Shown here in pieces: positions 1 to 64,000 of a DNA stretch of 64,000 nucleotides. The notes under the pieces were generated by a model. That model was not told the origin of the DNA and ran no database searches. It was given only the letters and a program-made list of their open reading frames with translations. This stretch comes from an uncultured Pelagibacteraceae bacterium (GTDB taxonomy: Bacteria > Pseudomonadota > Alphaproteobacteria > Pelagibacterales > Pelagibacteraceae). The stretch lies in the NCBI GenBank assembly GCA_902594235.1, contig CACJLJ010000003.1:134526-198525 (forward strand). Reading direction: 5' to 3'. The translations under genes were made by a program, and so were the position numbers. Each line of letters begins with the position of its first letter. Positions within the stretch are counted from its first letter, which is position 1.

Positions 1-1526
1 ACAACTGTTGGACTCCCAATATTTTTAGATGCTTTATCGTATGCAGCAAAAACTTTATGAGGATCATGACCCCCTCTATTTAGTCTCCAAATATCTTTAT
101 CTGAAAGGCTAGAAACTAATTCTTTAGTTTCTGGATATTTGCCAAAAAATTTTTCTCTTACATAGGCCCCGTCTCTTGCTTTCATTGCTTGATATTCACC
201 ATCAACTGTTTCATTCATTGTCTTTACTAAATGGCCTGTTTTATCATTTACTAATAATTGATCCCAATAAGAGCCCCATATCACCTTAATGACATTCCAT
301 CCTGCGCCCCTAAAAATTCCTTCTAATTCTTGAATGATTTTTCCATTACCTCGTACAGGTCCATCTAATCTCTGAAGGTTACAATTTATAACAAATATTA
401 GATTATCTAATTTTTCCCTCGCAGCTAAACCTATTGCTCCAAGAGACTCTGGTTCGTCCATTTCTCCATCTCCCAAAAATGCCCAAACCTTTCTTCCCTC
501 ATCTTTAATCAAACCTCTGTTAATTAAGTATTTCATATACCTAGCTTGATAAATAGCAAGCATTGGTCCCAAACCCATTGAAACAGTTGGAAATTGCCAA
601 AAGTTTGGCATCAACCATGGATGGGGGTATGAAGACAAGCCACCTGGTTTAACCTCTTGTCTAAAACTGTCTAATTGTTTTTCATTCAGTCTTCCCTCAA
701 GAAATGCTCTAGCATACATTCCAGGTGCACTGTGTCCTTGGAAATAAACTAAATCTCCTCCAAATTTATTATTTTTAGCCCTCCAAAAATGATTCATTCC
801 AACATCATATAAAGTAGCTGCAGAGGCAAAAGTTCCTATATGGCCTCCAAGTTCAGGAAATTTTTTATTTGCTCTTACTACCATTGCGGCAGCATTCCAT
901 CTTATTAAAGATCTTATTCTTCTCTCTATATTTTGATCACCACTTGATTTCTTTTCCTCACTTACAGGAATCGTGTTTATATATGGAGTGTTTTGTGTAT
1001 ATGGAATATTAGCTCCTTCCATGTATGCTTTATTAATTAATTCCTTGATTAAATAGTGAGCTCTCTGGTTTCCATCCTTTTCTATTACATCTGAAAGTGA
1101 TTCTAGCCACTCACTTGTCTCTAGAGGATCAATATCTCCCTCATCTACAACTTGTATTATTTCAGGTTTTTCTTTTTCTATTTTTTGAATTGGTTTTTTT
1201 TGCTCTTGAATTTTTTTTAGGGAGCTTTCTGCCTCTTTGATTAAATTCTCAGTATTTTTTGGAACATCTTGTGAAGAAGAATATTTTTGATCAACACTTG
1301 AAATATTTAAAATTAAATCACCCTTTGAAACTTTATCACCAACTTTTACAACTATAGACTCAATTTTACCTGAAAAAATTGAAGGTATTTCAACACTAGA
1401 TTTATCACTTTCTATGGTTATAACTGGGTCATTCTTTTTTATTTCTTGACCTTCTTTAACCAATAATTCAATTACCTCAACATTTTCAAAATCGCCAATG
1501 TCAGGAACTAATAATTTTTCAGTCAT
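1..1526 (-). CDS. aceE: pyruvate dehydrogenase E1 (homodimeric AceE type) with N-terminal lipoyl domain, 3' end outside window
   Basis: Thiamine-diphosphate E1 subunit that decarboxylates pyruvate and acetylates lipoyl groups in the pyruvate dehydrogenase complex. The 508 visible codons start at ATG 1524-1526 and run off the left edge. Residues 1-78 form a lipoyl domain with the lipoylation motif [10 protein letters not shown] (target Lys about 42). A charged linker of about 50 residues follows, and the AceE part starts near residue 130 ([12 protein letters not shown]). Typical AceE blocks are seen: [16 protein letters not shown], then the ThDP motif GDGEMDEPE near 353 and [10 protein letters not shown] near 381. 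Classical AceE has no lipoyl domain, since that normally sits on E2 or sometimes on E1-beta or E3, so this is a fusion. The reading frame is continuous across the junction. An upstream ATG is closed by an immediate stop, which supports the chosen start. Confidence 0.95.
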
Positions 1527-1621
1527 TTTTCATGTTTTATACACTATAAAAAAGTTGTTAATTGCAAATCTTAACACATTCTGCTCAATTTTTTGACACT
1601 CTTTACCTACATGCTTCAAAA

Positions 1622-1738
1622 ATGATTAAAAAGTTATTAAAAACACTCATTCAACCAAAAGTTAGCACCTATACAGATGCTAAAATATGGATACAAAAAA
1701 TTTTGTTAGAAGAGAAATACGGAAAAATTAATTCTTAA
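1622..1738 (+). CDS. possible 38-residue protein
   Basis: A short ORF in the gap between the divergently placed start of aceE and the 3' end of the thiolase gene. It reads from ATG to TAA and overlaps the thiolase stop by 4 bases on the other strand. The peptide begins MIKKLLKTLIQP, has a Trp-Ile-Gln segment and ends in a charged tail. No Shine-Dalgarno sequence is visible and I do not recognise a family. It is reported because it fills most of an otherwise empty gap in a very compact genome; it may be chance. Confidence 0.3.
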   Translation: MIKKLLKTLIQPKVSTYTDAKIWIQKILLEEKYGKINS

Positions 1739-2910
1739 ATTCTCTCTACACATAAAGCTATACCCATACCCCCACCAATGCAAAGTGTTGCACAACCTTT
1801 ATTTTTTTTTTGTCTTTTCATTTCATGTATCAAAGTTACAAGTATTCTTGCTCCTGAAGCACCGATAGGATGACCAAGAGCTATGGCTCCACCATTAACG
1901 TTTACTTTATTTTGATCAATGCCTAATTCACGTATTACTGCAATACTTTGAGATGCAAATGCTTCATTAATTTCGAATAAATCAATTTCATCTAAATTCC
2001 ATTTTGCTTTTTTACTTGCTTCACGAACAGCCTCAATAGGTCCTAAACCCATCAAAGATGGATCTACTCCAACAGAAGACCAAGATACAATTTTTACTAA
2101 TGGTTTTATCGATTTTTTTTCTGCTTCCTCTAATGAGGTTAACAATAAAGCTGCAGCTCCATCGTTAATTCCTGAGGAATTCCCTGGTGTAATAGTTCCA
2201 TTATCTTGAAAAACAGTTTTTAATTTTTTTAAATCCGTCATTTTTAATCCGATTCTTGGATGTTCGTCTGCATCTAAAATGTTCCCGTGATGATTTATTT
2301 TTATCAACTCTTCATTAAATTTATTATTAATGATAGCTAATTCTGTTTTTTTTTGTGATTTTAAAGCAAAATCATCTTGCTCTTGTCTTGTTATATTAAA
2401 CTTTTTTGCAACATTTTCTGCTGTTACACCCATATGATAATCATTGAATGCATCTATTAATCCATCATTAACCATAGTATCTAATAATTTGTCTTCTGAT
2501 ATTTTTTTTTCATCTCTATAAAAAATTGAATGTGGAGCTAAAGACATACTTTCTTGACCTCCTGCGATTACATTATTTGACTCTCCTAATTTGATTGATT
2601 GATAACCTGATATTACTGCTCTAAGTCCAGACCCACATACTTGGTTAATTATATGGGCTGGTTTTGAAATTGGTATACCGGCATTGATTGCGGCTTGTCT
2701 TGCAGGATTTTGACCAGTACCTGCGGTTAATACTTGGCCCATTATTACTTCGTCAATCTCTTCGTTGACAAATTTAGATTTTTTTAAAACTTCTTTAATA
2801 ACTATAGATCCAAGTTGATCAGATTTGATATTTTTTAATGAACCTCTATATTTTCCTATTGGTGTTCTAATTGCACTAACAATTACCACTTCTTTTGATT
2901 TATTAATCAT
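1735..2910 (-). CDS. atoB: acetyl-CoA acetyltransferase (thiolase)
   Basis: Biosynthetic-type thiolase that condenses two acetyl-CoA to acetoacetyl-CoA, or cleaves it, in the cytosol. The 391-residue length is normal for the family. The nucleophile Cys92 sits in NQVCGSGLRA, the catalytic His347 in ALGHPIGASGAR, and the second Cys377 in CIGGGMGIAL. The gene is monocistronic here, with tRNA-Arg downstream of its start on the other strand. PHA genes are not visible, so fatty-acid or ketone-body metabolism is as likely a role as polymer synthesis; phaA would be an equivalent name. Confidence 0.93.
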   Translation of the reverse strand: MINKSKEVVIVSAIRTPIGKYRGSLKNIKSDQLGSIVIKEVLKKSKFVNEEIDEVIMGQVLTAGTGQNPARQAAINAGIPISKPAHIINQVCGSGLRAVISGYQSIKLGESNNVIAGGQESMSLAPHSIFYRDEKKISEDKLLDTMVNDGLIDAFNDYHMGVTAENVAKKFNITRQEQDDFALKSQKKTELAIINNKFNEELIKINHHGNILDADEHPRIGLKMTDLKKLKTVFQDNGTITPGNSSGINDGAAALLLTSLEEAEKKSIKPLVKIVSWSSVGVDPSLMGLGPIEAVREASKKAKWNLDEIDLFEINEAFASQSIAVIRELGIDQNKVNVNGGAIALGHPIGASGARILVTLIHEMKRQKKNKGCATLCIGGGMGIALCVERI

Positions 2911-2983
2911 AAAATTTTAAATTTGTCTTATCATTAAAATACACTAAAATTTGGTATACTATAATTAAATAAAAATTAAAAAT

Positions 2984-3060
2984 GCGCCTGTAGCTCAATT
3001 GGATAGAGCGCTTGGCTACGGACCAGGAGGTTCTGGGTTCGACTCCTAGCAGGCGCACCA
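2984..3060 (+). tRNA. tRNA-Arg (anticodon ACG)
   Basis: A 77-nt cloverleaf with acceptor GCGCCTG pairing to CAGGCGC, then discriminator A and encoded CCA. The anticodon arm is CTTGG-CTACGGA-CCAGG, which gives ACG (read as ICG for CGN codons). The T arm is CTGGG-TTCGACT-CCTAG with one wobble pair. A -10-like TATACT lies at 2955-2960, 23 bases before the gene, the same arrangement as in front of the disrupted tRNA-Leu. Confidence 0.97.
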
Positions 3061-3073
3061 AAAAAGGATTTGT

Positions 3074-3172
3074 ATGTTTAAATGGTTTATAAAAGCTTCT
3101 CTTCAAATGTCAGTCATATATTTCTTTATAATCATATTTATAATTTTATTAATTTTAACTTTTGTACTATAA
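3074..3172 (+). CDS. possible 32-residue single-pass membrane peptide
   Basis: Short ORF 13 bases behind tRNA-Arg. It has an A-rich AAAAAGGA Shine-Dalgarno-like stretch 5 bases ahead of its ATG, and its stop lies 7 bases before the thioesterase start. The product starts MFKWFIKAS and is then almost wholly Ile/Leu/Phe/Val, which makes one transmembrane helix. I recognise no family. The spacing suggests it is translated from the same message as the thioesterase, or as the trailer of the tRNA transcript. Confidence 0.4.
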   Translation: MFKWFIKASLQMSVIYFFIIIFIILLILTFVL

Positions 3173-3179
3173 AAAAATA

Positions 3180-3605
3180 ATGTCTGACAAATTTACACAA
3201 ATTAGCTTAAAACCTGGTTTTATGAAACACAATGGAGGTGTTTTATTTAGAAATATATCAGAAACAGAATATGAATTTAAATCTATTATTTCTGAAAATC
3301 ATTTAAATGCTGCTGGTATTACTCATGGAGGATATTTGTCGGCTTTAGTGGATGCTGGTGCTGGCACAGCAGCTCATCGTTCTGCAGATAACGCTCCTTG
3401 TGTAACAATTTCATTAGACCTAAAATTTATTGGAACATCAAAACTAGGGGATGAGATAGTTGGTAACGTAAAAATTTTAAAAAAAACGAAAACATTAGTA
3501 TTCTTATTCTGTGAATTAAAATGTAATGATAAAATTATAACATCTGCGTCTGGTGTTTGGAAAATTTTAAAAGTTAAGCCATCAGATTTAGGTCCTGGCG
3601 GTTAA
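3180..3605 (+). CDS. PaaI/YdiI-type hotdog thioesterase
   Basis: A 141-residue hotdog-fold acyl-CoA thioesterase. The family motif is seen as AAGITHGGYLSALVDAGAG, where HGG-x8-D matches the PaaI/YdiI active site, followed by the central strands TISLDLKFIGTSKLGD. An in-frame TTG at 3162 lies upstream, but ATG 3180 gives the usual family N terminus. Substrate is not predictable; in this family it ranges from phenylacetyl-CoA to 1,4-dihydroxy-2-naphthoyl-CoA and general housekeeping acyl-CoAs. The 173 bases after it, up to the helicase gene, show no convincing gene. Confidence 0.85.
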   Translation: MSDKFTQISLKPGFMKHNGGVLFRNISETEYEFKSIISENHLNAAGITHGGYLSALVDAGAGTAAHRSADNAPCVTISLDLKFIGTSKLGDEIVGNVKILKKTKTLVFLFCELKCNDKIITSASGVWKILKVKPSDLGPGG

Positions 3606-3778
3606 CTAGTGCCTCTAAGATTTATTATTATAAAAATTTATTTAATTGTGTTAAACTTCATTAAGTAATTTAAAATGAGAACTTTTTATCCTCTGATTCG
3701 GTCATGTTTTAGTCTATTTTTGTTCTTTAGAGCTAACAACATCTGGTAGGTAAAAAAAAAAATATACCAAAGATAGAA

Positions 3779-6253
3779 ATGAGTAAAAATAAAATTACAG
3801 CTGTTCTTGGTCCAACTAATACAGGAAAAACTCATTTAGCAATTGAAACTATGTTGTCTTTTGACAGTGGTATGATTGGTTTTCCTTTAAGATTATTAGC
3901 TCGAGAGGTTTATGACAAAGTAATTAAAAAAGTTGGTACAGAAAAAGTTGCATTAATTACTGGTGAAGAAAAAATAATTCCTTCTAATTCAAAATATTTC
4001 CTTTGCACAGTTGAATCAATGCCAATCGATAAAGAACTAGATTTTGTTGCAGTTGACGAAATTCAAATGTGTGCAGATCATGAACGTGGACATATCTTCA
4101 CTGATAGATTGCTTAATATGAGAGGAAATAAATTAACAATGTTTATGGGCTCAAATACAATAAAAAAGATTATATCTAAACTTGAAGAGGATTTAGAGTT
4201 TATTAATAGAGATAGATTATCCAAACTTTCATACACTGGTTACAAAAAAATTTCTAGAATAGATAGAAAAACAGCAGTAATTGCATTTTCAGCTGAAGAA
4301 GTATATGCAATTGCAGAACTGATAAGAAGACAAAAGGGTGGAGCAGCTATAGTCATGGGTTCTTTAAGTCCAAAAACAAGAAATGCACAAGTGGAACTAT
4401 ATCAATCAGGAGATGTTGATTTTTTAGTTGCTACAGATGCAATAGGCATGGGTATTAATATGGATTTAAATCATGTTTACTTTTCAAAATTAAAAAAATT
4501 TGATGGAAAAAAATCCAGAAGATTAAATTTATCAGAAATTGGCCAAATTGCAGGGCGTGCGGGAAGATACTTAAATAATGGTTATTTTGGTATTACTGGT
4601 GAGTGTAAAGATTTAAATGCAGAAGAAGTTGATTTGTTGGAAAATCATAAATTTGGAGATATTCAATTTTTATTTTGGAGAAATTCCAATTTAAATTTTA
4701 ATAATCCACAAACACTCATTAAGTCATTAGATGAGAAACCAAATAAAGATTGGCTTAGAAAGATACATGAATGTGAAGATGAAAAAGCACTGAAATTTTT
4801 TTTACGAGATAAAAATTTTGAAAATATTAAGTTTGATAAAAAAAAATTAAATTTATTATGGGAATGTTGTCAAATTCCAGATTTTGTAAAAAAAACTTAT
4901 GGAAATCATTATGAGGTAATAAGTAATGTATTTAAATTTTTAAATAGCGAAAAAGGTAAAATTACCGATGATTACATGCGCCTACAACTAATAAAATTAG
5001 ATAAAATGGAAGGAAACGTCGATTCATTGTCGAATAGAATTGCAAATGTTAGAACTTGGTCTTATGTTTCAAATAAAAATAATTGGATAGAAAACCAAAA
5101 TTACTGGATAGAAAAAACTAAAATATTAGAAGATAAACTTTCAGATAGACTTCATGAAGAACTTACTAAAACTTTTATCGATAAGCGAGCCAGCGTACTT
5201 GCAAGAGGATTAAAACAAGAAATGAAATTTAATACTAAAATTTCTACAGACAATAAGGTTCTAATTGATGAACAATATATTGGAAAAATAAATGGTCTAA
5301 AGTTGGAATTAGATTTAAAGAAGGGTGCTCCTGAAACTGATATTAAATCTCTTAAAAAAGCAGCAAGACAAACAATAGGTCCAGAGTTAGAAAAAAGGAT
5401 TCAAACAATAATTGACACTGGGCTAATCGAGTTAAATGATAATTTCAAAATTTATTGGAATAAAGCTGTAATAGGCAAACTAACTTCTGGAAGAGATTAT
5501 CTGAATCCAAATATCGAGCTTATTGTTGATGACATGTTAGAACAACCTCAAAAAAAGAGATTGCTTAATTTTTTGGAAAAGTGGCTTAAAAATAAAATTG
5601 ACACAATTCTAGAAAGTCTCATTAAATTGAAAGATTTGAAAGAAAAAAATTCATCAATAAAAGCTCTAGCTTTTCAACTTTACGAAAATAATGGTGTTAT
5701 CAAAAGAGAAAAAGTTTCTGAATATTTAAAAAATCTTGGACAAAATGAAAGAAAAGTTCTTAGAGAACTTGGAGTAAAATTTGGTAGATACCATATTTTT
5801 TTACACAGGCTGATTAAACCAGAGCCTGTGTCCTTAAGAACCTTGCTTTGGAAGAATTTTCATCAAAAATACTATGATCTAAAACCTCCAACTTTTGGGT
5901 TAAATTTTTTGAATGACAAAAATTTAAAAAATAAAAATTTTATGCTGTTATGTGGATTTGAAAAATTTGATAATTTTTTTGTAAGGATTGATATTCTAGA
6001 GAGACTATTCATTCAAATAATAAATTCAAATTTAAATAAAGAGACAAAAATGACGCCAGAAATGTTAAATTTATTAGGTTGTAATAAAGAAAATTTTATC
6101 AAATTGATAAAGTGCATGAGTTATAAAATTAAGGAAACAAAAAATGAAATTTTTTTTACTTATTCACCTATCAAGAAAACTAGAAAATCTTTTCCCAAAA
6201 AAAATATTAAAGAAAATCCATTTGGAGTCTTAAAAAATTTAAATCTAAAATAA
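3779..6253 (+). CDS. SUV3-like ATP-dependent RNA helicase
   Basis: An 824-residue superfamily 2 helicase of the mitochondrial SUV3 type, found in alphaproteobacteria. Walker A is GPTNTGKT at residues 11-18, directly at the N terminus. The DEAH-like box is VDEIQMCADHERGH near residue 91. Helicase motifs V/VI are seen as ATDAIGMGIN and QIAGRAGRY. After about residue 330 comes a long Lys/Asn-rich C-terminal region typical of the bacterial proteins. In mitochondria SUV3 works with PNPase in RNA turnover, and a Pnp gene lies elsewhere in this window; a similar job here is inference. It starts a run of four same-strand genes ending in carD. Confidence 0.9.
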   Translation: MSKNKITAVLGPTNTGKTHLAIETMLSFDSGMIGFPLRLLAREVYDKVIKKVGTEKVALITGEEKIIPSNSKYFLCTVESMPIDKELDFVAVDEIQMCADHERGHIFTDRLLNMRGNKLTMFMGSNTIKKIISKLEEDLEFINRDRLSKLSYTGYKKISRIDRKTAVIAFSAEEVYAIAELIRRQKGGAAIVMGSLSPKTRNAQVELYQSGDVDFLVATDAIGMGINMDLNHVYFSKLKKFDGKKSRRLNLSEIGQIAGRAGRYLNNGYFGITGECKDLNAEEVDLLENHKFGDIQFLFWRNSNLNFNNPQTLIKSLDEKPNKDWLRKIHECEDEKALKFFLRDKNFENIKFDKKKLNLLWECCQIPDFVKKTYGNHYEVISNVFKFLNSEKGKITDDYMRLQLIKLDKMEGNVDSLSNRIANVRTWSYVSNKNNWIENQNYWIEKTKILEDKLSDRLHEELTKTFIDKRASVLARGLKQEMKFNTKISTDNKVLIDEQYIGKINGLKLELDLKKGAPETDIKSLKKAARQTIGPELEKRIQTIIDTGLIELNDNFKIYWNKAVIGKLTSGRDYLNPNIELIVDDMLEQPQKKRLLNFLEKWLKNKIDTILESLIKLKDLKEKNSSIKALAFQLYENNGVIKREKVSEYLKNLGQNERKVLRELGVKFGRYHIFLHRLIKPEPVSLRTLLWKNFHQKYYDLKPPTFGLNFLNDKNLKNKNFMLLCGFEKFDNFFVRIDILERLFIQIINSNLNKETKMTPEMLNLLGCNKENFIKLIKCMSYKIKETKNEIFFTYSPIKKTRKSFPKKNIKENPFGVLKNLNLK

Positions 6254-6258
6254 ATTTT

Positions 6259-6672
6259 ATGTTTTTTAAAAAGAAAATTAACAGTAATGAAAATGAAAAT
6301 TATATTAAAATTACCGCATTATTAATACATGCGGCTAAAATTGACGAAAATTACTCCATCAAAGAAGAGGAAATTATAAAAAAAACATTAATTAAAATGA
6401 ATGTAAAAAGTAACGATTTAGAAAGCATAATTAATAAAGGTAAAAAAATGGAAGAAAATTCTAATCAAATTTTAGAATTTACTAAAGAAGTAAAAAATAT
6501 GAATAAAGAAAATAAGATAAAGATAATTGAGGCTTTATGGCAAATTATTTATTCTAATAATGATGCTGATATATACGAAACAAACTTAATGAGACGACTT
6601 GCAGGATTATTATATATTGACAATAAAACAATGGGAGATATCAAGGAGAAAATTAAAAAACAAATTTCTTGA
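6259..6672 (+). CDS. TerB-like domain protein
   Basis: A 137-residue all-helical acidic/lysine-rich protein matching the TerB-like (COG4103) fold: [20 protein letters not shown] at the start, with D/E residues for a possible metal site, and a second similar helical block around [20 protein letters not shown]. TerB-like proteins of this kind are widespread and functionally uncharacterised; tellurite resistance should not be assumed. It sits 5 bases after the helicase, and its TGA overlaps the ferredoxin ATG by one base (TGATG), so the two are probably translationally coupled. Confidence 0.75.
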
Positions 6673-6998
6673 TGACTTATCTAGTAAACGACAAATGTAT
6701 AAAATGTAAATTAATGGATTGTGTTGAGGTATGCCCGGTAGATTGCTTTTACGAAGGTAAAAATATGCTTGTAATTAAACCTGATGAGTGTATAGATTGT
6801 GGCGTTTGCGAGCCAGAGTGCCCGATTGATGCAATTACTGCAGATACAGAACCTGGGAGTGAAAAATGGTTAGAGATCAATAAGAAATATTCTGAAATCT
6901 GGCCTAACATAAATGTAAAAAAAGATCCTCCTGCGGATCATGAAAAGTATAAAGATGAAAAAAATAAATTTGAAAAATATTTTAAAGAAAACATTTAA
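6672..6998 (+). CDS. fdxA: 7Fe-type ferredoxin (FdxA)
   Basis: A 108-residue low-potential ferredoxin that carries electrons on two iron-sulfur clusters. Cysteines are arranged as [17 protein letters not shown] and [12 protein letters not shown], the pattern of Azotobacter-type ferredoxin I with a [3Fe-4S] and a [4Fe-4S] cluster. The C-terminal tail ([17 protein letters not shown]) is also characteristic. ATG 6672 is preferred over the TTG one codon earlier because it overlaps the upstream stop. The adjacent carD gene overlaps its 3' end, a pairing common in alphaproteobacteria. Confidence 0.93.
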
Positions 6999-7809
6999 AA
7001 GAAAAAGTAAAAAGAAAGTTAAAAAAGCATTAAAGAAAAAAAAATTTAAAACTAAAAAATTATTACCCAAAAATTTAAAAAAGACATCTAAATCTAAATT
7101 AAAAAAGCAAACAAAAATCGAAAATAAAAGTTCAAATACTAAACAAGATACTTTAAGAATTTCAAAAAGTAACGAAATAAAACCTGAAATAAAAAAAGTT
7201 AAAAAACAAGATACTGAAAAAAGAGAATACAAAATAAAAGATCATGTCGTATATCCTAAACACGGAGTTGGACAAATTACAGAATTTAAAAAAATTAACA
7301 TTGGTGGAATCGATGTCGAAACATACGTGATTAAATTTGATAAAGATAAAGCTAACGGAATGGTGCCTGTAAATAAACAATCACATCTTAGACCTTTAGC
7401 GACAATTAATCAGGTTAATAAATGTATTTCTATTTTAAAGAGTAAACCAAAAATTAAAAGATCAATGTGGAGTAGGAGAGCTCAAGAATACGAGGCAAAA
7501 ATATCCTCTGGTAAAATCTATGAGCTTGCCGAAGTGGTAAGGGACTTAAACAAAGGTGATGATTTGATGGTTGATCAATCATATAGCGAAAGACAATTAT
7601 TTGAAAAAGCCTACGAAAGAATTCTTTCAGAATTTAGGGTAATTTTAAATATTTCTTTAGAGGATACACAAAAAAAATTGGATAAAGCTCTCAAGAGAAA
7701 CCTTGAAAATCAAACCAAAACTCCTCAACCAACAAATCCAAAATCACCCTCTACAGATATACAAGAAGAAGATAGTTTATCTGAAAGTGAAGAAACTTTA
7801 GAGGAATAA
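6940..7809 (+). CDS. carD: CarD/CdnL-family RNA polymerase-binding regulator with lysine-rich N-terminal tail
   Basis: CarD-family proteins bind RNA polymerase beta and stabilise promoter open complexes. The CarD core starts near residue 96 ([17 protein letters not shown]) and runs through a helical C-terminal domain ([20 protein letters not shown]). Alphaproteobacterial relatives are usually about 170-190 residues; this one is 289 because of an N-terminal extension in which 28 of the first 57 residues are Lys, plus an acidic C-terminal tail. Starts at 6940 and 6955 are both possible; either overlaps the ferredoxin 3' end and keeps most of the tail. The lysine tail resembles histone H1 C-terminal domains in composition and could bind DNA; that is inference. 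Confidence 0.9.
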
Positions 7810-7811
7810 AA

Positions 7812-7850
7812 AAAAACGCCTCCCACACAAAAGTTATGAGAAGCGTTTTT
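7812..7850. terminator. bidirectional rho-independent terminator
   Basis: AAAAACGC at the left pairs with GCGTTTTT at the right around a 23-base middle that adds a few more pairs (TC with GA). A-tract on one side and T-tract on the other allow termination in both directions: carD from the left and the small basic gene from the right. Confidence 0.75.
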
Positions 7851-7869
7851 AATAAAGAATACTAAGTAA

Positions 7870-7947
7870 TTATCTTCTTCTTCTTTTCTTAGCTTTTTTC
7901 TTAGCTTTTTTCTTAGCCTTCTTTGCTTTTTTTCTTCTCTTAGGCAT
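7870..7947 (-). CDS. 25-residue ultra-basic protein
   Basis: A tiny gene on the minus strand in the 336-base gap between carD and fadD. It has a strong Shine-Dalgarno sequence (AAGGGAG, about 8 bases before ATG), unusual for this window. The product starts MPKRRKKAKKAKKK, continues with AKKK repeats and ends in RRRR: 13 Lys, 6 Arg, 4 Ala, one Met and one Pro. It must bind nucleic acid or other polyanions; composition recalls histone tails, protamines and ribosomal extensions. The good ribosome site, own terminator and palindromic leader argue that it is expressed. I know no named family. Confidence 0.7.
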   Translation of the reverse strand: MPKRRKKAKKAKKKAKKKAKKRRRR

Positions 7948-7970
7948 CTTTAGCTCCCTTTTTAGTTAAA

Positions 7971-7987
7971 CGAATCAATTTGATTCG
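7971..7987. promoter_or_regulatory. perfect 17-bp palindrome in the leader of the basic-peptide gene
   Basis: CGAATCAA-T-TTGATTCG, an 8-bp perfect inverted repeat with one central base, lying 24-40 bases upstream of the ATG of the 25-residue protein. It could be an operator for a dimeric regulator or a hairpin in the 5' leader. The rest of the gap (7988-8145) is A+T-rich with nothing recognisable. Confidence 0.5.
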
Positions 7988-8145
7988 CTGTTATGTTATT
8001 TTTATTTTTTTATACACGTTATGTCAATTCTTTAATTAAAGTTAAGATTTTCAAAAATAAATTTAAAATAAAATAAAATTTTTATAATTTAAAAGTGTAA
8101 AAAAGTTAATGTTTACGCGCTTTATAATCAAATATTTTTGTTAAA

Positions 8146-9846
8146 TTAATAAAGTTTTTCCAAATCTACTTTGTATTTTTCTAAAATTTTTTTTCTTTTA
8201 AGTTTTAAAGTTGGTGTCAACATTCCATTTTCAATTGTAAATTCTTCTTTAATTAATTTAAATTTCTTTACTTTTTCTACTAAAGATAAACTTTTATTTA
8301 AAATTTCTAAGTAATTTTCAATTTCTTTTTTATTTTTTTCTGTTTCACTTACAATTAAAGCCACTAAATAAGTTTTTTTATCTCCATAAACAAAACTTTG
8401 TTTAATTTTTTCATTTAAACATAATAAGTTTTCAATTTTAGATGGAGAAATATTATCGCCGCCTAAATTAACAATAATTTCTTTTTTTCTATCAGTTATC
8501 TTTAAATTTCCATCAATAGTAATCTCACCAATATCTCCTGTGTGTAGCCACCCATCTTTAATAATATCATCTGTCTCTTTTTTCATATTCCAATAACCAA
8601 GCATAACATTTTCTCCCTTAACTAAAATCTCACCATCTTCAGCAATTTTTACTTCATTAGTTTTAAAGGGTGGACCAACAGTCTCGATTTTAATTTTCCC
8701 TGGAATATTACAACTCACAACAGGAGAAGTCTCAGTTAGCCCATAACCCTGTAAGGTTGGTAAACCTATAGAATTCAAAAATTCACCAATTTTTTGATCT
8801 AAAGCACCCCCTCCAGATACAAAGGCTTTTAATTTACCTCCAAATTGTTTTTTAATTTTTTTTCTTACTAATTTTTCGCATAAAAAATTGGTAATTTTTT
8901 CATTTAAATTTAGCTTATCTTTATTTAGTTTCTTTATTCCAAGATTAATAGTGCTTTCAATTAATTTTTTTTTGAAACCTTTTTGTTTCGAAAAATTAAG
9001 AAAAATTTTACTATATAAATTTTGGTAAAATCTTGGAACAGCTGTCATAATGGTAGGTTGAGCCTCTGCCATGTTAGCTAATAATTTTTCTAAGCTTTCG
9101 GCATAATAAACTTTTGCTCCAAGTGATATTTGAACAAATTGAACAGTGTGCTCATAAGAATGGGATAATGGAAGCCAAGTTAAAAAAACTGGCTTTTCGT
9201 TATTTACTAACATATTTAAAATTTCTTGAGCTCCTTCACAATTTGATAAAATACCTCCATGACTAAGCATTACACCTTTAGGGTTGCCGGTTGTCCCTGA
9301 TGTGTAAATTATACAAGCAAGATCTCTTCTTATTATTTTATCATTGTAATTTTCAGAAATATTGATTGTTTCTTGTTTTAGTTTTTTCTCTAAAATATTT
9401 TTAATACTTTCAATCTTTTGATCGAAGTTTTCAATTGAAATTATTTTTGTTTTATTTGAAGTGAATTTTTTAATTTTTTTAAATTGGATGCCGTTAGAAA
9501 CTATACATACCTTTGGTTTACAATCATTTATTATGTACTCGTAATCTTTCTCAGAATAAGTTGTAAACAATGGAACTGTCACTCCACCTGCATTCATAAT
9601 CGCTATATCTGCAATTAGCCATTCTGGTCGGTTTTCTGATAATAAAACACATCTATCCCCTTTAGATAAACTTTCACTTAAATACTCGGATAATATGCAA
9701 ATTTTGTCTTTAACTTGTTCCCATGTCAAAAAATCTATGTCTTTAGTTTTTAACCATTTTAAAAATGGCTGTTTATTTAGTTCTTTTTTTTCTTCATACT
9801 TTTTAAAAAAAAGCTCTACTAAGCTATTAATTTTATTTAATTCCAT
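8146..9846 (-). CDS. fadD: long-chain acyl-CoA synthetase (AMP-binding)
   Basis: A 566-residue ANL-superfamily ligase that activates fatty acids to acyl-CoA through an acyl-AMP. The P-loop motif YTSGTTGNPKGVMLSH is at about 181-196, the GYGLTETSP motif near 365, and the hinge/catalytic WLHTGDIG near 430 with a later Lys-rich C-terminal domain. Sequence style fits the long-chain (FAA1-like, COG1022) branch. The start codon is 4 bases from the CCA end of the split tRNA-Leu, so the element boundary lies directly upstream and may have separated fadD from its original upstream sequence. Confidence 0.92.
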   Translation of the reverse strand: MELNKINSLVELFFKKYEEKKELNKQPFLKWLKTKDIDFLTWEQVKDKICILSEYLSESLSKGDRCVLLSENRPEWLIADIAIMNAGGVTVPLFTTYSEKDYEYIINDCKPKVCIVSNGIQFKKIKKFTSNKTKIISIENFDQKIESIKNILEKKLKQETINISENYNDKIIRRDLACIIYTSGTTGNPKGVMLSHGGILSNCEGAQEILNMLVNNEKPVFLTWLPLSHSYEHTVQFVQISLGAKVYYAESLEKLLANMAEAQPTIMTAVPRFYQNLYSKIFLNFSKQKGFKKKLIESTINLGIKKLNKDKLNLNEKITNFLCEKLVRKKIKKQFGGKLKAFVSGGGALDQKIGEFLNSIGLPTLQGYGLTETSPVVSCNIPGKIKIETVGPPFKTNEVKIAEDGEILVKGENVMLGYWNMKKETDDIIKDGWLHTGDIGEITIDGNLKITDRKKEIIVNLGGDNISPSKIENLLCLNEKIKQSFVYGDKKTYLVALIVSETEKNKKEIENYLEILNKSLSLVEKVKKFKLIKEEFTIENGMLTPTLKLKRKKILEKYKVDLEKLY

Positions 9847-9850
9847 AATC

Positions 9851-9904
9851 TGGTGGGCGAAGAGAGAATCGAACTCTCACTTCTTGCGAAACACGATTTT
9901 GAGT
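9851..9904 (-). pseudogene. 3' half of tRNA-Leu(CAA), cut at the anticodon loop
   Basis: Read on the minus strand this is loop ACTCAAAAT, anticodon-stem 3' side TCGTG, a variable arm TTTCGCAAGAAG, T arm GAGAG-TTCGATT-CTCTC, acceptor 3' side TTCGCCC, discriminator A and encoded CCA. The matching 5' half lies 5 kb away at 14953-14992. No sequence just inside the element provides a replacement 5' half: the stretch before the loop ends TTATCGT, which cannot pair with TCGTG as needed. The gene is therefore disrupted here. Confidence 0.93.
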
Positions 9905-9960
9905 ACGATAAGTCTTTCATTTACCTAATAAATCTTACGCAAATTACACATAAAATCTTT

Positions 9961-9981
9961 GTGTAAGAGTAGTGTAAGAGT
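9961..9981 (+). repeat. left pair of integrase arm-type repeats
   Basis: Two tandem copies of GTGTAAGAGT separated by one A (9961-9970, 9972-9981). The same doublet occurs in the same orientation at the right end (14878-14898), with the 22-base string TGTGTAAGAGTAGTGTAAGAGT-like identity limited to this motif and its flank. Single copies are at 10819-10828 (last base A) and, inverted, at 13387-13396. Tandem decamers next to both ends fit arm-type binding sites of a tyrosine integrase. Confidence 0.7.
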
Positions 9982-10313
9982 ATTCCTTTCTTTTATAAGT
10001 CTATTTTATACGCAACAGAAAATAAATTAAAAAAAAATATCAAATCCACCACTCTGCCTGTCTAAATAGTTATGTAATGATAAGTAATCTTACTTACTAT
10101 GCGTATGACTTAATTAAATAGTCATTTAAATAGTGTATTGAGACTGCTTCTTAAACAGACATTTATCGTTATATAATTTTTTTAGTACGACTTTGATAAC
10201 GCAGTTGAAATCAGAAACAAAATTATGAATGTCTGAAACAGATATATTTCAAAAGTCGCCTAAAAACGACCTATGTTAGAAATGTATCTAAACTAAAGAT
10301 ACGAAAGAAGACA
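9982..10313. other. noncoding left end of the element, candidate replication/regulatory region
   Basis: No ORF is supported in this stretch. It has AAGTAA-TC-TTACTT at 10082-10095, the separated inverted pair CAGACATT (10157-10164) and AATGTCTG (10228-10235), and a small GTCG/CGAC hairpin at 10255-10270. Lying directly before a Rep-like gene, it is the best place for a double-strand or nicking origin, but no known origin motif is recognised. Confidence 0.35.
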
Positions 10314-10769
10314 ATGAGTTCAAATGATAGAAAACAGATTAGAAATGCTTTTAATCTACTTAAAGATAATGACGAGAGTATTCACTTAAAAGACTACTTG
10401 ATAACAATGTGCCCAAATATAACTGAAACGAAATTTGATGATGAAGATATTTTGAAGAACAGAATACGAATGATAAATGCCATTGTTAACAGACGATTTT
10501 TGAAGAAAAAATATAAGACAAGAACAGACAGAATTATGTTTCACAATTTTATTGAAAATTCATATAATAAGAATTTGATACACACTCACTCTATAATCAG
10601 AATACCTAGATTTCTGCTAGAGAGAGTAAAAGAAGTCTTTAAATACCTGAAACATATAGTCGTAAATAAGTTCTATTTTAGTATCAGAATTACTAAAAGA
10701 CTTAATCGTGCGACCAGATATATGACGAAACACTACCACGAGAATAACGACCGATATTTCGTCAATTAG
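10314..10769 (+). CDS. putative small HUH-type Rep-like protein
   Basis: A 151-residue basic protein with no clear whole-length family that I can name. Three spaced elements recall HUH rolling-circle initiators: IMFHNFIE near 74-81 (position of motif 1), IHTHSIIRIP near 89-98 with His90 and His92 (motif 2, H-x-H), and RYMTKHY near 135-141 (motif 3, Y-x-x-K with Tyr136 and Lys139). The middle residue of H-x-H is Thr rather than bulky hydrophobic, so metal binding is not certain. Weak Shine-Dalgarno GAAAGAAG lies before the ATG. It is the first plus-strand gene of the element, behind the candidate origin region. Confidence 0.45.
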   Translation: MSSNDRKQIRNAFNLLKDNDESIHLKDYLITMCPNITETKFDDEDILKNRIRMINAIVNRRFLKKKYKTRTDRIMFHNFIENSYNKNLIHTHSIIRIPRFLLERVKEVFKYLKHIVVNKFYFSIRITKRLNRATRYMTKHYHENNDRYFVN

Positions 10770-10860
10770 TGAGTTGAGTACATATACTCATAAATATCAA
10801 TAACTCGTCTGTAGACTTGTGTAAGAGAGTTTAACAAGATGAAAAAAAAGAGAAATAGAT

Positions 10861-11010
10861 ATGAACCCAAAGATAAAAGAACTAATAAGAAAAATAGAGA
10901 CAGAAAAGAACACCTTAAAGAGATTGTCCTTGTTAGAAGAATTAGATGTACAAGTGACCATTTTAAGAAAAGAACAAGAAAAGAAATTTAAATTAGAAAG
11001 AAAACTATAA
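10861..11010 (+). CDS. 49-residue coiled-coil protein of the element
   Basis: Short gene whose TAA overlaps the next ATG (TAATG at 11008-11012), which supports translation by coupling. The product begins MNPKIKELIRKIETEK and is almost wholly Lys/Glu/Leu heptad-like, predicted to be one long helix or coiled coil. An arm-type repeat (10819-10828) and a GAGTA/TACTC hairpin (10776-10789) lie in the gap before it. Another 50-residue ORF overlaps in a different frame from 10839, but lacks the coupling. Confidence 0.6.
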   Translation: MNPKIKELIRKIETEKNTLKRLSLLEELDVQVTILRKEQEKKFKLERKL

Positions 11011-11375
11011 TGACTTTAATTCCAAGAAATGCTGAACAATTAAGACGAGTTGCTAGTTCGCATACAAAAAATTTAAAAAAACAAAATACTCAACCTGACT
11101 ATACAAATATATCAGATACAATGAAGATAGACATTGCGTCTATGAAGAAGTCTAAATTATATAAAGAGACAAAGAATTACCTATCGCAAGAAGTTGCTGA
11201 AGAAGAGTTAATGATGACTTTAAATCATTATTCACTTCACAATTATAGAGATAGAGTAATGTCGTTTATTGCTAAAATTACTCAACAACAACCAAGTGCT
11301 TTTACTATGCGTGTTCTTGCTGAATTTTTGAGTGATGTTTTAAACGAATACAACATAAAGAAAAATATAAAGTAA
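11010..11375 (+). CDS. hypothetical protein of the element, 121 residues
   Basis: Second gene of a three-gene plus-strand set (10861-11571). The N-terminal half is polar and basic (LIPRNAEQLRRVASSH), the C-terminal half helical (KNYLSQEVAEEELMMTLNHY, then SFIAKITQQQPSAF). No cysteines, signal peptide or catalytic motif stand out and I do not recognise the family. Its position between a coiled-coil peptide and a ribbon-helix-helix protein suggests replication or copy control, which is only a guess. Confidence 0.65.
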   Translation: MTLIPRNAEQLRRVASSHTKNLKKQNTQPDYTNISDTMKIDIASMKKSKLYKETKNYLSQEVAEEELMMTLNHYSLHNYRDRVMSFIAKITQQQPSAFTMRVLAEFLSDVLNEYNIKKNIK

Positions 11376-11385
11376 AGATAAGACA

Positions 11386-11571
11386 ATGAAAAGAAACTCC
11401 CAAAAAAAGAAAAATATAACGATTTGTGTTGACCCAGTTCAATACGAAATATTTAAAACTAGAAGAAGTAATAATCTTCAATCTGTATCGTCCTTCATTA
11501 ACTCACTTATTACTTGCTCAAATAAATCTATCATTGATGAGAGTAAGATTATGAATGTGATAAATAGTTAA
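11386..11571 (+). CDS. ribbon-helix-helix DNA-binding protein
   Basis: A 61-residue protein with the Arc/CopG layout: basic N terminus, beta strand NITICVDPVQYEIF, then two helices around NNLQSVSSFINSLIT. The strand and the SVSSFINSLI turn-helix match many CopG-type proteins (ITIRVDPELY...SVSSLINELI in typical members). Such proteins bind palindromic operators as dimers and often control plasmid copy number or antitoxin operons. No toxin gene is seen beside it. Likely the element's own regulator. Confidence 0.65.
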   Translation: MKRNSQKKKNITICVDPVQYEIFKTRRSNNLQSVSSFINSLITCSNKSIIDESKIMNVINS

Positions 11572-11585
11572 TGATTTAACATAAC

Positions 11586-11647
11586 GAGTGTGTGTGCTTC
11601 TATCATAAACTTTGTATCGTATCGTAAAGTTTTCAACACACACACTC
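11586..11647. terminator. large nested hairpin between convergent operons
   Basis: An 11-bp perfect outer stem, GAGTGTGTGTG (11586-11596) with CACACACACTC (11637-11647), encloses a 7-bp inner stem AAACTTT (11607-11613) with AAAGTTT (11626-11632). The inner loop is GTATCGTATCGT. It lies between the end of the plus-strand set and the end of the minus-strand lipoprotein gene. A bidirectional transcription stop is the simplest role, though no long T-tract follows; a DNA cruciform used in replication is another possibility. Confidence 0.6.
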
Positions 11648-11653
11648 ACTCAT

Positions 11654-12100
11654 TTAAGTGTCTAACTTGTATTCAATAACAATATAACTTCTATACTTTC
11701 CACCTTGTACAAAAGTTTTATCATAAACAATTTTGTATTGATTTAAATTAGTCTCAAATATTTGTGCTACTTCATTTGAAGTATAAGATTTATTGATACC
11801 AGACTTTGTATCTTCTTTAATAGTTTGACTTTCATTTTTAATTAACGAATTAGACAAACTATCACTTACTAAAACCTTTGCTTGTAAAAGTGCTTTAGAT
11901 TTTGCTAGTTCAAACGATTTGCTAGTAGAAGTACCGCAACCATAAATCTTGCTATCGCTACTTTTGTATTTACTACAAACTGCTTCATTAACTTTAAGAA
12001 AGTCCGACATATTGCTAATAGTAGTTTTATTCTTTGCTATATTGTTTGATGAACAACCAACAAGAACAAGACCGACTAATAAGACTAGAATAGTCCTCAT
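11654..12100 (-). CDS. LPP20-like lipoprotein of the element
   Basis: A 148-residue lipoprotein. The signal peptide ends in a lipobox LVGCSS, so Cys16 would be lipidated and the protein anchored in a membrane facing the periplasm. The body (YGCGTSTSKSFELAKSKALL and the final YRSYIVIEYKL) matches the LPP20-like domain seen in several envelope lipoproteins. A very strong Shine-Dalgarno sequence AAAGGGGG lies before the ATG. It is the last gene of the minus-strand set that begins with the serine recombinase. Surface modification or exclusion of competing phage is a plausible role for such cargo, without direct evidence. Confidence 0.75.
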   Translation of the reverse strand: MRTILVLLVGLVLVGCSSNNIAKNKTTISNMSDFLKVNEAVCSKYKSSDSKIYGCGTSTSKSFELAKSKALLQAKVLVSDSLSNSLIKNESQTIKEDTKSGINKSYTSNEVAQIFETNLNQYKIVYDKTFVQGGKYRSYIVIEYKLDT

Positions 12101-12114
12101 TTATTTACCCCCTT

Positions 12115-12354
12115 TCAAAGATTTTCTAAAATTCCCATAAACACCATAATTACCGAGTTTTGATACCTCTCATCAGTTAACCAAGTGACCAAGAAATTTT
12201 GTTTGTTAAGTGTTTCTGTTTCAGTACAAGACTTGATGATTTTTTCGCTAATTACTTTACCATTTTCAATAACTTGTTGTGTTTGATAAACGCAATTGTC
12301 TTCTGCCTTTGCTACTGAAATTAAAAATAGAAATATAAAAACAAATCTAATCAT
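12115..12354 (-). CDS. small exported protein of the element (79 residues)
   Basis: A signal peptide MIRFVFIFLFLISVAKA is followed by a short mature part with two Cys about 23 residues apart (NCVYQTQQVIENG ... IKSC), which could form a disulfide, and a hydrophobic C terminus (SVIMVFMGILENL). ATG 12352-12354 is chosen because AAAGG lies 9 bases before it; an ATG six codons upstream is also in frame. It overlaps the 3' end of the previous gene by 8 bases. Family unknown. Confidence 0.6.
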   Translation of the reverse strand: MIRFVFIFLFLISVAKAEDNCVYQTQQVIENGKVISEKIIKSCTETETLNKQNFLVTWLTDERYQNSVIMVFMGILENL

Positions 12355-12592
12355 AGATTTGCCTTTCAACATTCAACAATTCTTTTTGAAGTTTAGTACC
12401 TATCAATTTTAATAGTAGAATAGTCGCATAATCCGCCTCATTTTTAATGATTTTTGAACGACAATGACTATTACATTCAGAACTGAACATATGAGTAATT
12501 GTTGCCTCAAAATATGAAGTAGAACGACCAAATGCTACTGCTGTTGTTAATAGACAGAAACTAAAGAAAAGAATTGTTAACAATCTAAACAT
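12347..12592 (-). CDS. small exported protein of the element (81 residues)
   Basis: A signal peptide MFRLLTILFFSFCLLTTAVA precedes a mature part of about 60 residues with a C-x3-C pair (SECNSHCRSK) and a helical, Leu-rich C terminus. A Shine-Dalgarno AAAGGA lies before ATG 12590-12592; a GTG one codon earlier is an alternative. The start overlaps the 3' end of the recombinase gene by 8 bases, so the two are coupled. I do not recognise the family; together with the next two genes it forms a three-gene exported-protein cargo. Confidence 0.6.
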   Translation of the reverse strand: MFRLLTILFFSFCLLTTAVAFGRSTSYFEATITHMFSSECNSHCRSKIIKNEADYATILLLKLIGTKLQKELLNVERQIYD

Positions 12593-13295
12593 CACACATA
12601 TTCCTTTCTAACTCTATATTACAGATGTTTTTGATTAGTTGTTCTTCTCTATCTCTAGTTAAGAGTTTGTTAATAAAAGAGTAATGCCATTTTCTGCTAG
12701 TGTACTTTTCCATAAATGACTTAATCTCTTTATACTTTTTACCTTTTGCTCTTAACGATTTAACGAGATTGATTTCTTTTTGTTCTTTTTCACAAACAAC
12801 AAGTTGACCATTTTCACCCAAGTCATAACCTTTTCGTACTTTACCACCTGTGTACTTACCTTGTTTTTTGAGTTTATCTTTTGCTACTATTTGTTTTTCA
12901 GATAAAGACTTTCTGTACCATTCAGACATAATAGAAAGTATTTGATAGAAAACAGACCCAAGACTATCAGATGAAATAACATCTCCTAAATCAGTAAAGA
13001 TTAGTCTGATTTTAAGTCTTCTATATTTCTCAACATCATTAACTAACCCATAATGAGACCGAGAATATCTATCTAATGCTGAACAGATAATAGTATCGCC
13101 TTTTTTAAGTTTAGTAGTTAACAAACCACCTTGCTCTCTTTGATAGAGTAATAATCCACCAGAACACACATCTTCAAACCATTCGTTAACTCTTAAATTG
13201 TGAATATTACAATACGAGTTTATTTTAAACTTTTGTGTATCAAAAGAACTTGTACTACCTTCTTCACTAGACTTTCGTAAGTATCCATAAATCAT
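12585..13295 (-). CDS. serine recombinase (resolvase/invertase family)
   Basis: A 236-residue small serine recombinase. The catalytic region reads YLRKSSEEG at residues 5-13, with Arg7 and Ser9 in the positions of the YxRVST motif. SALDRYSRS (near 82-90) supplies the conserved Asp-Arg and Arg, and MSEWYRKSLSEKQ the long E helix. A short C-terminal DNA-binding region follows. Strong Shine-Dalgarno AAAGGAG. It heads the minus-strand cargo set, and an 8-bp inverted repeat (13315-13340) lies just upstream. Having it beside a tyrosine integrase suggests a separate job such as dimer resolution or inversion of a small segment. Confidence 0.88.
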   Translation of the reverse strand: MIYGYLRKSSEEGSTSSFDTQKFKINSYCNIHNLRVNEWFEDVCSGGLLLYQREQGGLLTTKLKKGDTIICSALDRYSRSHYGLVNDVEKYRRLKIRLIFTDLGDVISSDSLGSVFYQILSIMSEWYRKSLSEKQIVAKDKLKKQGKYTGGKVRKGYDLGENGQLVVCEKEQKEINLVKSLRAKGKKYKEIKSFMEKYTSRKWHYSFINKLLTRDREEQLIKNICNIELERNMCDV

Positions 13296-13314
13296 AAAAA
13301 ACTCCTTTCGTTTA

Positions 13315-13340
13315 TTTCATTGAGATACATCACAATGAAA
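13315..13340. promoter_or_regulatory. inverted repeat upstream of the serine recombinase
   Basis: TTTCATTG (13315-13322) and CAATGAAA (13333-13340) form a perfect 8-bp inverted repeat with a 10-base spacer, 20-45 bases before the recombinase ATG. It may be an operator, or the recombinase's own binding site, as res sites often lie in front of the resolvase gene. Confidence 0.45.
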
Positions 13341-13349
13341 ACGCTAACA

Positions 13350-13423
13350 AAAACCTAGTCCTAGTCAACCATTTGCTTGTATTGATACTCTTACACAATC
13401 CAATAGACAATTATGACTTACAC
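13350..13423. repeat. internal cluster of attachment-arm-like repeats
   Basis: This stretch reuses pieces of the element's right end: AAAACCTAG (13350-13358, also 14912-14920), an inverted arm-type decamer (13387-13396) and ACACAATCCAATAGA (13393-13407, 14 of 15 bases identical to 14848-14862). They lie on the 3' side of the internal tRNA-Leu. The order differs from the right end, so it looks like a relic of another attachment region captured with the tRNA. Confidence 0.5.
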
Positions 13424-13469
13424 AAAAAGAACGACAATTTAATGAATTTTTATGATTTTAAAGTGAGTG

Positions 13470-13552
13470 TGCGAGACGAGAGACTTGAACTCTCACCTAG
13501 TTGCCTAGACAGGATTTTGAGTCCTGCGTGTCTACCATTCCACCAGTCTCGC
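13470..13552 (-). tRNA. intact element-borne tRNA-Leu (anticodon CAA)
   Basis: An 83-nt class II tRNA. Acceptor GCGAGAC pairs with GTCTCGC, discriminator A; D arm GGTGGAATGGTAGAC; anticodon arm CAGGA-CTCAAAA-TCCTG; long variable arm CTAG-GCAA-CTAG; T arm GAGAG-TTCAAGT-CTCTC. All stems are perfect. No CCA is encoded (the next bases are CAC), unlike tRNA-Arg and the split tRNA-Leu of the host. It differs from the host copy in acceptor, anticodon stem and variable arm while keeping the same anticodon loop. It starts 21 bases after the integrase stop on the same strand, so it is probably cut out of the integrase transcript. Confidence 0.95.
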
Positions 13553-13573
13553 ATAAGTGTTTTTTAAAAAAAA

Positions 13574-14830
13574 TTAAGATACTGCTTTTAATTTACTTCG
13601 TCCAGTCTGTAACCAAACATCTAACATACTTTCTATTGCTGAATTTGCTGTATAGTTTCTATCAATCATAGTAGTTGAAGTACCACAATTCTTTGCTATT
13701 GCTGTTGAATTAACACCTTTATCTAACATCATTTGAATAAATGTATTTCTAAAAGACTTACTATCAATTGTAAGAACATCATCTCCTCTTTTGATAGTTT
13801 TTAATTTTGCCTCTTTAAGTAAAGAGTTAAGTCCTTCTCTAAATGAATTAACACCCCAAACTCTTCCTTTTAACTGACCAAGACCTGTTGTTTTATATAA
13901 AGTGATTAGTCGTTTGTATGCGAAATAAGAAGAAGAAACAGACTTACAATATCGTTCAGAAGTTTTAGACTTTCTAACCCATATTTTTAGATAGTACCTA
14001 GAGTTATCATCTAATCTAATTTCATTTAACATTGCTTGTTTAGACTTTTGCCTATCAACCAATTCAACATCTTCAAAGTGTAAGTTTAAACATTCATCAA
14101 CCCTTAAACCACTACCAACCATAAACACTATAAATTGATGTAATCGTTCTCTTTCAAATCTTATCCTTAAAGTACGACCAGATTGATACCTTTTCCTAGA
14201 GACAGATAGTAAATGATTATATTGTTCTTTAGTAAGACCTGCTCTTTTAGTCCTTTGTGACCTTAATTTTTTAGATAGTATTTTTGCTATATTCTCTAAC
14301 TTATCTTTTCTGATTTTGTTTTTATATGCCCAAGAAGTAAAACCAGAAATCGCCATTAAATCTCCTTTTAAAGTTTGACCTCTTAATACTTTTGATTGTG
14401 CTTTTGCTCTTGCTAATCGCCAAATGATAAATGTCTTTTGAATATCTGTTGCTGTTAAAGTCTCAACCTTACACTTCATAAACTCATTACATTTAGAGAT
14501 GTAATTCCATCTCTCTTTGTACCACTTCTTTGTTCGTTGCTCTATATCAGTTGAATTTTCAATATCAGATAAGAAACGATTGTATAAATCTTTAACAGAA
14601 TTTTGATGTATCTGAATATCGTGTTTCTTTTTAAAGTGTAATTCATCATACCATTTAAAAAGAATAGTTTTTGCCTTATTGAAGTTAGAAGTACCAGATG
14701 ATTTAATAGTTTGTTTAGATTGTATGTAAGTTCTGCCGACCCAATTATTAGACTTTAACTTACCTTTGTATTTGTCTGTACGAACATAGATGTGTAATTT
14801 ATTGTCTTTGAATGAGTGAATTTTGCCCAT
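13574..14830 (-). CDS. int: tyrosine recombinase / integrase
   Basis: A 418-residue phage-type integrase. Counting from ATG 14828-14830, an N-terminal arm-binding part is followed by a SAM-like core-binding domain (about 70-190) and a catalytic domain. Catalytic Arg243 is in VGSGLRVDECLNL, a Lys in KSKTSERY, the second Arg361 in SKSFRNTFIQ and the nucleophile Tyr393 in MIDRNY. The His before the second Arg is replaced by Lys and the next His/Trp position is Thr (CGTSTTMI), as in other GTS-type integrases. A GTG seven codons upstream is an alternative start. It lies next to the right end, its usual place, and should catalyse insertion in and excision from tRNA-Leu. Confidence 0.93.
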   Translation of the reverse strand: MGKIHSFKDNKLHIYVRTDKYKGKLKSNNWVGRTYIQSKQTIKSSGTSNFNKAKTILFKWYDELHFKKKHDIQIHQNSVKDLYNRFLSDIENSTDIEQRTKKWYKERWNYISKCNEFMKCKVETLTATDIQKTFIIWRLARAKAQSKVLRGQTLKGDLMAISGFTSWAYKNKIRKDKLENIAKILSKKLRSQRTKRAGLTKEQYNHLLSVSRKRYQSGRTLRIRFERERLHQFIVFMVGSGLRVDECLNLHFEDVELVDRQKSKQAMLNEIRLDDNSRYYLKIWVRKSKTSERYCKSVSSSYFAYKRLITLYKTTGLGQLKGRVWGVNSFREGLNSLLKEAKLKTIKRGDDVLTIDSKSFRNTFIQMMLDKGVNSTAIAKNCGTSTTMIDRNYTANSAIESMLDVWLQTGRSKLKAVS

Positions 14831-14877
14831 ATTTAAGTAAAAGTATAACACAATCTAATAGAAGAGTGTATTGATTT

Positions 14878-14898
14878 GTGTAAGAGTAGTGTAAGAGT
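14878..14898 (+). repeat. right pair of integrase arm-type repeats
   Basis: Tandem GTGTAAGAGT-A-GTGTAAGAGT (14878-14887, 14889-14898), identical and in the same orientation as the left pair at 9961-9981. They lie between the integrase start and the right core, about 55 bases from it, matching the distance at the left end (57 bases from the core). Confidence 0.7.
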
Positions 14899-14952
14899 GT
14901 GCGTATTGACTAAAACCTAGACCTGATTTGACTTATTTGAACGAAACGATAC

Positions 14953-14992
14953 ATTTTGAGTCGTGCGCGTCTACCAGTTCCGCCATTCGCCC
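14953..14992 (-). pseudogene. 5' half of tRNA-Leu(CAA), cut at the anticodon loop
   Basis: On the minus strand: acceptor GGGCGAA, D arm GGCGGAACTGGTAGAC, anticodon-stem 5' side CACGA, then loop ACTCAAAAT. After the loop the sequence continues TGTATCGTTTCG, which does not complete the stem. Its acceptor is perfectly complementary to TTCGCCC of the 3' half at 9851-9904, and CACGA to TCGTG, proving that the two were one gene. Confidence 0.93.
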
Positions 14993-15017
14993 TTAATTGT
15001 TTAATAATTTATTAAAT

Positions 15018-15023
15018 AGTATA
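15018..15023 (-). promoter_or_regulatory. candidate -10 element of the former tRNA-Leu promoter
   Basis: TATACT on the minus strand, 25 bases before the tRNA 5' end; tRNA-Arg has the same hexamer 23 bases ahead. A poor -35 (TTGGTT, spacing about 19) lies upstream. Transcription from here would now run through the tRNA 5' half into the integrase and the internal tRNA-Leu. Confidence 0.4.
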
Positions 15024-15051
15024 AGAACTAAAATTATATTAAAACCAAAAA

Positions 15052-15657
15052 ATGTTTAATACTCTATACAAAAAATGTTTAAATTTAGCAGCACATAAAA
15101 GCTCTAAATATTATTTAGCACTAGTCTCATTTGTTGAAAGTTCTTTTTTTCCTATTCCACCAGATGTGATGGTAATACCTATGGTAATTTCAAAAAAAAG
15201 CGAATTTATTAAGATTTTTTTAATTGCAACAATATTTTCTGTTTTAGGCGGTGTGATAGGATATTTTCTTGGCGCCTTTTTTTTTGATTTAGGGATACAA
15301 ATAATGAGTTTTTATGGCTATGAGGATAAGCTTAATAGTCTTAAAAACGATTTAATAGATAGTGAGGGCTTTTACGCTTGGTTAGGCATTCTTTTTTTAG
15401 CAGGATTCACTCCTCTACCATACAAAGTCTTCACTATTGCAAGTGGTTTAATAAGTTTTAATATTTTTACTTTTATTTTTATAAGCTTAATTTCCAGAGG
15501 ATTACGTTTTTTTATTGTATCATATCTCTCATACAAGTTTGGAGATCTATTTACAGATTTTATGAATAAACACGGATCTAAATGGTTTACAATAATTGGG
15601 ATATTTATTGTTATAATTGGAATTATAACTTATTTATCATTTAAGTCTCATGCTTAA
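15052..15657 (+). CDS. YqaA-family DedA-like membrane protein
   Basis: A 201-residue inner-membrane protein of the VTT/DedA superfamily, YqaA branch. The typical entry helix VSFVESSFFPIPPDVMVIPM carries the E-x-x-x-P-x-P-x-x pattern of this group, and AGFTPLPYKVFTIASGLISF is the second conserved re-entrant segment. About four to five membrane segments. DedA relatives act in lipid (undecaprenyl phosphate or phospholipid) flipping and membrane homeostasis; the job of YqaA is not settled. It is followed by dsbB with an 8-base overlap, so they are co-translated. Confidence 0.85.
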   Translation: MFNTLYKKCLNLAAHKSSKYYLALVSFVESSFFPIPPDVMVIPMVISKKSEFIKIFLIATIFSVLGGVIGYFLGAFFFDLGIQIMSFYGYEDKLNSLKNDLIDSEGFYAWLGILFLAGFTPLPYKVFTIASGLISFNIFTFIFISLISRGLRFFIVSYLSYKFGDLFTDFMNKHGSKWFTIIGIFIVIIGIITYLSFKSHA

Positions 15658-16138
15658 TTTTCAAATAAACACTTACCTTAAAATAATTTTTTTTATTAGT
15701 TCAATTTCATTAATTTCAGCTTATTACATAGAATATAATCTTGGACACCAACCTTGTAACTTATGCTTGATACAAAGAATACCTTACGGACTTAGTATAA
15801 TTTTGATAATATTGAACTTTTTGACGGAAAAAAATAAACAATTTATAATTTTTTTATTAATCTTAATATTTTCATTTTCTCTAATAATATCATTTTATCA
15901 CTTTGGAATTGAACAAGGTTTTTTTAAAGAGTCTGCTGTTTGTGGAATTAAAAATACTTCTGATATTCTTTCAAAAGATGAATTATTACAGCAATTACAA
16001 GTGAAAACTGTAAGTTGTAAAGATGTGACATTTAGAATTTTTGGATTTTCACTTACAACCTTTAATGTACTTATAAGTTTAATATTAGTTATTTTTTTAA
16101 TTAAAATTTTTAAAAATTATGAAAAGTTCAAAACATAA
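15650..16138 (+). CDS. dsbB: disulfide bond formation protein DsbB
   Basis: A 162-residue four-helix membrane protein that reoxidises DsbA and passes electrons to ubiquinone. The first active Cys pair is in HQPCNLCLIQRIPYG (C-x2-C), the second pair in the periplasmic loop at AVCGIKNT and TVSCKDV. Genes for YqaA, DsbB and Coq7 overlap one another in this order; Coq7 makes the quinone that DsbB uses, though this neighbourhood may only reflect compaction. No DsbA gene is seen in the window. Confidence 0.92.
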   Translation: MLNFQINTYLKIIFFISSISLISAYYIEYNLGHQPCNLCLIQRIPYGLSIILIILNFLTEKNKQFIIFLLILIFSFSLIISFYHFGIEQGFFKESAVCGIKNTSDILSKDELLQQLQVKTVSCKDVTFRIFGFSLTTFNVLISLILVIFLIKIFKNYEKFKT

Positions 16139-16649
16139 AGTAGAGGAATTTATAAGAGTTGATCACGCTGGTGAAAGAGGTGCAGTCAAAATTTATGAAG
16201 GACAATTATTAGCACTTAATACTTTAGTAAAAAATGAAAATTTAAAAAAAACTATTGAGGAAATGAAAATTCATGAAAAAGAACACTGTGATTTTTTTGA
16301 AATTGAAATAAAAAAAAGAAAAATTAAACCAACTAAATTTTTACCTTTATGGGACTTATTGGGTGTAGGATTGGGTTTTGGCTCAACTCTTCTTGGAAAA
16401 AAAGCGGCAATGTTATGTACAGCATCTGTTGAGGAAGTAATTGATGAGCATTACCAAAATCAAATAGAGCAACTGGGTTCTGATGAAAAAGATTTAAAAA
16501 AAAAAATTACTAAATTTAGAGAAGATGAATTACATCATAAAGATATAGCTTATGAAAAAGGAGCAACAAAAAAAGGTCTTTATTCAATAATGGACAAAAT
16601 AATTAAAACTGGTTCAAAATTAGCAATTAATATTTCTGAAAAAATTTAA
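16119..16649 (+). CDS. coq7: demethoxyubiquinone hydroxylase Coq7
   Basis: A 176-residue diiron monooxygenase for the last ring hydroxylation of ubiquinone. Iron ligands are visible in two ferritin-like repeats: IRVDHAGERGAVKIYEGQ with KIHEKEHCDFF, and ASVEEVIDEHY with FREDELHHKDIA. The length matches bacterial and mitochondrial Coq7. Its start lies 20 bases inside dsbB. UbiE and UbiB of the same pathway are also encoded in this window. Confidence 0.95.
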   Translation: MKSSKHKVEEFIRVDHAGERGAVKIYEGQLLALNTLVKNENLKKTIEEMKIHEKEHCDFFEIEIKKRKIKPTKFLPLWDLLGVGLGFGSTLLGKKAAMLCTASVEEVIDEHYQNQIEQLGSDEKDLKKKITKFREDELHHKDIAYEKGATKKGLYSIMDKIIKTGSKLAINISEKI

Positions 16650-16651
16650 AC

Positions 16652-17221
16652 TTAGGCCTCTAACTCAACATCCCAATATAAATAATCCATCCAGCTTTTA
16701 TGTAAATAATTTGGTGGAAAATTTTTACCATTTCTATGTAGATCCTCTGTAGAAGGTTGGAAAGGTAATTGAGAAAGTTGCATCCCAGAGGATTTTAACA
16801 ATTTACCTCCCTTTTTAACATTGCAATCAGAACATGCAGTTACCACATTATCCCAATTAGTCTCCCCACCTTTTGATCGTGGTAATAAATGATCAAAAGT
16901 AAGTTCTTCACTACTTCCACAGTACTGACAAGAAAATTTATCTCTTAAAAACACATTAAATCTTGTAAAACTTGGCTTTGATTGAGGAACTATATAATTT
17001 TTTAAAGCTATAACACTTGGTAATTTCATATCAAAAGAAGGACTTCTAATTATTCTTTCATAATTACTTACAATTATGACTCTATCCAAAAAAACTGATT
17101 TTACCGTGTCTTGCCAAGACCATAAAGACAAAGGATAATAACTTAAAGGTCTATAATCCGCGTTCAATACTAATGCTGGACATTTTTCTAGTGATAATTT
17201 TTGGTCAATAAGATTATTCAT
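16652..17221 (-). CDS. HNH endonuclease
   Basis: A 189-residue HNH nuclease of the type common as a stand-alone gene in alphaproteobacteria. The zinc and HNH motif is CQYCGSSEELTFDHLLPRS, then NVVTACSDCNVKKG: two C-x2-C pairs, catalytic His in FDHLLPRSKGG, and the Asn of the HNH. The first 70 residues (ALVLNADYRPLSYYPL) are typical of this family. Function in the cell is unknown; a role in DNA repair or restriction is often suggested. Its stop lies 2 bases from the convergent coq7 stop. Confidence 0.88.
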   Translation of the reverse strand: MNNLIDQKLSLEKCPALVLNADYRPLSYYPLSLWSWQDTVKSVFLDRVIIVSNYERIIRSPSFDMKLPSVIALKNYIVPQSKPSFTRFNVFLRDKFSCQYCGSSEELTFDHLLPRSKGGETNWDNVVTACSDCNVKKGGKLLKSSGMQLSQLPFQPSTEDLHRNGKNFPPNYLHKSWMDYLYWDVELEA

Positions 17222-17266
17222 AAGATAATTTTAACTTAAAAAAAAAATTATTTCAATAATAAGCAA

Positions 17267-17920
17267 TTACAAGAATTTTTTTTTAATATAATTTAACGCT
17301 ATACTTGAGGCTTCAATAGGAATATTATGTCCACAATTTTTTATTAGATGTGTTTCAATTTTTACATTATTTCTAACAAAAAAATCTTTAGCCTCTAACA
17401 TATAATTTGGTGAAACTATTTCATCTGCGTCACCGTGAATCAATAAAATATTTGTCTTGACAATTAATTTATCTTTTAAATAGTTTTGATCTATTATTTT
17501 TCCAGAAAAACCTACAATACAACTATATTCTTCATTTGAATTTAAACCTAAATTTATTGACATCATACATCCTTGACTAAATCCAGATAGACAAATCGCT
17601 TTATTTTCTAATTCAAATTCATCTTTGACTTCGGCAATAAAATTGTTTAATTTTTTTTCAGCATTTTTAACTTGTTCTAAAATAAAATTGGGATCATCAT
17701 TTGATAAGTCAAACCATTGATAACCCAATGAATTAATAGAACATACTTCATGACCATTAGGGCAAATAAAGACTGTATTTGGCAAATGTCTCTTCCAATT
17801 TAATGATAGCATGCTTATATCTTTTCCATCACCTCCATAACCGTGGAGTAAAATAATTGCATTTTTAATTTTTTCATTTTTTTCAGGTTTAATGATGGTA
17901 GAGTCTAGACAAAATGTCAT
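17267..17920 (-). CDS. alpha/beta hydrolase, phospholipase/carboxylesterase family
   Basis: A 217-residue cytosolic esterase of the acyl-protein thioesterase/YpfH group (COG0400). The oxyanion region is LLHGYGGDGKD, the nucleophile Ser in LSGFSQGCMMS, the Asp in HGDADEIVSP and the His in NCGHNIP. No signal peptide. Substrate is open: short-chain carboxyl esters or lysophospholipids. The gene overlaps no neighbour and its start is 50 bases from the divergent HIG1 gene. Confidence 0.87.
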   Translation of the reverse strand: MTFCLDSTIIKPEKNEKIKNAIILLHGYGGDGKDISMLSLNWKRHLPNTVFICPNGHEVCSINSLGYQWFDLSNDDPNFILEQVKNAEKKLNNFIAEVKDEFELENKAICLSGFSQGCMMSINLGLNSNEEYSCIVGFSGKIIDQNYLKDKLIVKTNILLIHGDADEIVSPNYMLEAKDFFVRNNVKIETHLIKNCGHNIPIEASSIALNYIKKKFL

Positions 17921-17969
17921 AGTAAGAAATTTATGTTTTTTTATTTATAAAACATCCTACAATACAATT

Positions 17970-18173
17970 ATGTTTTCTGGAATAATTTTAAAGATTCTAT
18001 CAATTATATTATTGATTGCTGTTGGCGTTGTTTTAATTCTAGGTATTGGAACTTTATTTAAAGGTGGGGAAACAAGTAAAAAATATTCTAATAAATTAAT
18101 GCAGCTAAGAGTTTTATTACAATTTATCGCAATACTCGCATTGGTAGGTTTTGCTTATTTTTTCAAAAATTAA
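17970..18173 (+). CDS. HIG1-domain twin-transmembrane protein
   Basis: A 67-residue protein with two hydrophobic helices joined by a short loop GGETSKKYSNKLMQLRVLLQ, which is the signature of the HIG1/hypoxia-induced family. Mitochondrial HIG1 proteins bind respiratory supercomplexes (cytochrome c oxidase); in alphaproteobacteria a similar role is likely but unproved. The longer ORF from a TTG-type upstream start is discarded because ATG 17970 gives exactly the family N terminus. Its stop overlaps the convergent TlpA gene by 4 bases. Confidence 0.85.
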   Translation: MFSGIILKILSIILLIAVGVVLILGIGTLFKGGETSKKYSNKLMQLRVLLQFIAILALVGFAYFFKN

Positions 18174-18679
18174 TTATAGCTACTCAACCAATCAATAAAT
18201 TTGACATCTGTAAAATCTATTGATCCAATAATTCTTGCAAATTCTTCACCATTTTTATTTAAAATTATTGTAGTGGGGATACCCCTTAAAGCAAATTTTT
18301 TTGCTAGAGTAATTTGATTGTCAAAATACAAATCTAGATTTCTTATTTTAAGATCTTTGAAAAATTTTTCAGTTTTTTCAATTTTTTCTTGTCCAACATT
18401 TATAGGGAAAATTTTTAAATTATTAAGAATTTTCTTTTTTTGTAATAAATCTAATGAAGGCATCTCCTCTTTGCATGGGAGACACCAGGTGGCCCAAAAA
18501 TTTATTAAAATTAACTTACCTCGAAAATCATCTAAATTTAATTGATTATTATTTTTATCAAAAAACCTTAAACTATCGTATTTTTTTAACTGTTTATTTA
18601 CTATTAAATTTTTAATATTAGGATTTTCTTCAGCAAAAGAATTTGTAATTAAAAATATAAATATTATTAAAAATCTCAT
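18170..18679 (-). CDS. tlpA: TlpA-like periplasmic thioredoxin
   Basis: A 169-residue exported thiol-disulfide protein. Signal peptide MRFLIIFIFLITNSFAEE, then a thioredoxin fold with active site WATWCLPCKEEMPSL (C-x2-C) and cis-Pro at RGIPTTIIL. TlpA/ResA proteins reduce cysteines in the periplasm, for example during cytochrome c or cytochrome oxidase assembly. It is divergent from argH with 24 bases between the starts, an arrangement widespread in alphaproteobacteria. Confidence 0.9.
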   Translation of the reverse strand: MRFLIIFIFLITNSFAEENPNIKNLIVNKQLKKYDSLRFFDKNNNQLNLDDFRGKLILINFWATWCLPCKEEMPSLDLLQKKKILNNLKIFPINVGQEKIEKTEKFFKDLKIRNLDLYFDNQITLAKKFALRGIPTTIILNKNGEEFARIIGSIDFTDVKFIDWLSSYN

Positions 18680-18703
18680 ATTAAAAAGGTATAATTAATT
18701 ACC

Positions 18704-20095
18704 ATGGTAAAAAATAAAAACAATAAGGCAATTTGGAATACACGAATTAAAAAAAAGACATCATTGTTTTTTCGAAAGGTTGGCAATTCTTTGGATGTGG
18801 ATAGGAGGCTTTATAAGGAGGATATTGTTGGATCAATAGCTCATGTTGAGATGCTCTTTAAACAAAAAATAATTTCCTTTAAAGTCAAAAATAAAATTAT
18901 TTATGGATTGAAAAAAATTGAAAAAGAAATTCTCCAAAATAAATTTGAATTTGATAATGAATATGAAGATATTCATATGAGTATAGAAAATAGATTATCC
19001 CAAATTATAGGTGAGGAGTCCGGCTACATTCACACAGCTCGTTCGAGAAATGATCAGGTTATTACTGATCTCAAAATGTGGATGAGATCCTCAAATTATC
19101 AAATTATTAATGACATAGAAAAATTGATCAAAACAGTTATAAAATTAGCTGAAAAGAACATTGAAACTATTATGCCAGGTTTCACACATCTTAAAAATGC
19201 TCAAGCATTGTCATTTGGCCATTATCTTTTGGCTTACATTGAAATGTTTACTAGAGATAAAAAAAGATTTCTAAATAATTTTGAAAGCCTTAATGAAAAC
19301 CCACTCGGTGTTTCAGCTTTAACAGGAACTTCGTTTAATATTGATAGAAATTATACAACAAGAAAATTGAAATTTAAAAAACCTACCAATAATTCTGTTG
19401 ATACAGTTTCAGATAGAGATTTTGTTGTAGATTATTTATTCAGTTGTTCAGTTTGTTCAATGCACATATCGAGAATAGCTGAAGAATTAATTATTTGGAA
19501 CTCAGACGGTTTTAATCTAATTAAATTATCTGATAAAATTGTTACTGGATCATCAGTAATGCCCCAAAAAAAAAATCCAGATTTACTTGAATATCTTAGA
19601 GGGAAAACTGGATTAATATATGGTAATTTTTTTTCAATGTTAACAATCCTTAAAGGATTGCCATTATCTTATTTCAAAGATTTACAAGATGATAAGGAGC
19701 TTATTTTTAAAGCAAATGATAATCTTATTAACTGTCTTAAAATATTGGATGAAGTATTAAAGAACTTACAATCTAATAAAAAAAGAATGTTAGAGTTAGC
19801 GGGATCAGGCTATATAACAGCAACTGACTTAGCTGATTATCTTGTAAAAAAACATGATTTTTCTTTTAGAAAAGCATATCAAAAAACTGCTTTAATAGTT
19901 AATTTTGCTGAAAAAAAACAAAAGAAATTAGAAAACCTTACTATTGAGGAATTAAAAAAGATAGAGCCAAAATTGACTAATGATGTTTTAAAAGTATTTA
20001 ATTTAAAAAACTCTATTAATTCAAAAAAATCTTATGGAGGAACATCTTTTGATAATATTAAAAAAATGATAATCATTTATAAAAAAAATTTATGA
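18704..20095 (+). CDS. argH: argininosuccinate lyase
   Basis: Last enzyme of arginine synthesis: argininosuccinate to arginine plus fumarate. The 463-residue length is normal. The fumarase/aspartase signature GSSVMPQKKNPD is present (near 286), along with HTARSRNDQV and TGTSFNIDR. Its TGA overlaps the ATG of the small lipoprotein gene (ATGA), which in turn overlaps lysA, so the three genes form a coupled operon. Confidence 0.96.
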   Translation: MVKNKNNKAIWNTRIKKKTSLFFRKVGNSLDVDRRLYKEDIVGSIAHVEMLFKQKIISFKVKNKIIYGLKKIEKEILQNKFEFDNEYEDIHMSIENRLSQIIGEESGYIHTARSRNDQVITDLKMWMRSSNYQIINDIEKLIKTVIKLAEKNIETIMPGFTHLKNAQALSFGHYLLAYIEMFTRDKKRFLNNFESLNENPLGVSALTGTSFNIDRNYTTRKLKFKKPTNNSVDTVSDRDFVVDYLFSCSVCSMHISRIAEELIIWNSDGFNLIKLSDKIVTGSSVMPQKKNPDLLEYLRGKTGLIYGNFFSMLTILKGLPLSYFKDLQDDKELIFKANDNLINCLKILDEVLKNLQSNKKRMLELAGSGYITATDLADYLVKKHDFSFRKAYQKTALIVNFAEKKQKKLENLTIEELKKIEPKLTNDVLKVFNLKNSINSKKSYGGTSFDNIKKMIIIYKKNL

Positions 20096-20220
20096 AAAAA
20101 AAAATATTTATATTTTTAATTTCACTCACATTAATTTTATCCTGTGGAAAAAAAGGAGATCCTTCTTACAAAGAATCTAAAATTCAAGTATTAGACACCA
20201 ACCTTATTGTGGTGTTATGA
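20092..20220 (+). CDS. lptM: LptM-like small lipoprotein
   Basis: A 42-residue lipoprotein between argH and lysA, with 4-base ATGA overlaps on both sides. Signal MKKKIFIFLISLTLIL leads to the lipobox LILSC, followed by GKKGDP, which is the short C-G-x-K-G-P/D-P motif of LptM (YifL). In E. coli LptM helps the LptD/E lipopolysaccharide transporter mature, and its gene also lies near the lysine-synthesis genes in many bacteria. Naming rests on this motif and position. Confidence 0.75.
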   Translation: MKKKIFIFLISLTLILSCGKKGDPSYKESKIQVLDTNLIVVL

Positions 20221-21431
20221 AATATAAATTAAAAAATTTTTTTATTGATGGTCTTAAAGCTCAAAACTTAGCTAAAAGATATAATACACCCATTTATTGT
20301 TATTCATTTAAAAAACTTAAAGAGAATATCGATGAATTTAAGAGAAATTTTAGTTATTTCAAACCACTTATCTGTTTTTCCGTTAAAGCAAATTCAAACA
20401 AAATATTATTAAAAGAGATGAGAAGATTGGGTCTTGGAGCAGATGTAGTTTCGATTGGAGAATTAATGAAAGCCTTAAAATCAGGTATAAGACCAAATAA
20501 AATAGTTTTTTCTGGTGTTGGAAAGACTATGCACGAACTTAATTATGCAATTACAAAAAAAATATTATTGATTAATACTGAGTCCAAAAGCGAAATTTTT
20601 TCTATAGAAAAAATTGCTAAATCAAAAAAAATAAAAGTTGATATAGGCATCAGACTCAATCCTAATACTGACGCTAATACATTAAGTCAAATTTCAACAG
20701 GAAAAAAAGAGAACAAATTTGGAATATCAGAAAAAATGTTTTTAAACCTAGTTAATTACGTAAAAAAATCAAAATATTTGAATTTAAAATGTTTAAGCGT
20801 TCATATTGGAAGTCAAATTTTAAATGTAAAGCCTTATGAAAAAATGCTTAAAGTTTTAGATAAAATTATAAAAAAGACTCATTACCACTTTGAGTATGTA
20901 GATTTAGGTGGTGGCATGGGAATTAACTATGAAAATAATAATAAAAATCTTGATTTGAGAAAATACTCATCGAGCATAAAAAGATTTATTAAAAAACATA
21001 ATTCAAAAATAATTTTTGAACCAGGCAGATCAATTATTGGAAATACTGGAGTCTTAATATCAAGAATAATTTATATTAAAGATGGATACAAAAAAAATTT
21101 TATAATTTTAGATGCTGCTATGAATGATTTAATAAGACCCGCTTTATATAATTCAAAACATCGAATTATTCCGGCCAAAAAAAATAATACAAAATCTAAA
21201 AAAACTTATGAATTTGTGGGTCCAATTTGTGAAAGCACAGATAAATTTTTAACAGTTAAAAAATTTCAAAAACTTAATGAAAAAGATCTAATAATTATTT
21301 GTGATGTTGGAGCTTACGGTATGTCATTGAGTTCAAATTACAATCTTAGACCTAAAGCGATAGAATTATTGATAAAAAATTCAAAGGTTCAAATAATTAA
21401 TAAAAGGCAAAATCTTAAAGATTTAATTTAA
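20217..21431 (+). CDS. lysA: diaminopimelate decarboxylase
   Basis: A 404-residue PLP enzyme making lysine from meso-diaminopimelate. The PLP Lys is in CFSVKANSN, the glycine-rich phosphate loop in YVDLGGGMGINYE, the phosphate/substrate region in FEPGRSIIGN, and the catalytic Cys in VGPICESTD. Third gene of the argH-lptM-lysA operon. The start ATG shares its ATGA with the upstream stop. Confidence 0.95.
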   Translation: MKYKLKNFFIDGLKAQNLAKRYNTPIYCYSFKKLKENIDEFKRNFSYFKPLICFSVKANSNKILLKEMRRLGLGADVVSIGELMKALKSGIRPNKIVFSGVGKTMHELNYAITKKILLINTESKSEIFSIEKIAKSKKIKVDIGIRLNPNTDANTLSQISTGKKENKFGISEKMFLNLVNYVKKSKYLNLKCLSVHIGSQILNVKPYEKMLKVLDKIIKKTHYHFEYVDLGGGMGINYENNNKNLDLRKYSSSIKRFIKKHNSKIIFEPGRSIIGNTGVLISRIIYIKDGYKKNFIILDAAMNDLIRPALYNSKHRIIPAKKNNTKSKKTYEFVGPICESTDKFLTVKKFQKLNEKDLIIICDVGAYGMSLSSNYNLRPKAIELLIKNSKVQIINKRQNLKDLI

Positions 21432-21442
21432 TAGCTAAAAAA

Positions 21443-22144
21443 ATGATTAGAAGTTTTTTATTTTCTTTATTTTTTTTTAGTGGAATTGTATTTATATCAA
21501 TAATATTTTTACCATCACTTTTTTTACCACAAAAAATAGTTTTATATGGTGGAAAATTAATGGGTTATTGGTCTAGTTTTTGTCTTAAATTTATCCTATC
21601 AACTAAAATTACAATCAAAGGAAAAGAAAATATAATTGAAAATAAAAAATACTTTATTGCTTCATCACATCAATCAATGTTTGAAACTTTTTACCTTCAG
21701 ACTATTTTTAATTCTCCTGTATTTATTCTTAAAAAAGAACTTTTATTGATACCAATTTTTGGGTGGTATTTGAAAAAAATTGGATCTATCTCAATTAATA
21801 GAGATAAAATAACGAAAGATAATTTAAGTTTTTTTAAAAATATTTCAAAAATAGTTAATAATTCTAATAGACCTCTTATTATATTTCCTCAAGCTACAAG
21901 AGTTTTGCCAACTGAAAGACCTCCTTTTAAAAAAGGAGCAGCTCGTATTTATGAAGAATTAAAAATTTTATGCCAGCCTGTCGCTATAAATTCGGGATTT
22001 GTATGGCCCAAAAAAGGTATCAAAAATCCAAACAAAGAAATTGTAATTTCTATCTTAAAACCAATCGATGTTGGTCTCACTAAAGAAAATTTTATTAATA
22101 CACTTGAGCAAACTATCTATTTAGAGCTAAATTTATTAAACTAA
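21443..22144 (+). CDS. plsC: 1-acyl-sn-glycerol-3-phosphate acyltransferase
   Basis: A 233-residue membrane acyltransferase that makes phosphatidic acid from lysophosphatidic acid. Motif I is ASSHQSMFETF (H-x4-E in place of the usual H-x4-D), motif III IIFPQATRVLPTE where E-G-T-R is Q-A-T-R. Both variants occur in alphaproteobacterial members. Two N-terminal membrane segments. It lies 11 bases after lysA, and its stop overlaps the convergent dnaN stop by 4 bases. Confidence 0.88.
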   Translation: MIRSFLFSLFFFSGIVFISIIFLPSLFLPQKIVLYGGKLMGYWSSFCLKFILSTKITIKGKENIIENKKYFIASSHQSMFETFYLQTIFNSPVFILKKELLLIPIFGWYLKKIGSISINRDKITKDNLSFFKNISKIVNNSNRPLIIFPQATRVLPTERPPFKKGAARIYEELKILCQPVAINSGFVWPKKGIKNPNKEIVISILKPIDVGLTKENFINTLEQTIYLELNLLN

Positions 22145-23253
22145 GCTTTCATTGGCATTACAACAAAAATACTATCAAAATCTCCCGGATCTTTTATCAA
22201 AGCTGGGGAGCCCGTATCATTAAAAAATATTTCAATTTTTTCTCCATCGATCTGTGAAGCAATATCTATTAAATATCTTGAGTTAAAACTAATTTCCAAA
22301 TCATGATCAAATTTAACGTTTAATGTTTCTTTTCCATCTCCACTATTTGTGTTATTGACTGATAAATTCAAAATATCTTTTGACAAATTGAATTTTACAC
22401 CGTCCTTTTTATCCAACGATACTGAAGCTACTCTATCAACAGAATTTAAAAATAATTTCAAATCAATTTCTAACTTTTTCTGATTATTTTTAGGTATCAC
22501 TTGAATATAATTTGGAAACTTTCCATCAATTAACTTTGAAATCAAAATACTGTCGTTTAGTTCAAATTTTATCTTGGATTTAATATTTGAGATTTTTACA
22601 TCACCATCATAAGTATCTAATAATGAACATAATTGAAAAATTGTTTTTTTTGGCAATATGATAGGTTCAAAATCAATTTTTTGATCTAGTCTAATTTTAG
22701 AAATAGACATCCGATGACTATCCGTAGCAACGGCTGTTAGATAATTTTTGTCCTCAACTTCTGTTTGGTGAAGGTAAATACCACTTAAGTAATGTCTTGT
22801 TTCATCGTTAGATACAGAAAATTTACACTTGTTTAATAATTTTAAAAGATGTTTTGATTTCATTGAAAATTGATTTTCGTTAAAATTTTCATCTGTCAAA
22901 GGAAATTCAGATGAACTTATACAATTTAGATTAAATATTGATTTTTCCGACTCTAAGTGTAACTTGCTTATTTCTGTCAAATTAAAATTAATTTTTTTTC
23001 CAGAAGAAAACTTTCTTACGATATCATACATAATTGATGAAGTTGTAGTTGTATTTCCTTCTTCCAAGATTTCAATATTTTTAATTTGGTGAATAAATAT
23101 TAAATCAAGATCAGTTGCTGTTATTGTTAATTTGGAGTTTTGAGCATTCAACAATATATTTGACAAAATAGGCAAGGTGCTTCTTTTTTCAATTACACCC
23201 TGACAATAATTTAATGCTTGCTGAAGGTCTTGTTGATTAACACTAAATTTCAT
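22141..23253 (-). CDS. dnaN: DNA polymerase III beta clamp
   Basis: A 370-residue sliding clamp with the three repeated domains of the family: N-terminal LQQALNYCQGVIEKRSTLPI with LSNILLNA, middle SGIYLHQTEV and AVATDSHRMS, and the C-terminal signature DSIFVVMPMKA. Its start overlaps the dnaA 3' end by 11 bases, so initiation and clamp synthesis are coupled. Confidence 0.97.
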   Translation of the reverse strand: MKFSVNQQDLQQALNYCQGVIEKRSTLPILSNILLNAQNSKLTITATDLDLIFIHQIKNIEILEEGNTTTTSSIMYDIVRKFSSGKKINFNLTEISKLHLESEKSIFNLNCISSSEFPLTDENFNENQFSMKSKHLLKLLNKCKFSVSNDETRHYLSGIYLHQTEVEDKNYLTAVATDSHRMSISKIRLDQKIDFEPIILPKKTIFQLCSLLDTYDGDVKISNIKSKIKFELNDSILISKLIDGKFPNYIQVIPKNNQKKLEIDLKLFLNSVDRVASVSLDKKDGVKFNLSKDILNLSVNNTNSGDGKETLNVKFDHDLEISFNSRYLIDIASQIDGEKIEIFFNDTGSPALIKDPGDFDSIFVVMPMKA

Positions 23254-24661
23254 TATTTTTATTACTATATAAAATTTGATTTTTAAGTTTATTAATATTA
23301 TCAGCCATTTCAGTATCTTTCTCTTTTAATTTTTCAATTGTTTTTACCGAATGAATAATTGTTGTATGATCTCTATTTGAAAATTCTCGACCAATCTCCG
23401 GTAATGATTTTGATGTCAATACTTTCGTTAGGTAAATAGCAGTTTGCCTTGGCCTAACTAAATATCTTGATCTTCTAGAAGACAGCATTTCGTTTTTACT
23501 TATTTTAAAGAATTTGCAAACTAAGGTTTGAATCAAATCAATAGTTACTTTATTTTCTGTTAAATTTAATAAATCCTTAAGTATAACCTTTGTTTCCCCT
23601 AAATTTGGGGACTTATTATAAATTCTTGAAAAAGAAATTATTCTATTTAATGCACCGACCAACTCTCTTATACTTGTAGTTATTTCAGTACTTATGTAAT
23701 TTTGAATTTCAGATGAAATTTTACATTTTTCAGAATATAAAATATTTAACTCTTCCGCTTTTTTTTCAATAATTTTTTTCCTTAATACAAAATCAGGTTT
23801 TTGTATATCTACTACCAATCCTCCTGAAAATCTTGATTTTAATCTCTCTTGAATTCTTGCTAATTTATTTGGTGGTCTGTCAGCAGAAACGATAATCTGG
23901 GAACCTCTTTCAAGTAATGCATTAAATGTATGAAAAAATTCTTCTTGCATTGCCTCTTTCCCATTCATAAATTGAATATCATCTATTAATAAAACATCAG
24001 TATTTCTAAAATATTCCTTAAATCTAACCATATCGTTAGATTTTATAGATTTTACGAACTGATACATGAAGCGTTCAGCAGATATAAACATAACTTTATT
24101 ATTTTGTTTCAATTTAAAACCAATAGAATTTAAAAGATGTGTTTTTCCCATACCTACACCTCCATAAATATATAGTGGGTTATAATGTGAAATTGTCTCT
24201 GAAACTTTTAAAGAAGCTTCATATGCTAGTTTGTTACTAGAGCCAATAATAAAATTTTCAAATCTTTTATTTGGATCAATTCGATTATATTGAAATAAAT
24301 TATCTTTCAAAAAAGAAATATTCTTTTTATCTGACTCTACTTTTAAATGATTTTTTGATTCAGTATTTATTTCAAGTTTATCAATAATTTTAAGCTCAAT
24401 TCTTATTATTTGTTTTTTATAATTTTTTACTGTTTGTAGTATTTGGTCTAAATATCTAGATGTTATCCAATCCCTAATAAATCTAGTAGGAACTGATAAT
24501 AAAATATAATTATTAAATTCCTCTACAAAATCAATTTTTTTTAGCCAACTTTCATAGACATCTGAACCTAATTTATTTTTCATTTCTTTCTGAATTAAAC
24601 TCCAATCAAGATCTTCAGACTTAAAATTATCTATAGTTTTGTTTATTTTTATATTACTCAT
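23243..24661 (-). CDS. dnaA: chromosomal replication initiator DnaA
   Basis: A 472-residue AAA+ initiator. Walker A is GGVGMGKTHLLNSIG near 165-179, Walker B LLIDDIQFM, sensor motif ERLKSRFSGGLVVDI, and the C-terminal DNA-binding signature GREFSNRDHTTIIHS. No clear Shine-Dalgarno sequence precedes it. The 279 bases upstream (24662-24940) hold no consensus DnaA box that I can see; a GATTG/CAATC hairpin occurs at 24747-24758. Confidence 0.97.
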   Translation of the reverse strand: MSNIKINKTIDNFKSEDLDWSLIQKEMKNKLGSDVYESWLKKIDFVEEFNNYILLSVPTRFIRDWITSRYLDQILQTVKNYKKQIIRIELKIIDKLEINTESKNHLKVESDKKNISFLKDNLFQYNRIDPNKRFENFIIGSSNKLAYEASLKVSETISHYNPLYIYGGVGMGKTHLLNSIGFKLKQNNKVMFISAERFMYQFVKSIKSNDMVRFKEYFRNTDVLLIDDIQFMNGKEAMQEEFFHTFNALLERGSQIIVSADRPPNKLARIQERLKSRFSGGLVVDIQKPDFVLRKKIIEKKAEELNILYSEKCKISSEIQNYISTEITTSIRELVGALNRIISFSRIYNKSPNLGETKVILKDLLNLTENKVTIDLIQTLVCKFFKISKNEMLSSRRSRYLVRPRQTAIYLTKVLTSKSLPEIGREFSNRDHTTIIHSVKTIEKLKEKDTEMADNINKLKNQILYSNKNNEI

Positions 24662-24940
24662 AAAATAGAGGAGAGAGTTCAGTTAGAGCTATAATAAAAT
24701 TATTGCAACAAATAATTTCAAATTTTAAAAGAAAAATAAAATCTAGGATTGTGCAATCTACCGTCGTATAAAAATAATTTTTTAAATTTAATTATTTTTT
24801 TTAATTAAAATAAAATTTATGATTGAATATGAAGGAAAAAAATATTTACTAAATCTAAATATTGTATCAAAAATTTTTTATGTTACAGATTTTGTAGATC
24901 TTTAAGTTGTATAATAATAACAACTACAGGTATTTCTATT

Positions 24941-25201
24941 TTAAATTGATGAAATTTTTTTTGTTATTCTTGAAACGTTTCTTGATGCGTTTTGCTTTTT
25001 AATAACTCCTGTTTTAGCAATTTTCATTAATTCAGAATTCAACTTGGGAAGGAATTTTAGAGCTTCTGACTTTTTTTTGGTTTCTATAAGCATGCTCATT
25101 TTCTTTAATGCATTTTTATATCTACTTTTTCTAGCTTTATTAACATCAGTTTGCCTAGAAATTCTTCGAATTCTTTTAATTGCAGATTTTGTATTAGCCA
25201 T
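24941..25201 (-). CDS. rpsT: 30S ribosomal protein S20
   Basis: An 86-residue basic three-helix protein starting MANTKSAIKRIRRISRQ and ending with RNVSRITKKI, the standard S20 pattern. It binds 16S rRNA helices in the small subunit body. Placed between mutM and dnaA, as in several alphaproteobacteria where rpsT precedes dnaA. Confidence 0.96.
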   Translation of the reverse strand: MANTKSAIKRIRRISRQTDVNKARKSRYKNALKKMSMLIETKKKSEALKFLPKLNSELMKIAKTGVIKKQNASRNVSRITKKISSI

Positions 25202-25251
25202 TCACGCAGGGGTATAACTTGCAAATTTAAATCGGTCAATCAAATAATTTA

Positions 25252-26115
25252 TTATTTTTGACAAAAATTACAAAAGAACGAAGATCTTTTTGAAATATTT
25301 TTTTTTTTAATAATCCCTTTACAATTAGATCTCTTACAACTTAAACCTTCTCTTTGATAAACTTTAAAATCTTTTTGGAATTGACCGCTACTTCCTGAAA
25401 TATTTCTAAAGTCTCTTATACTTGATCCACCTTTTTGAATTGCATTTAATAAAACTTTTTTTGTATAATTTAAAATGTTTTTATAATCTTGAATTGTCAA
25501 TTTTTTCCCTTTTTTGGAAGGTTTTATTTTACAAAAATATAAAATTTCATTAGCATATATATTTCCAATTCCAGAAACAAAATTTTGATCAAGTAAGAAA
25601 CTTTTAATATTTTTTTCTTTATTTTTTAAATTTTTATCGAGATAATTCAAATTAAATCTTGAATCAAATGGCTCTGGGCCTAATTTACAAAATCTTTTTT
25701 TTAAAAAACTTTTTTCTTTTAAAATTTCAAAAAAGCCAAATCTCCTTGGATCATTATAAATTATTTTAAAATTATCAAAAAAAATACTAATATGATTATG
25801 TTTTTGTGGAAGCTGTTTTGAATGATAAAAGCTCATATTTGTCATTAAGTTTTTTTTTTTATTGTAAACTAAGTGAACAGTTCCAGACATACCAAGATGG
25901 ATTAAACATATATAATTATTTGATAAAAACAGTATCAAGTACTTTGAAAATCTATGAACCTTAATTATTTTTTGATTTTCTAAATATTTTTCAAATTTTA
26001 AAGGCACTTTTAATCTCAGATTTCTGTTTTTAACTTCAACTTTTTTGATAATTTTTCCCTTTATTTTTTTATTAAGTGATTGTTTTACTATTTCTACTTC
26101 TGGTAATTCTGGCAT
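25252..26115 (-). CDS. mutM: formamidopyrimidine-DNA glycosylase
   Basis: A 287-residue repair enzyme for 8-oxoguanine and ring-opened purines. The catalytic N terminus MPELPEVEIVKQSL provides Pro1 (after Met removal) and Glu2; Lys in HLGMSGTV-type block is conserved, and the helix-two-turn-helix region reads DQNFVSGIGNIYANEILY. The C-terminal zinc finger has Cys in SCKRSNCKG and FFCNFC. Divergent from ubiE with 31 bases between. Confidence 0.95.
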   Translation of the reverse strand: MPELPEVEIVKQSLNKKIKGKIIKKVEVKNRNLRLKVPLKFEKYLENQKIIKVHRFSKYLILFLSNNYICLIHLGMSGTVHLVYNKKKNLMTNMSFYHSKQLPQKHNHISIFFDNFKIIYNDPRRFGFFEILKEKSFLKKRFCKLGPEPFDSRFNLNYLDKNLKNKEKNIKSFLLDQNFVSGIGNIYANEILYFCKIKPSKKGKKLTIQDYKNILNYTKKVLLNAIQKGGSSIRDFRNISGSSGQFQKDFKVYQREGLSCKRSNCKGIIKKKNISKRSSFFCNFCQK

Positions 26116-26146
26116 TTAATACTATATTCAACATATAATTAATTTT

Positions 26147-26851
26147 ATGCAACAGTATCTACAAAATAAAAAAAGTTTAGTTCAAAACGTTTTTGATCAA
26201 GTTTATGATCAATACGATCTAATGAATGATTTCATGTCATTGGGAATTCATCGATTATGGAAAATAAATCTTATAAATATGATGAATCCGTCTCAAAATC
26301 AAAAATTAATTGATGTTGCGTGTGGTACAGGAGATATAGCAAGACTTTATTGCAAATATATAAAAAACCCTTCACTGATAACCTGCGTTGACCCAAATAA
26401 AGGTATGATCAAAAAGGGTAAAGCAAAACTTAATGAGTTTAAAAATCTAAACTGGGTTTTAGCGAGCGCTGAGAAATTACCTATTCCTGATAATTCATTT
26501 GATTTTTATAGTATTAGTTTTGGTATAAGAAATACACAAAATATTAATAAAGCAATATCAGAAGCATATCGAGTATTAAAACCAGGTGGTCGGTATTTTT
26601 GCCTTGAATTCTCTAAAATCCAAAATTCAAATTTAGATTTTATTTATAAGAATTATTCAAAAATTATACCATACATTGGAAAATTAATTGTGGGTGAAGA
26701 ACAGCCTTATGAATATCTTATAAAAAGTATTGAAAACTTTATTAATCAAGAAGAATTATTAGAATTACTAATTAAGAACAATTTTAAAAAATGCACCTAT
26801 AGAAATTTATCAGGTGGAATAGTTTCTATACATAGCGGATGGAAAATTTAA
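26147..26851 (+). CDS. ubiE: ubiquinone/menaquinone C-methyltransferase UbiE
   Basis: A 234-residue SAM-dependent methyltransferase of ubiquinone synthesis. The SAM loop is IDVACGTGDIARLY, the family motifs YDLMNDFMSLGIHRLWK and SFGIRNTQNINKA are present, and the C terminus has GGIVSIHSGWK. The TAA overlaps the ATG of ubiB (TAATG at 26849-26853). The mutM/ubiE/ubiB order is typical of alphaproteobacteria. Confidence 0.96.
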   Translation: MQQYLQNKKSLVQNVFDQVYDQYDLMNDFMSLGIHRLWKINLINMMNPSQNQKLIDVACGTGDIARLYCKYIKNPSLITCVDPNKGMIKKGKAKLNEFKNLNWVLASAEKLPIPDNSFDFYSISFGIRNTQNINKAISEAYRVLKPGGRYFCLEFSKIQNSNLDFIYKNYSKIIPYIGKLIVGEEQPYEYLIKSIENFINQEELLELLIKNNFKKCTYRNLSGGIVSIHSGWKI

Positions 26852-28419
26852 TGTTTAAAAAACTTATTACTCTTTTTAAATTAGGTCGTAAAGTCGCAAA
26901 ATCAGATATATTAGATATCACGTCAAAATTTCAAGAACCTCCTATAGGAATAAAGTTTTTATTTAAAATTTTGTCCTTTTCTTTTTCTCCAAAGAAAAAC
27001 TCATATAACAATTTGGATGAAGGGGAAAGATTATCAAGTTCATTAGAGTCAATGGGCACAACATTTATTAAACTAGGTCAATTTTTGGCAACCAGACCAG
27101 ACATTATTGGAGAAGAACTGTCAAAAAAATTAGAAAATCTCCAAGATAGACTACCTCCTTTTTCTTTAACCCAAGCAAAAGAAATAATAAAAAATGACCT
27201 TGGTGAAAACACTTACAATTCTATCATTAATTTAAGTGAACCTGTAGCTGCAGCATCAATAGCACAAGTTCATAAAGCTCAAATAAATGATAATGGAACG
27301 ATAAAAGATGTAGCAATAAAAATTTTAAGACCAAATATTAAAAAAATTTTTAATGAGGAAATAGATGCAATGATGCTTTTTGCTTTTTTAGTAGAGTCAT
27401 TTTTAAAAAAAACAAAAAGACTTAAATTAGTAGAAGTAGTTTTTTTACTTAAAGAGATTACAAATCTTGAAATGGATCTCAGATTTGAGGCTGCTGCTGC
27501 AAATGAATATTCTGAAAATACTAAAAATGATGTTGGGTTCAAAGTTCCAGAGATTTATTGGAATTACACAAGTGAGAATGTTCTGACACTTGATTGGGTT
27601 GAGGGAATTTCAATAAGAGAGACTGAAGAACTTAAAAAAAGAAATTTTAATACTGAAAAGATTGCAGAGGATATAATTCAAAACTTTTTACGACACGCTG
27701 TAAGAGATGGTTTCTTTCACGCGGATATGCACCAAGGAAATATTTTCATTGATAACAACGGTCACATAGTCCCAATCGATTTTGGAATTATGGGTAGACT
27801 TGATAAAATGAGTAAGAGATTTCTAGCAGAAATTTTATTTGGTTTTATTCAAAGAGATTATAAAAAAGTTGCAGAAGTACATTTAATTGCAGGTCTCGTT
27901 CCTAAAGAAGTCCCAATTGATGATCTGGCCCAAGCTTTAAGATCAATAGGTGAGCCTATTTTTGGCCAAGCTGTTAAAGATATTTCTGGTGGAAAATTAT
28001 TGAAACAATTATTCGACGTAACTGAAAAATTTAATATGCAAACACAACCTCAACTTCTTATGTTACAAAAAACAATGGTAGTAGTTGAAGGGGTAGCTAG
28101 AAAATTGAATCCTAATACAAACATATGGACAACATCAAAACCAGTTCTTGAAAATTGGTTAAAAGAAACTAAAGATCCAATGGTAAAAATTAATGAAACT
28201 CTTCAAAACACATCTGAAGTATTGAAAAGGTTGCCTGAATTTCCAGAAATTATGGACAAAGCTAATCAAGCTCTCACATACTTAGCTAGTGGACAAATTC
28301 CGCAAAATTCAAACTCTTACACAGCTTTAAATACAAAAAAATCAGAAATGATTGCCTTTAGAAATCAATCTATTATTGGTTTATTAGTCCTTGTAATTTT
28401 AAGTCTATTGGTATTTTAA
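26851..28419 (+). CDS. ubiB: UbiB atypical kinase/ATPase
   Basis: A 522-residue ABC1/COQ8-family protein needed for ubiquinone synthesis. The KxGQ motif is FIKLGQFLATRPDI, the ATP-binding Ala-rich loop AAASIAQVHKAQ, the catalytic part HADMHQGNIF and IDFGIMGRL. A C-terminal membrane segment (SIIGLLVLVILSLLVF) anchors it. ATG 26851 is preferred over an in-frame ATG four codons upstream because it overlaps the ubiE stop. Confidence 0.95.
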   Translation: MFKKLITLFKLGRKVAKSDILDITSKFQEPPIGIKFLFKILSFSFSPKKNSYNNLDEGERLSSSLESMGTTFIKLGQFLATRPDIIGEELSKKLENLQDRLPPFSLTQAKEIIKNDLGENTYNSIINLSEPVAAASIAQVHKAQINDNGTIKDVAIKILRPNIKKIFNEEIDAMMLFAFLVESFLKKTKRLKLVEVVFLLKEITNLEMDLRFEAAAANEYSENTKNDVGFKVPEIYWNYTSENVLTLDWVEGISIRETEELKKRNFNTEKIAEDIIQNFLRHAVRDGFFHADMHQGNIFIDNNGHIVPIDFGIMGRLDKMSKRFLAEILFGFIQRDYKKVAEVHLIAGLVPKEVPIDDLAQALRSIGEPIFGQAVKDISGGKLLKQLFDVTEKFNMQTQPQLLMLQKTMVVVEGVARKLNPNTNIWTTSKPVLENWLKETKDPMVKINETLQNTSEVLKRLPEFPEIMDKANQALTYLASGQIPQNSNSYTALNTKKSEMIAFRNQSIIGLLVLVILSLLVF

Positions 28420-28426
28420 TTTGTGA

Positions 28427-29626
28427 ATGAAAAATTTAGCTAATAAAAAAGTTTTACTTATTATTTGTGGAGGTATTTCTGCATATAAAAGTCTTGAAGT
28501 TATTAGGTTATTTAAAAAAGCAAATGTGGAATTAAAAACTATTTTAACAAAAAACGCTAAGCAATTCATAACGCCTTTATCTGTAACATCCTTATCACAA
28601 GGTAAAGTTTATGACGATCTTTTTAATATCGAAAATGAAACAGAGATGGATCATATCTCTCTTTCTAGATGGGCTGATGCAATAATTGTTGCTCCAGCTA
28701 CTGCAAACACTATTTCAAAACTAAGCCAAGGTTCTTCTGAAGACCTAGCTTCAACAGTAATTCTTGCATCTAATAAAAAAGTTTTTTTGGCACCAGCAAT
28801 GAATGTAAGAATGTGGGATCACCAATCTACCAAAGATAATTTAGCTAAATTAAAAAATTATAGCTATAGAATAATTGGTCCAGAAATTGGGGATATGGCA
28901 TGCGGAGAATACGGTGAAGGAAAGATGTCGGAGCCTTTAAAAATAGTAGATGAACTAGAAAGCTATTTTAAAAATTTAAAAAAAAATAACAAATTAAAGG
29001 CAATAGTAACTGCAGGACCTACTTATGAATATATTGATCCGGTAAGATTTATTACCAATAAATCAAGTGGGAAACAAGGATATGAGATTGCAAAGTCGTT
29101 ATCAAAAAAAGGTTTTGATACAACCTTAATCGCTGGACCGACAAATTTGGAATTAAATAATGATATAAAGTTAATAAAAGTTGAAACTGCTGAAGAAATG
29201 TTTCAGGCAACACTTAATAGCTTACCTGCAGATGTTGCGATATTTTCTGCGGCAGTTGGTGATTATAAAGTAAAAAACGTCTCTAAAGAAAAAATTAAGA
29301 AAATAAATAATCTCAATTTAGAATTTGAGAAAAATGTAGATATTCTAAATTATATCTCTAATCATAACTCTTTGAGGCCTAAGCTTGTTATTGGATTTGC
29401 TGCAGAAACAAATAATTTAGATAAATATGCTAATGAAAAACTAAATGAAAAAAATTGTGATTGGATAATTGCAAATGATGTATCAAATAACAAAATTGGA
29501 TTTGATTCAGATTTTAATGAAGTATCAATTTTTTATAAAAATAGTGATCCTGAAAAAATTAAATATAAACTTAAATCTGAAATTTCAGATGAAGTTGTCG
29601 AAAAAATTATTGATCATTTAAATTAA
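28427..29626 (+). CDS. coaBC: bifunctional phosphopantothenoylcysteine decarboxylase/synthetase
   Basis: A 399-residue enzyme for two steps of coenzyme A synthesis. The N-terminal flavin (CoaC) half has GGISAYKSLEVIR, the active site region DHISLSRWADAIIVAPATAN and the substrate clamp APAMNVRMW with GDMACGEYGEGKM. The C-terminal CoaB half starts near 190 with AGPTYEYIDPVRFITNKSSG. Its TAA overlaps the dut ATG by one base. Confidence 0.96.
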   Translation: MKNLANKKVLLIICGGISAYKSLEVIRLFKKANVELKTILTKNAKQFITPLSVTSLSQGKVYDDLFNIENETEMDHISLSRWADAIIVAPATANTISKLSQGSSEDLASTVILASNKKVFLAPAMNVRMWDHQSTKDNLAKLKNYSYRIIGPEIGDMACGEYGEGKMSEPLKIVDELESYFKNLKKNNKLKAIVTAGPTYEYIDPVRFITNKSSGKQGYEIAKSLSKKGFDTTLIAGPTNLELNNDIKLIKVETAEEMFQATLNSLPADVAIFSAAVGDYKVKNVSKEKIKKINNLNLEFEKNVDILNYISNHNSLRPKLVIGFAAETNNLDKYANEKLNEKNCDWIIANDVSNNKIGFDSDFNEVSIFYKNSDPEKIKYKLKSEISDEVVEKIIDHLN

Positions 29627-30063
29627 TGGTTAAAGTTTTAATTAAAAAATTGAGTCCCACTGTTCAATTACCTAAATACGAAACTAATGGCGCATCCGGT
29701 ATGGATTTGATGGCTTTTATAAAAAAACCAATTAATTTAGAACCAGGTAAATCTTGTCTTGTTCCAACTGGCTTATCAGTTGCATTTCCTGAAGAATATG
29801 AAATTCAAATAAGACCAAGATCTGGCTTAGCAGCAAAAAATAACATTAGTGTTTTAAATACACCAGGAACTATTGATAGCGATTATAGAGGTGAAATTAA
29901 AATTATTTTATTTAATCATAGTAGTGAAAATTTTATAATTAATGACAAAGATAGAGTTGCTCAAATGGTATTAACTCCGATTATAAAAATGGAACTAGAA
30001 GAAACAAATGAGCTTCCAGAGTCTGTAAGAGGTGAGGGAGGGTTCGGATCGACAGGTAAATGA
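29626..30063 (+). CDS. dut: dUTP diphosphatase
   Basis: A 145-residue trimeric dUTPase that converts dUTP to dUMP. The five motifs are visible: NGASGMDLMAF, RPRSGLAAKNN, NTPGTIDSDYRGEI, KDRVAQMVLTP and RGEGGFGSTG. Standard length. Linked by a 4-base overlap to the ThiF-like gene. coaBC-dut is a common pairing. Confidence 0.97.
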   Translation: MVKVLIKKLSPTVQLPKYETNGASGMDLMAFIKKPINLEPGKSCLVPTGLSVAFPEEYEIQIRPRSGLAAKNNISVLNTPGTIDSDYRGEIKIILFNHSSENFIINDKDRVAQMVLTPIIKMELEETNELPESVRGEGGFGSTGK

Positions 30064-30797
30064 AAAATAGTTTAAATAAATCTCAAATCGAAAGATTTTC
30101 AAGACAATTAGTTTTGAAAAATATAGGAGCTAAAGGACAAAAAAAAATTTTGTCCTCCAAAGTTTTAATTGTTGGAGTTGGTGGTTTAGGGTGCCCTGCT
30201 GCAGAAAATCTTGTAAGAGCTGGTATTGGCACTATAGGTCTAATAGACAATGATATTGTTAACCTTTCAAATATTCATAGACAAAGTCTGTTTAGTTCTA
30301 AAGATATTACAAAAACAAAAGTTAGTGTAGCAGCAAATAAACTTAAAGAAATAAATCCACTAACAAAAATTAAAACCTATAAATCAAGACTCAACGAAAA
30401 TAATATTGAAAAGATAATTAAAAATTATGAACTTATTATTGATGGTTCTGATAATTTTAAAACAAAATTTTTAATAAATGATTATTGTATGAAATTAAAA
30501 AAAAAGTTAGTGACTGGCGCTATAAGTAAATTTGACGGTCACATATTTACATTTGATTTCAAAAATAAAGAGACAGCATCATTAAAAAATTTTTATCAAG
30601 AAAAAGAGATTTCCGATGATGTTTTAAATTGTGAATTTGAAGGAGTTCTTGGTACAACTGCGTCAATAGTTGGCACTACTCAAGCCAATGAAGCTTTAAA
30701 AATGTTAATGGAAATTGGTCAAAATTTGAAAAACCAAATATTAATTATAGATTTATTAAATCTTAATTTTAGAAAGGTTAAATTTAAAAAGAAATAA
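30060..30797 (+). CDS. ThiF/MoeB-like adenylyltransferase lacking the zinc cysteines
   Basis: A 245-residue E1-like protein that should adenylate the C terminus of a small ubiquitin-fold sulfur carrier (ThiS or MoaD). Nucleotide loop GVGGLGCPAAENLVRAGIG, then IDNDIVNLSNIHRQSLF and IDGSDNFKTKFLIND. The usual C-x2-C pairs (YRCLYP-type segment and a C-terminal pair) are absent: the corresponding places read SLKNFYQEKE and FRKVKFKKK. One Cys (VLNCEFEGVLG) remains near the catalytic position. No thiS or moaD neighbour is seen, so the partner is open. Confidence 0.85.
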   Translation: MKNSLNKSQIERFSRQLVLKNIGAKGQKKILSSKVLIVGVGGLGCPAAENLVRAGIGTIGLIDNDIVNLSNIHRQSLFSSKDITKTKVSVAANKLKEINPLTKIKTYKSRLNENNIEKIIKNYELIIDGSDNFKTKFLINDYCMKLKKKLVTGAISKFDGHIFTFDFKNKETASLKNFYQEKEISDDVLNCEFEGVLGTTASIVGTTQANEALKMLMEIGQNLKNQILIIDLLNLNFRKVKFKKK

Positions 30798-31240
30798 TGA
30801 AAAAATTTTTTTTTTTAATATTAATTTGGCTTTTATTTCCTTCTGTTGCTGTTGCTGAGGAGATTTATCTTTCTTTAAAAAAGAATAAAGTTAACGTAAG
30901 ATATGGGCCAAGCTTTGAGTCTCCAGTTAAGTATATTTATAAAAAAATTGATTTACCAATAAAACAAATTGATAAAAAAGAAAATTGGAGAAGAATTATA
31001 GACTCTAAAAATAATAGTGGGTGGATACATTGGTCCCAATTAAAAAAGATCAATTCTATAATTCCTTTAAAAGACAAAATTTTGTTTAAGAATCCCTCCA
31101 AATTTTCAAAACCTATAGCTAAAATTAGAGAGGGTAGACTTTTAATAGTTCAAAAATGTGATGGTGAGTGGTGTAAAGTTAAAACACAAAAAATTAAGGG
31201 TTGGATTAAAATAGATAAGGTTTGGGGTTTTATTAATTAA
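30797..31240 (+). CDS. exported SH3-domain protein
   Basis: A 147-residue protein with signal peptide MKKFFFLILIWLLFPSVAVA and two bacterial SH3-like units: VNVRYGPSFESPVKYIYKK with NSGWIHWSQL, and a second block ending EWCKVKTQKIKGWIKIDKVWG. Such SH3_4-type proteins (COG3807) sit in the periplasm and are thought to bind cell-wall peptides. Its last 8 bases overlap the convergent DUF3501 gene. Confidence 0.85.
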   Translation: MKKFFFLILIWLLFPSVAVAEEIYLSLKKNKVNVRYGPSFESPVKYIYKKIDLPIKQIDKKENWRRIIDSKNNSGWIHWSQLKKINSIIPLKDKILFKNPSKFSKPIAKIREGRLLIVQKCDGEWCKVKTQKIKGWIKIDKVWGFIN

Positions 31241-31832
31241 AATCTTTTAATAATGATTTTACTGTTGCGTCATTCAATTTTGTTGAATGTGAATACTCAT
31301 TGTGATTAATTCCAAGTTCAATTAATGGTGAATTTGATTTAAAAGTTTTTATTTGCTCATCGTTAAATTTAAAGTGAATAAATTGAACTGATGAAGCTTT
31401 TCCTTCTGCTGAAGTTCTATCAACATCTTCCTCTGGAACAGCTTTAATCAAATCTCCATTAACCTTCATATAAACTTTTTCTTCTATTCCACCTACTTTG
31501 TTTAAAAAAGTAGCTCTAGAAACAGGATTGTCAATTTCAAACATTAATGTTGCTGTTAGTTCTTTTCCATTTGGAATTAAAGGATTGTAAGCTGATAGTT
31601 CATCTTTTAATTGTTCATCGCCACCTTTTTCAATGTAAAGCATTTCTTGAACTTGCGCTAACATTGTCTCATAGCTTTCAAAATAAAATGTTGCATAAGG
31701 TCCCAATGGAACTCTTCTATATTTTTTAAATTCTAAAATACTTTTTCTTAATTCTTTTCTTTGTTTCGTATAAACATCTAAAGGTGTGATGTCTTCTTTT
31801 TGGATTTCTCTCTTTTCTTTAGGCATCATCAT
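31233..31832 (-). CDS. DUF3501 family protein
   Basis: A 199-residue protein beginning near EKREIQKEDITPLDVYTKQR and carrying YATFYFESYETMLAQVQEMLYIEKGG, the pattern of the DUF3501 family. Three consecutive ATG codons make the exact start uncertain by two residues. The family is almost always encoded next to a GlpC/HdrD-like iron-sulfur protein and rubrerythrin, as here, so a joint role in peroxide or redox metabolism is inferred. It overlaps the Fe-S gene by 4 bases. Confidence 0.85.
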   Translation of the reverse strand: MMMPKEKREIQKEDITPLDVYTKQRKELRKSILEFKKYRRVPLGPYATFYFESYETMLAQVQEMLYIEKGGDEQLKDELSAYNPLIPNGKELTATLMFEIDNPVSRATFLNKVGGIEEKVYMKVNGDLIKAVPEEDVDRTSAEGKASSVQFIHFKFNDEQIKTFKSNSPLIELGINHNEYSHSTKLNDATVKSLLKDFN

Positions 31833-33160
31833 AACCTATAACTTTTTGCTACTAATTCGATAGGGTGTAGTGCCTCATCATTTGAAATATTTGTATCTAC
31901 TTCTAATTGTTTTAAATGCTTTCCTGCTAGTGGACAATCTGAAGCCATATATTTATTATTTTTTGTTTTAATTTGCCTGGCCGTTGGTTTACCAACTTTA
32001 ATAGCCAAATCATGTGTATCTTTCATAACTCCAAAAGTTCCGCCGTGACCAGCACATCTTTCAACTACATCTATTTTTATATTTGGAATTAATTTAAGCA
32101 TATCTCTAGCTTTAATACCCATATTTTGGGCTCGAGCATGACACGCATGATGAACTGTAACACCACCATCAATTTCTTGTAAACCCTCAGCAACACCCTC
32201 TTTATTTGCAATATCAACAATATATTCATCAATATCCATTACATTTGCTGACAATTTCTTTATATTTTCATCGTTTGGAAGCAAAAGTGGCCATTCAAAT
32301 TTTAACATTAAACCACAACTAGCTGTAAGAGTGACTACTTTGTAACCTTTATCTATCCATTCTATTAAATCTTTTGAAACTTTTTTGGCTTGCTCAACTA
32401 CTTTTGGTAAATCGGCTTGTTCCAAGAAAGGCATACCACAACAACCAGGATAAGCTTCTTGAACCTCAACCCTATTTTTTTTCAATACTTTTAAAGCTGC
32501 AACACCAGTATTTTTTTTGTTAAAGTTTACAAAACAAGTTGAATAAATAACAACTTTTCTATCACTTAAATTATTTTCATAATTTATTTTATTAATATTT
32601 TTTTTAAAAAAATTTGAAAAGGTTTCAGAATTATATTTTGGCAGTTGAACTCTTATATCTATGCCCGCAATGATTTCTAATACTTTTCTAAAAAATTTGC
32701 TTTTAATTCTGGATAACCAATTTATTAGACCCGAAAACATTATACCTATTTTAGAATTCCTATCTATTTCAGCTAATTGTCTAGGAACAGCAGGCAATTT
32801 ACCTTGTTTTTTTTGTGCTGTTCTGTACCTCAACATTAAATGAGGAAAATCCAAGTCGAAATCGTGAGGTGGTACATACGGACACTTCGTCATAAAGCAC
32901 ATATCGCATAATGTACAAGCATCAACAACAGGTGCAAATTGTTCACTAGATAAACTTTCTACATCCTCATTTTTAGACTCATCAATCATATCAAAAAGTT
33001 TTGGAAACGAGTCACAAAGATTAAAGCACCTTCTGCAACCATGGCAAATATCAAACACTCTTCTCATCTCGGCATCTAATTTTTCTGGATTTAAAAAATC
33101 TGGATTTTCGAAATCTATTGGATGACGAATTGGTGCTTCTGTGCTTCCCTCTTTGCTCAT
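31829..33160 (-). CDS. GlpC/HdrD-like iron-sulfur protein
   Basis: A 443-residue cytosolic Fe-S protein. The N-terminal part has two [4Fe-4S] sites: CHGCRRCFNLCDSFP and CTLCDMCFMTKCPYVPP. The C-terminal half has two cysteine-rich CCG-like domains (AYPGCCGMPFLEQADLP and VERCAGHGGTFGV with ACHARAQNMG before it). It resembles subunits that pass electrons between quinones or flavoproteins and disulfides or metals. With DUF3501 and rubrerythrin it forms a conserved three-gene set; the electron donor is unknown. Confidence 0.87.
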   Translation of the reverse strand: MSKEGSTEAPIRHPIDFENPDFLNPEKLDAEMRRVFDICHGCRRCFNLCDSFPKLFDMIDESKNEDVESLSSEQFAPVVDACTLCDMCFMTKCPYVPPHDFDLDFPHLMLRYRTAQKKQGKLPAVPRQLAEIDRNSKIGIMFSGLINWLSRIKSKFFRKVLEIIAGIDIRVQLPKYNSETFSNFFKKNINKINYENNLSDRKVVIYSTCFVNFNKKNTGVAALKVLKKNRVEVQEAYPGCCGMPFLEQADLPKVVEQAKKVSKDLIEWIDKGYKVVTLTASCGLMLKFEWPLLLPNDENIKKLSANVMDIDEYIVDIANKEGVAEGLQEIDGGVTVHHACHARAQNMGIKARDMLKLIPNIKIDVVERCAGHGGTFGVMKDTHDLAIKVGKPTARQIKTKNNKYMASDCPLAGKHLKQLEVDTNISNDEALHPIELVAKSYRL

Positions 33161-33183
33161 AATTGATATCGGTTTTAATGAAT

Positions 33184-33210
33184 TTTAGTGGGCATTGATT
33201 GCCCACTAAA
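33184..33210. terminator. hairpin terminator after the rubrerythrin gene
   Basis: An 11-bp perfect stem TTTAGTGGGCA (33184-33194) with TGCCCACTAAA (33200-33210) and a 5-base loop, 10 bases behind the rubrerythrin stop. The A/T-rich ends give a partial T-tract on the minus strand. It separates rubrerythrin from the Fe-S gene. Confidence 0.8.
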
Positions 33211-33219
33211 TAATTTTGA

Positions 33220-33636
33220 TTAGCTAATAGATTCTAAAGTTTTTTGGAATTTACCAGCATGAGATTTTTCAGCTTTTGCCAATGTTTCAAACCAATCAGC
33301 AATTTCTTCAAATCCTTCTTCTCTAGCAGTTTTTGCCATACCTGGATACATGTCTGTATATTCATGTGTTTCACCAGCTACTGCAGACTCTAAATTTGCT
33401 TTGGTTTCACCAATTGGTTTACCAGTTGCTGGATCGCCCACTTGCTCTAAATACTCTAGATGTCCATGTGCATGACCTGTTTCACCTTCAGCAGTTGATC
33501 TAAAAACTGTAGCTACATCATTATAACCTTCAATATCAGCTTTTTGAGCAAAGTATAAATATCTTCTATTTGCTTGACTCTCGCCTGCAAACGCTGCTTT
33601 TAAGTTCTCTTCTGTCTTAGTTCCTTTTAATGACAT
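33220..33636 (-). CDS. rubrerythrin (diiron domain only)
   Basis: A 138-residue ferritin-like diiron protein that likely reduces hydrogen peroxide. Ligand-bearing blocks are AAFAGESQANRRYLYFA, TAEGETGHAHGHLEYLE, SAVAGETHEYTDMYPGM and LAKAEKSHAGKF. The C-terminal rubredoxin domain of classical rubrerythrin (C-x2-C) is absent, so an outside electron donor is needed. AAGGAG Shine-Dalgarno sequence before the ATG suggests high expression. It lies downstream of irr, which fits iron/peroxide control. Confidence 0.93.
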   Translation of the reverse strand: MSLKGTKTEENLKAAFAGESQANRRYLYFAQKADIEGYNDVATVFRSTAEGETGHAHGHLEYLEQVGDPATGKPIGETKANLESAVAGETHEYTDMYPGMAKTAREEGFEEIADWFETLAKAEKSHAGKFQKTLESIS

Positions 33637-33688
33637 TTTAATCTCCTTAATTAATTGAGTTATTATATAGTTTTTAAAACCAGGATGT

Positions 33689-33729
33689 CAATAGTTTAGA
33701 ATAATTATAATATATTATATAAACTATTG
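33689..33729. promoter_or_regulatory. inverted repeat between irr and rubrerythrin
   Basis: CAATAGTTTA (33689-33698) and TAAACTATTG (33720-33729) form a perfect 10-bp inverted repeat around an A/T core containing TTATAATA and TATTATAT. A related TTATAATA/TATTATAA pair lies at 34176-34208 between irr and fabA. It could end irr transcription or be an Irr/Fur-type operator for rubrerythrin. Confidence 0.45.
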
Positions 33730-33740
33730 AAATTATTATA

Positions 33741-34169
33741 TTATTTTTGATTATGATAATCAGTTGCAACTTTAACCAAAACTTCAACTGATTTTATTTT
33801 TTTTCCTGAGATATTTTTTTTAATTTTAGGAGCTTCAATAACTTCATCATCACAATCAATCAATTCATTTGTATCTTCATCAAAAAAATGATGGTGGCTC
33901 GTAGTGTTTGTATCAAAATAACTTTTATCACTATTTATTGAAATTTCTTTCAAATATCCTTTTTTTTTAAATGCGTGAACAGTGTTATAAACTGTTGCTA
34001 ATGATATTTTTTCATTAAGCTGCTCAGAAATATTTTTTGCAAGATCATTTATTGTAAAATGAAAAGTATGATCTCTTTTAAACAAAACTTCACAGATTTT
34101 TAGCCTTTGTTTTGTAGGTCTTAATCCTGAAAATCGTAATTTGTCAGCAAATTCAGTGTTTTTAAGCAT
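33741..34169 (-). CDS. irr: Fur-family regulator Irr
   Basis: A 142-residue Fur-type repressor. The winged helix reads LRPTKQRLKICEVLF and ISLATVYNTVHAFKKKGYL. The His cluster TTSHHHFFDEDTNELIDCDD is the mark of Irr, the alphaproteobacterial iron regulator that senses haem state. Irr sits next to fabA in many alphaproteobacteria and here is divergent from it with 74 bases between. Rubrerythrin follows downstream. Confidence 0.9.
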   Translation of the reverse strand: MLKNTEFADKLRFSGLRPTKQRLKICEVLFKRDHTFHFTINDLAKNISEQLNEKISLATVYNTVHAFKKKGYLKEISINSDKSYFDTNTTSHHHFFDEDTNELIDCDDEVIEAPKIKKNISGKKIKSVEVLVKVATDYHNQK

Positions 34170-34243
34170 TGTTATTTATAATAATTCTAAACTTTATGTA
34201 TATTATAATTCTTTAAAATCAAGTATTAAGATGTTCAAATTTT

Positions 34244-34744
34244 ATGAAAAAAAACTCCTATTCATATGATGAGCTTATAAATTGTGGAAATGGTGGGCTT
34301 TTTGGACCAGGAAATGCTAAATTACCACTTCCACCTATGCTGATGTTTGATAGAATTACCCAAATTAGCGACGATGATGGTGCTTTTAAAAAAGGGTCGC
34401 TTAAAGCTGAATTAGATATTAAAAAAGACCTCTGGTTCTTTGATTGTCATTTTAAAAATGATCCTGTCATGCCAGGTTGTCTCGGCTTAGATGCAATGTG
34501 GCAACTAGTAGGATTTTTTTTAGGTTGGCTTGGTAATCCTGGCAAAGGAAGAGCTTTAGGTGTAGGAACAGTGAAATTTACTGGTGAAGTTTTACAAAAT
34601 GTTAAACTGGTAAAATATGAAATAGATATGAAGAAAATTATGTCTCCAGGTGGTACAACTGTAGGACTAGCTAATGGGGTTCTTTTAGCTGATGACAAAA
34701 AAATTTATTCAGCTGATAATTTAAAGGTAGGACTTTTTAAATAA
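34244..34744 (+). CDS. fabA: beta-hydroxydecanoyl-ACP dehydratase/isomerase FabA
   Basis: A 166-residue hotdog dehydratase that also makes the cis double bond of unsaturated fatty acids. Active-site His69 is in [14 protein letters not shown] and Asp83 in [11 protein letters not shown]. Operon with fabB (the stop and start share a base) and fabI. Confidence 0.97.
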
Positions 34745-35955
34745 TGAGAAGAGTAGTAATTACTGGTTTAGGGATTGTTTCTTGTTTAGGAAATAATCAA
34801 GATGAAGTTTATAAATCTTTATTGAATTCAAAATCAGGTATTTCTTTTTCTGAAGAATATAAAGAACATAATCTTAAAAGTCATATACATGGAAAACCAA
34901 ATATTAAACTAGAAGATCATATAGATAGAAAAACAATCAGATTTATGGGATCTGGGTCAGCCTATAATTATATTTCAATGAAAGAAGCTATCAAAGACTC
35001 AGGACTAGAGGAAAAAGAAGTTAGCAATTTTAAGACAGGAATCGTAATGGGGTCTGGTGGTCCATCAATTGAAAATGTAATATTAGCAGCAGATAAAACT
35101 AGAGCTAAAACTCCAAAATTAATGGGACCATTTATAGTTCCAAGAACAATGGCAAGTACAGCATCTGCAACTCTTGCAGTACCATTCAAGATCAAAGGAA
35201 TAAACTACACTATGAGTTCAGCTTGTGCAACGAGTGGACACTGCATCGGAAATTCTATGGAATTAATTCAAATGGGTAAACAAGATATTGTATTTGCTGG
35301 AGGTAGCGAAGAAATTCACTGGGCTATGACCGCAATGTTTGATGCCATGACAGCTTTATCGTCAAAATACAATGACACACCAGAAACAGCTTCAAGAGCT
35401 TATGATAAAACAAGAGATGGATTTGTAATTGCTGGTGGTGGTGGTGTTTTGGTTCTTGAGGAATACGAACATGCAAAAGCGAGAGGTGCTAAAATATATG
35501 CTGAATTAACAGGTTACGGAGCAACTTCAGATGGATATGATATGGTGGCACCATCTGGAGAAGGAGCTGTTAGATGTATGAAAATGGCTATGAAAACAGC
35601 TAAGAACAAAATTGACTACATCAATACTCATGGAACATCCACTCCAGTTGGAGATATAACCGAACTTAATGCTGTAAAAGAAACTTTTGGAAACGATATT
35701 CCAAAAATTAGTTCAACAAAATCTTTATCAGGTCATCCATTAGGAGCAGCATCAGTACATGAAGCTATTTATAGCTTAATAATGATGAAAAATAATTTTA
35801 TTGCTGGATCTGCAAATATAAGCGAAATAGATGAGGATGCAAAAAAATTTCCAATAGTAACTAAAACAAAAACTGGGACAACTTTAAACACCATTATGTC
35901 AAATAGTTTTGGTTTTGGTGGAACTAATGCGGCTTTAATTTTTGAAAAGGTTTAA
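34744..35955 (+). CDS. fabB: beta-ketoacyl-ACP synthase I FabB
   Basis: A 403-residue condensing enzyme needed to elongate unsaturated fatty acids. The nucleophile Cys161 is in [12 protein letters not shown], with the two His in [11 protein letters not shown] and [13 protein letters not shown] and the C-terminal [10 protein letters not shown]. Middle gene of fabA-fabB-fabI. Confidence 0.97.
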
Positions 35956-35958
35956 TTT

Positions 35959-36744
35959 ATGAGTTTAATGAAAGGTAAAAAAGGATTAATTATGGGCGTT
36001 GCCAATGAAAGGTCAATCGCTTGGGGTATTTCTCAAAAACTTGCTGAAGCAGGTGCTGAATTAGCATTTACATATTTAGGGGATGCACTAAAAAAAAGAG
36101 TTATTCCTTTAGCTGAAAAATTAAATTCAAATATAACATTTAGCTGTGATGTGGAAAAAAAAGAAGAAGTAATTAAACTATTTGAAGATATCAAATCTCA
36201 ATGGGGAGAAATTGATTTTGTAGTCCATGCAGTAGCCTTTTCTGATAAATCAGAATTATCTGGTGAATATTTAAATACAACTAGAGAAAACTTTTTAAGA
36301 AGTATGTTAATTTCATGCTTCTCATTTACTGAAGTGGCAAAAGAATCATCAAAAGTTATGAAACAAGGTGGAAGTTTACTAACATTAACTTACGAGTCTA
36401 CTAAAGCTATTCCAAATTATAATGTTATGGGAGTTTGTAAATCAGCTCTTGAAGCGAGTGTTAAATATTTAGCTAGAGATTTAGGTTCTAAAGGCATTAG
36501 AGTAAATGCAATAAGCGCTGGGCCTATTAAAACTTTGGCTGCTTCTGCTATTGGGGATGCAAAATTTTTATATAAATGGAATGAAGATCATTCTTTTCTA
36601 AAAAGAAATGTAGATATTCATGATGTAGGAAATTCAGCATTATATTTATTAAGCAACTTAGCAAATGGTGTTACTGGGGAAATTCATTATGTTGATGCGG
36701 GATACAACAAAGTTGGAATGCCCGACCCTAAAAATATATCTTAA
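35959..36744 (+). CDS. fabI: enoyl-ACP reductase FabI
   Basis: A 261-residue NADH-dependent reductase of fatty-acid synthesis. The nucleotide motif is GVANERSIAWGI; the catalytic Tyr145, Tyr154 and Lys161 are in TYESTKAIPNYNVMGVCKSA. Last gene of the fabA-fabB-fabI set, 3 bases behind fabB. Confidence 0.96.
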   Translation: MSLMKGKKGLIMGVANERSIAWGISQKLAEAGAELAFTYLGDALKKRVIPLAEKLNSNITFSCDVEKKEEVIKLFEDIKSQWGEIDFVVHAVAFSDKSELSGEYLNTTRENFLRSMLISCFSFTEVAKESSKVMKQGGSLLTLTYESTKAIPNYNVMGVCKSALEASVKYLARDLGSKGIRVNAISAGPIKTLAASAIGDAKFLYKWNEDHSFLKRNVDIHDVGNSALYLLSNLANGVTGEIHYVDAGYNKVGMPDPKNIS

Positions 36745-36755
36745 AAATTAAATAA

Positions 36756-37385
36756 TTAAATAGTAAATTTAAAAAATCTTGAAAGATAGGGATTTATTTT
36801 AAACCTAAAATTTCCATAAAAGTAATTTTTTTTTTCAATATCATAAACTGCTTTTATATTATTTGTATTTAAATTATATACCAAAGTAATTCTATTACTT
36901 AATCCATCACCTTCATATGAATGCCATGTTTCTCTCTCTCTTCTCGAAAAAAAAACTGCTCTATTTTGCTTCCATTCAATTTTATTTTTATTAGATCCTT
37001 TTTTATCACTGTAAAAAATTGTTCCAAAATTTTTATCTGGCTCTAAATAAATAACCCCAGATAATAATTTTCTAGGTGTGTCATCATGAATTGGAAATTT
37101 GCTATCCTTCTTAGTAACAATAATTGTAAAATCAGAGTATTCATATAAACTTAACTTCTCAGGACATATTTCTTTGAGAATATTCATCGCCTTTTCATGA
37201 TAATTTTTATGTATTCTCTTTAAAAGATTTTCATCAATAACAGTATCTATAACTCCACTATTATTTATCTTGTTATGATAAACATTAAAGTCTTTTTTAT
37301 TATTAAGATTATTTCCCAATTTACGCAGATCTTCAAAATCTTGCTTATCTAGAAAATCATCAATAACTTTTATTTTATAATTCAA
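36756..37385 (-). CDS. 2-oxoglutarate/Fe(II)-dependent oxygenase family protein
   Basis: A 209-residue dioxygenase-fold protein. Metal ligands: the H-x-D in FPIHDDTPRKL (near 113) and the distal His in TWHSYEGDG, followed by the 2-oxoglutarate Arg in SNRITLVYN. The rest (SGVIYLEPDKNFGTIFYS) is the double-stranded beta-helix. Similar proteins occur next to sugar or surface-polysaccharide genes and in cyanophages; the substrate is unknown. It lies downstream of an FkbM methyltransferase gene on the same strand. Confidence 0.8.
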   Translation of the reverse strand: MNYKIKVIDDFLDKQDFEDLRKLGNNLNNKKDFNVYHNKINNSGVIDTVIDENLLKRIHKNYHEKAMNILKEICPEKLSLYEYSDFTIIVTKKDSKFPIHDDTPRKLLSGVIYLEPDKNFGTIFYSDKKGSNKNKIEWKQNRAVFFSRRERETWHSYEGDGLSNRITLVYNLNTNNIKAVYDIEKKNYFYGNFRFKINPYLSRFFKFTI

Positions 37386-37452
37386 ATTGATTTTTTTTGT
37401 TAAATAGATTCAGAATATCAGAAATTATTCTAATTTAAATAATAATAAAAAT

Positions 37453-38223
37453 TTAATTTTTGTATTTTACAAGATAATTTGTTTCATCAATTTTTGAATG
37501 AACATAGTAATTAAAAGATTTGATCAAATTCATATAATCTTCTAATGATTTTTGATTTTTTTCTTTTATAAATTCAAATATAATTGGCATTTGATGAGCT
37601 TTTATTGTTTTTTCAGCGCCCTGTAAGACTTCGTAATCCATTCCCTCTACATCAATTTTAAATAAAGATATTTTTTTTTTAAAATCTATATCGTCTATTT
37701 TTAAGGCTTGAATTTTTTCAGAGTCTATTTTTGAAGTTATCTTAAAACTTTGAGATCCATAATCTGCAGTAGAAAGTTTTACTTTTTCAATGTTAATAAT
37801 CTTTTTATCAAAATTGCCTAATAATACATGAAAAGACTTTGCGTTTGAATTATTAATCTCGATGTTTTTTTTTAAAATATCATAAATAAATTTGTTAGCT
37901 TCAAAAGAATATACCTCAACATTCTTTGATGCTTTTGAAAATAAAATTGTATATTGACCATAATTCGACCCAGCATCAATTACAATTGAATTTTCAGAAA
38001 TATAATTTTTGGCAACATCAAATATATGCTCGTCAAAAATTTTATCATTTGTAATTGCATTTTTAATACCATCCTTGAAAGCAAAAAAAGGAAGATAATA
38101 AGTTCCTGTAGATGTCTTATATTTTTTTATTATTTCTAATTTATTTAAAAAAAAATAAATCAATTTTGCTACTTTAAAAAGCTTAATCTTTTTTAGAAAA
38201 ATATGTAGAAGTGGCTGCTTCAT
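37453..38223 (-). CDS. FkbM-family methyltransferase
   Basis: A 256-residue SAM-dependent methyltransferase. The SAM loop is VIDAGSNYGQYTILF, then VYSFEANKFIYDILKKN, and the FkbM mark LFKIDVEGMDYEVLQGAEK. FkbM enzymes O-methylate sugars, polyketides or glycans. The surroundings (oxygenase downstream, pnp upstream) suggest a small surface-glycan pair inserted between housekeeping genes; this is inference. Confidence 0.87.
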   Translation of the reverse strand: MKQPLLHIFLKKIKLFKVAKLIYFFLNKLEIIKKYKTSTGTYYLPFFAFKDGIKNAITNDKIFDEHIFDVAKNYISENSIVIDAGSNYGQYTILFSKASKNVEVYSFEANKFIYDILKKNIEINNSNAKSFHVLLGNFDKKIINIEKVKLSTADYGSQSFKITSKIDSEKIQALKIDDIDFKKKISLFKIDVEGMDYEVLQGAEKTIKAHQMPIIFEFIKEKNQKSLEDYMNLIKSFNYYVHSKIDETNYLVKYKN

Positions 38224-38246
38224 TATAAATTCTAAACTTAAAAAAT

Positions 38247-40319
38247 TTAAATATTTGCTTGTTTAATAGAAAGTTTAACCTTTCCTCTATCAAAACCAAT
38301 TACTTTCACCTTAACCGAGTCTCCTTCTTTAACAACATCTGTTACTTTAGCCACTCTCTTATCAGCTAATTCTGAGATATGTACTAATCCATCTTGTTTG
38401 CCTAAAAAATTTACAAAAGCACCAAACTCCATAATTTTCATAACCTTACCGCTATAAATTTTATTCAGCTCAGCTTTTGCAGTAAGATCTTTAATCATCT
38501 GCATCGCTTTGTTTCTTGATTCTTCATCAGGTGCAGCAACTGTTACTTCTCCTTCATCATTTATATCTACTTTTGCGCCAGATAACTCAACAATTTCTCT
38601 TATTGTTCCTCCACCTTTTCCAATTACAGTAGCAATATCTTTTTTATCTACAGATATTTTTTCCATTTTTGGGGTATGTTTTCCAACATCATCTCTAGAT
38701 TTCGAAAGAGTTTTGTTCATCTCACCTAAAATATGAATTCTGCCATCTTTAGCTTGCTTTAAAGCTTTTTCCATGATTTCAAATGTAATTCCAGTAATTT
38801 TTATATCCATTTGAAGAGACGTAATTCCATCTTTAGTTCCAGCAACTTTAAAATCCATGTCACCTAAATGATCTTCATCTCCTAAAATATCTGATAAAAC
38901 ACTAAAATCATCACCTTCTTTTATTAATCCCATAGCAATACCAGCAACTGGTTCTTTGATAGGAACACCTGCATCCATTAATGCTAATGAAGTTCCACAA
39001 ACTGTGGCCATAGAAGATGAACCATTTGACTCGGTAATCTCAGAAACTATTCTAAATGTATAAGGAAAGTTCTCTTTAGAAGGTAACGATGAATTAATTG
39101 CTCTCCAAGCTAATTTTCCATGTCCGATCTCTCTTCTACCAGTTCCAATTCTTCCAGTTTCTCCAACCGAGAATGGAGGAAAATTGTAATGAAGCATGAA
39201 TCTTTCTTTTTGTAATCCATCTAAAGTTTCTATCCTCTGCTCATCATCTGATGTACCAAGAGTAGTAGTTACAATTGCTTGTGTTTCTCCTCTTGTAAAT
39301 AATGCTGAGCCATGGACTCTTGGAAGTATGCCGACCTCACACATTATTGGTCTTACGTCGGACAAACCTCTACCATCTATTCGATTTTTATTTTTGAGAA
39401 TGTTGGTTCGAACAATTCTTTTTTCAAGATTTTTAAGCTCTGAATTTACATCTAAATCAGTGTAATTTTCATCCTCTTCATATAATTTCTTGGCCTTATC
39501 TGTAATCTCTGAGATCATACTTGATCTTTCTTGCTTGTCTTTAATAGAAAACGCTTTTTTTAAATCGGTGGTAAATTCACTCTCTAATTTTTTCTTTACG
39601 GCTGATAAATCTTTTTTTTCAAAAATCCATAAAGGCTTTTTGCATTCCTTGCATAAATCCTCAATCATTTTTATAATTGGAACAAAACCTTCATGACCAA
39701 ATTTGACTGCGTTTAACATTTCTTCCTCCGTTAAACCATTCGCCTCAGACTCCACCATTAATACAGCATCTTTAGTCCCTGCAACAACCAAATCTAATTT
39801 TGAATTTTTGAGTTCATTTTTAGATGGATTTAAAACATATTTACCGTCAACAAAACCAACTCTTGATGCTCCTACTGGACCTAAAAAAGGCATTCCAGAA
39901 ATTGCTAAAGCAGCTGAAGAAGCGATAATTGATAAAATATCAGCTTCATTTTCTTTATCATAAGATATTACAGTTGGTAGCACCTGTACCTCATTTTTAA
40001 ATTCGTCAGGAAACAAAGGTCTGATTGGTCTGTCAATCAATCTAGAAATTAGTGTTTCACTTTCAGTCGGCCTTGCCTCTCTTTTAAAATAACCACCAGG
40101 AATTTTTCCCGCTGAATAATATTTTTCTTGATAATTCACTGATAAAGGAAAATAATCTATATCTGGATTAACTTTTTTTGCACCAACTGCAGTAGCTAAA
40201 ACAACTGTTTCACCACATTTAGCAATAATTGCTCCATCAGCTTGTCTTGCTATTTTTCCCGTTTCCAAACTAATTTTTTTACCAGCTATTTCAATTTCCT
40301 TTTTAAAAACTTTAAACAT
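38247..40319 (-). CDS. pnp: polyribonucleotide nucleotidyltransferase
   Basis: A 690-residue phosphorolytic 3'-5' exoribonuclease. Two RNase PH cores are seen ([14 protein letters not shown] and [20 protein letters not shown]), the phosphate/metal region [32 protein letters not shown], then a KH domain ([14 protein letters not shown]) and an S1 domain ([19 protein letters not shown]). Last gene of the nusA-infB-rbfA-rpsO-pnp set. Confidence 0.97.
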
Positions 40320-40337
40320 TTTTTTATTTCCTTTTAT

Positions 40338-40586
40338 CTATTTTCTTAAATTTAATTTTGTTAAAACATTTTTATAATTATCAATCTTATTTTTTTTTAA
40401 GTAATCTAATAATTTTTTTCGTTTATTTACTGCCTTTAACAGTCCTACTGAAGAATGTTTATCTTTCTTAAATCTTTTTATATGTTTTGAAAGAGTCTCA
40501 ATTTTGTCTGTTAATAGAGCAATTTGGATTTCTGAAGATCCCGTATCATTTTGATGCTTTGCTAAATCTTTATATTTTTTACTCAT
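40338..40586 (-). CDS. rpsO: 30S ribosomal protein S15
   Basis: An 82-residue 16S-rRNA-binding protein. HQNDTGSSEIQIALLTDKIE and HIKRFKKDKHSSVGLLKAVN are the S15 signature blocks. Slightly shorter than the usual 88-89 residues at the N terminus. A Shine-Dalgarno TAGGAA lies before the ATG. No truB gene stands between it and rbfA. Confidence 0.96.
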   Translation of the reverse strand: MSKKYKDLAKHQNDTGSSEIQIALLTDKIETLSKHIKRFKKDKHSSVGLLKAVNKRKKLLDYLKKNKIDNYKNVLTKLNLRK

Positions 40587-40594
40587 CTTTGTTC

Positions 40595-40963
40595 CTATTT
40601 ATTTGATTGTTTTATTAAATTTTCAATTTTTTCTGCATACTCAAAAGACTCATCTTTTCGAAAAAGAATTTTGGGTAAAAATTTTACTATAACTTTCTTT
40701 GATAAAATTTTTCTAATCAAGAAAGAATATTCCTTTAATTTATTAATTACTTCATCAGCATTCTTTCCGCCTAAAGGCATAACATATGCTTTAGCAATTT
40801 TTAAATCTTGACTCATTCTAACCTCAGTGACTGTGATAGTGTTTGTATCTAGATTGGGCACTTTAGCCTCATTTCTTAAAAAAATCATACTTAAAGATTG
40901 TTTTATCATCTCTCCAACTCTTAACTGTCTTTGGGTTAAAGGTTTTCCTATTCTGTCAGTCAT
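40595..40963 (-). CDS. rbfA: ribosome-binding factor A
   Basis: A 122-residue KH-like protein that helps mature the 16S rRNA 5' end, important in the cold. RQLRVGEMIKQSLSMIF starts the fold, TVTEVRMSQDLKIAKAYVMP is the RbfA signature, and LPKILFRKDESFEYAEKIE ends it. It shares one base with the infB stop. Confidence 0.94.
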   Translation of the reverse strand: MTDRIGKPLTQRQLRVGEMIKQSLSMIFLRNEAKVPNLDTNTITVTEVRMSQDLKIAKAYVMPLGGKNADEVINKLKEYSFLIRKILSKKVIVKFLPKILFRKDESFEYAEKIENLIKQSNK

Positions 40964-43179
40964 TATATTGTTCTTTCTTTTGATGTAACACTAAATGCCT
41001 CAATTGTATCGTTTTTTTGGAAGTCTATGTAATCTTTTAATGTAATTCCACACTCTTGACCATTATTTACAGATTTTACTTGGTTTTTTTCTCTAAAAAG
41101 AGACCCTATTTTTCCTGTAAATATTATAGATCCGTCTCGAATAACTCTTACACTTGAACTACTAAGTATCTCTCCATCAGTTACTTTTGATCCAGCCACC
41201 CTTCCTGCGCCAGAAACTTTGAAGATTTCTAAAATTTGAGCTGTTCCTGTAATTTCCTCTTGAATGTCTGGTGTCAATAATCCAGACATTCTCTTTTTAA
41301 CATAGTCTAATACTTCATAAATTATATTAAATGAAGATATGTTAATTTTTTCAATTTCAGCAAGTTTTTTTGCCTCCTTGCTAGGTTTTACATTAAAAGC
41401 GACTAATACAGCGTTAGATGCTTTAGCTAAAGTAATATCACTTTCTGTAACCATTCCAATATCTGATAGGATTATTTTTGGTTTAACCTCATCGTGTTTA
41501 ATTTGACTTATTGCATTTTTAATTGCTTCAGAAGAGCCATGAACATCTGATTTGATAATCAAATTTAATTCCTCGGATGATTTATTTGAAAAGGCAGATT
41601 CTTGGGTAGCAAAAGTAAGTGGATTTTTTCCAACTTTGTTCTCTTGGGTTCTATTCTCACTTAAAGTTTTTGCCTCTTTCTCACTATTTAAGACTATAAA
41701 GTCATCTCCTGCTCTGGCTGCACCATTTATTCCCAAAATTTCAACTGGTGTAGATGGAAACGCTTTATCTAAGTTTTTGCCTTTATCATTTATTATCGCT
41801 CTAATTTTTCCCCATCTTAAACCACTTACAAAAAAATCACCTTTATTAAGAGTTCCAGATGTAACTATCATGTTTGCAACTGGCCCTCTTCCAACATCTA
41901 TTTTAGACTCCAAAACAACACCTGTTGCCTTTGAGTCGAAATCTGTCTTTAAGTCTAATATTTCAGCTTGTAAAGAAATTGCCTCTAGTAATTTATCTAA
42001 GTTTAATTTTGTTTTAGCTGAAATTTCTACCATTAAGGTATCTCCTGATAAATCTTCAGATATTAGTTCGTGCTCTAATAATTGATTTTTTATTTTTTGG
42101 GGATCGGCCTCAGGTAAATCACATTTATTTATTGCAACAACAATAGGAACCTTTGCAGCTTTTGCATGTTTTATTGATTCTACAGTCTGGGGTTTTACTC
42201 CATCATCTGCAGCTACTACTAAAACTACTATATCTGTTAATTTTGATCCTCTTGCTCTCATTTCTGTAAAAGCGGCATGCCCAGGTGTATCAATAAAAGT
42301 TAATTTATTTTTTTTGTTTTCTATTTGATAAGCTCCAATATGTTGTGTTATGCCTCCAAACTCTCCTGAAACTACATCAGCACTTCTTAGAACATCTAAT
42401 ACAGAGGTTTTACCGTGGTCTACATGTCCCATAACTGTAATTATTGGAGGTCTGTTTTTTAAATTTTCACTTCTTGATTCCTTAATCTTTTTTATTATTT
42501 CTTCAGCTTTTTCCTCTCTTATTGGATTATGACCAAATTCTTTTACTAAATATTCAGCAGTGTCTGCGGCTAATGTCTGGTTAATTGTAACTGTCACTCC
42601 CATACCAAATAAATGCTTAATTACACTAGTTGATTGTTCAGCCATTCTGTTGGCTAATTCTCTTACCGTTATAGCCTCTGGAATATTCACATCTCTTTTA
42701 ATAGGTTTTAAATTTTCTTTATCCTCATTTTTATGAGAATTTTTCAACTCTTTTTGTCTTGCCCTCTTAACAGAGGCTAAACTTCTTTCTCTAGTCTCTA
42801 TTTCATCACTTAAAGCTCTTGATACTGTAAGCTTTAACTCTCTTTTCTTTGAAGATAATTTTGTTTTCTTCTCTTTGTTTTCTTCATTCCCTTTTAATCT
42901 TTTTGTTGCTCTTTGTTCTGCAAGTTTTCTTCTTTCAAAATCACTTGCACTGGAAGAGGTAAAAGTTGGATTTTTAATCTTAGAAAAAGAACTTTTCTTG
43001 AAATTAGATGATATAGATTTAAATCCTGATGGTTTATTAAAATTTCCTTTATTGAAAGATTTTGGGCCCTTTTTTTCTATTATTGTTGTTTTTTTTCCTC
43101 GTGTTTTTGATGTATCAAAATTTTTAAAAGTTTTTTTTGGATTTCCAGAAATAGTAAGTTTTGTTTTTTTGTTCTCCAT
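40963..43179 (-). CDS. infB: translation initiation factor IF-2
   Basis: A 738-residue GTPase. The N-terminal 160 residues are Lys/Ser-rich and disordered, then the G domain with G1 GHVDHGKTSVLDVLR, G3 DTPGHAAFTEMRARG and G4 NKCD, followed by the beta-barrel and IF-2 C domains (KSDVHGSSEAI, RVIRDGSIIFTG). The family is often longer at the N terminus (about 850-1000), so this is a trimmed form. Placed 9 bases behind nusA. Confidence 0.97.
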   Translation of the reverse strand: MENKKTKLTISGNPKKTFKNFDTSKTRGKKTTIIEKKGPKSFNKGNFNKPSGFKSISSNFKKSSFSKIKNPTFTSSSASDFERRKLAEQRATKRLKGNEENKEKKTKLSSKKRELKLTVSRALSDEIETRERSLASVKRARQKELKNSHKNEDKENLKPIKRDVNIPEAITVRELANRMAEQSTSVIKHLFGMGVTVTINQTLAADTAEYLVKEFGHNPIREEKAEEIIKKIKESRSENLKNRPPIITVMGHVDHGKTSVLDVLRSADVVSGEFGGITQHIGAYQIENKKNKLTFIDTPGHAAFTEMRARGSKLTDIVVLVVAADDGVKPQTVESIKHAKAAKVPIVVAINKCDLPEADPQKIKNQLLEHELISEDLSGDTLMVEISAKTKLNLDKLLEAISLQAEILDLKTDFDSKATGVVLESKIDVGRGPVANMIVTSGTLNKGDFFVSGLRWGKIRAIINDKGKNLDKAFPSTPVEILGINGAARAGDDFIVLNSEKEAKTLSENRTQENKVGKNPLTFATQESAFSNKSSEELNLIIKSDVHGSSEAIKNAISQIKHDEVKPKIILSDIGMVTESDITLAKASNAVLVAFNVKPSKEAKKLAEIEKINISSFNIIYEVLDYVKKRMSGLLTPDIQEEITGTAQILEIFKVSGAGRVAGSKVTDGEILSSSSVRVIRDGSIIFTGKIGSLFREKNQVKSVNNGQECGITLKDYIDFQKNDTIEAFSVTSKERTI

Positions 43180-43188
43180 TTTTCATCC

Positions 43189-44742
43189 TTAATCTTTATA
43201 AACTATGTTACGGGCAGACATTATAAGTTCATCAGCCTCAGATTTTGATAAAGCAAAATCCTCTAAATAGCCTTGTATTTTTACTTTTTCACCCTTAATG
43301 ACATCAAATCCTCCGGTCAACTCATCAGATGCCAAATCAGCAAAATCGACTAACTTTAAAATTTTCTGTTCACCTAGAGTCACCAACATTCCCGGGGTCA
43401 AACCTTTTAATTTAATCAAAGAGTCCTCAAGACCTAAATCTTTTATTCTTTGAGAAATATCTTCTTGATCTTTTTGATGAAATTCTTTAGCTCTTTCAAT
43501 TAAAGCTTTAGCAGTATCTTCCTCGATACCTTCAATTTTGATTAAACTTTCAACATCACTATCTTTAATGTCATCTATAGTTGAAAAACCTTCAGCTACC
43601 AATAATTGTCCTAGAGTTTCATCAAGTTCTAAATTTCTTACAAAGTTTTCCGTTTTTTCTTTAAACTCCAATTGTCTTCTCTCTGAATCCTCCTGATCTG
43701 TCATTATGTTAATTTCATAATTTAAAAGTTTTGTAGCTAGTCTAACATTTTGACCCCTACGACCTATAGCTTTACTTAAATTTTCCTCTGACAAAATCAC
43801 ATCAAGTTTTTTTCTCTCTGCATCAACGTTTACTCTCTGCACTTCTGCAGGTGATAATGCATTTGAGACTAATATTGCAGGGTCGTCTGACCAATTTACA
43901 ATATCAATTTTTTCACCTTGTAATTCATTTACAACTGCCTGAACCCTAGACCCTCTCATTCCCACACAGGCTCCTACTGGATCAAGAGAAGTATCAACCG
44001 CTTTAACACAAATTTTTGCTCTACTCCCTGGGTCTCTTGAAGAAGATTTAATTTCTATTAACCCATCATAAATTTCGGGTACTTCCTGCACAAAAAGTTT
44101 TTCCATAAATTTCGGTTGTGCTCTAGACAAGAAAATTTGCTGACCTCGAGGTTCCCTTCTCACATCGTAACAATATGCTTTAACTCTGTCACCAGCTTTG
44201 ATATTTTCTCGAGGGATTAATTCATTTTTTTGAATTATTGCCTCAGTTCTTCCAAGATCTACAACAATATTTCCAAATTCTAGTCTTTTAACAATTCCAC
44301 TTAAAATAGTATCTTTTTTATCTTTAAAATCATTATATTGTCTTTCACGCTCAGCTTCTCTTACATTAAAATTTATAACTTGCTTTGCAATTTGAGCTGC
44401 TATTCTTCCAAAATCAAATGAAGGTAGTGGCTGTAGTATTTCATCACCAATTTTTTTATCTTTATTTTTATTATCTAAATTGATTGCATCTTTTAATTTA
44501 ATCTCTGTATTTGAATTCTCAGGATTTTCTGAAACAATTAGTTTTCTAAAGATTTCAATATCTCCGTTGTCTCTATTTATTTGAACTGTAATATCATTTT
44601 CTTGACCAAATTTAGATTTTGCAGCTTTAGCAATACCAGTTTCCATTGATGATATAATTAGCTCCTTATCTATAGACTTTTCTAAGGCTACTGCCTCAGC
44701 AATTCTTAATAGCTCTAGTTTATCTGCTCTTTTGTTTAACAT
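43189..44742 (-). CDS. nusA: transcription termination/antitermination factor NusA
   Basis: A 517-residue RNA-polymerase-binding factor. The N-terminal domain starts LELLRIAEAVALEKSIDKEL; S1 domain at SGIVKRLEFGNIVVDLGRTE; KH domains DPVGACVGMRGSRVQAV and SKAIGRRGQNVRLA; then two acidic C-terminal repeats. It heads its operon, which in most bacteria begins with rimP; no rimP precedes it here. Confidence 0.97.
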   Translation of the reverse strand: MLNKRADKLELLRIAEAVALEKSIDKELIISSMETGIAKAAKSKFGQENDITVQINRDNGDIEIFRKLIVSENPENSNTEIKLKDAINLDNKNKDKKIGDEILQPLPSFDFGRIAAQIAKQVINFNVREAERERQYNDFKDKKDTILSGIVKRLEFGNIVVDLGRTEAIIQKNELIPRENIKAGDRVKAYCYDVRREPRGQQIFLSRAQPKFMEKLFVQEVPEIYDGLIEIKSSSRDPGSRAKICVKAVDTSLDPVGACVGMRGSRVQAVVNELQGEKIDIVNWSDDPAILVSNALSPAEVQRVNVDAERKKLDVILSEENLSKAIGRRGQNVRLATKLLNYEINIMTDQEDSERRQLEFKEKTENFVRNLELDETLGQLLVAEGFSTIDDIKDSDVESLIKIEGIEEDTAKALIERAKEFHQKDQEDISQRIKDLGLEDSLIKLKGLTPGMLVTLGEQKILKLVDFADLASDELTGGFDVIKGEKVKIQGYLEDFALSKSEADELIMSARNIVYKD

Positions 44743-44756
44743 TTATTACTTTGCTC

Positions 44757-44784
44757 CAAAAAAAAATGGGCCAAAGCCCATTTT
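44757..44784 (-). terminator. rho-independent terminator of metK
   Basis: Reading minus: AAAATGGGC-TTTG-GCCCATTTT followed by a run of Ts, a textbook hairpin and T-tract about 55 bases behind the metK stop. It insulates the nusA operon from metK transcription. Confidence 0.9.
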
Positions 44785-44840
44785 GATAATTCAACAATGT
44801 ACTTGGAATATATAAAAGTTTTTTAATTATTCAATAGAAA

Positions 44841-46010
44841 CTATTTTGAAAAAACGTTTATTTTATCAATTTTTTCCCAAGAAAATGATCCGTCTTTCTC
44901 AGGTACTCTCCCAAAATGTCCATATGCGGATGTTTTTTCATAAATTGGTTTGTTTAATCCTAACATTTCTCTAATTCCTCTAGGACTTAAATCAAAATTT
45001 TCTTTTATTTTTTCTGTAACAAATTTATTTTTTTCGGCGTCGTTATCAAATAAATCAACATAAATGGATAAAGGTTTTGAAACTCCAATAGCATATGCTA
45101 ATTGTATCAAACATTTTTCTGAAATTTTTGAAGCAACAACATTTTTTGAAATATACCTTGCTGCATATGCTGCAGATCTATCTACTTTCGTTGGATCTTT
45201 ACCTGAAAATGCTCCACCACCATGAGGTGCTGCTCCTCCATATGTATCAACAATAATTTTTCTCCCTGTTAGTCCACAATCTCCATCTGGACCTCCAATC
45301 ACAAAATTTCCTGTTGGATTAACATAGAATTCTTCCTCATTAAAATTATCCATAAATATTTTTGGGATAGAATTAATCATATAAGGTCTTAACAATTCTC
45401 TCACTTGTTCTTGATTGACATCAGCAGAATGCTGAGATGAAATTACCACTGATTTGACTTTAACAGGTTTTCCATCCACATATTCAAAAGTTACTTGGCT
45501 TTTTGAATCTGGTTCTATATTTTTTAATTTGCCAGATTTTCTATCTTCAGCCATTAACTTCAATATTTTATGTGAATAATGAATTGGTGCTGGCATTAAA
45601 ACATCAGTTTCATTACAAGCATAACCAAACATAATTCCTTGGTCACCTGCACCCTCATCTTTATTTCCTGATGAATCCACTCCCATTGCAATATCTTTAG
45701 ACTGAGAATGTAGAAAGCTTTCAATTTTTGTTTTTTCTTTCCAAGTAAATCCATCTTGATCATAACCAATATCTTTAATGCAATTTCTTACTTTATCTAT
45801 TAACTCGTTATTATCAATTTTTGGTCCTCGCACTTCTCCAGCTAAAACTACTTTATTTGTTGTTGTTAGAGTTTCGCACGCAACTCTTGAAAATGGATCT
45901 TTTGATAAATAAGTGTCGACTACCATGTCAGATATCCTGTCTGAAACTTTATCAGGGTGTCCCTCAGAAACTGACTCGCTAGTAAAAAGGAAATTTTTAA
46001 ATTTACTCAT
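44841..46010 (-). CDS. metK: S-adenosylmethionine synthetase
   Basis: A 389-residue enzyme making SAM from methionine and [21 protein letters not shown] holds the catalytic His, [12 protein letters not shown] the central signature, and [18 protein letters not shown] the loop with Lys and Arg. Its start overlaps the lnt 3' end by 8 bases, so no SAM riboswitch leader is possible directly upstream. Confidence 0.97.
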
Positions 46011-47544
46011 CTAAAAACCTATTAAATGAAAAAATTAAAAAAATATACAATAAAATAACGAATAAAAATATTTTATTTCCATATTTTGAAAAAAAAGTTG
46101 GACCTAAATCTCTTATCTCATTAAAGTCTATATATCCATTTTTACCAAAATCAATTTTTTGTTCAATTTCCCCCAAAGGATTAATTATAGCTGCCATACC
46201 ATTATTAGATGATCTAAGAATATATTTACCATTTTCAATTGCTCTAAAAATAGTATGAGAAAAATGTTGCTTAGGACCAATTGACTTTCCAAACCATCCA
46301 TCCTCTGAAATATTCAATATATAGTCAAAATTAAAATTCTTAGTTAATTTTCCACTATAAATGATTTCATAACAAATAAGTGGTAAAAATTTTAGTTGTT
46401 GATTGTTATAATCAATAGTCATAACTTTCCTCGATGCACCTTTACTAAAAGGTTGAATATTTTTTGTAATTGTTTTTAAACCTATTTTATTTAAATTTTG
46501 TTCAAACGGTAGAAATTCACCAAAAGGAACCAAATTTATTTTATTATAATTATCAATTAAATTTAGATTATTATCAAAAATTGAAAATGAATTAAAATAT
46601 TTATAATTTTTACTATTGAATGATCTGCTTGTAATACCTAAACCAATTAAATGATTTTCATTAAAATTGGAAAACAAATCTCTATATAGAAATAATTCAT
46701 CTTGATAAATATCTGGCAAAATTCCCTCAGGCCATAAAAAAATTGTTTTCTTTGCTTTATCTGGCGAGCTTATCTCAATTAATTCTTTAATAATTTTATC
46801 AACTCGAACATTTTCATAAAATCTATCGAGACTTATGTTGGATCCAATTATTCTTATAGTATAAGGATTTTTTTTAATTTCATTATTAAAAAAATTTTGT
46901 TTGTAGAAATAGCTGTAAGAAAAGAATAAAATTGGCATTGAAAGAAAAAGTATACTTATTACAACATCTTTTTTTGATTTTCTTAAAATGTAAATTGCTG
47001 GAGCAGAGAAAAAACTTATTATTAAGAGGTTAAATGAATAAGTTCCAATTACAGATAAAAAGCTAATAAAATTTAGACTTTCAGAAAGACTGAAAATAAT
47101 TAAATTCCATGGAAAACCAGTAAATATATTTCCTCTGATAAATTCAATTATTCCAAACAATAATGAAAACAATAAAAAGTTACTTACAAGGTTTTTTAAC
47201 TTTAGTAAGTAAAATATCAAAGAAACAACACCATAAAATAGTGATAAAAAAGCAGGAACTAAAATTATAGATATGGGAATTAAATAAATAAAATTTTGGT
47301 CAAATGTTAATGATATAGTAATCCAATATATATTTGTAAGAAAGTATCCAAAACCAAATATCCAACCATAATAGAAAAATAATTTTTTTTGAAATTTCAA
47401 GTTTTTATTTTTAAATAGAAAAATAAAAAAAACACTAAAAGTAAAAAAGTTTATAAAAAAAAGATTTAACGGTGGTATACTTAAAGAGCTAAGTGCTCCT
47501 AGTAAAAATAAGAAAAACGAATTAAATAAGAATTTTTTTTTCAA
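46003..47544 (-). CDS. lnt: apolipoprotein N-acyltransferase
   Basis: A 513-residue inner-membrane enzyme that adds the third acyl chain to lipoproteins. About six N-terminal membrane helices are followed by a nitrilase-fold domain: catalytic Glu in [10 protein letters not shown], Lys in [15 protein letters not shown] and Cys in [14 protein letters not shown]. The family tail [19 protein letters not shown] is present. In the miaB-phoH-ybeY-lnt-metK run. Confidence 0.95.
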
Positions 47545-47545
47545 A

Positions 47546-48007
47546 TTAATTAAATATTTTTGATAAAGATTTAAAAATTTTTTCTTCTTCTATGTACATC
47601 TTTTTATAATCTTTATTTTTTAAATGATCAAAACCTAATAGATGTAAAAAGCCATGTATAAAAAGTTTAATAGTCTTTTTCTGAAATTGTAATTTTGTCA
47701 TTTTTTTTTTACTATTAATATAATCATAGCTTATAATTATATCTCCTAAATAAGTTTCCTTTTTTTTTTTAATATCATTTTCAAATGGAAAAGACAGTAT
47801 ATCTGTATGCTTATTTTTTTTTTTAAATTTTTTATTAAGTAATTTTATATTTTTGTTATTTGAAAGTAGCAAAGTCAAATAAAAATTTTTTTTAGAAAAT
47901 CTGTATTTTTTAGGGAAATTTTTTATAATCTTATCAAAAAAAACTTGTTTATTTTTTATTTTTTTATTCCAAGAGATCTCTTCAGAAAGGACATTAACTT
48001 TTATCAT
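47546..48007 (-). CDS. ybeY: endoribonuclease YbeY
   Basis: A 153-residue metal-dependent RNase for 16S rRNA 3' maturation and ribosome quality control. The zinc motif is HGFLHLLGFDHLKNKDY (H-x3-H-x5-H), preceded by HTDILSFPF and the YLGDIIIS strand. Start ATG 48005-48007 (MIKVNVLSE) is preferred to the longer ORF; it still overlaps phoH by 14 bases. Confidence 0.93.
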   Translation of the reverse strand: MIKVNVLSEEISWNKKIKNKQVFFDKIIKNFPKKYRFSKKNFYLTLLLSNNKNIKLLNKKFKKKNKHTDILSFPFENDIKKKKETYLGDIIISYDYINSKKKMTKLQFQKKTIKLFIHGFLHLLGFDHLKNKDYKKMYIEEEKIFKSLSKIFN

Positions 48008-48998
48008 TATTATTGGAATAAGCCTTAACAATTTTAGAGACTAGCGGATGTCTCACTACATCAGCGTGATCAAAATCTACAACTGAAATCTCATTTAAAT
48101 CTGAAAGTAATTTTTTTGCTCTTTCTAAACCAGATAATTGTTTATTAGGTAAGTCTATTTGAGATGGATCACCATTAACAATAATTTTTGAGTTTTCCCC
48201 AATTCGAGTTAAAAACATTTTAATTTGCATATCAGTCGCATTCTGCGCTTCATCTAAAATTGCAAATGAATTTTTCAGAGTTCTTCCTCTCATGAAAGCT
48301 AAGGGAGCTATTTCAATATCACCTATTTCGATCATTCTCTGAATTTTCTCAAAGTGAAATAAATCGTAAAGTGAGTCATATAGGGGTCTTAAATATGGAT
48401 CCACTTTTTCCTTCATATCACCTGGTAAAAAACCAAGTCTTTCACCTGCTTCTACAGCAGGTCTTGATAAAATTATTCTCTCTATTTTTTTTTCCAATAA
48501 CATTGTTAAACCAACAGCCACAGCTAGAAATGTTTTGCCAGTTCCAGCTGGACCAGCTGAAATAATTATTTCACTTTCCCTAAGAGCTCTTACATAATTT
48601 TTTTGACGCTCAGATCTTGGAATTATAGATTTTTTTGGAGTTTTTATAATATCTGTAACATTTGTATTCTTTACTTTTTCATTTATCATAAATTTATCAA
48701 CAGACGAAAGAATATCTTTATTTTCTATATTTCCATTATTCAAAAATTGGTTTACTAAAAATTGAATTGCGTTTTTCAAAATTTCATTTTTTTCAATTGA
48801 TGATTTTATAAGTATTGAATTGCCTCTTGAGTATAAACTAGCACCAGTAATTTTTTCCAATTCTTTCAAATTTTTATTAAATTCACCCACTACTCCCATC
48901 AATAAATTGTTATCATGGAATATCACACTCAATGTATTATTATCAGAATATACAAACTTTAAAGATGGTTGAATATTTTTTTTTATTGAGTTACTCAA
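47994..48998 (-). CDS. ybeZ: PhoH-like ATPase YbeZ
   Basis: A 334-residue PhoH-family ATPase, partner of YbeY. Walker A is SAGPAGTGKTFLAVAVG, Walker B FAILDEAQNATDMQIKMFL, plus LSRPAVEAGERLGFLPGD. Predicted RNA-related function in the cytosol. One base separates it from miaB. Confidence 0.95.
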   Translation of the reverse strand: MSNSIKKNIQPSLKFVYSDNNTLSVIFHDNNLLMGVVGEFNKNLKELEKITGASLYSRGNSILIKSSIEKNEILKNAIQFLVNQFLNNGNIENKDILSSVDKFMINEKVKNTNVTDIIKTPKKSIIPRSERQKNYVRALRESEIIISAGPAGTGKTFLAVAVGLTMLLEKKIERIILSRPAVEAGERLGFLPGDMKEKVDPYLRPLYDSLYDLFHFEKIQRMIEIGDIEIAPLAFMRGRTLKNSFAILDEAQNATDMQIKMFLTRIGENSKIIVNGDPSQIDLPNKQLSGLERAKKLLSDLNEISVVDFDHADVVRHPLVSKIVKAYSNNNDKS

Positions 48999-48999
48999 T

Positions 49000-50331
49000 T
49001 TATGCCACTCTTAATTTTGATTTTCTGATCACTTTGCCAAAAAGTGTATTTTGATTACTTTTAATAATTTGTACTTTTACAATTTTTCCCACTTCATCAT
49101 TATTACCATCAAATATTACTGGTGTCATATGCTCTGATCTCCCAAAAAACTTACTACTTTCCTTGGTTTTATTTTCTACCAACACATCTATGACTCTTTT
49201 TTCTAACGATTTATTTTTATTAATTTGATGGTTAAATAATTTTTGTTGAATTTTTTCAAGTCTTTTTAAAGATATTTCACGATCTATAGTTTCCAATTTT
49301 GAGGCTACTGTACCTGGTCTAGGACTAAATATAAAAGAAAAAGAATTTATAAATTTGATTTTTTCAACTAAATTTAGGGTATCATTAAAATCATTCTCAC
49401 TTTCACCAGGATAACCTACTATAAAATCACTAGAAAATTCAATTTCAGAATTTATTTCTTTTAATCTTTCATAAACTTTAAGATAATCACTTATAAGATG
49501 CTTTCTATTCATTAGTTTCAAAATTTTATCTGATCCACTTTGAACAGGTAAATGTACTAATGGCATTAATTTCTTAGAAACCTTATACAAATTAATTAAA
49601 TCATCGGTCATATCCTTTGGATGTGAAGTGGTATATCTTATTCTTGAAATTTTTGGAATTTTTTCAATTTCAAAAATTAAATCTGATAATCTAAAATTTT
49701 TGTTCTCATAGGCATTTACATTCTGTCCAAGTAAAATAATCTCTCTAACTCCATTATCTACTAATATTTTTGCTTCTTTAACGATTTCATTAAAAGATCT
49801 AGAAAACTCAGGACCTCTGGTATAAGGAACTACGCAAAAATGACAAAATTTATCACAACCCTCTTGAATAGTTAAAAAAGATGAAACTTTTTTAGAGGAA
49901 TTTTTTATATTTTTTAAAAAACTAAATTTAGAAATAGCATCAAATTCTGTCTCATCCAATCTTTTTTGTTTTTTTAAATACTCTTGAATTTTATTATTTA
50001 ATTTATGATATGCCTGTGGCCCTATAACAAAATCAATATAAGGTTCTCTTTTTAACATTTCTTCATTTTCTGCTTGAGCAACACAACCAGCAACAATTAC
50101 TATGGGTTTTTGCTTTAATCTAAAATTTTTTTTTAATCTTCCAATCTCATGATAAACTTTTTCTTTAGCTTTATCTCTAATATGACAAGTATTTAATAGA
50201 TAACATGTAGCTTCACTTAAAATCTCAGTTTTTTTAAAACCAATTTCTTTAACAACATCATATATACGATTTGAGTCGTATTCGTTCATTTGACAACCAA
50301 AAGTTTTTATAAATATTTTATTTTGTTGCAT
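49000..50331 (-). CDS. miaB: tRNA-2-methylthio-N6-isopentenyladenosine synthase MiaB
   Basis: A 443-residue radical-SAM methylthiotransferase that modifies A37 of tRNAs reading UNN codons. The N-terminal cluster Cys lie in TFGCQMNEYDS, LNTCHIRDKA and VAGCVAQAE; the radical-SAM motif is EGCDKFCHFCVVPYTRG (C-x3-C-x2-C). A TRAM domain ends the protein. The A37-A38 region of tRNA-Leu(CAA) is among its usual targets. Confidence 0.96.
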   Translation of the reverse strand: MQQNKIFIKTFGCQMNEYDSNRIYDVVKEIGFKKTEILSEATCYLLNTCHIRDKAKEKVYHEIGRLKKNFRLKQKPIVIVAGCVAQAENEEMLKREPYIDFVIGPQAYHKLNNKIQEYLKKQKRLDETEFDAISKFSFLKNIKNSSKKVSSFLTIQEGCDKFCHFCVVPYTRGPEFSRSFNEIVKEAKILVDNGVREIILLGQNVNAYENKNFRLSDLIFEIEKIPKISRIRYTTSHPKDMTDDLINLYKVSKKLMPLVHLPVQSGSDKILKLMNRKHLISDYLKVYERLKEINSEIEFSSDFIVGYPGESENDFNDTLNLVEKIKFINSFSFIFSPRPGTVASKLETIDREISLKRLEKIQQKLFNHQINKNKSLEKRVIDVLVENKTKESSKFFGRSEHMTPVIFDGNNDEVGKIVKVQIIKSNQNTLFGKVIRKSKLRVA

Positions 50332-50952
50332 TTATAAAGAAGCTGCTAATTCATCAATTATTGCGTTAAAAGAAACAGATCGTCTTTCTTCTTCGGTATC
50401 CTTAAAAGGGTAAACAGTATGTAATAAATAGTTTGGAAATAAATACATATCTCCAACCTCTGGCGTCGCAACATAATTTCCACTACATAGCAATTTTGGA
50501 GTAGACTCAACTAGTTCTAATTTTCCATTCATGTTAATTTTTTTTCCTTCTTGTATTGTAGATCCTAAATTATTTGGAACTTTTAAATACCCAACACCAG
50601 AAATATGCCCTGAATGATAATGAAGAGGATTATACTCGTTTTTAAACTGTCTTACGATCCAGCTTTTGATAATCTTAAAATTTCGTAATGTTTTTCCGTT
50701 TCTATCTTTGATCCAATGGGCAGTTATTTTTCCTAAAAATTCTGCCCATTTAATTTTTTGCATAAAATCTTGATCAAGAAGAAATTCTTGTTGTACATTT
50801 CCCGCTAATTTTGGACCCTCATTTAAATCTTCAGATTTTTTTTTATCACCAATAATCTCATCAGTATATTTATTCATTTCAGAAACTATCTCATTAGGTA
50901 GCTTAAATTTAACTATTGATGGTCCAAAAGGTTTTATAATTTCTATTTTCAT
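50332..50952 (-). CDS. putative 2OG-Fe(II) oxygenase (TIGR02466-like)
   Basis: A 206-residue protein of a family often found in marine bacteria and phages. The core reads NPLHYHSGHISGVGYLKVP, where His residues may bind iron, then VGDMYLFPNYLLHTVYPF with a distal His and RRSVSFNAII with the 2-oxoglutarate Arg. Substrate unknown. It lies between miaB and fur with contacts of 0 and 4 bases, so it is co-transcribed with fur. Confidence 0.78.
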   Translation of the reverse strand: MKIEIIKPFGPSIVKFKLPNEIVSEMNKYTDEIIGDKKKSEDLNEGPKLAGNVQQEFLLDQDFMQKIKWAEFLGKITAHWIKDRNGKTLRNFKIIKSWIVRQFKNEYNPLHYHSGHISGVGYLKVPNNLGSTIQEGKKINMNGKLELVESTPKLLCSGNYVATPEVGDMYLFPNYLLHTVYPFKDTEEERRSVSFNAIIDELAASL

Positions 50953-51359
50953 TTATCTTTTTTGACACCATATAGCTCAAGTTTATGGTCAACTAACTTA
51001 TAACCATATTTATCAGCAACTTTCTTTTGAAGTTTTTCAATTTCTTCATCAACAAATTCTATTATTTCTCCAGTTTTAATATCAATTAAATGATCATGGT
51101 GACCTTCATTCAATTCTTCATATCTTGCCTTACCACCTTTAAATTCATGTTTAGTTAAAATTCCAGCTTCCTCAAATAATTTTACTGTTCTATAAACAGT
51201 TGCTATACTAATTTTAATATCAATTTTTGATACTCTTTTATAAAGTTCATCTACATCTGGATGATCATTAGATTCGGACATAACTTTAGCTATAATGCGT
51301 CTCTGATCAGTAAGCTTCACTCCTTTTGATATACATTTTTGTTCAATAGTTTCTGACAT
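50949..51359 (-). CDS. fur: Fur-family metal regulator (Fur/Mur)
   Basis: A 136-residue regulator: LTDQRRIIAKVMSESNDHPD and ISIATVYRTVKLFEEAGIL form the winged helix, and ELNEGHHDHLIDIKTGEIIEF supplies metal-binding His. In alphaproteobacteria the gene in this place (near miaB) is often the manganese-responsive Mur rather than iron Fur; the sequence alone does not decide. A second family member, Irr, is also in the window. Confidence 0.9.
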   Translation of the reverse strand: MSETIEQKCISKGVKLTDQRRIIAKVMSESNDHPDVDELYKRVSKIDIKISIATVYRTVKLFEEAGILTKHEFKGGKARYEELNEGHHDHLIDIKTGEIIEFVDEEIEKLQKKVADKYGYKLVDHKLELYGVKKDK

Positions 51360-51367
51360 AATTAATT

Positions 51368-51754
51368 TTAACTCAAATAAATAGGATTAATCAAATTTTT
51401 TTTAACATTAAATTTTTCACAAAGATTAGGTATATTTTCGTATTTAATATCAATTTCACTTAAAAAATCTTTAAAACTAAAGCAATAATAATCTATTTTA
51501 TTAACCAAATGAATTGCTTTTGCAAAAGATAGAGAATTTCTTATACCAGCAAAGCTACCCGGCCCTCTATTAACATAAATTTTAGAAATCTTTTTTATTT
51601 CCAATTTTTTAGACTGCAAAAATTCATCAATAAGCAAAGCTAATCTCTCATAATTAATTTTACTATTTTTATGACTAACACTATAATTAGAATTATTGAA
51701 AATTAACATGAAAAAAATTTTATCATTAGCAGCATCAATTATAAGTTTATTCAT
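51368..51754 (-). CDS. tsaB: short TsaB-like t6A subunit
   Basis: A 128-residue protein from ATG 51752-51754. It starts MNKLIIDAANDKIFF and carries NRGPGSFAGIRNSLSFAKAI, the mark of TsaB, the partner of TsaD in making t6A in ANN-decoding tRNAs. TsaB is usually about 220-230 residues; the C-terminal half is missing here, yet no frameshift is evident and the stop is followed at once by fur. Its first 47 bases overlap, head to head, the start of the deacetylase gene. The usual rimI neighbour is absent. Confidence 0.75.
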   Translation of the reverse strand: MNKLIIDAANDKIFFMLIFNNSNYSVSHKNSKINYERLALLIDEFLQSKKLEIKKISKIYVNRGPGSFAGIRNSLSFAKAIHLVNKIDYYCFSFKDFLSEIDIKYENIPNLCEKFNVKKNLINPIYLS

Positions 51755-52763
51755 TTTACAATTTTTTTTTTTAAGTAATTCTATTTCAGAAGAGAATAAT
51801 AGCAAATTTTATTCATATGATAGTGGCATTGTATCTATAATGTACCACCGATTTAATGAAAATAAATATCCATCGACAAATATTAAAATGGAAATTTTCA
51901 AAAAACATATGGAAATGATCAAAAATTCTGAATATGATTTTTTTGATCCAAAATTTTTAATAAATGAATTTAATAAACCAAAAAATAAAAAAAAAATTTT
52001 ACTTACTATAGATGATGGTTTCAAATCATTTTTCAACGAAGCTTGGCCTTATTTGAAAGAAAATAAAATTCCGTTTATTCTTTTTATTTCGACAGAACCT
52101 GTTGGCAAAAATGGTTATATGAATTGGAATGAAATTAAAGAGATAGAAAAATCTGAATTTGGATATATAGGGCATCATTCCCATACACATGAATACTTAA
52201 TTGATATGAAAAATTCTGAATTTATTAAAGATATAGAAATATCGTCTCAAATTTTTAAAGAAAAAATCGGATATGTACCAGAAATCTTTTCATATCCTTT
52301 TGGAGAATATTCCTTATTTATGAAAAAATATATAGCAGATAATTTTAAAATGGCTTTTGGACAGCATTCTGGTGTAATTGATTTAAACAAAGATAAATTT
52401 GAATTACCTCGGTTTCCAATTAATGAAAAATATGGAGAACTAAAAAGATTTAAAGCTATAATCAACTATTTCCCCTTAGAATATAAAACTCTTAAACCAG
52501 AAGAAAAAAAAATAGGAATTAAAGGGAATCCTCCCGAATTAGTAATTGAATTTTTTAAAGAACAAAAGAATATAAAAAATATAAATTGTTTTTCAAATGA
52601 TGGAGGAAGTTGGAAAAAAACAGACTTAAAATTCGACCAACAAAAAATGATTGTTAATTTCTCTGAAAAATTTATTCCAAGAAGGGGGAGAATTAATTGT
52701 TCTTTAAATGATAACGGAAAATGGCGATGGTTTGGAACTCAATTCACTGTAAAAAAAAATTAA
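51708..52763 (+). CDS. exported polysaccharide deacetylase (NodB-like)
   Basis: A 351-residue protein with signal peptide MKKILSLAASIISLFILQFF and a NodB-type domain. IMYHRFNENKYPS starts it, the metal Asp is in LLTIDDGFKSFFN and the His pair in IGHHSHTHEYL. FSYPFGEYSLF is a further family block. The last 90 residues look like an extra beta domain. It probably deacetylates a cell-envelope or extracellular glycan. ATG 51708 is preferred over an upstream TTG. It overlaps tsaB at the 5' side and the glucosaminidase stop at the 3' side. Confidence 0.87.
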   Translation: MKKILSLAASIISLFILQFFFLSNSISEENNSKFYSYDSGIVSIMYHRFNENKYPSTNIKMEIFKKHMEMIKNSEYDFFDPKFLINEFNKPKNKKKILLTIDDGFKSFFNEAWPYLKENKIPFILFISTEPVGKNGYMNWNEIKEIEKSEFGYIGHHSHTHEYLIDMKNSEFIKDIEISSQIFKEKIGYVPEIFSYPFGEYSLFMKKYIADNFKMAFGQHSGVIDLNKDKFELPRFPINEKYGELKRFKAIINYFPLEYKTLKPEEKKIGIKGNPPELVIEFFKEQKNIKNINCFSNDGGSWKKTDLKFDQQKMIVNFSEKFIPRRGRINCSLNDNGKWRWFGTQFTVKKN

Positions 52764-53836
52764 ATTAAGCTATCTAACTCAATACTTGAGGGTAACAGTC
52801 TAGCATCATCAAAATCTTTTAGATTATTTTGTTTAATTATTTTTGTTAAAACCTCAACATACTTTTCACCAGTCTCAGCGTATTCATTTAAAAATTTTAC
52901 AAGTATCAGACTGTCTAATGGTTTACCTACATCTCTTAATTCGGCTCTTGCTTTTCTTAAATTTTTATAAGACGAATGTGTATTCAAATTACGCTGATAA
53001 GCTCTTACTGAGGCTTGTAAGACATTAAACTTCATCACTTTGTGTCCTTCACTTTTATCTGAGTCTTTAGGTTTTAAACCTTCACCAGACCAAGTCCACT
53101 GACCAAATAAAGCATTTCCCTCCTGAGCAAATCTTGAAGTCCCCCAGCCAGTTTCCTTAGCAGCTTGTGCAATTGCCAAGGACACAGGTATTTCATCCAT
53201 TCTAATTTTTAGAGTTGATAAATCTTTTGATCTAACACCATATTGTTTATATTTATTCTCAAGCCACTTTTTTTCTAAATTAGTATTATTACTTTTATTT
53301 ATAATGTTGAATAATCTTTTTCTATCTAATCTGATATTGTTATTTTCCTGTAAAATTAAAGGTAAAACAATTTGAATAAAAAAATCTTTTCTTTGTTTTG
53401 TACTTTCAATCATTTTAATTTCAGCTGGAAGCAAAGTAAGAGCAACTGGCTTAACTAATTTTGTTTTTCTGACATCTTGCAAAGAATAGTTAGTATCCTC
53501 AAATAACTGTTTTATTGTTGAAGCATTTAACCTTATTGTGTCTGTTTCTAAATCATTCAAACTAAAAATATCTGTGAGCAAATCATTTTCATTTAACTCT
53601 CCCTCACCTTCTTCCAAGTTTTCACCTTTATTTTTTAATGTATATGCTAAAACTTTTTTTGAATTATTCTGAAAAGCATTATCTTGCATTTTTGTGAATT
53701 CTATTATCAATGGCATAGAGTAGAAAAAAAATATTACAGCTAAAGAGCAAAGAAAAACCCTTGGAATTGATCCTAAATTTTTTTTATCAAAAAATTTAAT
53801 AAAATTAATATTTCTTTGATTCGTAATTTTTTTCAT
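52760..53836 (-). CDS. Bax-like glucosaminidase (GH73 family)
   Basis: A 358-residue envelope protein with one N-terminal membrane anchor (IPRVFLCSLAVIFFFYSMPL). The C-terminal GH73-type domain has the catalytic Glu in AQAAKETGWGTSRFA and the fold mark EGNALFGQWTW, then KFNVLQASVRAYQRNLN. It should cut N-acetylglucosaminyl bonds in peptidoglycan. The neighbouring deacetylase points the same way, but the two are convergent and not co-transcribed. Confidence 0.87.
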   Translation of the reverse strand: MKKITNQRNINFIKFFDKKNLGSIPRVFLCSLAVIFFFYSMPLIIEFTKMQDNAFQNNSKKVLAYTLKNKGENLEEGEGELNENDLLTDIFSLNDLETDTIRLNASTIKQLFEDTNYSLQDVRKTKLVKPVALTLLPAEIKMIESTKQRKDFFIQIVLPLILQENNNIRLDRKRLFNIINKSNNTNLEKKWLENKYKQYGVRSKDLSTLKIRMDEIPVSLAIAQAAKETGWGTSRFAQEGNALFGQWTWSGEGLKPKDSDKSEGHKVMKFNVLQASVRAYQRNLNTHSSYKNLRKARAELRDVGKPLDSLILVKFLNEYAETGEKYVEVLTKIIKQNNLKDFDDARLLPSSIELDSLI

Positions 53837-53839
53837 AAA

Positions 53840-54379
53840 TCAAATCGCTTCTACTTTATTTACCTCAGGAACATAGTGACATAGAAGGTTTTGAACACCT
53901 TGTTTTAAAGTCATTGTCGAACTTGGGCATCCAGAACAGCTTCCTTGTAATTGAACTAAAACCACTCCATTTTTAAATTCTTTAAATTTTATATCTCCAC
54001 CATCTTTAGCAACTGCTGGTCTTACCTTTGTATCTAGTATATCAATAATTTTTTTTTCAATCTCTTCTAAATCTTTATTTTCTTCATTTAAATTATTTTC
54101 AATTACGCATTCTTTACCACTTGAGTAAAAATCGTTAATCAATGAAATTATTATATGCTTAACTTCATCCCATGGTGTAATATCATTTTTATTAACTGAT
54201 ATAAAATCTTTTCCTAAAAATATACTTTCTACCCCATTGACTGAAAGAAGATTTCTTATAAGTTCATTGTTTGTATCATCCCGTTTGTTTACTTCAAAAG
54301 ATCCATTGCTTGAAACATTTTTTCCAGGTAGAAATTTTAAAGAGTTTGGGTTTGGTGTAGTTTCGGTTTGAACAAACAT
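53840..54379 (-). CDS. nfuA: Nfu-type iron-sulfur cluster carrier
   Basis: A 179-residue protein. The N-terminal Nfu domain reads TPNPNSLKFLPGKNV and the C-terminal NifU domain has the cluster-binding pair in GSCSGCPSSTMTLKQGV (C-x2-C). It delivers [4Fe-4S] clusters to apo-proteins; clients in this window include MiaB and the Fe-S protein. Nfu next to tsaB/fur is usual in alphaproteobacteria. Confidence 0.94.
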   Translation of the reverse strand: MFVQTETTPNPNSLKFLPGKNVSSNGSFEVNKRDDTNNELIRNLLSVNGVESIFLGKDFISVNKNDITPWDEVKHIIISLINDFYSSGKECVIENNLNEENKDLEEIEKKIIDILDTKVRPAVAKDGGDIKFKEFKNGVVLVQLQGSCSGCPSSTMTLKQGVQNLLCHYVPEVNKVEAI

Positions 54380-54431
54380 GATTTATATATAACTATTTAT
54401 AAAAAAATTTAAACTTGTAATTAAATTTTTT

Positions 54432-55433
54432 TTAAAAACCTAATATTTTGTGAATTTTTTTTATCTTTTTTGTTGCAATTTGATCAGCTTTTTCAAATCC
54501 CTCGGATAAAATTGTATCTAAATAATTTGTATCATTTAATAATTTTTTAATTTCTATCGATATAGGATATATTTTTTCAATCAAGACTTGTGACAAGTTA
54601 TCTTTAAATTCTGCAAAATTTTTACCTGAATATTCACTTAGAGTTTTTTCAATATCTGAGTCAGTCAAATTTGAATAAATACCCAATAAATTTTTAGCTT
54701 CAGGTCTATTATCTAAATCTTTAATATCTCCAGGCATTGGTAATGGATCAGTTTTTGCTTTTCTTACTTTATTTATTATTTGATCTTTATCGTCAGTTAA
54801 ATTAATTCTGCTTAAATCAGAGCTCTCTGATTTGCTCATTTTTTTCATTCCGTCTTTAAGACTCATTATTCTAGATAATTCTTTTTGAATAAGAGGCTCG
54901 GGAACCACAAAAAAATTTTCAACATTAAATTCGTTATTAAATTTTTGAGCAATATCTCTACAAAGTTCTAAGTGTTGTTTTTGATCATCTCCGACTGGAA
55001 CATGAGTAGAGTCATATAACAATATGTCCGCTGCCATTAAAACAGGATAAGAATATAATCCTATGCTTGCCTTCTCCTTATCTTTGCCGGCTTTTTCTTT
55101 AAATTGTGTCATTCTATTTAACCAGCCCATTCTTGCTACACAACTGAGTATCCATGCAGCTTCTGAATGTGCTGGTACTTTAGATTGATTAAAAATTATA
55201 CTTTTTTTTGGATCAATCCCAGATGCCAGAAAAGTAGCTACTGTTTCACGTATATTATTTCTTAATTCAGTAGGATCTTGCTTAACAGTTATAGCGTGAA
55301 GATCTACTACGCAGAACACACATTTATTATTTTCATCATTATTTAAACTAACAAAATTTTTTATTGCACCTAGATAATTGCCTAAATGAAGATTACCTGT
55401 AGGCTGAACACCTGAAAAAATTTTTTTTCCCAT
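54432..55433 (-). CDS. trpS: tryptophanyl-tRNA synthetase
   Basis: A 333-residue class I synthetase. The HIGH-like motif is [22 protein letters not shown] is [12 protein letters not shown], and [17 protein letters not shown] is typical. The start is 3 bases behind murJ. Confidence 0.97.
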
Positions 55434-55436
55434 AGT

Positions 55437-56966
55437 TTAATATCTTAATTTAAGATCTTGAGAATTAAAAGCCTTGATAAATAATGATAGTAATAAATAA
55501 AATATTATTCCTAATAAAACAGATAAAATCAAATAAAATAATTTAAAATCTGAATAATATATTAATTGATTTTGAAAAATATGGATTAAATAACCAAAAA
55601 ATAAACCCATTAAAATTGAAGCAAATAATATTTTAAAAAGTTTTATAATAAAAGTTTCATTAAAACTAAATAAATTTCTTTTTTTTAAAAAAATTAATAA
55701 AAGAATTGAATTTAACCATGACGAAATAGAAGTAGCAATAGGAATAATAATAAATCCCAATACCTTAAAATAATAAATACTTATAAAAATATTAATAATG
55801 ACAGAAATCAATGAAATATAAAAAGGGGTTTTTGTATCGTTATTTGCAAAAAAGAAACTTGAAAAAACTTTAATTAAAGCAAAAGCGGGTAAACCCAAAC
55901 CAAAATAAAAAAGAGCCTTTGCAGAATTTATAACCGCTTCTTCACTAAAAGAACCATAACCAAATAAAGATGAAACAATTTCCTCCGAACCAATTATTAA
56001 AGCAACAGTTGCGGGTAAACTTAAAAACATGCTTAACTCTAAAGCTTTGTTTTGTATAACTGTTATTTTATTTTTTTTTTTTAAATTTATATATTTTGAT
56101 AATTGAGGTAAAATTACTACTCCAATAGCGATTCCTGCAATTGCAAGGTTTATCTGGTAAATTCTATCTGCAAAATAAAGATAAGAAACAGCATTAGCCT
56201 GAAAAGAAGCAATTATTGTCCCAACAAGTATATTTATCTGGGTAACTCCTGATGAAAAAATACTTGGTAAAAGTTTTTTAAAAAAAACTTTTACATTATT
56301 TGTTATTTGAAAACTAAAATTTAATTTAAATAAATAATATTTTTTAACAAATTTATATAAAAAAATAATCTGTAAAAAACCTGATAAAGAGACGCCAATT
56401 GAAAGATAATAAACTAATTTGTCATCTAACATTTTTCCAAAAAGTAAAATACCAATAAGAACTATATTCAAAATTATAGGTGCTGCAGATGCAGCAGCAA
56501 ACTTATTATGTGAATTAAGTATTGCTGAAAAAAAAGACGCTAAACATACAAAAATTAAAAAAGGAAATGTTATTCTTGTCAAATAAGTTGCTAGTTCTAT
56601 CTTTTCAATATTTCCCACAAAACCTGGTGCAATTAAACTGACTAAAAAAGGCATAAATATTTCTGCTAACAAAACTAAAAAAAACAAACTCATTAATAAT
56701 AAATTAAAAATATCATTGGCAAATTGATAAGATTTTTTTTTTCCTTTTGTTAATAACGATGTATAGCTTGGTACAAATGCTGCGTTGAAAGTTCCTTCTG
56801 CAAACAATCTTCTAAAAGTATTTGGAATTCGAAAAGCTACGAAAAATGTATCAGCTATTAACCCTGCGCCAAGAAATATTGCGATTAGAATATCTCTAAA
56901 ATAACCGAGTAATCTGCTAATAATAGTATAAAAACCAAAAGTCCCTGTTGACTTAATTAAGTTCAT
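55437..56966 (-). CDS. murJ: lipid II flippase MurJ
   Basis: A 509-residue membrane protein with about 14 hydrophobic helices. It begins with the family pattern STGTFGFYTIISRLLGYFRD and FRIPNTFRRLFAEGTFNAAF, which holds the conserved Arg residues in the cavity. It moves lipid II across the inner membrane for peptidoglycan synthesis. Co-transcribed with trpS. Confidence 0.95.
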   Translation of the reverse strand: MNLIKSTGTFGFYTIISRLLGYFRDILIAIFLGAGLIADTFFVAFRIPNTFRRLFAEGTFNAAFVPSYTSLLTKGKKKSYQFANDIFNLLLMSLFFLVLLAEIFMPFLVSLIAPGFVGNIEKIELATYLTRITFPFLIFVCLASFFSAILNSHNKFAAASAAPIILNIVLIGILLFGKMLDDKLVYYLSIGVSLSGFLQIIFLYKFVKKYYLFKLNFSFQITNNVKVFFKKLLPSIFSSGVTQINILVGTIIASFQANAVSYLYFADRIYQINLAIAGIAIGVVILPQLSKYINLKKKNKITVIQNKALELSMFLSLPATVALIIGSEEIVSSLFGYGSFSEEAVINSAKALFYFGLGLPAFALIKVFSSFFFANNDTKTPFYISLISVIINIFISIYYFKVLGFIIIPIATSISSWLNSILLLIFLKKRNLFSFNETFIIKLFKILFASILMGLFFGYLIHIFQNQLIYYSDFKLFYLILSVLLGIIFYLLLSLFIKAFNSQDLKLRY

Positions 56967-57016
56967 AAATCATATTAGTCTTAATTTTACCCCATTTGTA
57001 CACCTAATTAACATAA

Positions 57017-59302
57017 ATGAAAAAAACAAAAATTGATCATTACACTGATAAAGAAGCTTTGGAATTTCATGGCGGTAAAAAACCAGGCAAGATAGAAATT
57101 AATGCCTCAAAAAACATGATCACAAAGAGAGATCTAGCGCTTGCATATTCGCCTGGTGTTGCAGTTCCAGTTAAAAAAATAAGCGAAAATCCAGATGCTG
57201 CTTATGATTATACAAGTAAGGGAAATTTAGTGGCAGTGATAAGTAATGGTTCTGCAATCTTAGGTTTAGGTGACTTAGGTGCTCTCGCCTCAAAACCTGT
57301 TATGGAAGGTAAAGCTGTTTTATTCAAAAGATTTGCAGACATTGACTCGATTGACCTTGAGATTAACTCAAAAAATTCAGATGAAATCATTAATTCGATT
57401 AAAAATTTTGCTCCATCTTTTGGTGGAATAAACTTAGAAGATATTGCTGCACCAGATTGTTTTGTAATTGAGGAAAAACTTAAAGAAATTTTAGATATAC
57501 CAGTTTTTCATGATGATCAACATGGTACAGCCATAATTACTACAGCAGCTTTAATAAATGCATTAGACATTAATGGGAAATCTATTAAAAAAGTAAAAAT
57601 AATCGTTAATGGTGCAGGTGCATCAGCAATGGCATGTGCAAATTTATTCAAAAAAATTGGTGTCCCCTCAAAAAATATTACTATGGTTGACAGAACAGGA
57701 GTTATTTACAGAGGTAGAAAAAATTTAAATCAGTGGAAATCTGCACATGCAATAGAAACTACAAACAAAACTTTAGGTGAGGCAATTGTTGGTGCTGATG
57801 TTTTTTTGGGTCTATCTGCTAAAGGTGCACTTACTAAAGATATGGTTAAAAAAATGGCAAAAAATCCAATAATATTTGCGTGTGCAAACCCAGATCCTGA
57901 GATTACACCTGAAGAAGTTGAAAGTGTTAGGAGTGATGCAATTATAGCTACAGGTAGATCTGATTATCCAAATCAAGTAAATAACTTGATTGGATTCCCT
58001 TACATATTTAGAGGAGCACTTGATGTGAGGGCTAAAACAATTAATGACGAAATGAAGATAGCTGCAGCAAATGCCATAGCAAAACTTGCAAAAGAAGACG
58101 TACCAGATGAAGTAGTGGCTGCAATGGGAGGTGAAAGACCTCATTATGGAAAAGATTATATAATCCCATCAACATTTGACCCAAGATTAATAAGCATTAT
58201 ACCTGCAGCAGTGGCAAAGGCAGCAATTGAAACAGGGGTTTCAAGAAAGAAAATAGACAATTTTGATGCATACAAGGATCAACTTAAACAAAGATTGGAT
58301 CCAACTGTAACAATCATGCAAGGTATAAATAACTATATTAAAAAGAATCAAAAAAAAATTGTTTTTGCTGATGGAGAAGATGAAAATACACTTAAAGCTG
58401 CAATTGCTTTTAAAAACTCAGGGCTTGGTATTCCTATTCTTGTAGGAAAAGAGGAGAAAGTTAAAGAGCAAATAAAAAAAATTGGATACAACGAAAATTT
58501 TGACATTGAGATAGTAAATTCAAAAGATAAGATCAAAAGAGAAAAGTATGTTCAATTTTTATTTAAAAAATTACAAAGAGAACAGGGCTTACTAGAGTGG
58601 GATTGCGACCGATTAATCAGAAATGATAGGGTAATTTGGGCATCTTGTATGGTTGCATGTGGTGATGCTGATGGAGCTGTTACTGGAAATACAAGAAGAT
58701 TTGGCGCGTCTTTAGACAAAATTAAACAAGTCGTTAAAGCTAGACCTGGCGAAATAATGTTTGGCTTAAACCTTATTGTTCATAAAGGAAGAACAATTTT
58801 TGTTGGGGATACAAGTGTAAATGAATATCCAAATTCAGAACAACTAGCAAAAATTGCAATATCCTCAGCCCGAGTTGTAAGATTATTTGGATTTGAACCA
58901 AAAGTGGCTTTTGTATCACACTCAACATTTGGACAGCCCTCAACTAGTCGAACAAAACACATAAAAGATGCAGTTGAAATATTAAAAAATCAAAAAGTAG
59001 ATTTTGAATTTGATGGAGATATGCAGCCCGATGTTGCGCTTAATGAAGAATACAAAAATCTTTATCCATTTTCAAAAATTGTTGGAAACGCAAATATTTT
59101 AGTAATGCCTGGTCAACATAGTGCAGCCATTTCTTATAAAATGATGAAAACTTTTGGGGATACTAAAGTTATTGGACCACTATTAATAGGATTGGGTTTG
59201 CCAATTGAGATAGCACCATTAAGATCATCTACTTCCGAAATAATTAATTTAGCTTCTATTGCAGCATATTCTGCAGAAGTGATAGATTATAAGAAACTTT
59301 AA
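57017..59302 (+). CDS. maeB: NADP-type malic enzyme with phosphotransacetylase-like domain
   Basis: A 761-residue MaeB protein that oxidatively decarboxylates malate to pyruvate. Malic N domain: TSKGNLVAVISNGSAILGLG and the catalytic part FHDDQHGTAI; NAD(P) loop NGAGASAMACANLFKK. From about 430 a phosphate acetyltransferase-like domain (TNTRRFGAS-type block, VSHSTFGQPS) follows; in this family it is regulatory rather than active. It supplies pyruvate to the PDH complex coded at the window's left edge. Confidence 0.95.
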   Translation: MKKTKIDHYTDKEALEFHGGKKPGKIEINASKNMITKRDLALAYSPGVAVPVKKISENPDAAYDYTSKGNLVAVISNGSAILGLGDLGALASKPVMEGKAVLFKRFADIDSIDLEINSKNSDEIINSIKNFAPSFGGINLEDIAAPDCFVIEEKLKEILDIPVFHDDQHGTAIITTAALINALDINGKSIKKVKIIVNGAGASAMACANLFKKIGVPSKNITMVDRTGVIYRGRKNLNQWKSAHAIETTNKTLGEAIVGADVFLGLSAKGALTKDMVKKMAKNPIIFACANPDPEITPEEVESVRSDAIIATGRSDYPNQVNNLIGFPYIFRGALDVRAKTINDEMKIAAANAIAKLAKEDVPDEVVAAMGGERPHYGKDYIIPSTFDPRLISIIPAAVAKAAIETGVSRKKIDNFDAYKDQLKQRLDPTVTIMQGINNYIKKNQKKIVFADGEDENTLKAAIAFKNSGLGIPILVGKEEKVKEQIKKIGYNENFDIEIVNSKDKIKREKYVQFLFKKLQREQGLLEWDCDRLIRNDRVIWASCMVACGDADGAVTGNTRRFGASLDKIKQVVKARPGEIMFGLNLIVHKGRTIFVGDTSVNEYPNSEQLAKIAISSARVVRLFGFEPKVAFVSHSTFGQPSTSRTKHIKDAVEILKNQKVDFEFDGDMQPDVALNEEYKNLYPFSKIVGNANILVMPGQHSAAISYKMMKTFGDTKVIGPLLIGLGLPIEIAPLRSSTSEIINLASIAAYSAEVIDYKKL

Positions 59303-59892
59303 TTTTTTTGAATTCTCAAATCATCAACGAGTATAATACTTGCTATAATATCTTTTACATCCGGAATTTGTTTAGCCTCATTAAGAACTTCTGATCTCTC
59401 ATCTGAAGTTATCGAAATACCATAGATATAAATTTTATTTTTATAAGTATCTAGCTGATAATTAGCAGACTTAATATTTTTGTTTAAAAATAAAGCAGTT
59501 CTTAACTGGGAAGTAATTAAAATATCTTTTGCAGATTGTTTAAAATTAAATTCTTCTTTTATTTTGATATCATTTCTTACTGACCTGGCCCCTTTAGTCT
59601 CCCAAGCAAGTTTGGTTAATCTAAGTTTATCTTCAGGATTATCAACCTTGCCTGTAATGAATATTCTCCCATCTAAAACTTTAGTTTTAACACTTAATAA
59701 ATATTTTTTATCTAATCTAATTATTTTAGCCGTTAAATTCTTCTCCATAATGGAATCATCCATTTGTGTTCCTACTGATCTTGGATCAAAAGCGATACTT
59801 ACACCAGAACCAAATATACCCTTAGAAGATACACCAATACAACCAGACAAAAATAAAGAAAATATAATAATTTGGAATAATTTATTTTTCAT
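59299..59892 (-). CDS. BON-domain lipoprotein
   Basis: A 197-residue lipoprotein, lipobox LFLSGCIG, with two BON domains: TAKIIRLDKKYLLSVKTKV with ITGKVDNPEDK, and LITSQLRTALF with IYIYGISITSDERSE. It resembles DolP (YraP), an outer-membrane-associated protein that supports envelope integrity. As in E. coli, it lies near rsmI and the LpoA-like gene. It overlaps rsmI by 11 bases. Confidence 0.87.
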   Translation of the reverse strand: MKNKLFQIIIFSLFLSGCIGVSSKGIFGSGVSIAFDPRSVGTQMDDSIMEKNLTAKIIRLDKKYLLSVKTKVLDGRIFITGKVDNPEDKLRLTKLAWETKGARSVRNDIKIKEEFNFKQSAKDILITSQLRTALFLNKNIKSANYQLDTYKNKIYIYGISITSDERSEVLNEAKQIPDVKDIIASIILVDDLRIQKN

Positions 59893-60754
59893 CTTTTACC
59901 TTTAAACAATAATCATAGATAATTTTTTTTGAAACTTTATTATTTTGTGAAATTATACTAGATATTTCTTTAATACTAATTTTATTTACCATTTTCTTAA
60001 TCATAATTTTATCTGATTCAGAAAGTTTTGAAGAGTTTTTTTTATTAACTTTTTTTTCCGAAATTACTAATGTAAGTTCACCTTTTAAACCATTTAATGG
60101 TTTTAGTTCATCTACATTTTTTCTAATATATTCCTCATAATACTTTGATATTTCTCTACAAATAACAATTTTTCTGTCGTTGAAAAAGCTTTTTAAAATA
60201 GGTAATGCTTTATTAAATTTTTTTGGTGAAATAAAAAAAACAATAGAATAATTCAATCTAGATAGAGTATCTAAATTTTCTTTTAAATCTTTTAATTTTT
60301 CAGGAAAAAAACCATAAAAAAAGTATTTAGCACCAAAACCACTTATAGAGACTGCTGTGGAAACTGCGGAAGGTCCTGGTATTGGTATAACCTGTATATC
60401 ATTTTTAATACATTCATTTACTAAAATTGCTCCTGGATCAGAAATACCTGGTGTTCCAGCATCAGAAATTAATGAAATAATTGATCCAGAATTTAATAAA
60501 TCGATAATCTTTGGTAAATTTTTCTTTTCATTGAATTTATGATTTGAAATTAATTTTGTTTTAATTCCAAATTTATCTAACAATATTTTTGAAATCCTAG
60601 TATCTTCACAAAGTATGAATGATGAATTCTTTAAAATTTCCAAAGCTCTTAAACTTATATCTGCTAAATTTCCTATAGGTGTTGGGACTAAATATAAGGC
60701 CTTTTTTAGCTCAATTTTACTAATTACTGAATTTAAAATCATAATTAAAAACAA
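59882..60754 (-). CDS. rsmI: 16S rRNA 2'-O-methyltransferase RsmI
   Basis: A 290-residue enzyme that methylates C1402 of 16S rRNA. LVPTPIGNLADISLRALE, LCEDTRISKILL and ISDAGTPGISDPGAILV are the family blocks. An ATG four codons in is an alternative start. Divergent from the LpoA-like gene with 20 bases between starts. Confidence 0.95.
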   Translation of the reverse strand: MFLIMILNSVISKIELKKALYLVPTPIGNLADISLRALEILKNSSFILCEDTRISKILLDKFGIKTKLISNHKFNEKKNLPKIIDLLNSGSIISLISDAGTPGISDPGAILVNECIKNDIQVIPIPGPSAVSTAVSISGFGAKYFFYGFFPEKLKDLKENLDTLSRLNYSIVFFISPKKFNKALPILKSFFNDRKIVICREISKYYEEYIRKNVDELKPLNGLKGELTLVISEKKVNKKNSSKLSESDKIMIKKMVNKISIKEISSIISQNNKVSKKIIYDYCLKVKDEK

Positions 60755-60774
60755 AATAATATATCATCATTAAA

Positions 60775-61929
60775 ATGAAAAAAACTTTTAAAATTTTTAT
60801 TTTAGTTGTTTTAATTAATCTAACTAAATTACCAAACGCCTTTTCAAATGAAGAGAAGATTAATATTGGTCTCTTGGTTCCGATGAGCGGCAATAATAAG
60901 AATATTGGTGAACTAATAATTAAATCAACAAGAATGGCCTTAGAAGACATTAATAAAAATAATATTGAAATCTATCCAAAGGACACATCAAACAATCCAG
61001 AAAAAACACTTAAGGCAGCTAAAGAATTAAAAGATTTAGGAGTAAAGATAATCATAGGACCAGTTTTTTTTAAAAATTTAATTTATCTTAATGAGGTGGA
61101 AAATGTGATTTTTTTATCCCTAACTAATAAAACTTTAGATTTACCAGAAAATATCATTAGCACAGGTGTAAATTCAATCTCTCAACTAAGAGCAATTAAA
61201 AAATTTTTAATTGAAAATGATCTTAAAAATACAATTTTTCTTTCTCCTAAATTAGATTATGAGCTTGAGGTAAAAGAAGCCATTAAAAATTCAAAAATAA
61301 AATATAAAGATTATTACAGTTACGACACTGAACCTACAAAATTGACAAAACAAATTGAAAAAATAACTAATTATAAAATCAGACAACAAAATCTTGAAGA
61401 TGAAATATCAAGAATTGAAAAATCTGATTTAGTTAATAAAGAACAAAGAATAGAGAAATTAAAAAAGAAATATACAATTGGTAAAGTAAATTTTGACTCT
61501 GTAATTATTTCTGATTTTGGTGAAAGTCTTAAAAGTGTGATAACATCTCTCCTATATACTGACGTATCACCAAAAGATAAATATATAATTACTTTTAATC
61601 AATGGTTTGATGAAAGCTTAATAAAAGAAAATAATATACAGCCAATTTATTACCCATCTATAAATAATGAAAATCTCATTAATTTTAAAGAAAAATTTCA
61701 AAAAAAATACAATCTAACACCTAATCACTTAACCTTATTAAGTTACGATCTTGTCGGATTAATATATTATCTATCAATTAAAAATGATATTTCCGAACTA
61801 GATAAATTATTTAAGAAAAAAAATACTTTTAAAGGTAAAATTGGAATTTTTGAAATTAAAAACAATAAGATTAACCACAAGTTAAATTTTTATAAAATTG
61901 ATAATAAAGAAATTAAAAAAATTTTTTAA
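60775..61929 (+). CDS. LpoA-like penicillin-binding protein activator
   Basis: A 384-residue protein with an N-terminal signal (MKKTFKIFILVVLINLTKLP) and a periplasmic-binding-protein type 1 fold: NIGLLVPMSGNNKNIGE and VKIIIGPVFFKNL. This matches the COG3107 LpoA C-domain, which activates PBP1A in gammaproteobacteria. No lipobox is obvious, so it may be soluble. The rsmI neighbour supports the assignment. It overlaps the rdgB stop by 17 bases. Confidence 0.8.
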   Translation: MKKTFKIFILVVLINLTKLPNAFSNEEKINIGLLVPMSGNNKNIGELIIKSTRMALEDINKNNIEIYPKDTSNNPEKTLKAAKELKDLGVKIIIGPVFFKNLIYLNEVENVIFLSLTNKTLDLPENIISTGVNSISQLRAIKKFLIENDLKNTIFLSPKLDYELEVKEAIKNSKIKYKDYYSYDTEPTKLTKQIEKITNYKIRQQNLEDEISRIEKSDLVNKEQRIEKLKKKYTIGKVNFDSVIISDFGESLKSVITSLLYTDVSPKDKYIITFNQWFDESLIKENNIQPIYYPSINNENLINFKEKFQKKYNLTPNHLTLLSYDLVGLIYYLSIKNDISELDKLFKKKNTFKGKIGIFEIKNNKINHKLNFYKIDNKEIKKIF

Positions 61930-62515
61930 TCTTTTTAAATGCCATGAAACGATGATCAATTTTATATTTTTTTGAAGATTTCATTTCACCAAAAGTCTTA
62001 TTGTAATTTTTAGGAATAAAAATTGGGTCATACCCAAAGCCATTTTTTCCCTTAGGTTTTTTTGATATATGTCCGTCTATAGTTCCAATAACACTTGCTA
62101 TCTTTTTATCTAGATAACTTATTGTTAGAGCGCAAATAAATCTTGCTTTGGTTTTTTTTTTGAACCAATAAAAATCTTTTTTTTTTAACTCTTTATAAAC
62201 TTTTTTAATCGCCTTATTAAAATTAGATTTTTTTCCACCCCATCTTGCCGAGTGAATTCCTGGTTTTTTATTTAATAGATCAATTTCCAATCCTGAGTCA
62301 TCAGCTAAACAAATTAAATTAGTCTTTTTTGAAAAATACTTTGATTTAATGAATGAATTTTCTTTAAAAGTCTTACCATTCTCTTTTGGGCTTTTTAATT
62401 TGAAATCTGAAGTCGAAAAAGTTGCCACTTTTTTAGGAAGTAAACCCCTTATTTCTCTAAGTTTTCCTTTATTATTTGTGCCTATCAATAATTTATTAAT
62501 TTTTTTATATTTCAT
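61913..62515 (-). CDS. rdgB: RdgB/HAM1 non-canonical purine NTP pyrophosphatase
   Basis: A 200-residue house-cleaning enzyme that hydrolyses dITP and XTP. LLIGTNNKGKLREIRGLLP begins the fold; CLADDSGLEIDLLNKKPGI and KNGFGYDPIFIP are the catalytic blocks; the C-terminal KKYKIDHRFMAFKKI has the purine-binding His-Arg. Divergent from grpE with a 36-base gap. Confidence 0.95.
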   Translation of the reverse strand: MKYKKINKLLIGTNNKGKLREIRGLLPKKVATFSTSDFKLKSPKENGKTFKENSFIKSKYFSKKTNLICLADDSGLEIDLLNKKPGIHSARWGGKKSNFNKAIKKVYKELKKKDFYWFKKKTKARFICALTISYLDKKIASVIGTIDGHISKKPKGKNGFGYDPIFIPKNYNKTFGEMKSSKKYKIDHRFMAFKKIKKFF

Positions 62516-62518
62516 CTA

Positions 62519-62534
62519 GAAATTTTTAAATTTC
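62519..62534. promoter_or_regulatory. short palindrome between rdgB and grpE
   Basis: GAAATTT-TT-AAATTTC, a 7-bp perfect inverted repeat in the 36-base space between the divergent starts. No CIRCE element or clear sigma-32 promoter is seen ahead of grpE. A/T-only palindromes are frequent by chance here. Confidence 0.25.
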
Positions 62535-62551
62535 TTACCATATATGAGTTA

Positions 62552-63193
62552 ATGGAAAAAGAACAAAAGCATAATACTGAAACAGATTTATCAAAGGAAA
62601 AAGAAGAAATAAAACTCACTCCTGATGCTGATAAAAAAAAAGAAATAAATGATACTTCAGATGTAGAACAAAAAAAAGAAGAGAGTCCTGAGGAAAAGAT
62701 ACTAAATCTTGAAGATAAATTGGCAAGATCATTTGCTGAAATGGAGAATCAAAGAAGAAGGTTTGAGAAAGAAAGAGAAGATGCTTTCGAATATGGTGGT
62801 TTTGTATTTGCAAAAGAAGCTTTAAACTTAATTGATAACCTTGAGAGATCAAAACAAATTTTAGAAAGTGATGAAAGTTTAAAAAATTCTGAAGCTTTAA
62901 ATAAAATATTAGAACATCTTAATATTATAAATAAAGATTTAATATCTATCTTTGAAAAAAATAATATTAAACCTATAGAATGTTTAGATAAAAAACTTGA
63001 TCCAAACTTTCATCAAGCAATGATGGAAATAGAGGATAATCAAAGAGAGCCTGGAACTATAGTTCAGGAAATCCAAAAAGGGTTTACAATAAAAGATAGG
63101 TTATTAAGACCATCATTAGTGGGTGTATCAAAAAAAACCCAAAATAAAGATGAAAAAGATACCCAAAATAAAGAAAATTTGAACACAAAATAA
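62552..63193 (+). CDS. grpE: nucleotide exchange factor GrpE
   Basis: A 213-residue DnaK cochaperone. A disordered Lys/Glu-rich N terminus leads to a long helix (LARSFAEMENQRRRFEKERED) and the family signature IKPIECLDKKLDPNFHQAMM with GTIVQEIQKGFTIKDRLLRP. dnaK follows 60 bases downstream. Confidence 0.96.
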   Translation: MEKEQKHNTETDLSKEKEEIKLTPDADKKKEINDTSDVEQKKEESPEEKILNLEDKLARSFAEMENQRRRFEKEREDAFEYGGFVFAKEALNLIDNLERSKQILESDESLKNSEALNKILEHLNIINKDLISIFEKNNIKPIECLDKKLDPNFHQAMMEIEDNQREPGTIVQEIQKGFTIKDRLLRPSLVGVSKKTQNKDEKDTQNKENLNTK

Positions 63194-63235
63194 TGGAACT
63201 AGCAACTTGTAGAATTAATTTTAGCTCCTATATGA

Positions 63236-64000
<765 letters not shown>

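What the first reader, a model, noticed from the sequence alone, without database searches (positions are those of the whole stretch)
7870..7947. 25-residue protein that is 76 percent Lys/Arg
With 13 Lys and 6 Arg in AKKK repeats, a strong ribosome site, its own terminator and a palindromic leader, this is a credible gene missed by length cut-offs. It could be a nucleoid, RNA or ribosome factor, akin to a free histone tail.
Basis: partly seen in the sequence, partly recalled or inferred. Interest (0 to 1): 0.58.

Follow-up and report, generated by a model that had tools for sequence, protein, structure and literature searches.

The report
SAR11's tiny free histone-tail-like protein
A 25-residue, almost pure lysine/arginine protein beside the carD gene is a real, apparently unannotated gene found in nearly every SAR11 ocean bacterium checked, and it looks like a histone H1 tail set free and cut to its minimum.

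Summary
The ORF is exactly as described (13 Lys + 6 Arg of 25 residues), and it is a gene. In the window's genus, 79 of 82 carD loci carry it, convergent with carD; the other 3 run off their contigs. It is conserved in ten further genera of the family (42 of 44 loci; 1 frameshifted, 1 contig end). In a sister family, 11 of 12 loci hold a 60-99 aa KAAPKKK protein, like bacterial H1-like tails, behind the same 5' element. Across 127 homologues every residue after the start is K, R, A, P, T, G, S or V. This shows selection on positive charge. Among 14 genomes with the identical peptide, synonymous codons differ at 1.1%, against 40% in adjacent carD and 39% in rpmH of 11 of these genomes. The mRNA is therefore constrained too. 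The leader has an invariant GAATC, a CcrM methylation site, at about +6 inside a hairpin; the genome has GcrA and a CcrM-like methylase. Best reading: a minimal, intrinsically disordered H1-tail-like nucleic-acid condenser, abundant and perhaps timed by the cell cycle. Binding, expression and timing are inferred. No Pfam, NCBIfam or PDB match, and no Rfam match at threshold.

The parts
7870..7947 (-). 25-aa Lys/Arg-rich ORF (MPKRRKKAKKAKKKAKKKAKKRRRR), stop TAA at 7870-7872
   Evidence: conserved at the carD locus
7954..7959 (-). ribosome-binding site AGGGAG; with the following CTAAAG the block AGGGAGCTAAAG is nearly invariant in the genus
   Evidence: GGGAGNTAAA[A/G]ATG in 79 of 82 carD loci; pattern single-copy in 48 of 51 same-genus genomes
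7971..7987 (-). leader hairpin CGAATCA-(loop)-TGATTCG; the left GAATC (GANTC motif, at 7982-7986) is invariant
7998..8027 (-). sigma-70-type promoter, TTGACA - 18 - AAAAAT (or 17 - TAAAAA); predicted start about 7992
   Evidence: TTGACA kept in 77 of 79 same-genus leaders at 40-43 nt before GAATC
7812..7850 (-). intrinsic terminator between the convergent ORF and carD
   Evidence: conserved with stem variants in relatives
6940..7809 (+). carD, convergent neighbour used as the synteny anchor and divergence control
   Evidence: Pfam CarD_TRCF_RID and CarD_C

Best explanation
The gene encodes a real, single-copy protein of about 25 residues (19-58 in the family) that is intrinsically disordered by composition and carries a net charge of about +19. 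It is a histone-H1-tail-like polycation reduced to its minimum. It most likely neutralises and condenses chromosomal DNA non-specifically, complementing HU. It is made from its own short mRNA (promoter, 5'-terminal hairpin, strong ribosome site, terminator). The promoter region carries an invariant CcrM site at about +6, which suggests timing by replication through GcrA/CcrM. Shown: gene reality, synteny, selection for charge, H1-like relatives at the same locus, constrained mRNA, invariant GANTC. Inferred: high expression, DNA as target, condensation, cell-cycle timing.
For: Conserved convergent to carD in 79 of 82 same-genus loci, the 3 others at contig ends, and in 42 of 44 loci of ten other genera. 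Across 127 homologues (76 distinct) no residue after the start is outside K/R/A/P/T/G/S/V, although one-base changes would mostly give N, T, stop, S, E, R, Q or I. Length varies by whole codons (19-58 aa), as expected if charge matters rather than a fold. In the sister family, 11 of 12 loci (the 12th is a contig end) carry MEELK..KAAPKKK proteins of 60-99 aa behind the same TTGACA / ACGAATCA-hairpin leader; a genus of the own family has a 58-aa KPAAKKKAPAKK form. Such K/P/A repeats are described as H1-like and DNA-binding for AlgP/PhaF (PMC9239181, passages). Invariant left GAATC in 121 of 122 leaders, the exception having only 12 nt of leader; GcrA and a CcrM-like methylase beside an RNase-HII-like ORF in this genome; GANTC methylation in Pelagibacter has been linked to the cell cycle (PMC9516812, passages).
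Against: No expression, translation or binding data were seen. No Pfam, NCBIfam or PDB match for the peptide, nor Pfam/NCBIfam for the longer relatives. The peptide's near-frozen codons are more than a charge-only role needs. Homology between the 25-aa and 60-99-aa proteins rests on locus and leader, not on alignable sequence. Polycations bind RNA as well as DNA.
Confidence: 0.55

Rival explanations
1. A tiny ribosomal or rRNA-binding protein, analogous to eukaryotic/archaeal eL41 or bacterial bTHX/bS22 (names recalled).
For: Size and basicity are close to eL41 (recalled); universal in the clade; strong ribosome site; leaders in some genera and in the sister family hold a CTCC/CCTC stretch that can pair with the ribosome site, as in autoregulated r-protein leaders.
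Against: Length ranges 19-58 aa in the family and 60-99 in the sister family, with internal repeat number varying, unlike peptides that fit a fixed ribosomal pocket; no PDB sequence match.
Confidence: 0.2
2. A dual-function or mainly regulatory RNA: the transcript itself is the conserved agent and the peptide is secondary.
For: Synonymous differences 1.1% against 40% (carD) in the 14 identical-peptide genomes, and 2.9% against 37% over 12 identical-peptide groups; rpmH control 39% in 11 of the 14; leader, ribosome site and 3' region are also conserved; hairpin more stable than shuffles.
Against: Across clades the sequence changes by in-frame indels and charge-keeping substitutions only; no Rfam family reached its gathering score; no conserved long-range pairing was shown; avoidance of A-runs (longest 6-8, where 91% of recoded copies have 9 or more) explains part of the codon constraint.
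Confidence: 0.17
3. A secreted cationic antimicrobial peptide.
For: Cationic small ORFs are called as candidate antimicrobials in metagenomes; Pelagibacter is listed as a large contributor there (PMC10491242, passages).
Against: No signal peptide and no hydrophobic stretch; single-copy core gene at a fixed locus, not variable; shared with H1-like relatives.
Confidence: 0.03
4. A chance ORF in a purine-rich spacer.
For: The region is A/G-rich.
Against: 0 such ORFs in 40 shuffles; conserved in 79 of 82 loci.
Confidence: 0.01

Closest known systems
Bacterial histone-H1-like proteins with K/P/A-repeat tails (AlgP, PhaF; chlamydial Hc1/Hc2 recalled)
   Same: Lys/Ala(/Pro)-rich, disordered by composition, strongly cationic; the 58-99 aa relatives carry KPAA/KAAP repeats like the AlgP tail.
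   Different: No N-terminal domain (AlgP has 124 aa); 19-30 aa in most SAR11; almost no proline; more arginine at the C-end; no Pfam match.
eL41 (recalled)
   Same: About 25 aa, extremely basic, own tiny gene.
   Different: eL41 has a fixed length and a ribosomal site; this peptide varies 19-58 aa and has AKKK repeats.
Candidate structured RNAs of Pelagibacter (Meyer et al. 2009, PMC2704228)
   Same: Conserved intergenic RNA elements in SAR11.
   Different: The carD-side element is not mentioned in the text searched ('carD' 0 hits; section 10 read).
GcrA/CcrM-regulated promoters of Alphaproteobacteria
   Same: GANTC at the promoter/start region; GcrA and a CcrM-like methylase are present in the genome.
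   Different: Dependence on methylation is untested here; the site lies just downstream of the predicted start.

Membership tests
Bacterial H1-like (AlgP/PhaF/Hc type) | Lys/Ala/Pro-rich repetitive cationic tail | tested here: met
   K/R 75-78%, rest mainly A; KPAA/KAAP repeats in one genus and in the sister family; proline nearly absent in the window copy
Bacterial H1-like (AlgP/PhaF/Hc type) | N-terminal helical domain (AlgP) | tested here: not met
   The 25-aa protein has none; the sister family has only about 10 mostly non-basic residues, MEELKVIFAK
Bacterial H1-like (AlgP/PhaF/Hc type) | Match to a curated Pfam or NCBIfam model | tested here: not met
   0 families
Bacterial H1-like (AlgP/PhaF/Hc type) | Binds and condenses DNA | not testable with these tools
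   needs bench work
Tiny ribosomal protein (eL41/bTHX/bS22) | Fixed length and sequence fitting a ribosomal site | tested here: not met
   19-58 aa in the family, variable repeat number
Tiny ribosomal protein (eL41/bTHX/bS22) | Sequence match to a solved ribosomal chain | tested here: not met
Regulatory / structured RNA | Match to a curated Rfam family | tested here: not met
   no match at gathering score; best 30.1 bits against a gathering score of 56
Regulatory / structured RNA | Nucleotide conservation beyond coding need | tested here: met
GcrA/CcrM regulon | Conserved GANTC at the promoter, with GcrA and CcrM present | tested here: met
GcrA/CcrM regulon | GcrA binding and methylation-dependent transcription | not testable with these tools
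   needs ChIP-seq and methylation-mutant data

The most novel reading that the evidence does not exclude
SAR11 carries the smallest known free histone tail: a replication-timed (GcrA/CcrM-controlled), very abundant polycation that packs the chromosome, derived by genome streamlining from an H1-like protein, with an mRNA that is itself under functional constraint. A 25-residue peptide of four amino-acid types after its start would then do the job of a linker-histone tail in some of the most abundant cells in the ocean.
Probability: 0.25. Interest if true: 0.8.

Novelty: new variant of a known kind. Interest (0 to 1): 0.62.

Why it matters
SAR11 is among the most abundant bacterial groups in the sea and has a streamlined genome, so a single-copy core gene that may have been left out of its annotations deserves attention. 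It would be hard to see in trypsin-based proteomics, because it would be cut to pieces of one to three residues (inference), and it falls below usual gene-length cut-offs. It offers a natural minimal model of charge-only DNA condensation. The near-frozen codons pose a separate, testable question of mRNA-level selection. The invariant GANTC gives a direct test of whether chromatin-protein supply is coupled to replication in SAR11.

Tried and rejected
Viral origin: the pattern AGGGAGCTAAAGATGSC hit 11 viral contigs and none encodes such a peptide.

Other Alphaproteobacteria: CarD was found in 97 of 115 class genomes. I inspected only the 28 loci fetched beyond the own family; none has a comparable convergent K/R-rich ORF 3' of carD. 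One (L372) has an H1-like ORF upstream of carD.

Search of 111 class genomes with the 85-aa relative found nothing, but the call itself warns that this shows nothing without a positive control.

Expression: the mdRNA-Seq paper on HTCC7211 (PMC5069720; passages, section 9 and part of Table 2 seen) lists annotated genes only (hupA is high there). Its supplements could not be read.

Literature: text searches for three fragments of the peptide sequence (0 papers) and for SAR11 small, lysine-rich or histone-like proteins gave no report of this gene in the listings. Most subscription papers are not held, so this is not proof of absence. (eL41) was seen as a listing only.

The first DNA alignment (A1) was not used for any count: at least one of its eight stretches (L047) lay in the wrong place, and most were cut short of the 3' end.

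An expected-codon control shows that avoidance of long A-runs explains part, not all, of the codon conservation.

Full report
Observation. The minus strand of 7870-7947 encodes MPKRRKKAKKAKKKAKKKAKKRRRR, 19 of 25 residues Lys/Arg. It is the only ATG ORF of at least 20 aa and at least 50% K/R in the window, and 40 dinucleotide shuffles of the window give none. It has a -35 TTGACA with AAAAAT 18 nt on, a 7-bp leader hairpin, AGGGAG six bases before the ATG and a 16-pair terminator.

It is a gene. The window lies in a 1.19-Mb genome; loci with the same start motif belong to records named Pelagibacteraceae or Candidatus Pelagibacter, so this is SAR11. A protein search found the peptide in 27 of 101 same-genus genomes at E up to 10, 14 of them (the window's own included) 100% identical over all 25 residues. 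Such a short biased query misses many, so I used carD as an anchor. CarD was found in 82 of 101 genomes. All 82 downstream stretches were read: 79 have GGGAGNTAAA[A/G]ATG followed by a K/R-rich ORF convergent with carD, and 3 end at the contig edge within 146 nt. The start motif is single-copy in 48 of 51 same-genus genomes, with 0 hits for the reversed control pattern.

Wider family. CarD was found in 54 of 60 family genomes; 51 loci were inspected, 7 of them the window's genus. Of the 44 others, from ten genera and one unassessable locus, 42 have an ORF of 19-58 aa (one with a GTG start), one has a frameshift in an A-run (L156) and one is at a contig end. One genus has MAKKRKKAAKKKVAKKPAKRKVAKKKPAAKKRKPAAKKKAPAKKRKPAKKKTAKKRKR. 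In the sister family (32 of 40 genomes with CarD, 12 fetched), 11 loci have a 60-99 aa protein MEELK/MEDLK..KKAAPKKKRKAAKRKPAKKKAAPKKK.., also convergent with carD; the twelfth is at a contig end. Its leader carries the same TTGACA and ACGAATCA hairpin. The 28 loci inspected from other families of the class have nothing similar 3' of carD.

Selection on the protein. Over 127 homologues (L087 and L156 left out as frameshifted), no residue after the start is outside K, R, A, P, T, G, S, V. One-base changes from the codons used would mostly give N, T, stop, S, E, R, Q, I. Positive charge is what is kept, while length and repeat number drift.

Selection on the mRNA. Among the 14 carD loci with the identical peptide, 1.1% of codon pairs differ (2184 compared), against 40% of same-amino-acid codons in the adjacent carD, whose protein differs at 15%. 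rpmH, a short K/R-rich ribosomal gene, gives 39% in the 11 of these genomes where it was found. Over all 12 groups with identical peptides the values are 2.9% for the ORF, 37% for carD and 27% for carD K/R/A codons; the least constrained group is at 14%. Part of this is avoidance of A-runs: the longest run is 6-8 in 79 of 79, while 91% of recoded copies have 9 or more; AAG makes up 30% of Lys codons against 13% in the window. Constant AGA and position-specific GCT/GCA are not explained by that. Very high expression or a function of the RNA are both possible.

Leader. The left arm GAATC is present in 121 of 122 leaders (the exception has 12 nt of leader) and in 11 of 11 sister-family leaders. 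The leaders of the other genera were located by searching for CGAATCA; none of the 43 searched lacked it. The right arm is GANTC in 75 of 78 same-genus leaders but in 0 of 37 leaders of eight other genera. There it is GATTTG (a G-U pair), or pairing moves to the next bases (TCACTTAA..TTAAGTGA); the folding energy beats nearly all shuffles in most genera, weakly in g2 and g4. So both a hairpin and the left GAATC sequence are kept. In some genera (L167-L178 and others) and in the sister family a CTCC/CCTC stretch can pair with the ribosome site (by inspection). GAATC is a CcrM site about 6 nt after the predicted start. The genome has GcrA (E 1.4e-37) and one N6/N4 methylase beside an RNase-HII-like ORF (identified by eye, the CcrM neighbourhood recalled). 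Pelagibacter GANTC methylation linked to the cell cycle is reported in PMC9516812, and a CcrM homologue in SAR11 in PMC3973325 (passages only).

Interpretation. Most likely the gene makes an abundant, disordered polycation that works like the tail of a histone H1. AlgP's KPAA tail is the best-described bacterial counterpart (PMC9239181, passages). It is not a member of any curated family tested, lacks the AlgP N-terminal domain, and homology between the 25-aa and 60-99-aa forms rests on shared locus, orientation and leader. Rivals are a tiny ribosomal protein and a dual-function RNA. DNA target, abundance and timing are inferences.

Novelty. No report of this gene was found in the listings and passages seen, with the limits of the library. 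I could not check whether some genome annotations already call it.

Noticed in passing
window 6940-7809 (+): SAR11 CarD has a long Lys-rich N-terminal tail (about 90 residues before the RID domain at 97) and an acidic C-end, so a basic tail sits on the very protein next to the free basic peptide. The listed ATG overlaps the upstream ferredoxin-like ORF; the true start may be 6955.
   Followed up: no
L003 1277-2575 (-), contig 2 of the window's genome: A 432-aa protein, possibly FecR-like and with a signal-like N-end (by eye), ends in about 170 residues of KKKAKK/KKPAKKKK repeats, another H1-like tail, apparently exported.
   Followed up: no
window 12585-14851 (-): By eye, a serine-recombinase-like ORF and a tyrosine-integrase-like ORF lie side by side near several small unknown ORFs (10314-12100), a possible integrated element.
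   Followed up: no
L372 (another alphaproteobacterium): An H1-like ORF (MAAKATKKTKTSAKKATKSAAKAKAKPKAK..) lies upstream of carD on the same strand.
   Followed up: no
L087 and L156: Both broken frames of the gene come from a changed A-run (draft genomes), fitting slippage or sequencing error at A-runs that the intact gene keeps short.
   Followed up: partly
sister-family leaders, e.g. L349: An invariant AACCTCTAAC stretch faces the GGGGAGAT ribosome site: a possible translation-control switch.
   Followed up: no

Follow-up and report, generated by a model that had tools for sequence, protein, structure and literature searches.

A 5-kb insertion in a SAR11-type genome splits tRNA-Leu(CAA) and carries an intact tRNA-Leu(CAA)

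When an insertion cuts a tRNA gene at its anticodon loop and neither junction restores it, how does the host go on reading the corresponding codon? The question arises for tRNA-Leu(CAA) in an uncultured Pelagibacteraceae bacterium, whose draft assembly (1.19 Mb, 12 contigs, 96.6% complete) includes the 64,000-nt stretch analyzed here, hereafter called the window (contig C3:134526-198525).

The split host gene and its empty sites

An element of 5.05 kb (window positions 9905-14952) lies inside the anticodon loop of the host tRNA-Leu(CAA); outside the element, the G+C content of the window is 27.8%. The host gene runs on the minus strand, with its 5' half at 14992-14953, its 3' half at 9904-9855, and the CCA at 9853-9851. 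Once joined, the halves pair exactly in the acceptor stem (GGGCGAA/TTCGCCC) and the anticodon stems (CACGA/TCGTG); ARAGORN and Rfam call neither half as a tRNA. The sole sequence common to both junctions is a 9-bp core, ATTTTGAGT, which consists of the anticodon loop and its edges and is present in both halves (minus strand, 9896-9904 on the 3'-half side and 14953-14961 on the 5'-half side). With the core excluded, the 3' half and its CCA occupy 9851-9895 and the 5' half 14962-14992, the latter joining 9855-9904 to give an 85-nt tRNA. The insertion is 5,057 bp long, made up of 5,048 bp and a single copy of the core. A first-pass annotation, made from the sequence alone, had described the halves, their exact pairing, and the shared core, and its coordinates hold to within 1 nt.

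Of the first 36 genomes of the same genus, 18 have the joined 85-nt tRNA intact, at 98 to 100% identity. In four relatives (G012, G003, G034, and G009), the left and right flanks of the window meet with an overlap of exactly 9 bp; thus, the empty site, and hence the 5,057-bp insertion, is seen directly. Empty sites between the same neighboring genes occur within the genus and also in two other genera (g6 and g7). The claim that neither junction reconstitutes the host tRNA likewise stands, given the broken junctions here and the intact genes at the empty sites. As a 9-mer, ATTTTGAGT is not rare (3 occurrences in the window versus 2.6 expected). A chance match as the origin of the split is nonetheless ruled out, because the joined tRNA is intact in relatives and the flanks abut at their empty sites.

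The carrier has no substitute elsewhere in its assembly. Rfam (RF00005) finds 32 tRNAs, ARAGORN assigns the leucine anticodons TAA, TAG, GAG, and CAA, and with both tools the only CAA gene in the 96.6%-complete assembly is the one inside the element; a second copy in a gap between the 12 contigs has a small residual chance. A query with the host tRNA gave a match in 94 of the 97 sampled genomes of the genus with a completeness of at least 90%. Apparent second tRNA-Leu(CAA) genes in five genomes (G086, G134, G348, G537, and G569) proved to be tRNA-Leu(UAG). Two further genomes whose scores suggested possible split sites were also rejected, since the CAA gene of one (G111) is whole and differs in its stems, and the match in the other (G363) is to a UAG tRNA. 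The internal tRNA was not found at this locus without the element in any of approximately 400 family genomes; the matches that rank next are to tRNA-Leu(CAA) genes native to other genera, which lie at intact empty sites.

The same insertion in other genomes and a free form

A full-length integrase of this kind is present in two further genomes among 397 of the family, one from the same genus (G408, a contig of AG-920-D05) and one from another genus (G257, a contig of AG-349-F22). In both, the interrupted gene is again this tRNA and the neighboring host genes correspond (acyl-ligase side and DedA/DsbB side); each element brings its own tRNA-Leu(CAA). The host tRNA query returns only two halves in either genome, with no intact copy. 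The same insertion is therefore found in three genomes and two genera. A draft assembly in 12 contigs might in principle join unrelated pieces, either in assembly or in binning, but the recurrence of these junctions between corresponding host genes in three separate assemblies makes such an artifact hardly credible. In the other genus, additional genes spanning approximately 2.2 kb lie past the 5' half of the tRNA. Integrase matches in approximately 50 other genomes were set aside, as they cover only the N-terminal domain and lie within a PilM/PilN-type protein.

The elements of these two carriers are 87 to 89% identical to that of the window, while the flanks are only 68 to 76% identical; this difference indicates that the element has moved horizontally, between species and between genera. 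A fourth copy was found on a metagenome contig (NHCX01000044.1, here L102) that consists of approximately three head-to-tail units with a period of ~5064 bp and contains no host DNA. Its Verrucomicrobia label is likely a binning error. Because this free form is a single contig, the repeated units could be the assembly product of either a circle or a tandem array. Searches of viral and phage collections (2.9 million viral contigs and phage records) retrieved no relatives of the element, and the integrase shows no similarity to any phage record.

Attachment sites, integrase, and internal tRNA

The junction between units of the free form, CATTTTGAGTACGATAAGTC, is the attP obtained by circularizing the element of the window. 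Apart from the core, this attP holds no piece of the tRNA, which is direct evidence that elements of this type are unable to restore the gene they interrupt. On each side, 53 to 54 bp from the core, lies a copy of a 24-bp exact repeat, TTTGTGTAAGAGTAGTGTAAGAGT (plus strand, 9958-9981 and 14875-14898), which contains two TGTAAGAG motifs 11 bp apart. The first-pass annotation did not describe this repeat. Versions of the pair occupy corresponding places in the three other copies (G257, G408, and L102) and drift together with the integrase. The repeats behave as expected of arm-type integrase sites, one predicted on each side of attP, and the layout is attP-like. In G408, the core copies differ at the first base, leaving a common core of 8 bp (TTTTGAGT).

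Only three carriers in 397 family genomes might suggest an old insertion that captured a tRNA once, became fixed, and is now immobile. We regard such a dead remnant as very improbable: the main reading frames of the element are all open, the attL and attR cores and the arm sites are intact, similarity across genera is much higher in the element than in its flanks, and the relative has a free tandem or circular copy with an intact attP.

The integrase is a tyrosine recombinase of 425 aa (13574-14851, minus strand; PF00589, E = 1.3e-7; phrog_216 integrase) that is conserved in the relatives; translation may begin instead at the ATG at 14830. The element's intact tRNA-Leu(CAA) lies 21 nt beyond the integrase stop (13470-13552, minus strand; 57.3 bits in Rfam); the first-pass annotation had reported this gene, and ARAGORN and Rfam both call it, at 13469/13470-13552. 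The gene does not encode a complete CCA end. In all four copies the internal tRNA starts 20 to 21 nt behind the integrase, an order and spacing that would fit co-transcription of the two genes. Scans for promoters and terminators performed no better than on shuffled sequences.

In isotype and anticodon, all four internal tRNAs are identical to the gene destroyed, although, the tip of the acceptor stem aside, every arm differs among them. Across the four copies, 98.9% of cloverleaf cells are paired, and 15 of 24 pairs have changed on both sides, compared with 7.5 in shuffles and 0 to 3 in slid controls; none of 500 shuffles reached the observed count. Such strong divergence with the cloverleaf kept through compensatory changes indicates that the internal tRNAs are maintained by selection as tRNAs.

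When the window's element is compared with that of G408, identity is 93 to 100% over the greater part of the cargo and ~63 to 87% for the integrase, tRNA, and att arms. We infer from this pattern that integrase, tRNA, and att form one module that is exchanged by recombination. In three of the copies, the internal tRNA no longer matches the core (TTTCAAAAA, TCTCAAGAA, and ATTCAAAAC versus ACTCAAAAT), and the altered loop would shield the replacement tRNA from the same integrase. The internal tRNA of the window, however, retains the core (13514-13522), and its anticodon stem-loop is identical to the native g6 allele. Thus, either shielding would not be general or recognition by the integrase would extend past the loop.

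The choice of target may follow from the same arrangement. All 35 host alleles compared have the same anticodon loop, GACTCAAAAT; the anticodon stems vary (CACGA and TTGGA, as well as CCGGA in the G257 host and CAGGA in genus g6). An element that carries a whole tRNA would need only the loop as its target, whereas one that rebuilds the gene would have to carry the 3' half of that very host. With a core confined to the invariant loop, hosts whose tRNA stems differ could be entered, and no identical 3' half would be required.

Many phages carry tRNAs, and the internal tRNA could similarly be a coincidental passenger. The carrier genome encodes tRNA-Leu(UAA), for which wobble reading of UUG is conceivable; in E. 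coli, mutants that have lost the tRNA-Leu(CAA) gene leuX are viable. A passenger is improbable, however, given that four of four copies hold exactly the isotype and anticodon destroyed, at the same spot behind the integrase and with compensatory changes, that the host tRNA query is matched by nearly all of the more complete genomes of the genus, and that integrase and tRNA differ together while the cargo differs little. Since the tRNA-Leu(UAA) present could read UUG, replacement of the CAA tRNA may be advantageous for fitness and not vital.

Taken together, these observations are best explained by tRNA replacement on the part of a small integrative element, a reading in which we have high confidence as a whole. 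The partners brought together by the tyrosine integrase would be the anticodon loop of the only tRNA-Leu(CAA) gene in the host and a tRNA-free attP, whose 8- to 9-bp core is flanked on each side by a pair of arm sites. Insertion would destroy the host gene, and the element's own tRNA-Leu(CAA) behind the integrase would take over UUG decoding. The free state would be circular or concatemeric.

Possible replication and transfer, and related systems

The free form probably replicates by means of a candidate HUH-type replication initiator of 151 aa (10314-10769, plus strand), in which an HxH (residues 90-92) and a YxxK (136-139) are invariant in the four copies. In the predicted structure (pLDDT 64), the order of strands and helices is compatible with an HUH Rep and the HxH falls within a strand. 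One homologue gives a weak REP_ORF2-G2P match. A fold search with the model returned no significant match in the PDB; among viral structures it returned one significant match, to an unnamed protein, with some viral Reps among the weak ones. On balance we lean slightly toward a replication initiator. A plasmid search found no relatives of this candidate or of the internal tRNA. Multimers would perhaps be resolved by a serine recombinase of the resolvase/invertase type (236 aa; 12585-13295, minus strand; PF00239, E = 3.2e-22).

The remaining cargo comprises, on the minus strand, a small protein of 82 aa whose N-terminal part is hydrophobic (12347-12595; conserved in all four copies), an 85-aa probably exported protein (12115-12372), and a 148-aa putative lipoprotein (11654-12100; weak match to phrog_23384 lipoprotein, E = 3e-4; 86 to 100% identical in other copies). 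On the plus strand are a 61-aa protein that appears ribbon-helix-helix-like by eye and has no family match (11386-11571) and a 121-aa protein (11010-11375). The putative lipoprotein and the two small, probably exported proteins are nearly identical between carriers. With Pfam and PHROGs, no virion, packaging, or repressor gene was recognized in the 5 kb and no relaxase or conjugation gene among its open reading frames, with a small residual chance of a single-domain HUH relaxase; PADLOC found no defense gene.

A length of ~5 kb and the lack of recognized virion genes are also what a phage satellite resembling the PICMIs might display, transferred as a concatemer in the particles of a helper phage with tRNA replacement as one of its modules. 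The head-to-tail free copies (period ~5064 bp) recall PICMIs of similar size, which are packaged as concatemers; PICMIs, too, are small marine elements that integrate and whose free forms are circular or concatemeric (PMC10803314). They insert beside fis, however, and have int, alpA, and primase genes, with no tRNA replacement reported (PMC10803314). The SAR11 element inserts in tRNA-Leu(CAA), has no AlpA or primase match, and resembles them in its integrase alone, which is common only in kind; nor does it match anything in the viral contigs and phage records searched. A satellite of this type seems less likely than not. It is compatible with integration by tRNA replacement, as it concerns only the route of transfer.

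The mechanism itself is already known. tRNA-dependent lysogeny of actinobacteriophages was described in 2024 (Guerrero-Bustamante & Hatfull 2024, PMC10865867), and the SAR11 element shares both of its defining features. The short core restores the tRNA at neither junction, all four copies bring a tRNA-Leu(CAA), and the host tRNA is nonredundant in the 96.6%-complete assembly. The first-pass annotation had correctly recognized a nonrebuilding insertion with a substitute tRNA, but such an insertion is not unprecedented (PMC10865867). In the actinobacteriophages, too, a tyrosine integrase uses a core of ~8 to 10 bp within a host tRNA that no junction rebuilds (PMC10865867). Phage Gaia integrates at a tRNA-Leu-CAA site through an 8-bp core and carries tRNA-Leu(caa) downstream of int (PMC10865867), with a gap of 286 nt, compared with 20 to 21 nt in the SAR11 element. 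Among phages, the window's internal tRNA matches only Gaia and Nebkiss, a relative of Gaia; the identity, 77%, could reflect no more than the general conservation of tRNAs. Gaia and its kin are complete temperate phages of Actinobacteria, whereas the element described here is a 5-kb element of a SAR11-type alphaproteobacterium, has no recognized virion gene, and, by its recognized genes, is not a temperate phage.

Other systems share single aspects. Sinorhizobium meliloti prophages resembling Mesorhizobium phage vB_MloP_Lo5R7ANS (PMC11476347, PMC12429752) substitute an alphaproteobacterial host tRNA with a foreign tRNA gene at integration; these are full prophages, similar to the present case in the substitution itself. 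ICEMh1 is a nonphage element that targets a UUG-reading tRNA through a direct repeat corresponding to the anticodon loop (GATTCAAAATC), and its authors also propose that a loop target broadens host range. It is, however, an integrative and conjugative element of ~78 kb, one junction of which rebuilds a functional tRNA, so a replacement tRNA is unneeded. In a Caldiarchaeum tRNA-Thr disruption (PMC3293823), a recombinase element adjoins a whole tRNA and a tRNA fragment; that case is archaeal, and the proposed process is one of intron gain and tRNA splitting. We found no SAR11 case of tRNA replacement in the open-licence papers searched. What is new is a 5-kb carrier that has no recognized virion gene and resides in a streamlined SAR11 host, a linked int-tRNA-att module, spread across genera, and an anticodon-loop core that is constant across divergent hosts.

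Beyond large actinobacteriophages, tRNA replacement now also appears in a very small integrative element of marine bacteria that are among the most abundant and whose SAR11-type genomes keep few tRNA copies. A broader picture can be drawn only tentatively: a ~5-kb rolling-circle family in SAR11, independent of phages or a satellite of them, with an exchangeable int-tRNA-att module, a loop-only core that opens other genera, and replacement tRNAs of which three of four would escape the integrase. The compact int-tRNA cassette may be usable as an integration tool. For the element, the suggested payoff of carrying a whole tRNA is that it would target only the invariant anticodon loop and could cross genus borders; for its host, the outcome is that a tRNA gene present once in a streamlined genome has been replaced horizontally.

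Cargo shared between genera

At window 11654-13295 (reverse strand) the element encodes the serine recombinase together with three small proteins, exported or lipoprotein in type. Across genera, the carriers' versions of these four genes are 96-100% identical at the protein level, in contrast to the remainder of the element, which diverges. Such near-identity suggests that this cargo was recently exchanged or is under strong selection.

The G257 genome, a carrier from another genus, also contains ∼2.2 kb between the tRNA 5′ half and a DedA gene (L091:8809-10984) that is absent from the other genomes compared. Within this segment, one gene resembles a BASS-type transporter and another a regulator.

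Candidate sites in the element and a probable free copy

Near attP, the stretch GCGTATTGACTAAAACCTAGACCTGATTTGACTTATTT (window 14900-14940) is almost unchanged in all three integrated copies, and part of it recurs ahead of the start of the serine recombinase gene (window 13347-13362). This stretch could serve in regulation or as an origin of replication. The internal tRNA of the window copy retains the full 9-bp core (13514-13522), and its anticodon stem-loop is identical to that of the native tRNA of another genus, g6; the loops are altered in the internal tRNAs of the other three element copies. Given the intact core and the g6-identical stem-loop, the integrase might target the window copy's own internal tRNA.

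The 15.5-kb contig NHCX01000044.1 (L102) consists of approximately three element units arranged head to tail. Although binned as Verrucomicrobia TMED44, it is likely free element DNA placed in the wrong bin.

The integrase N terminus and a pilus protein

Residues 1 to ∼75 of the integrase (window 13574-14851) share 50-60% identity with a segment near the N terminus of a PilM/PilN-type pilus assembly protein of roughly 800 amino acids that is present in many SAR11 genomes (loci: L099:875-3265, reverse strand, and, in the window's own genome, G000:C2:342306-342521). One would not expect a type IV pilus protein to carry an arm-binding-like integrase domain, or an integrase to carry a pilus one. 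This arrangement may hint at pilus machinery that contacts DNA.
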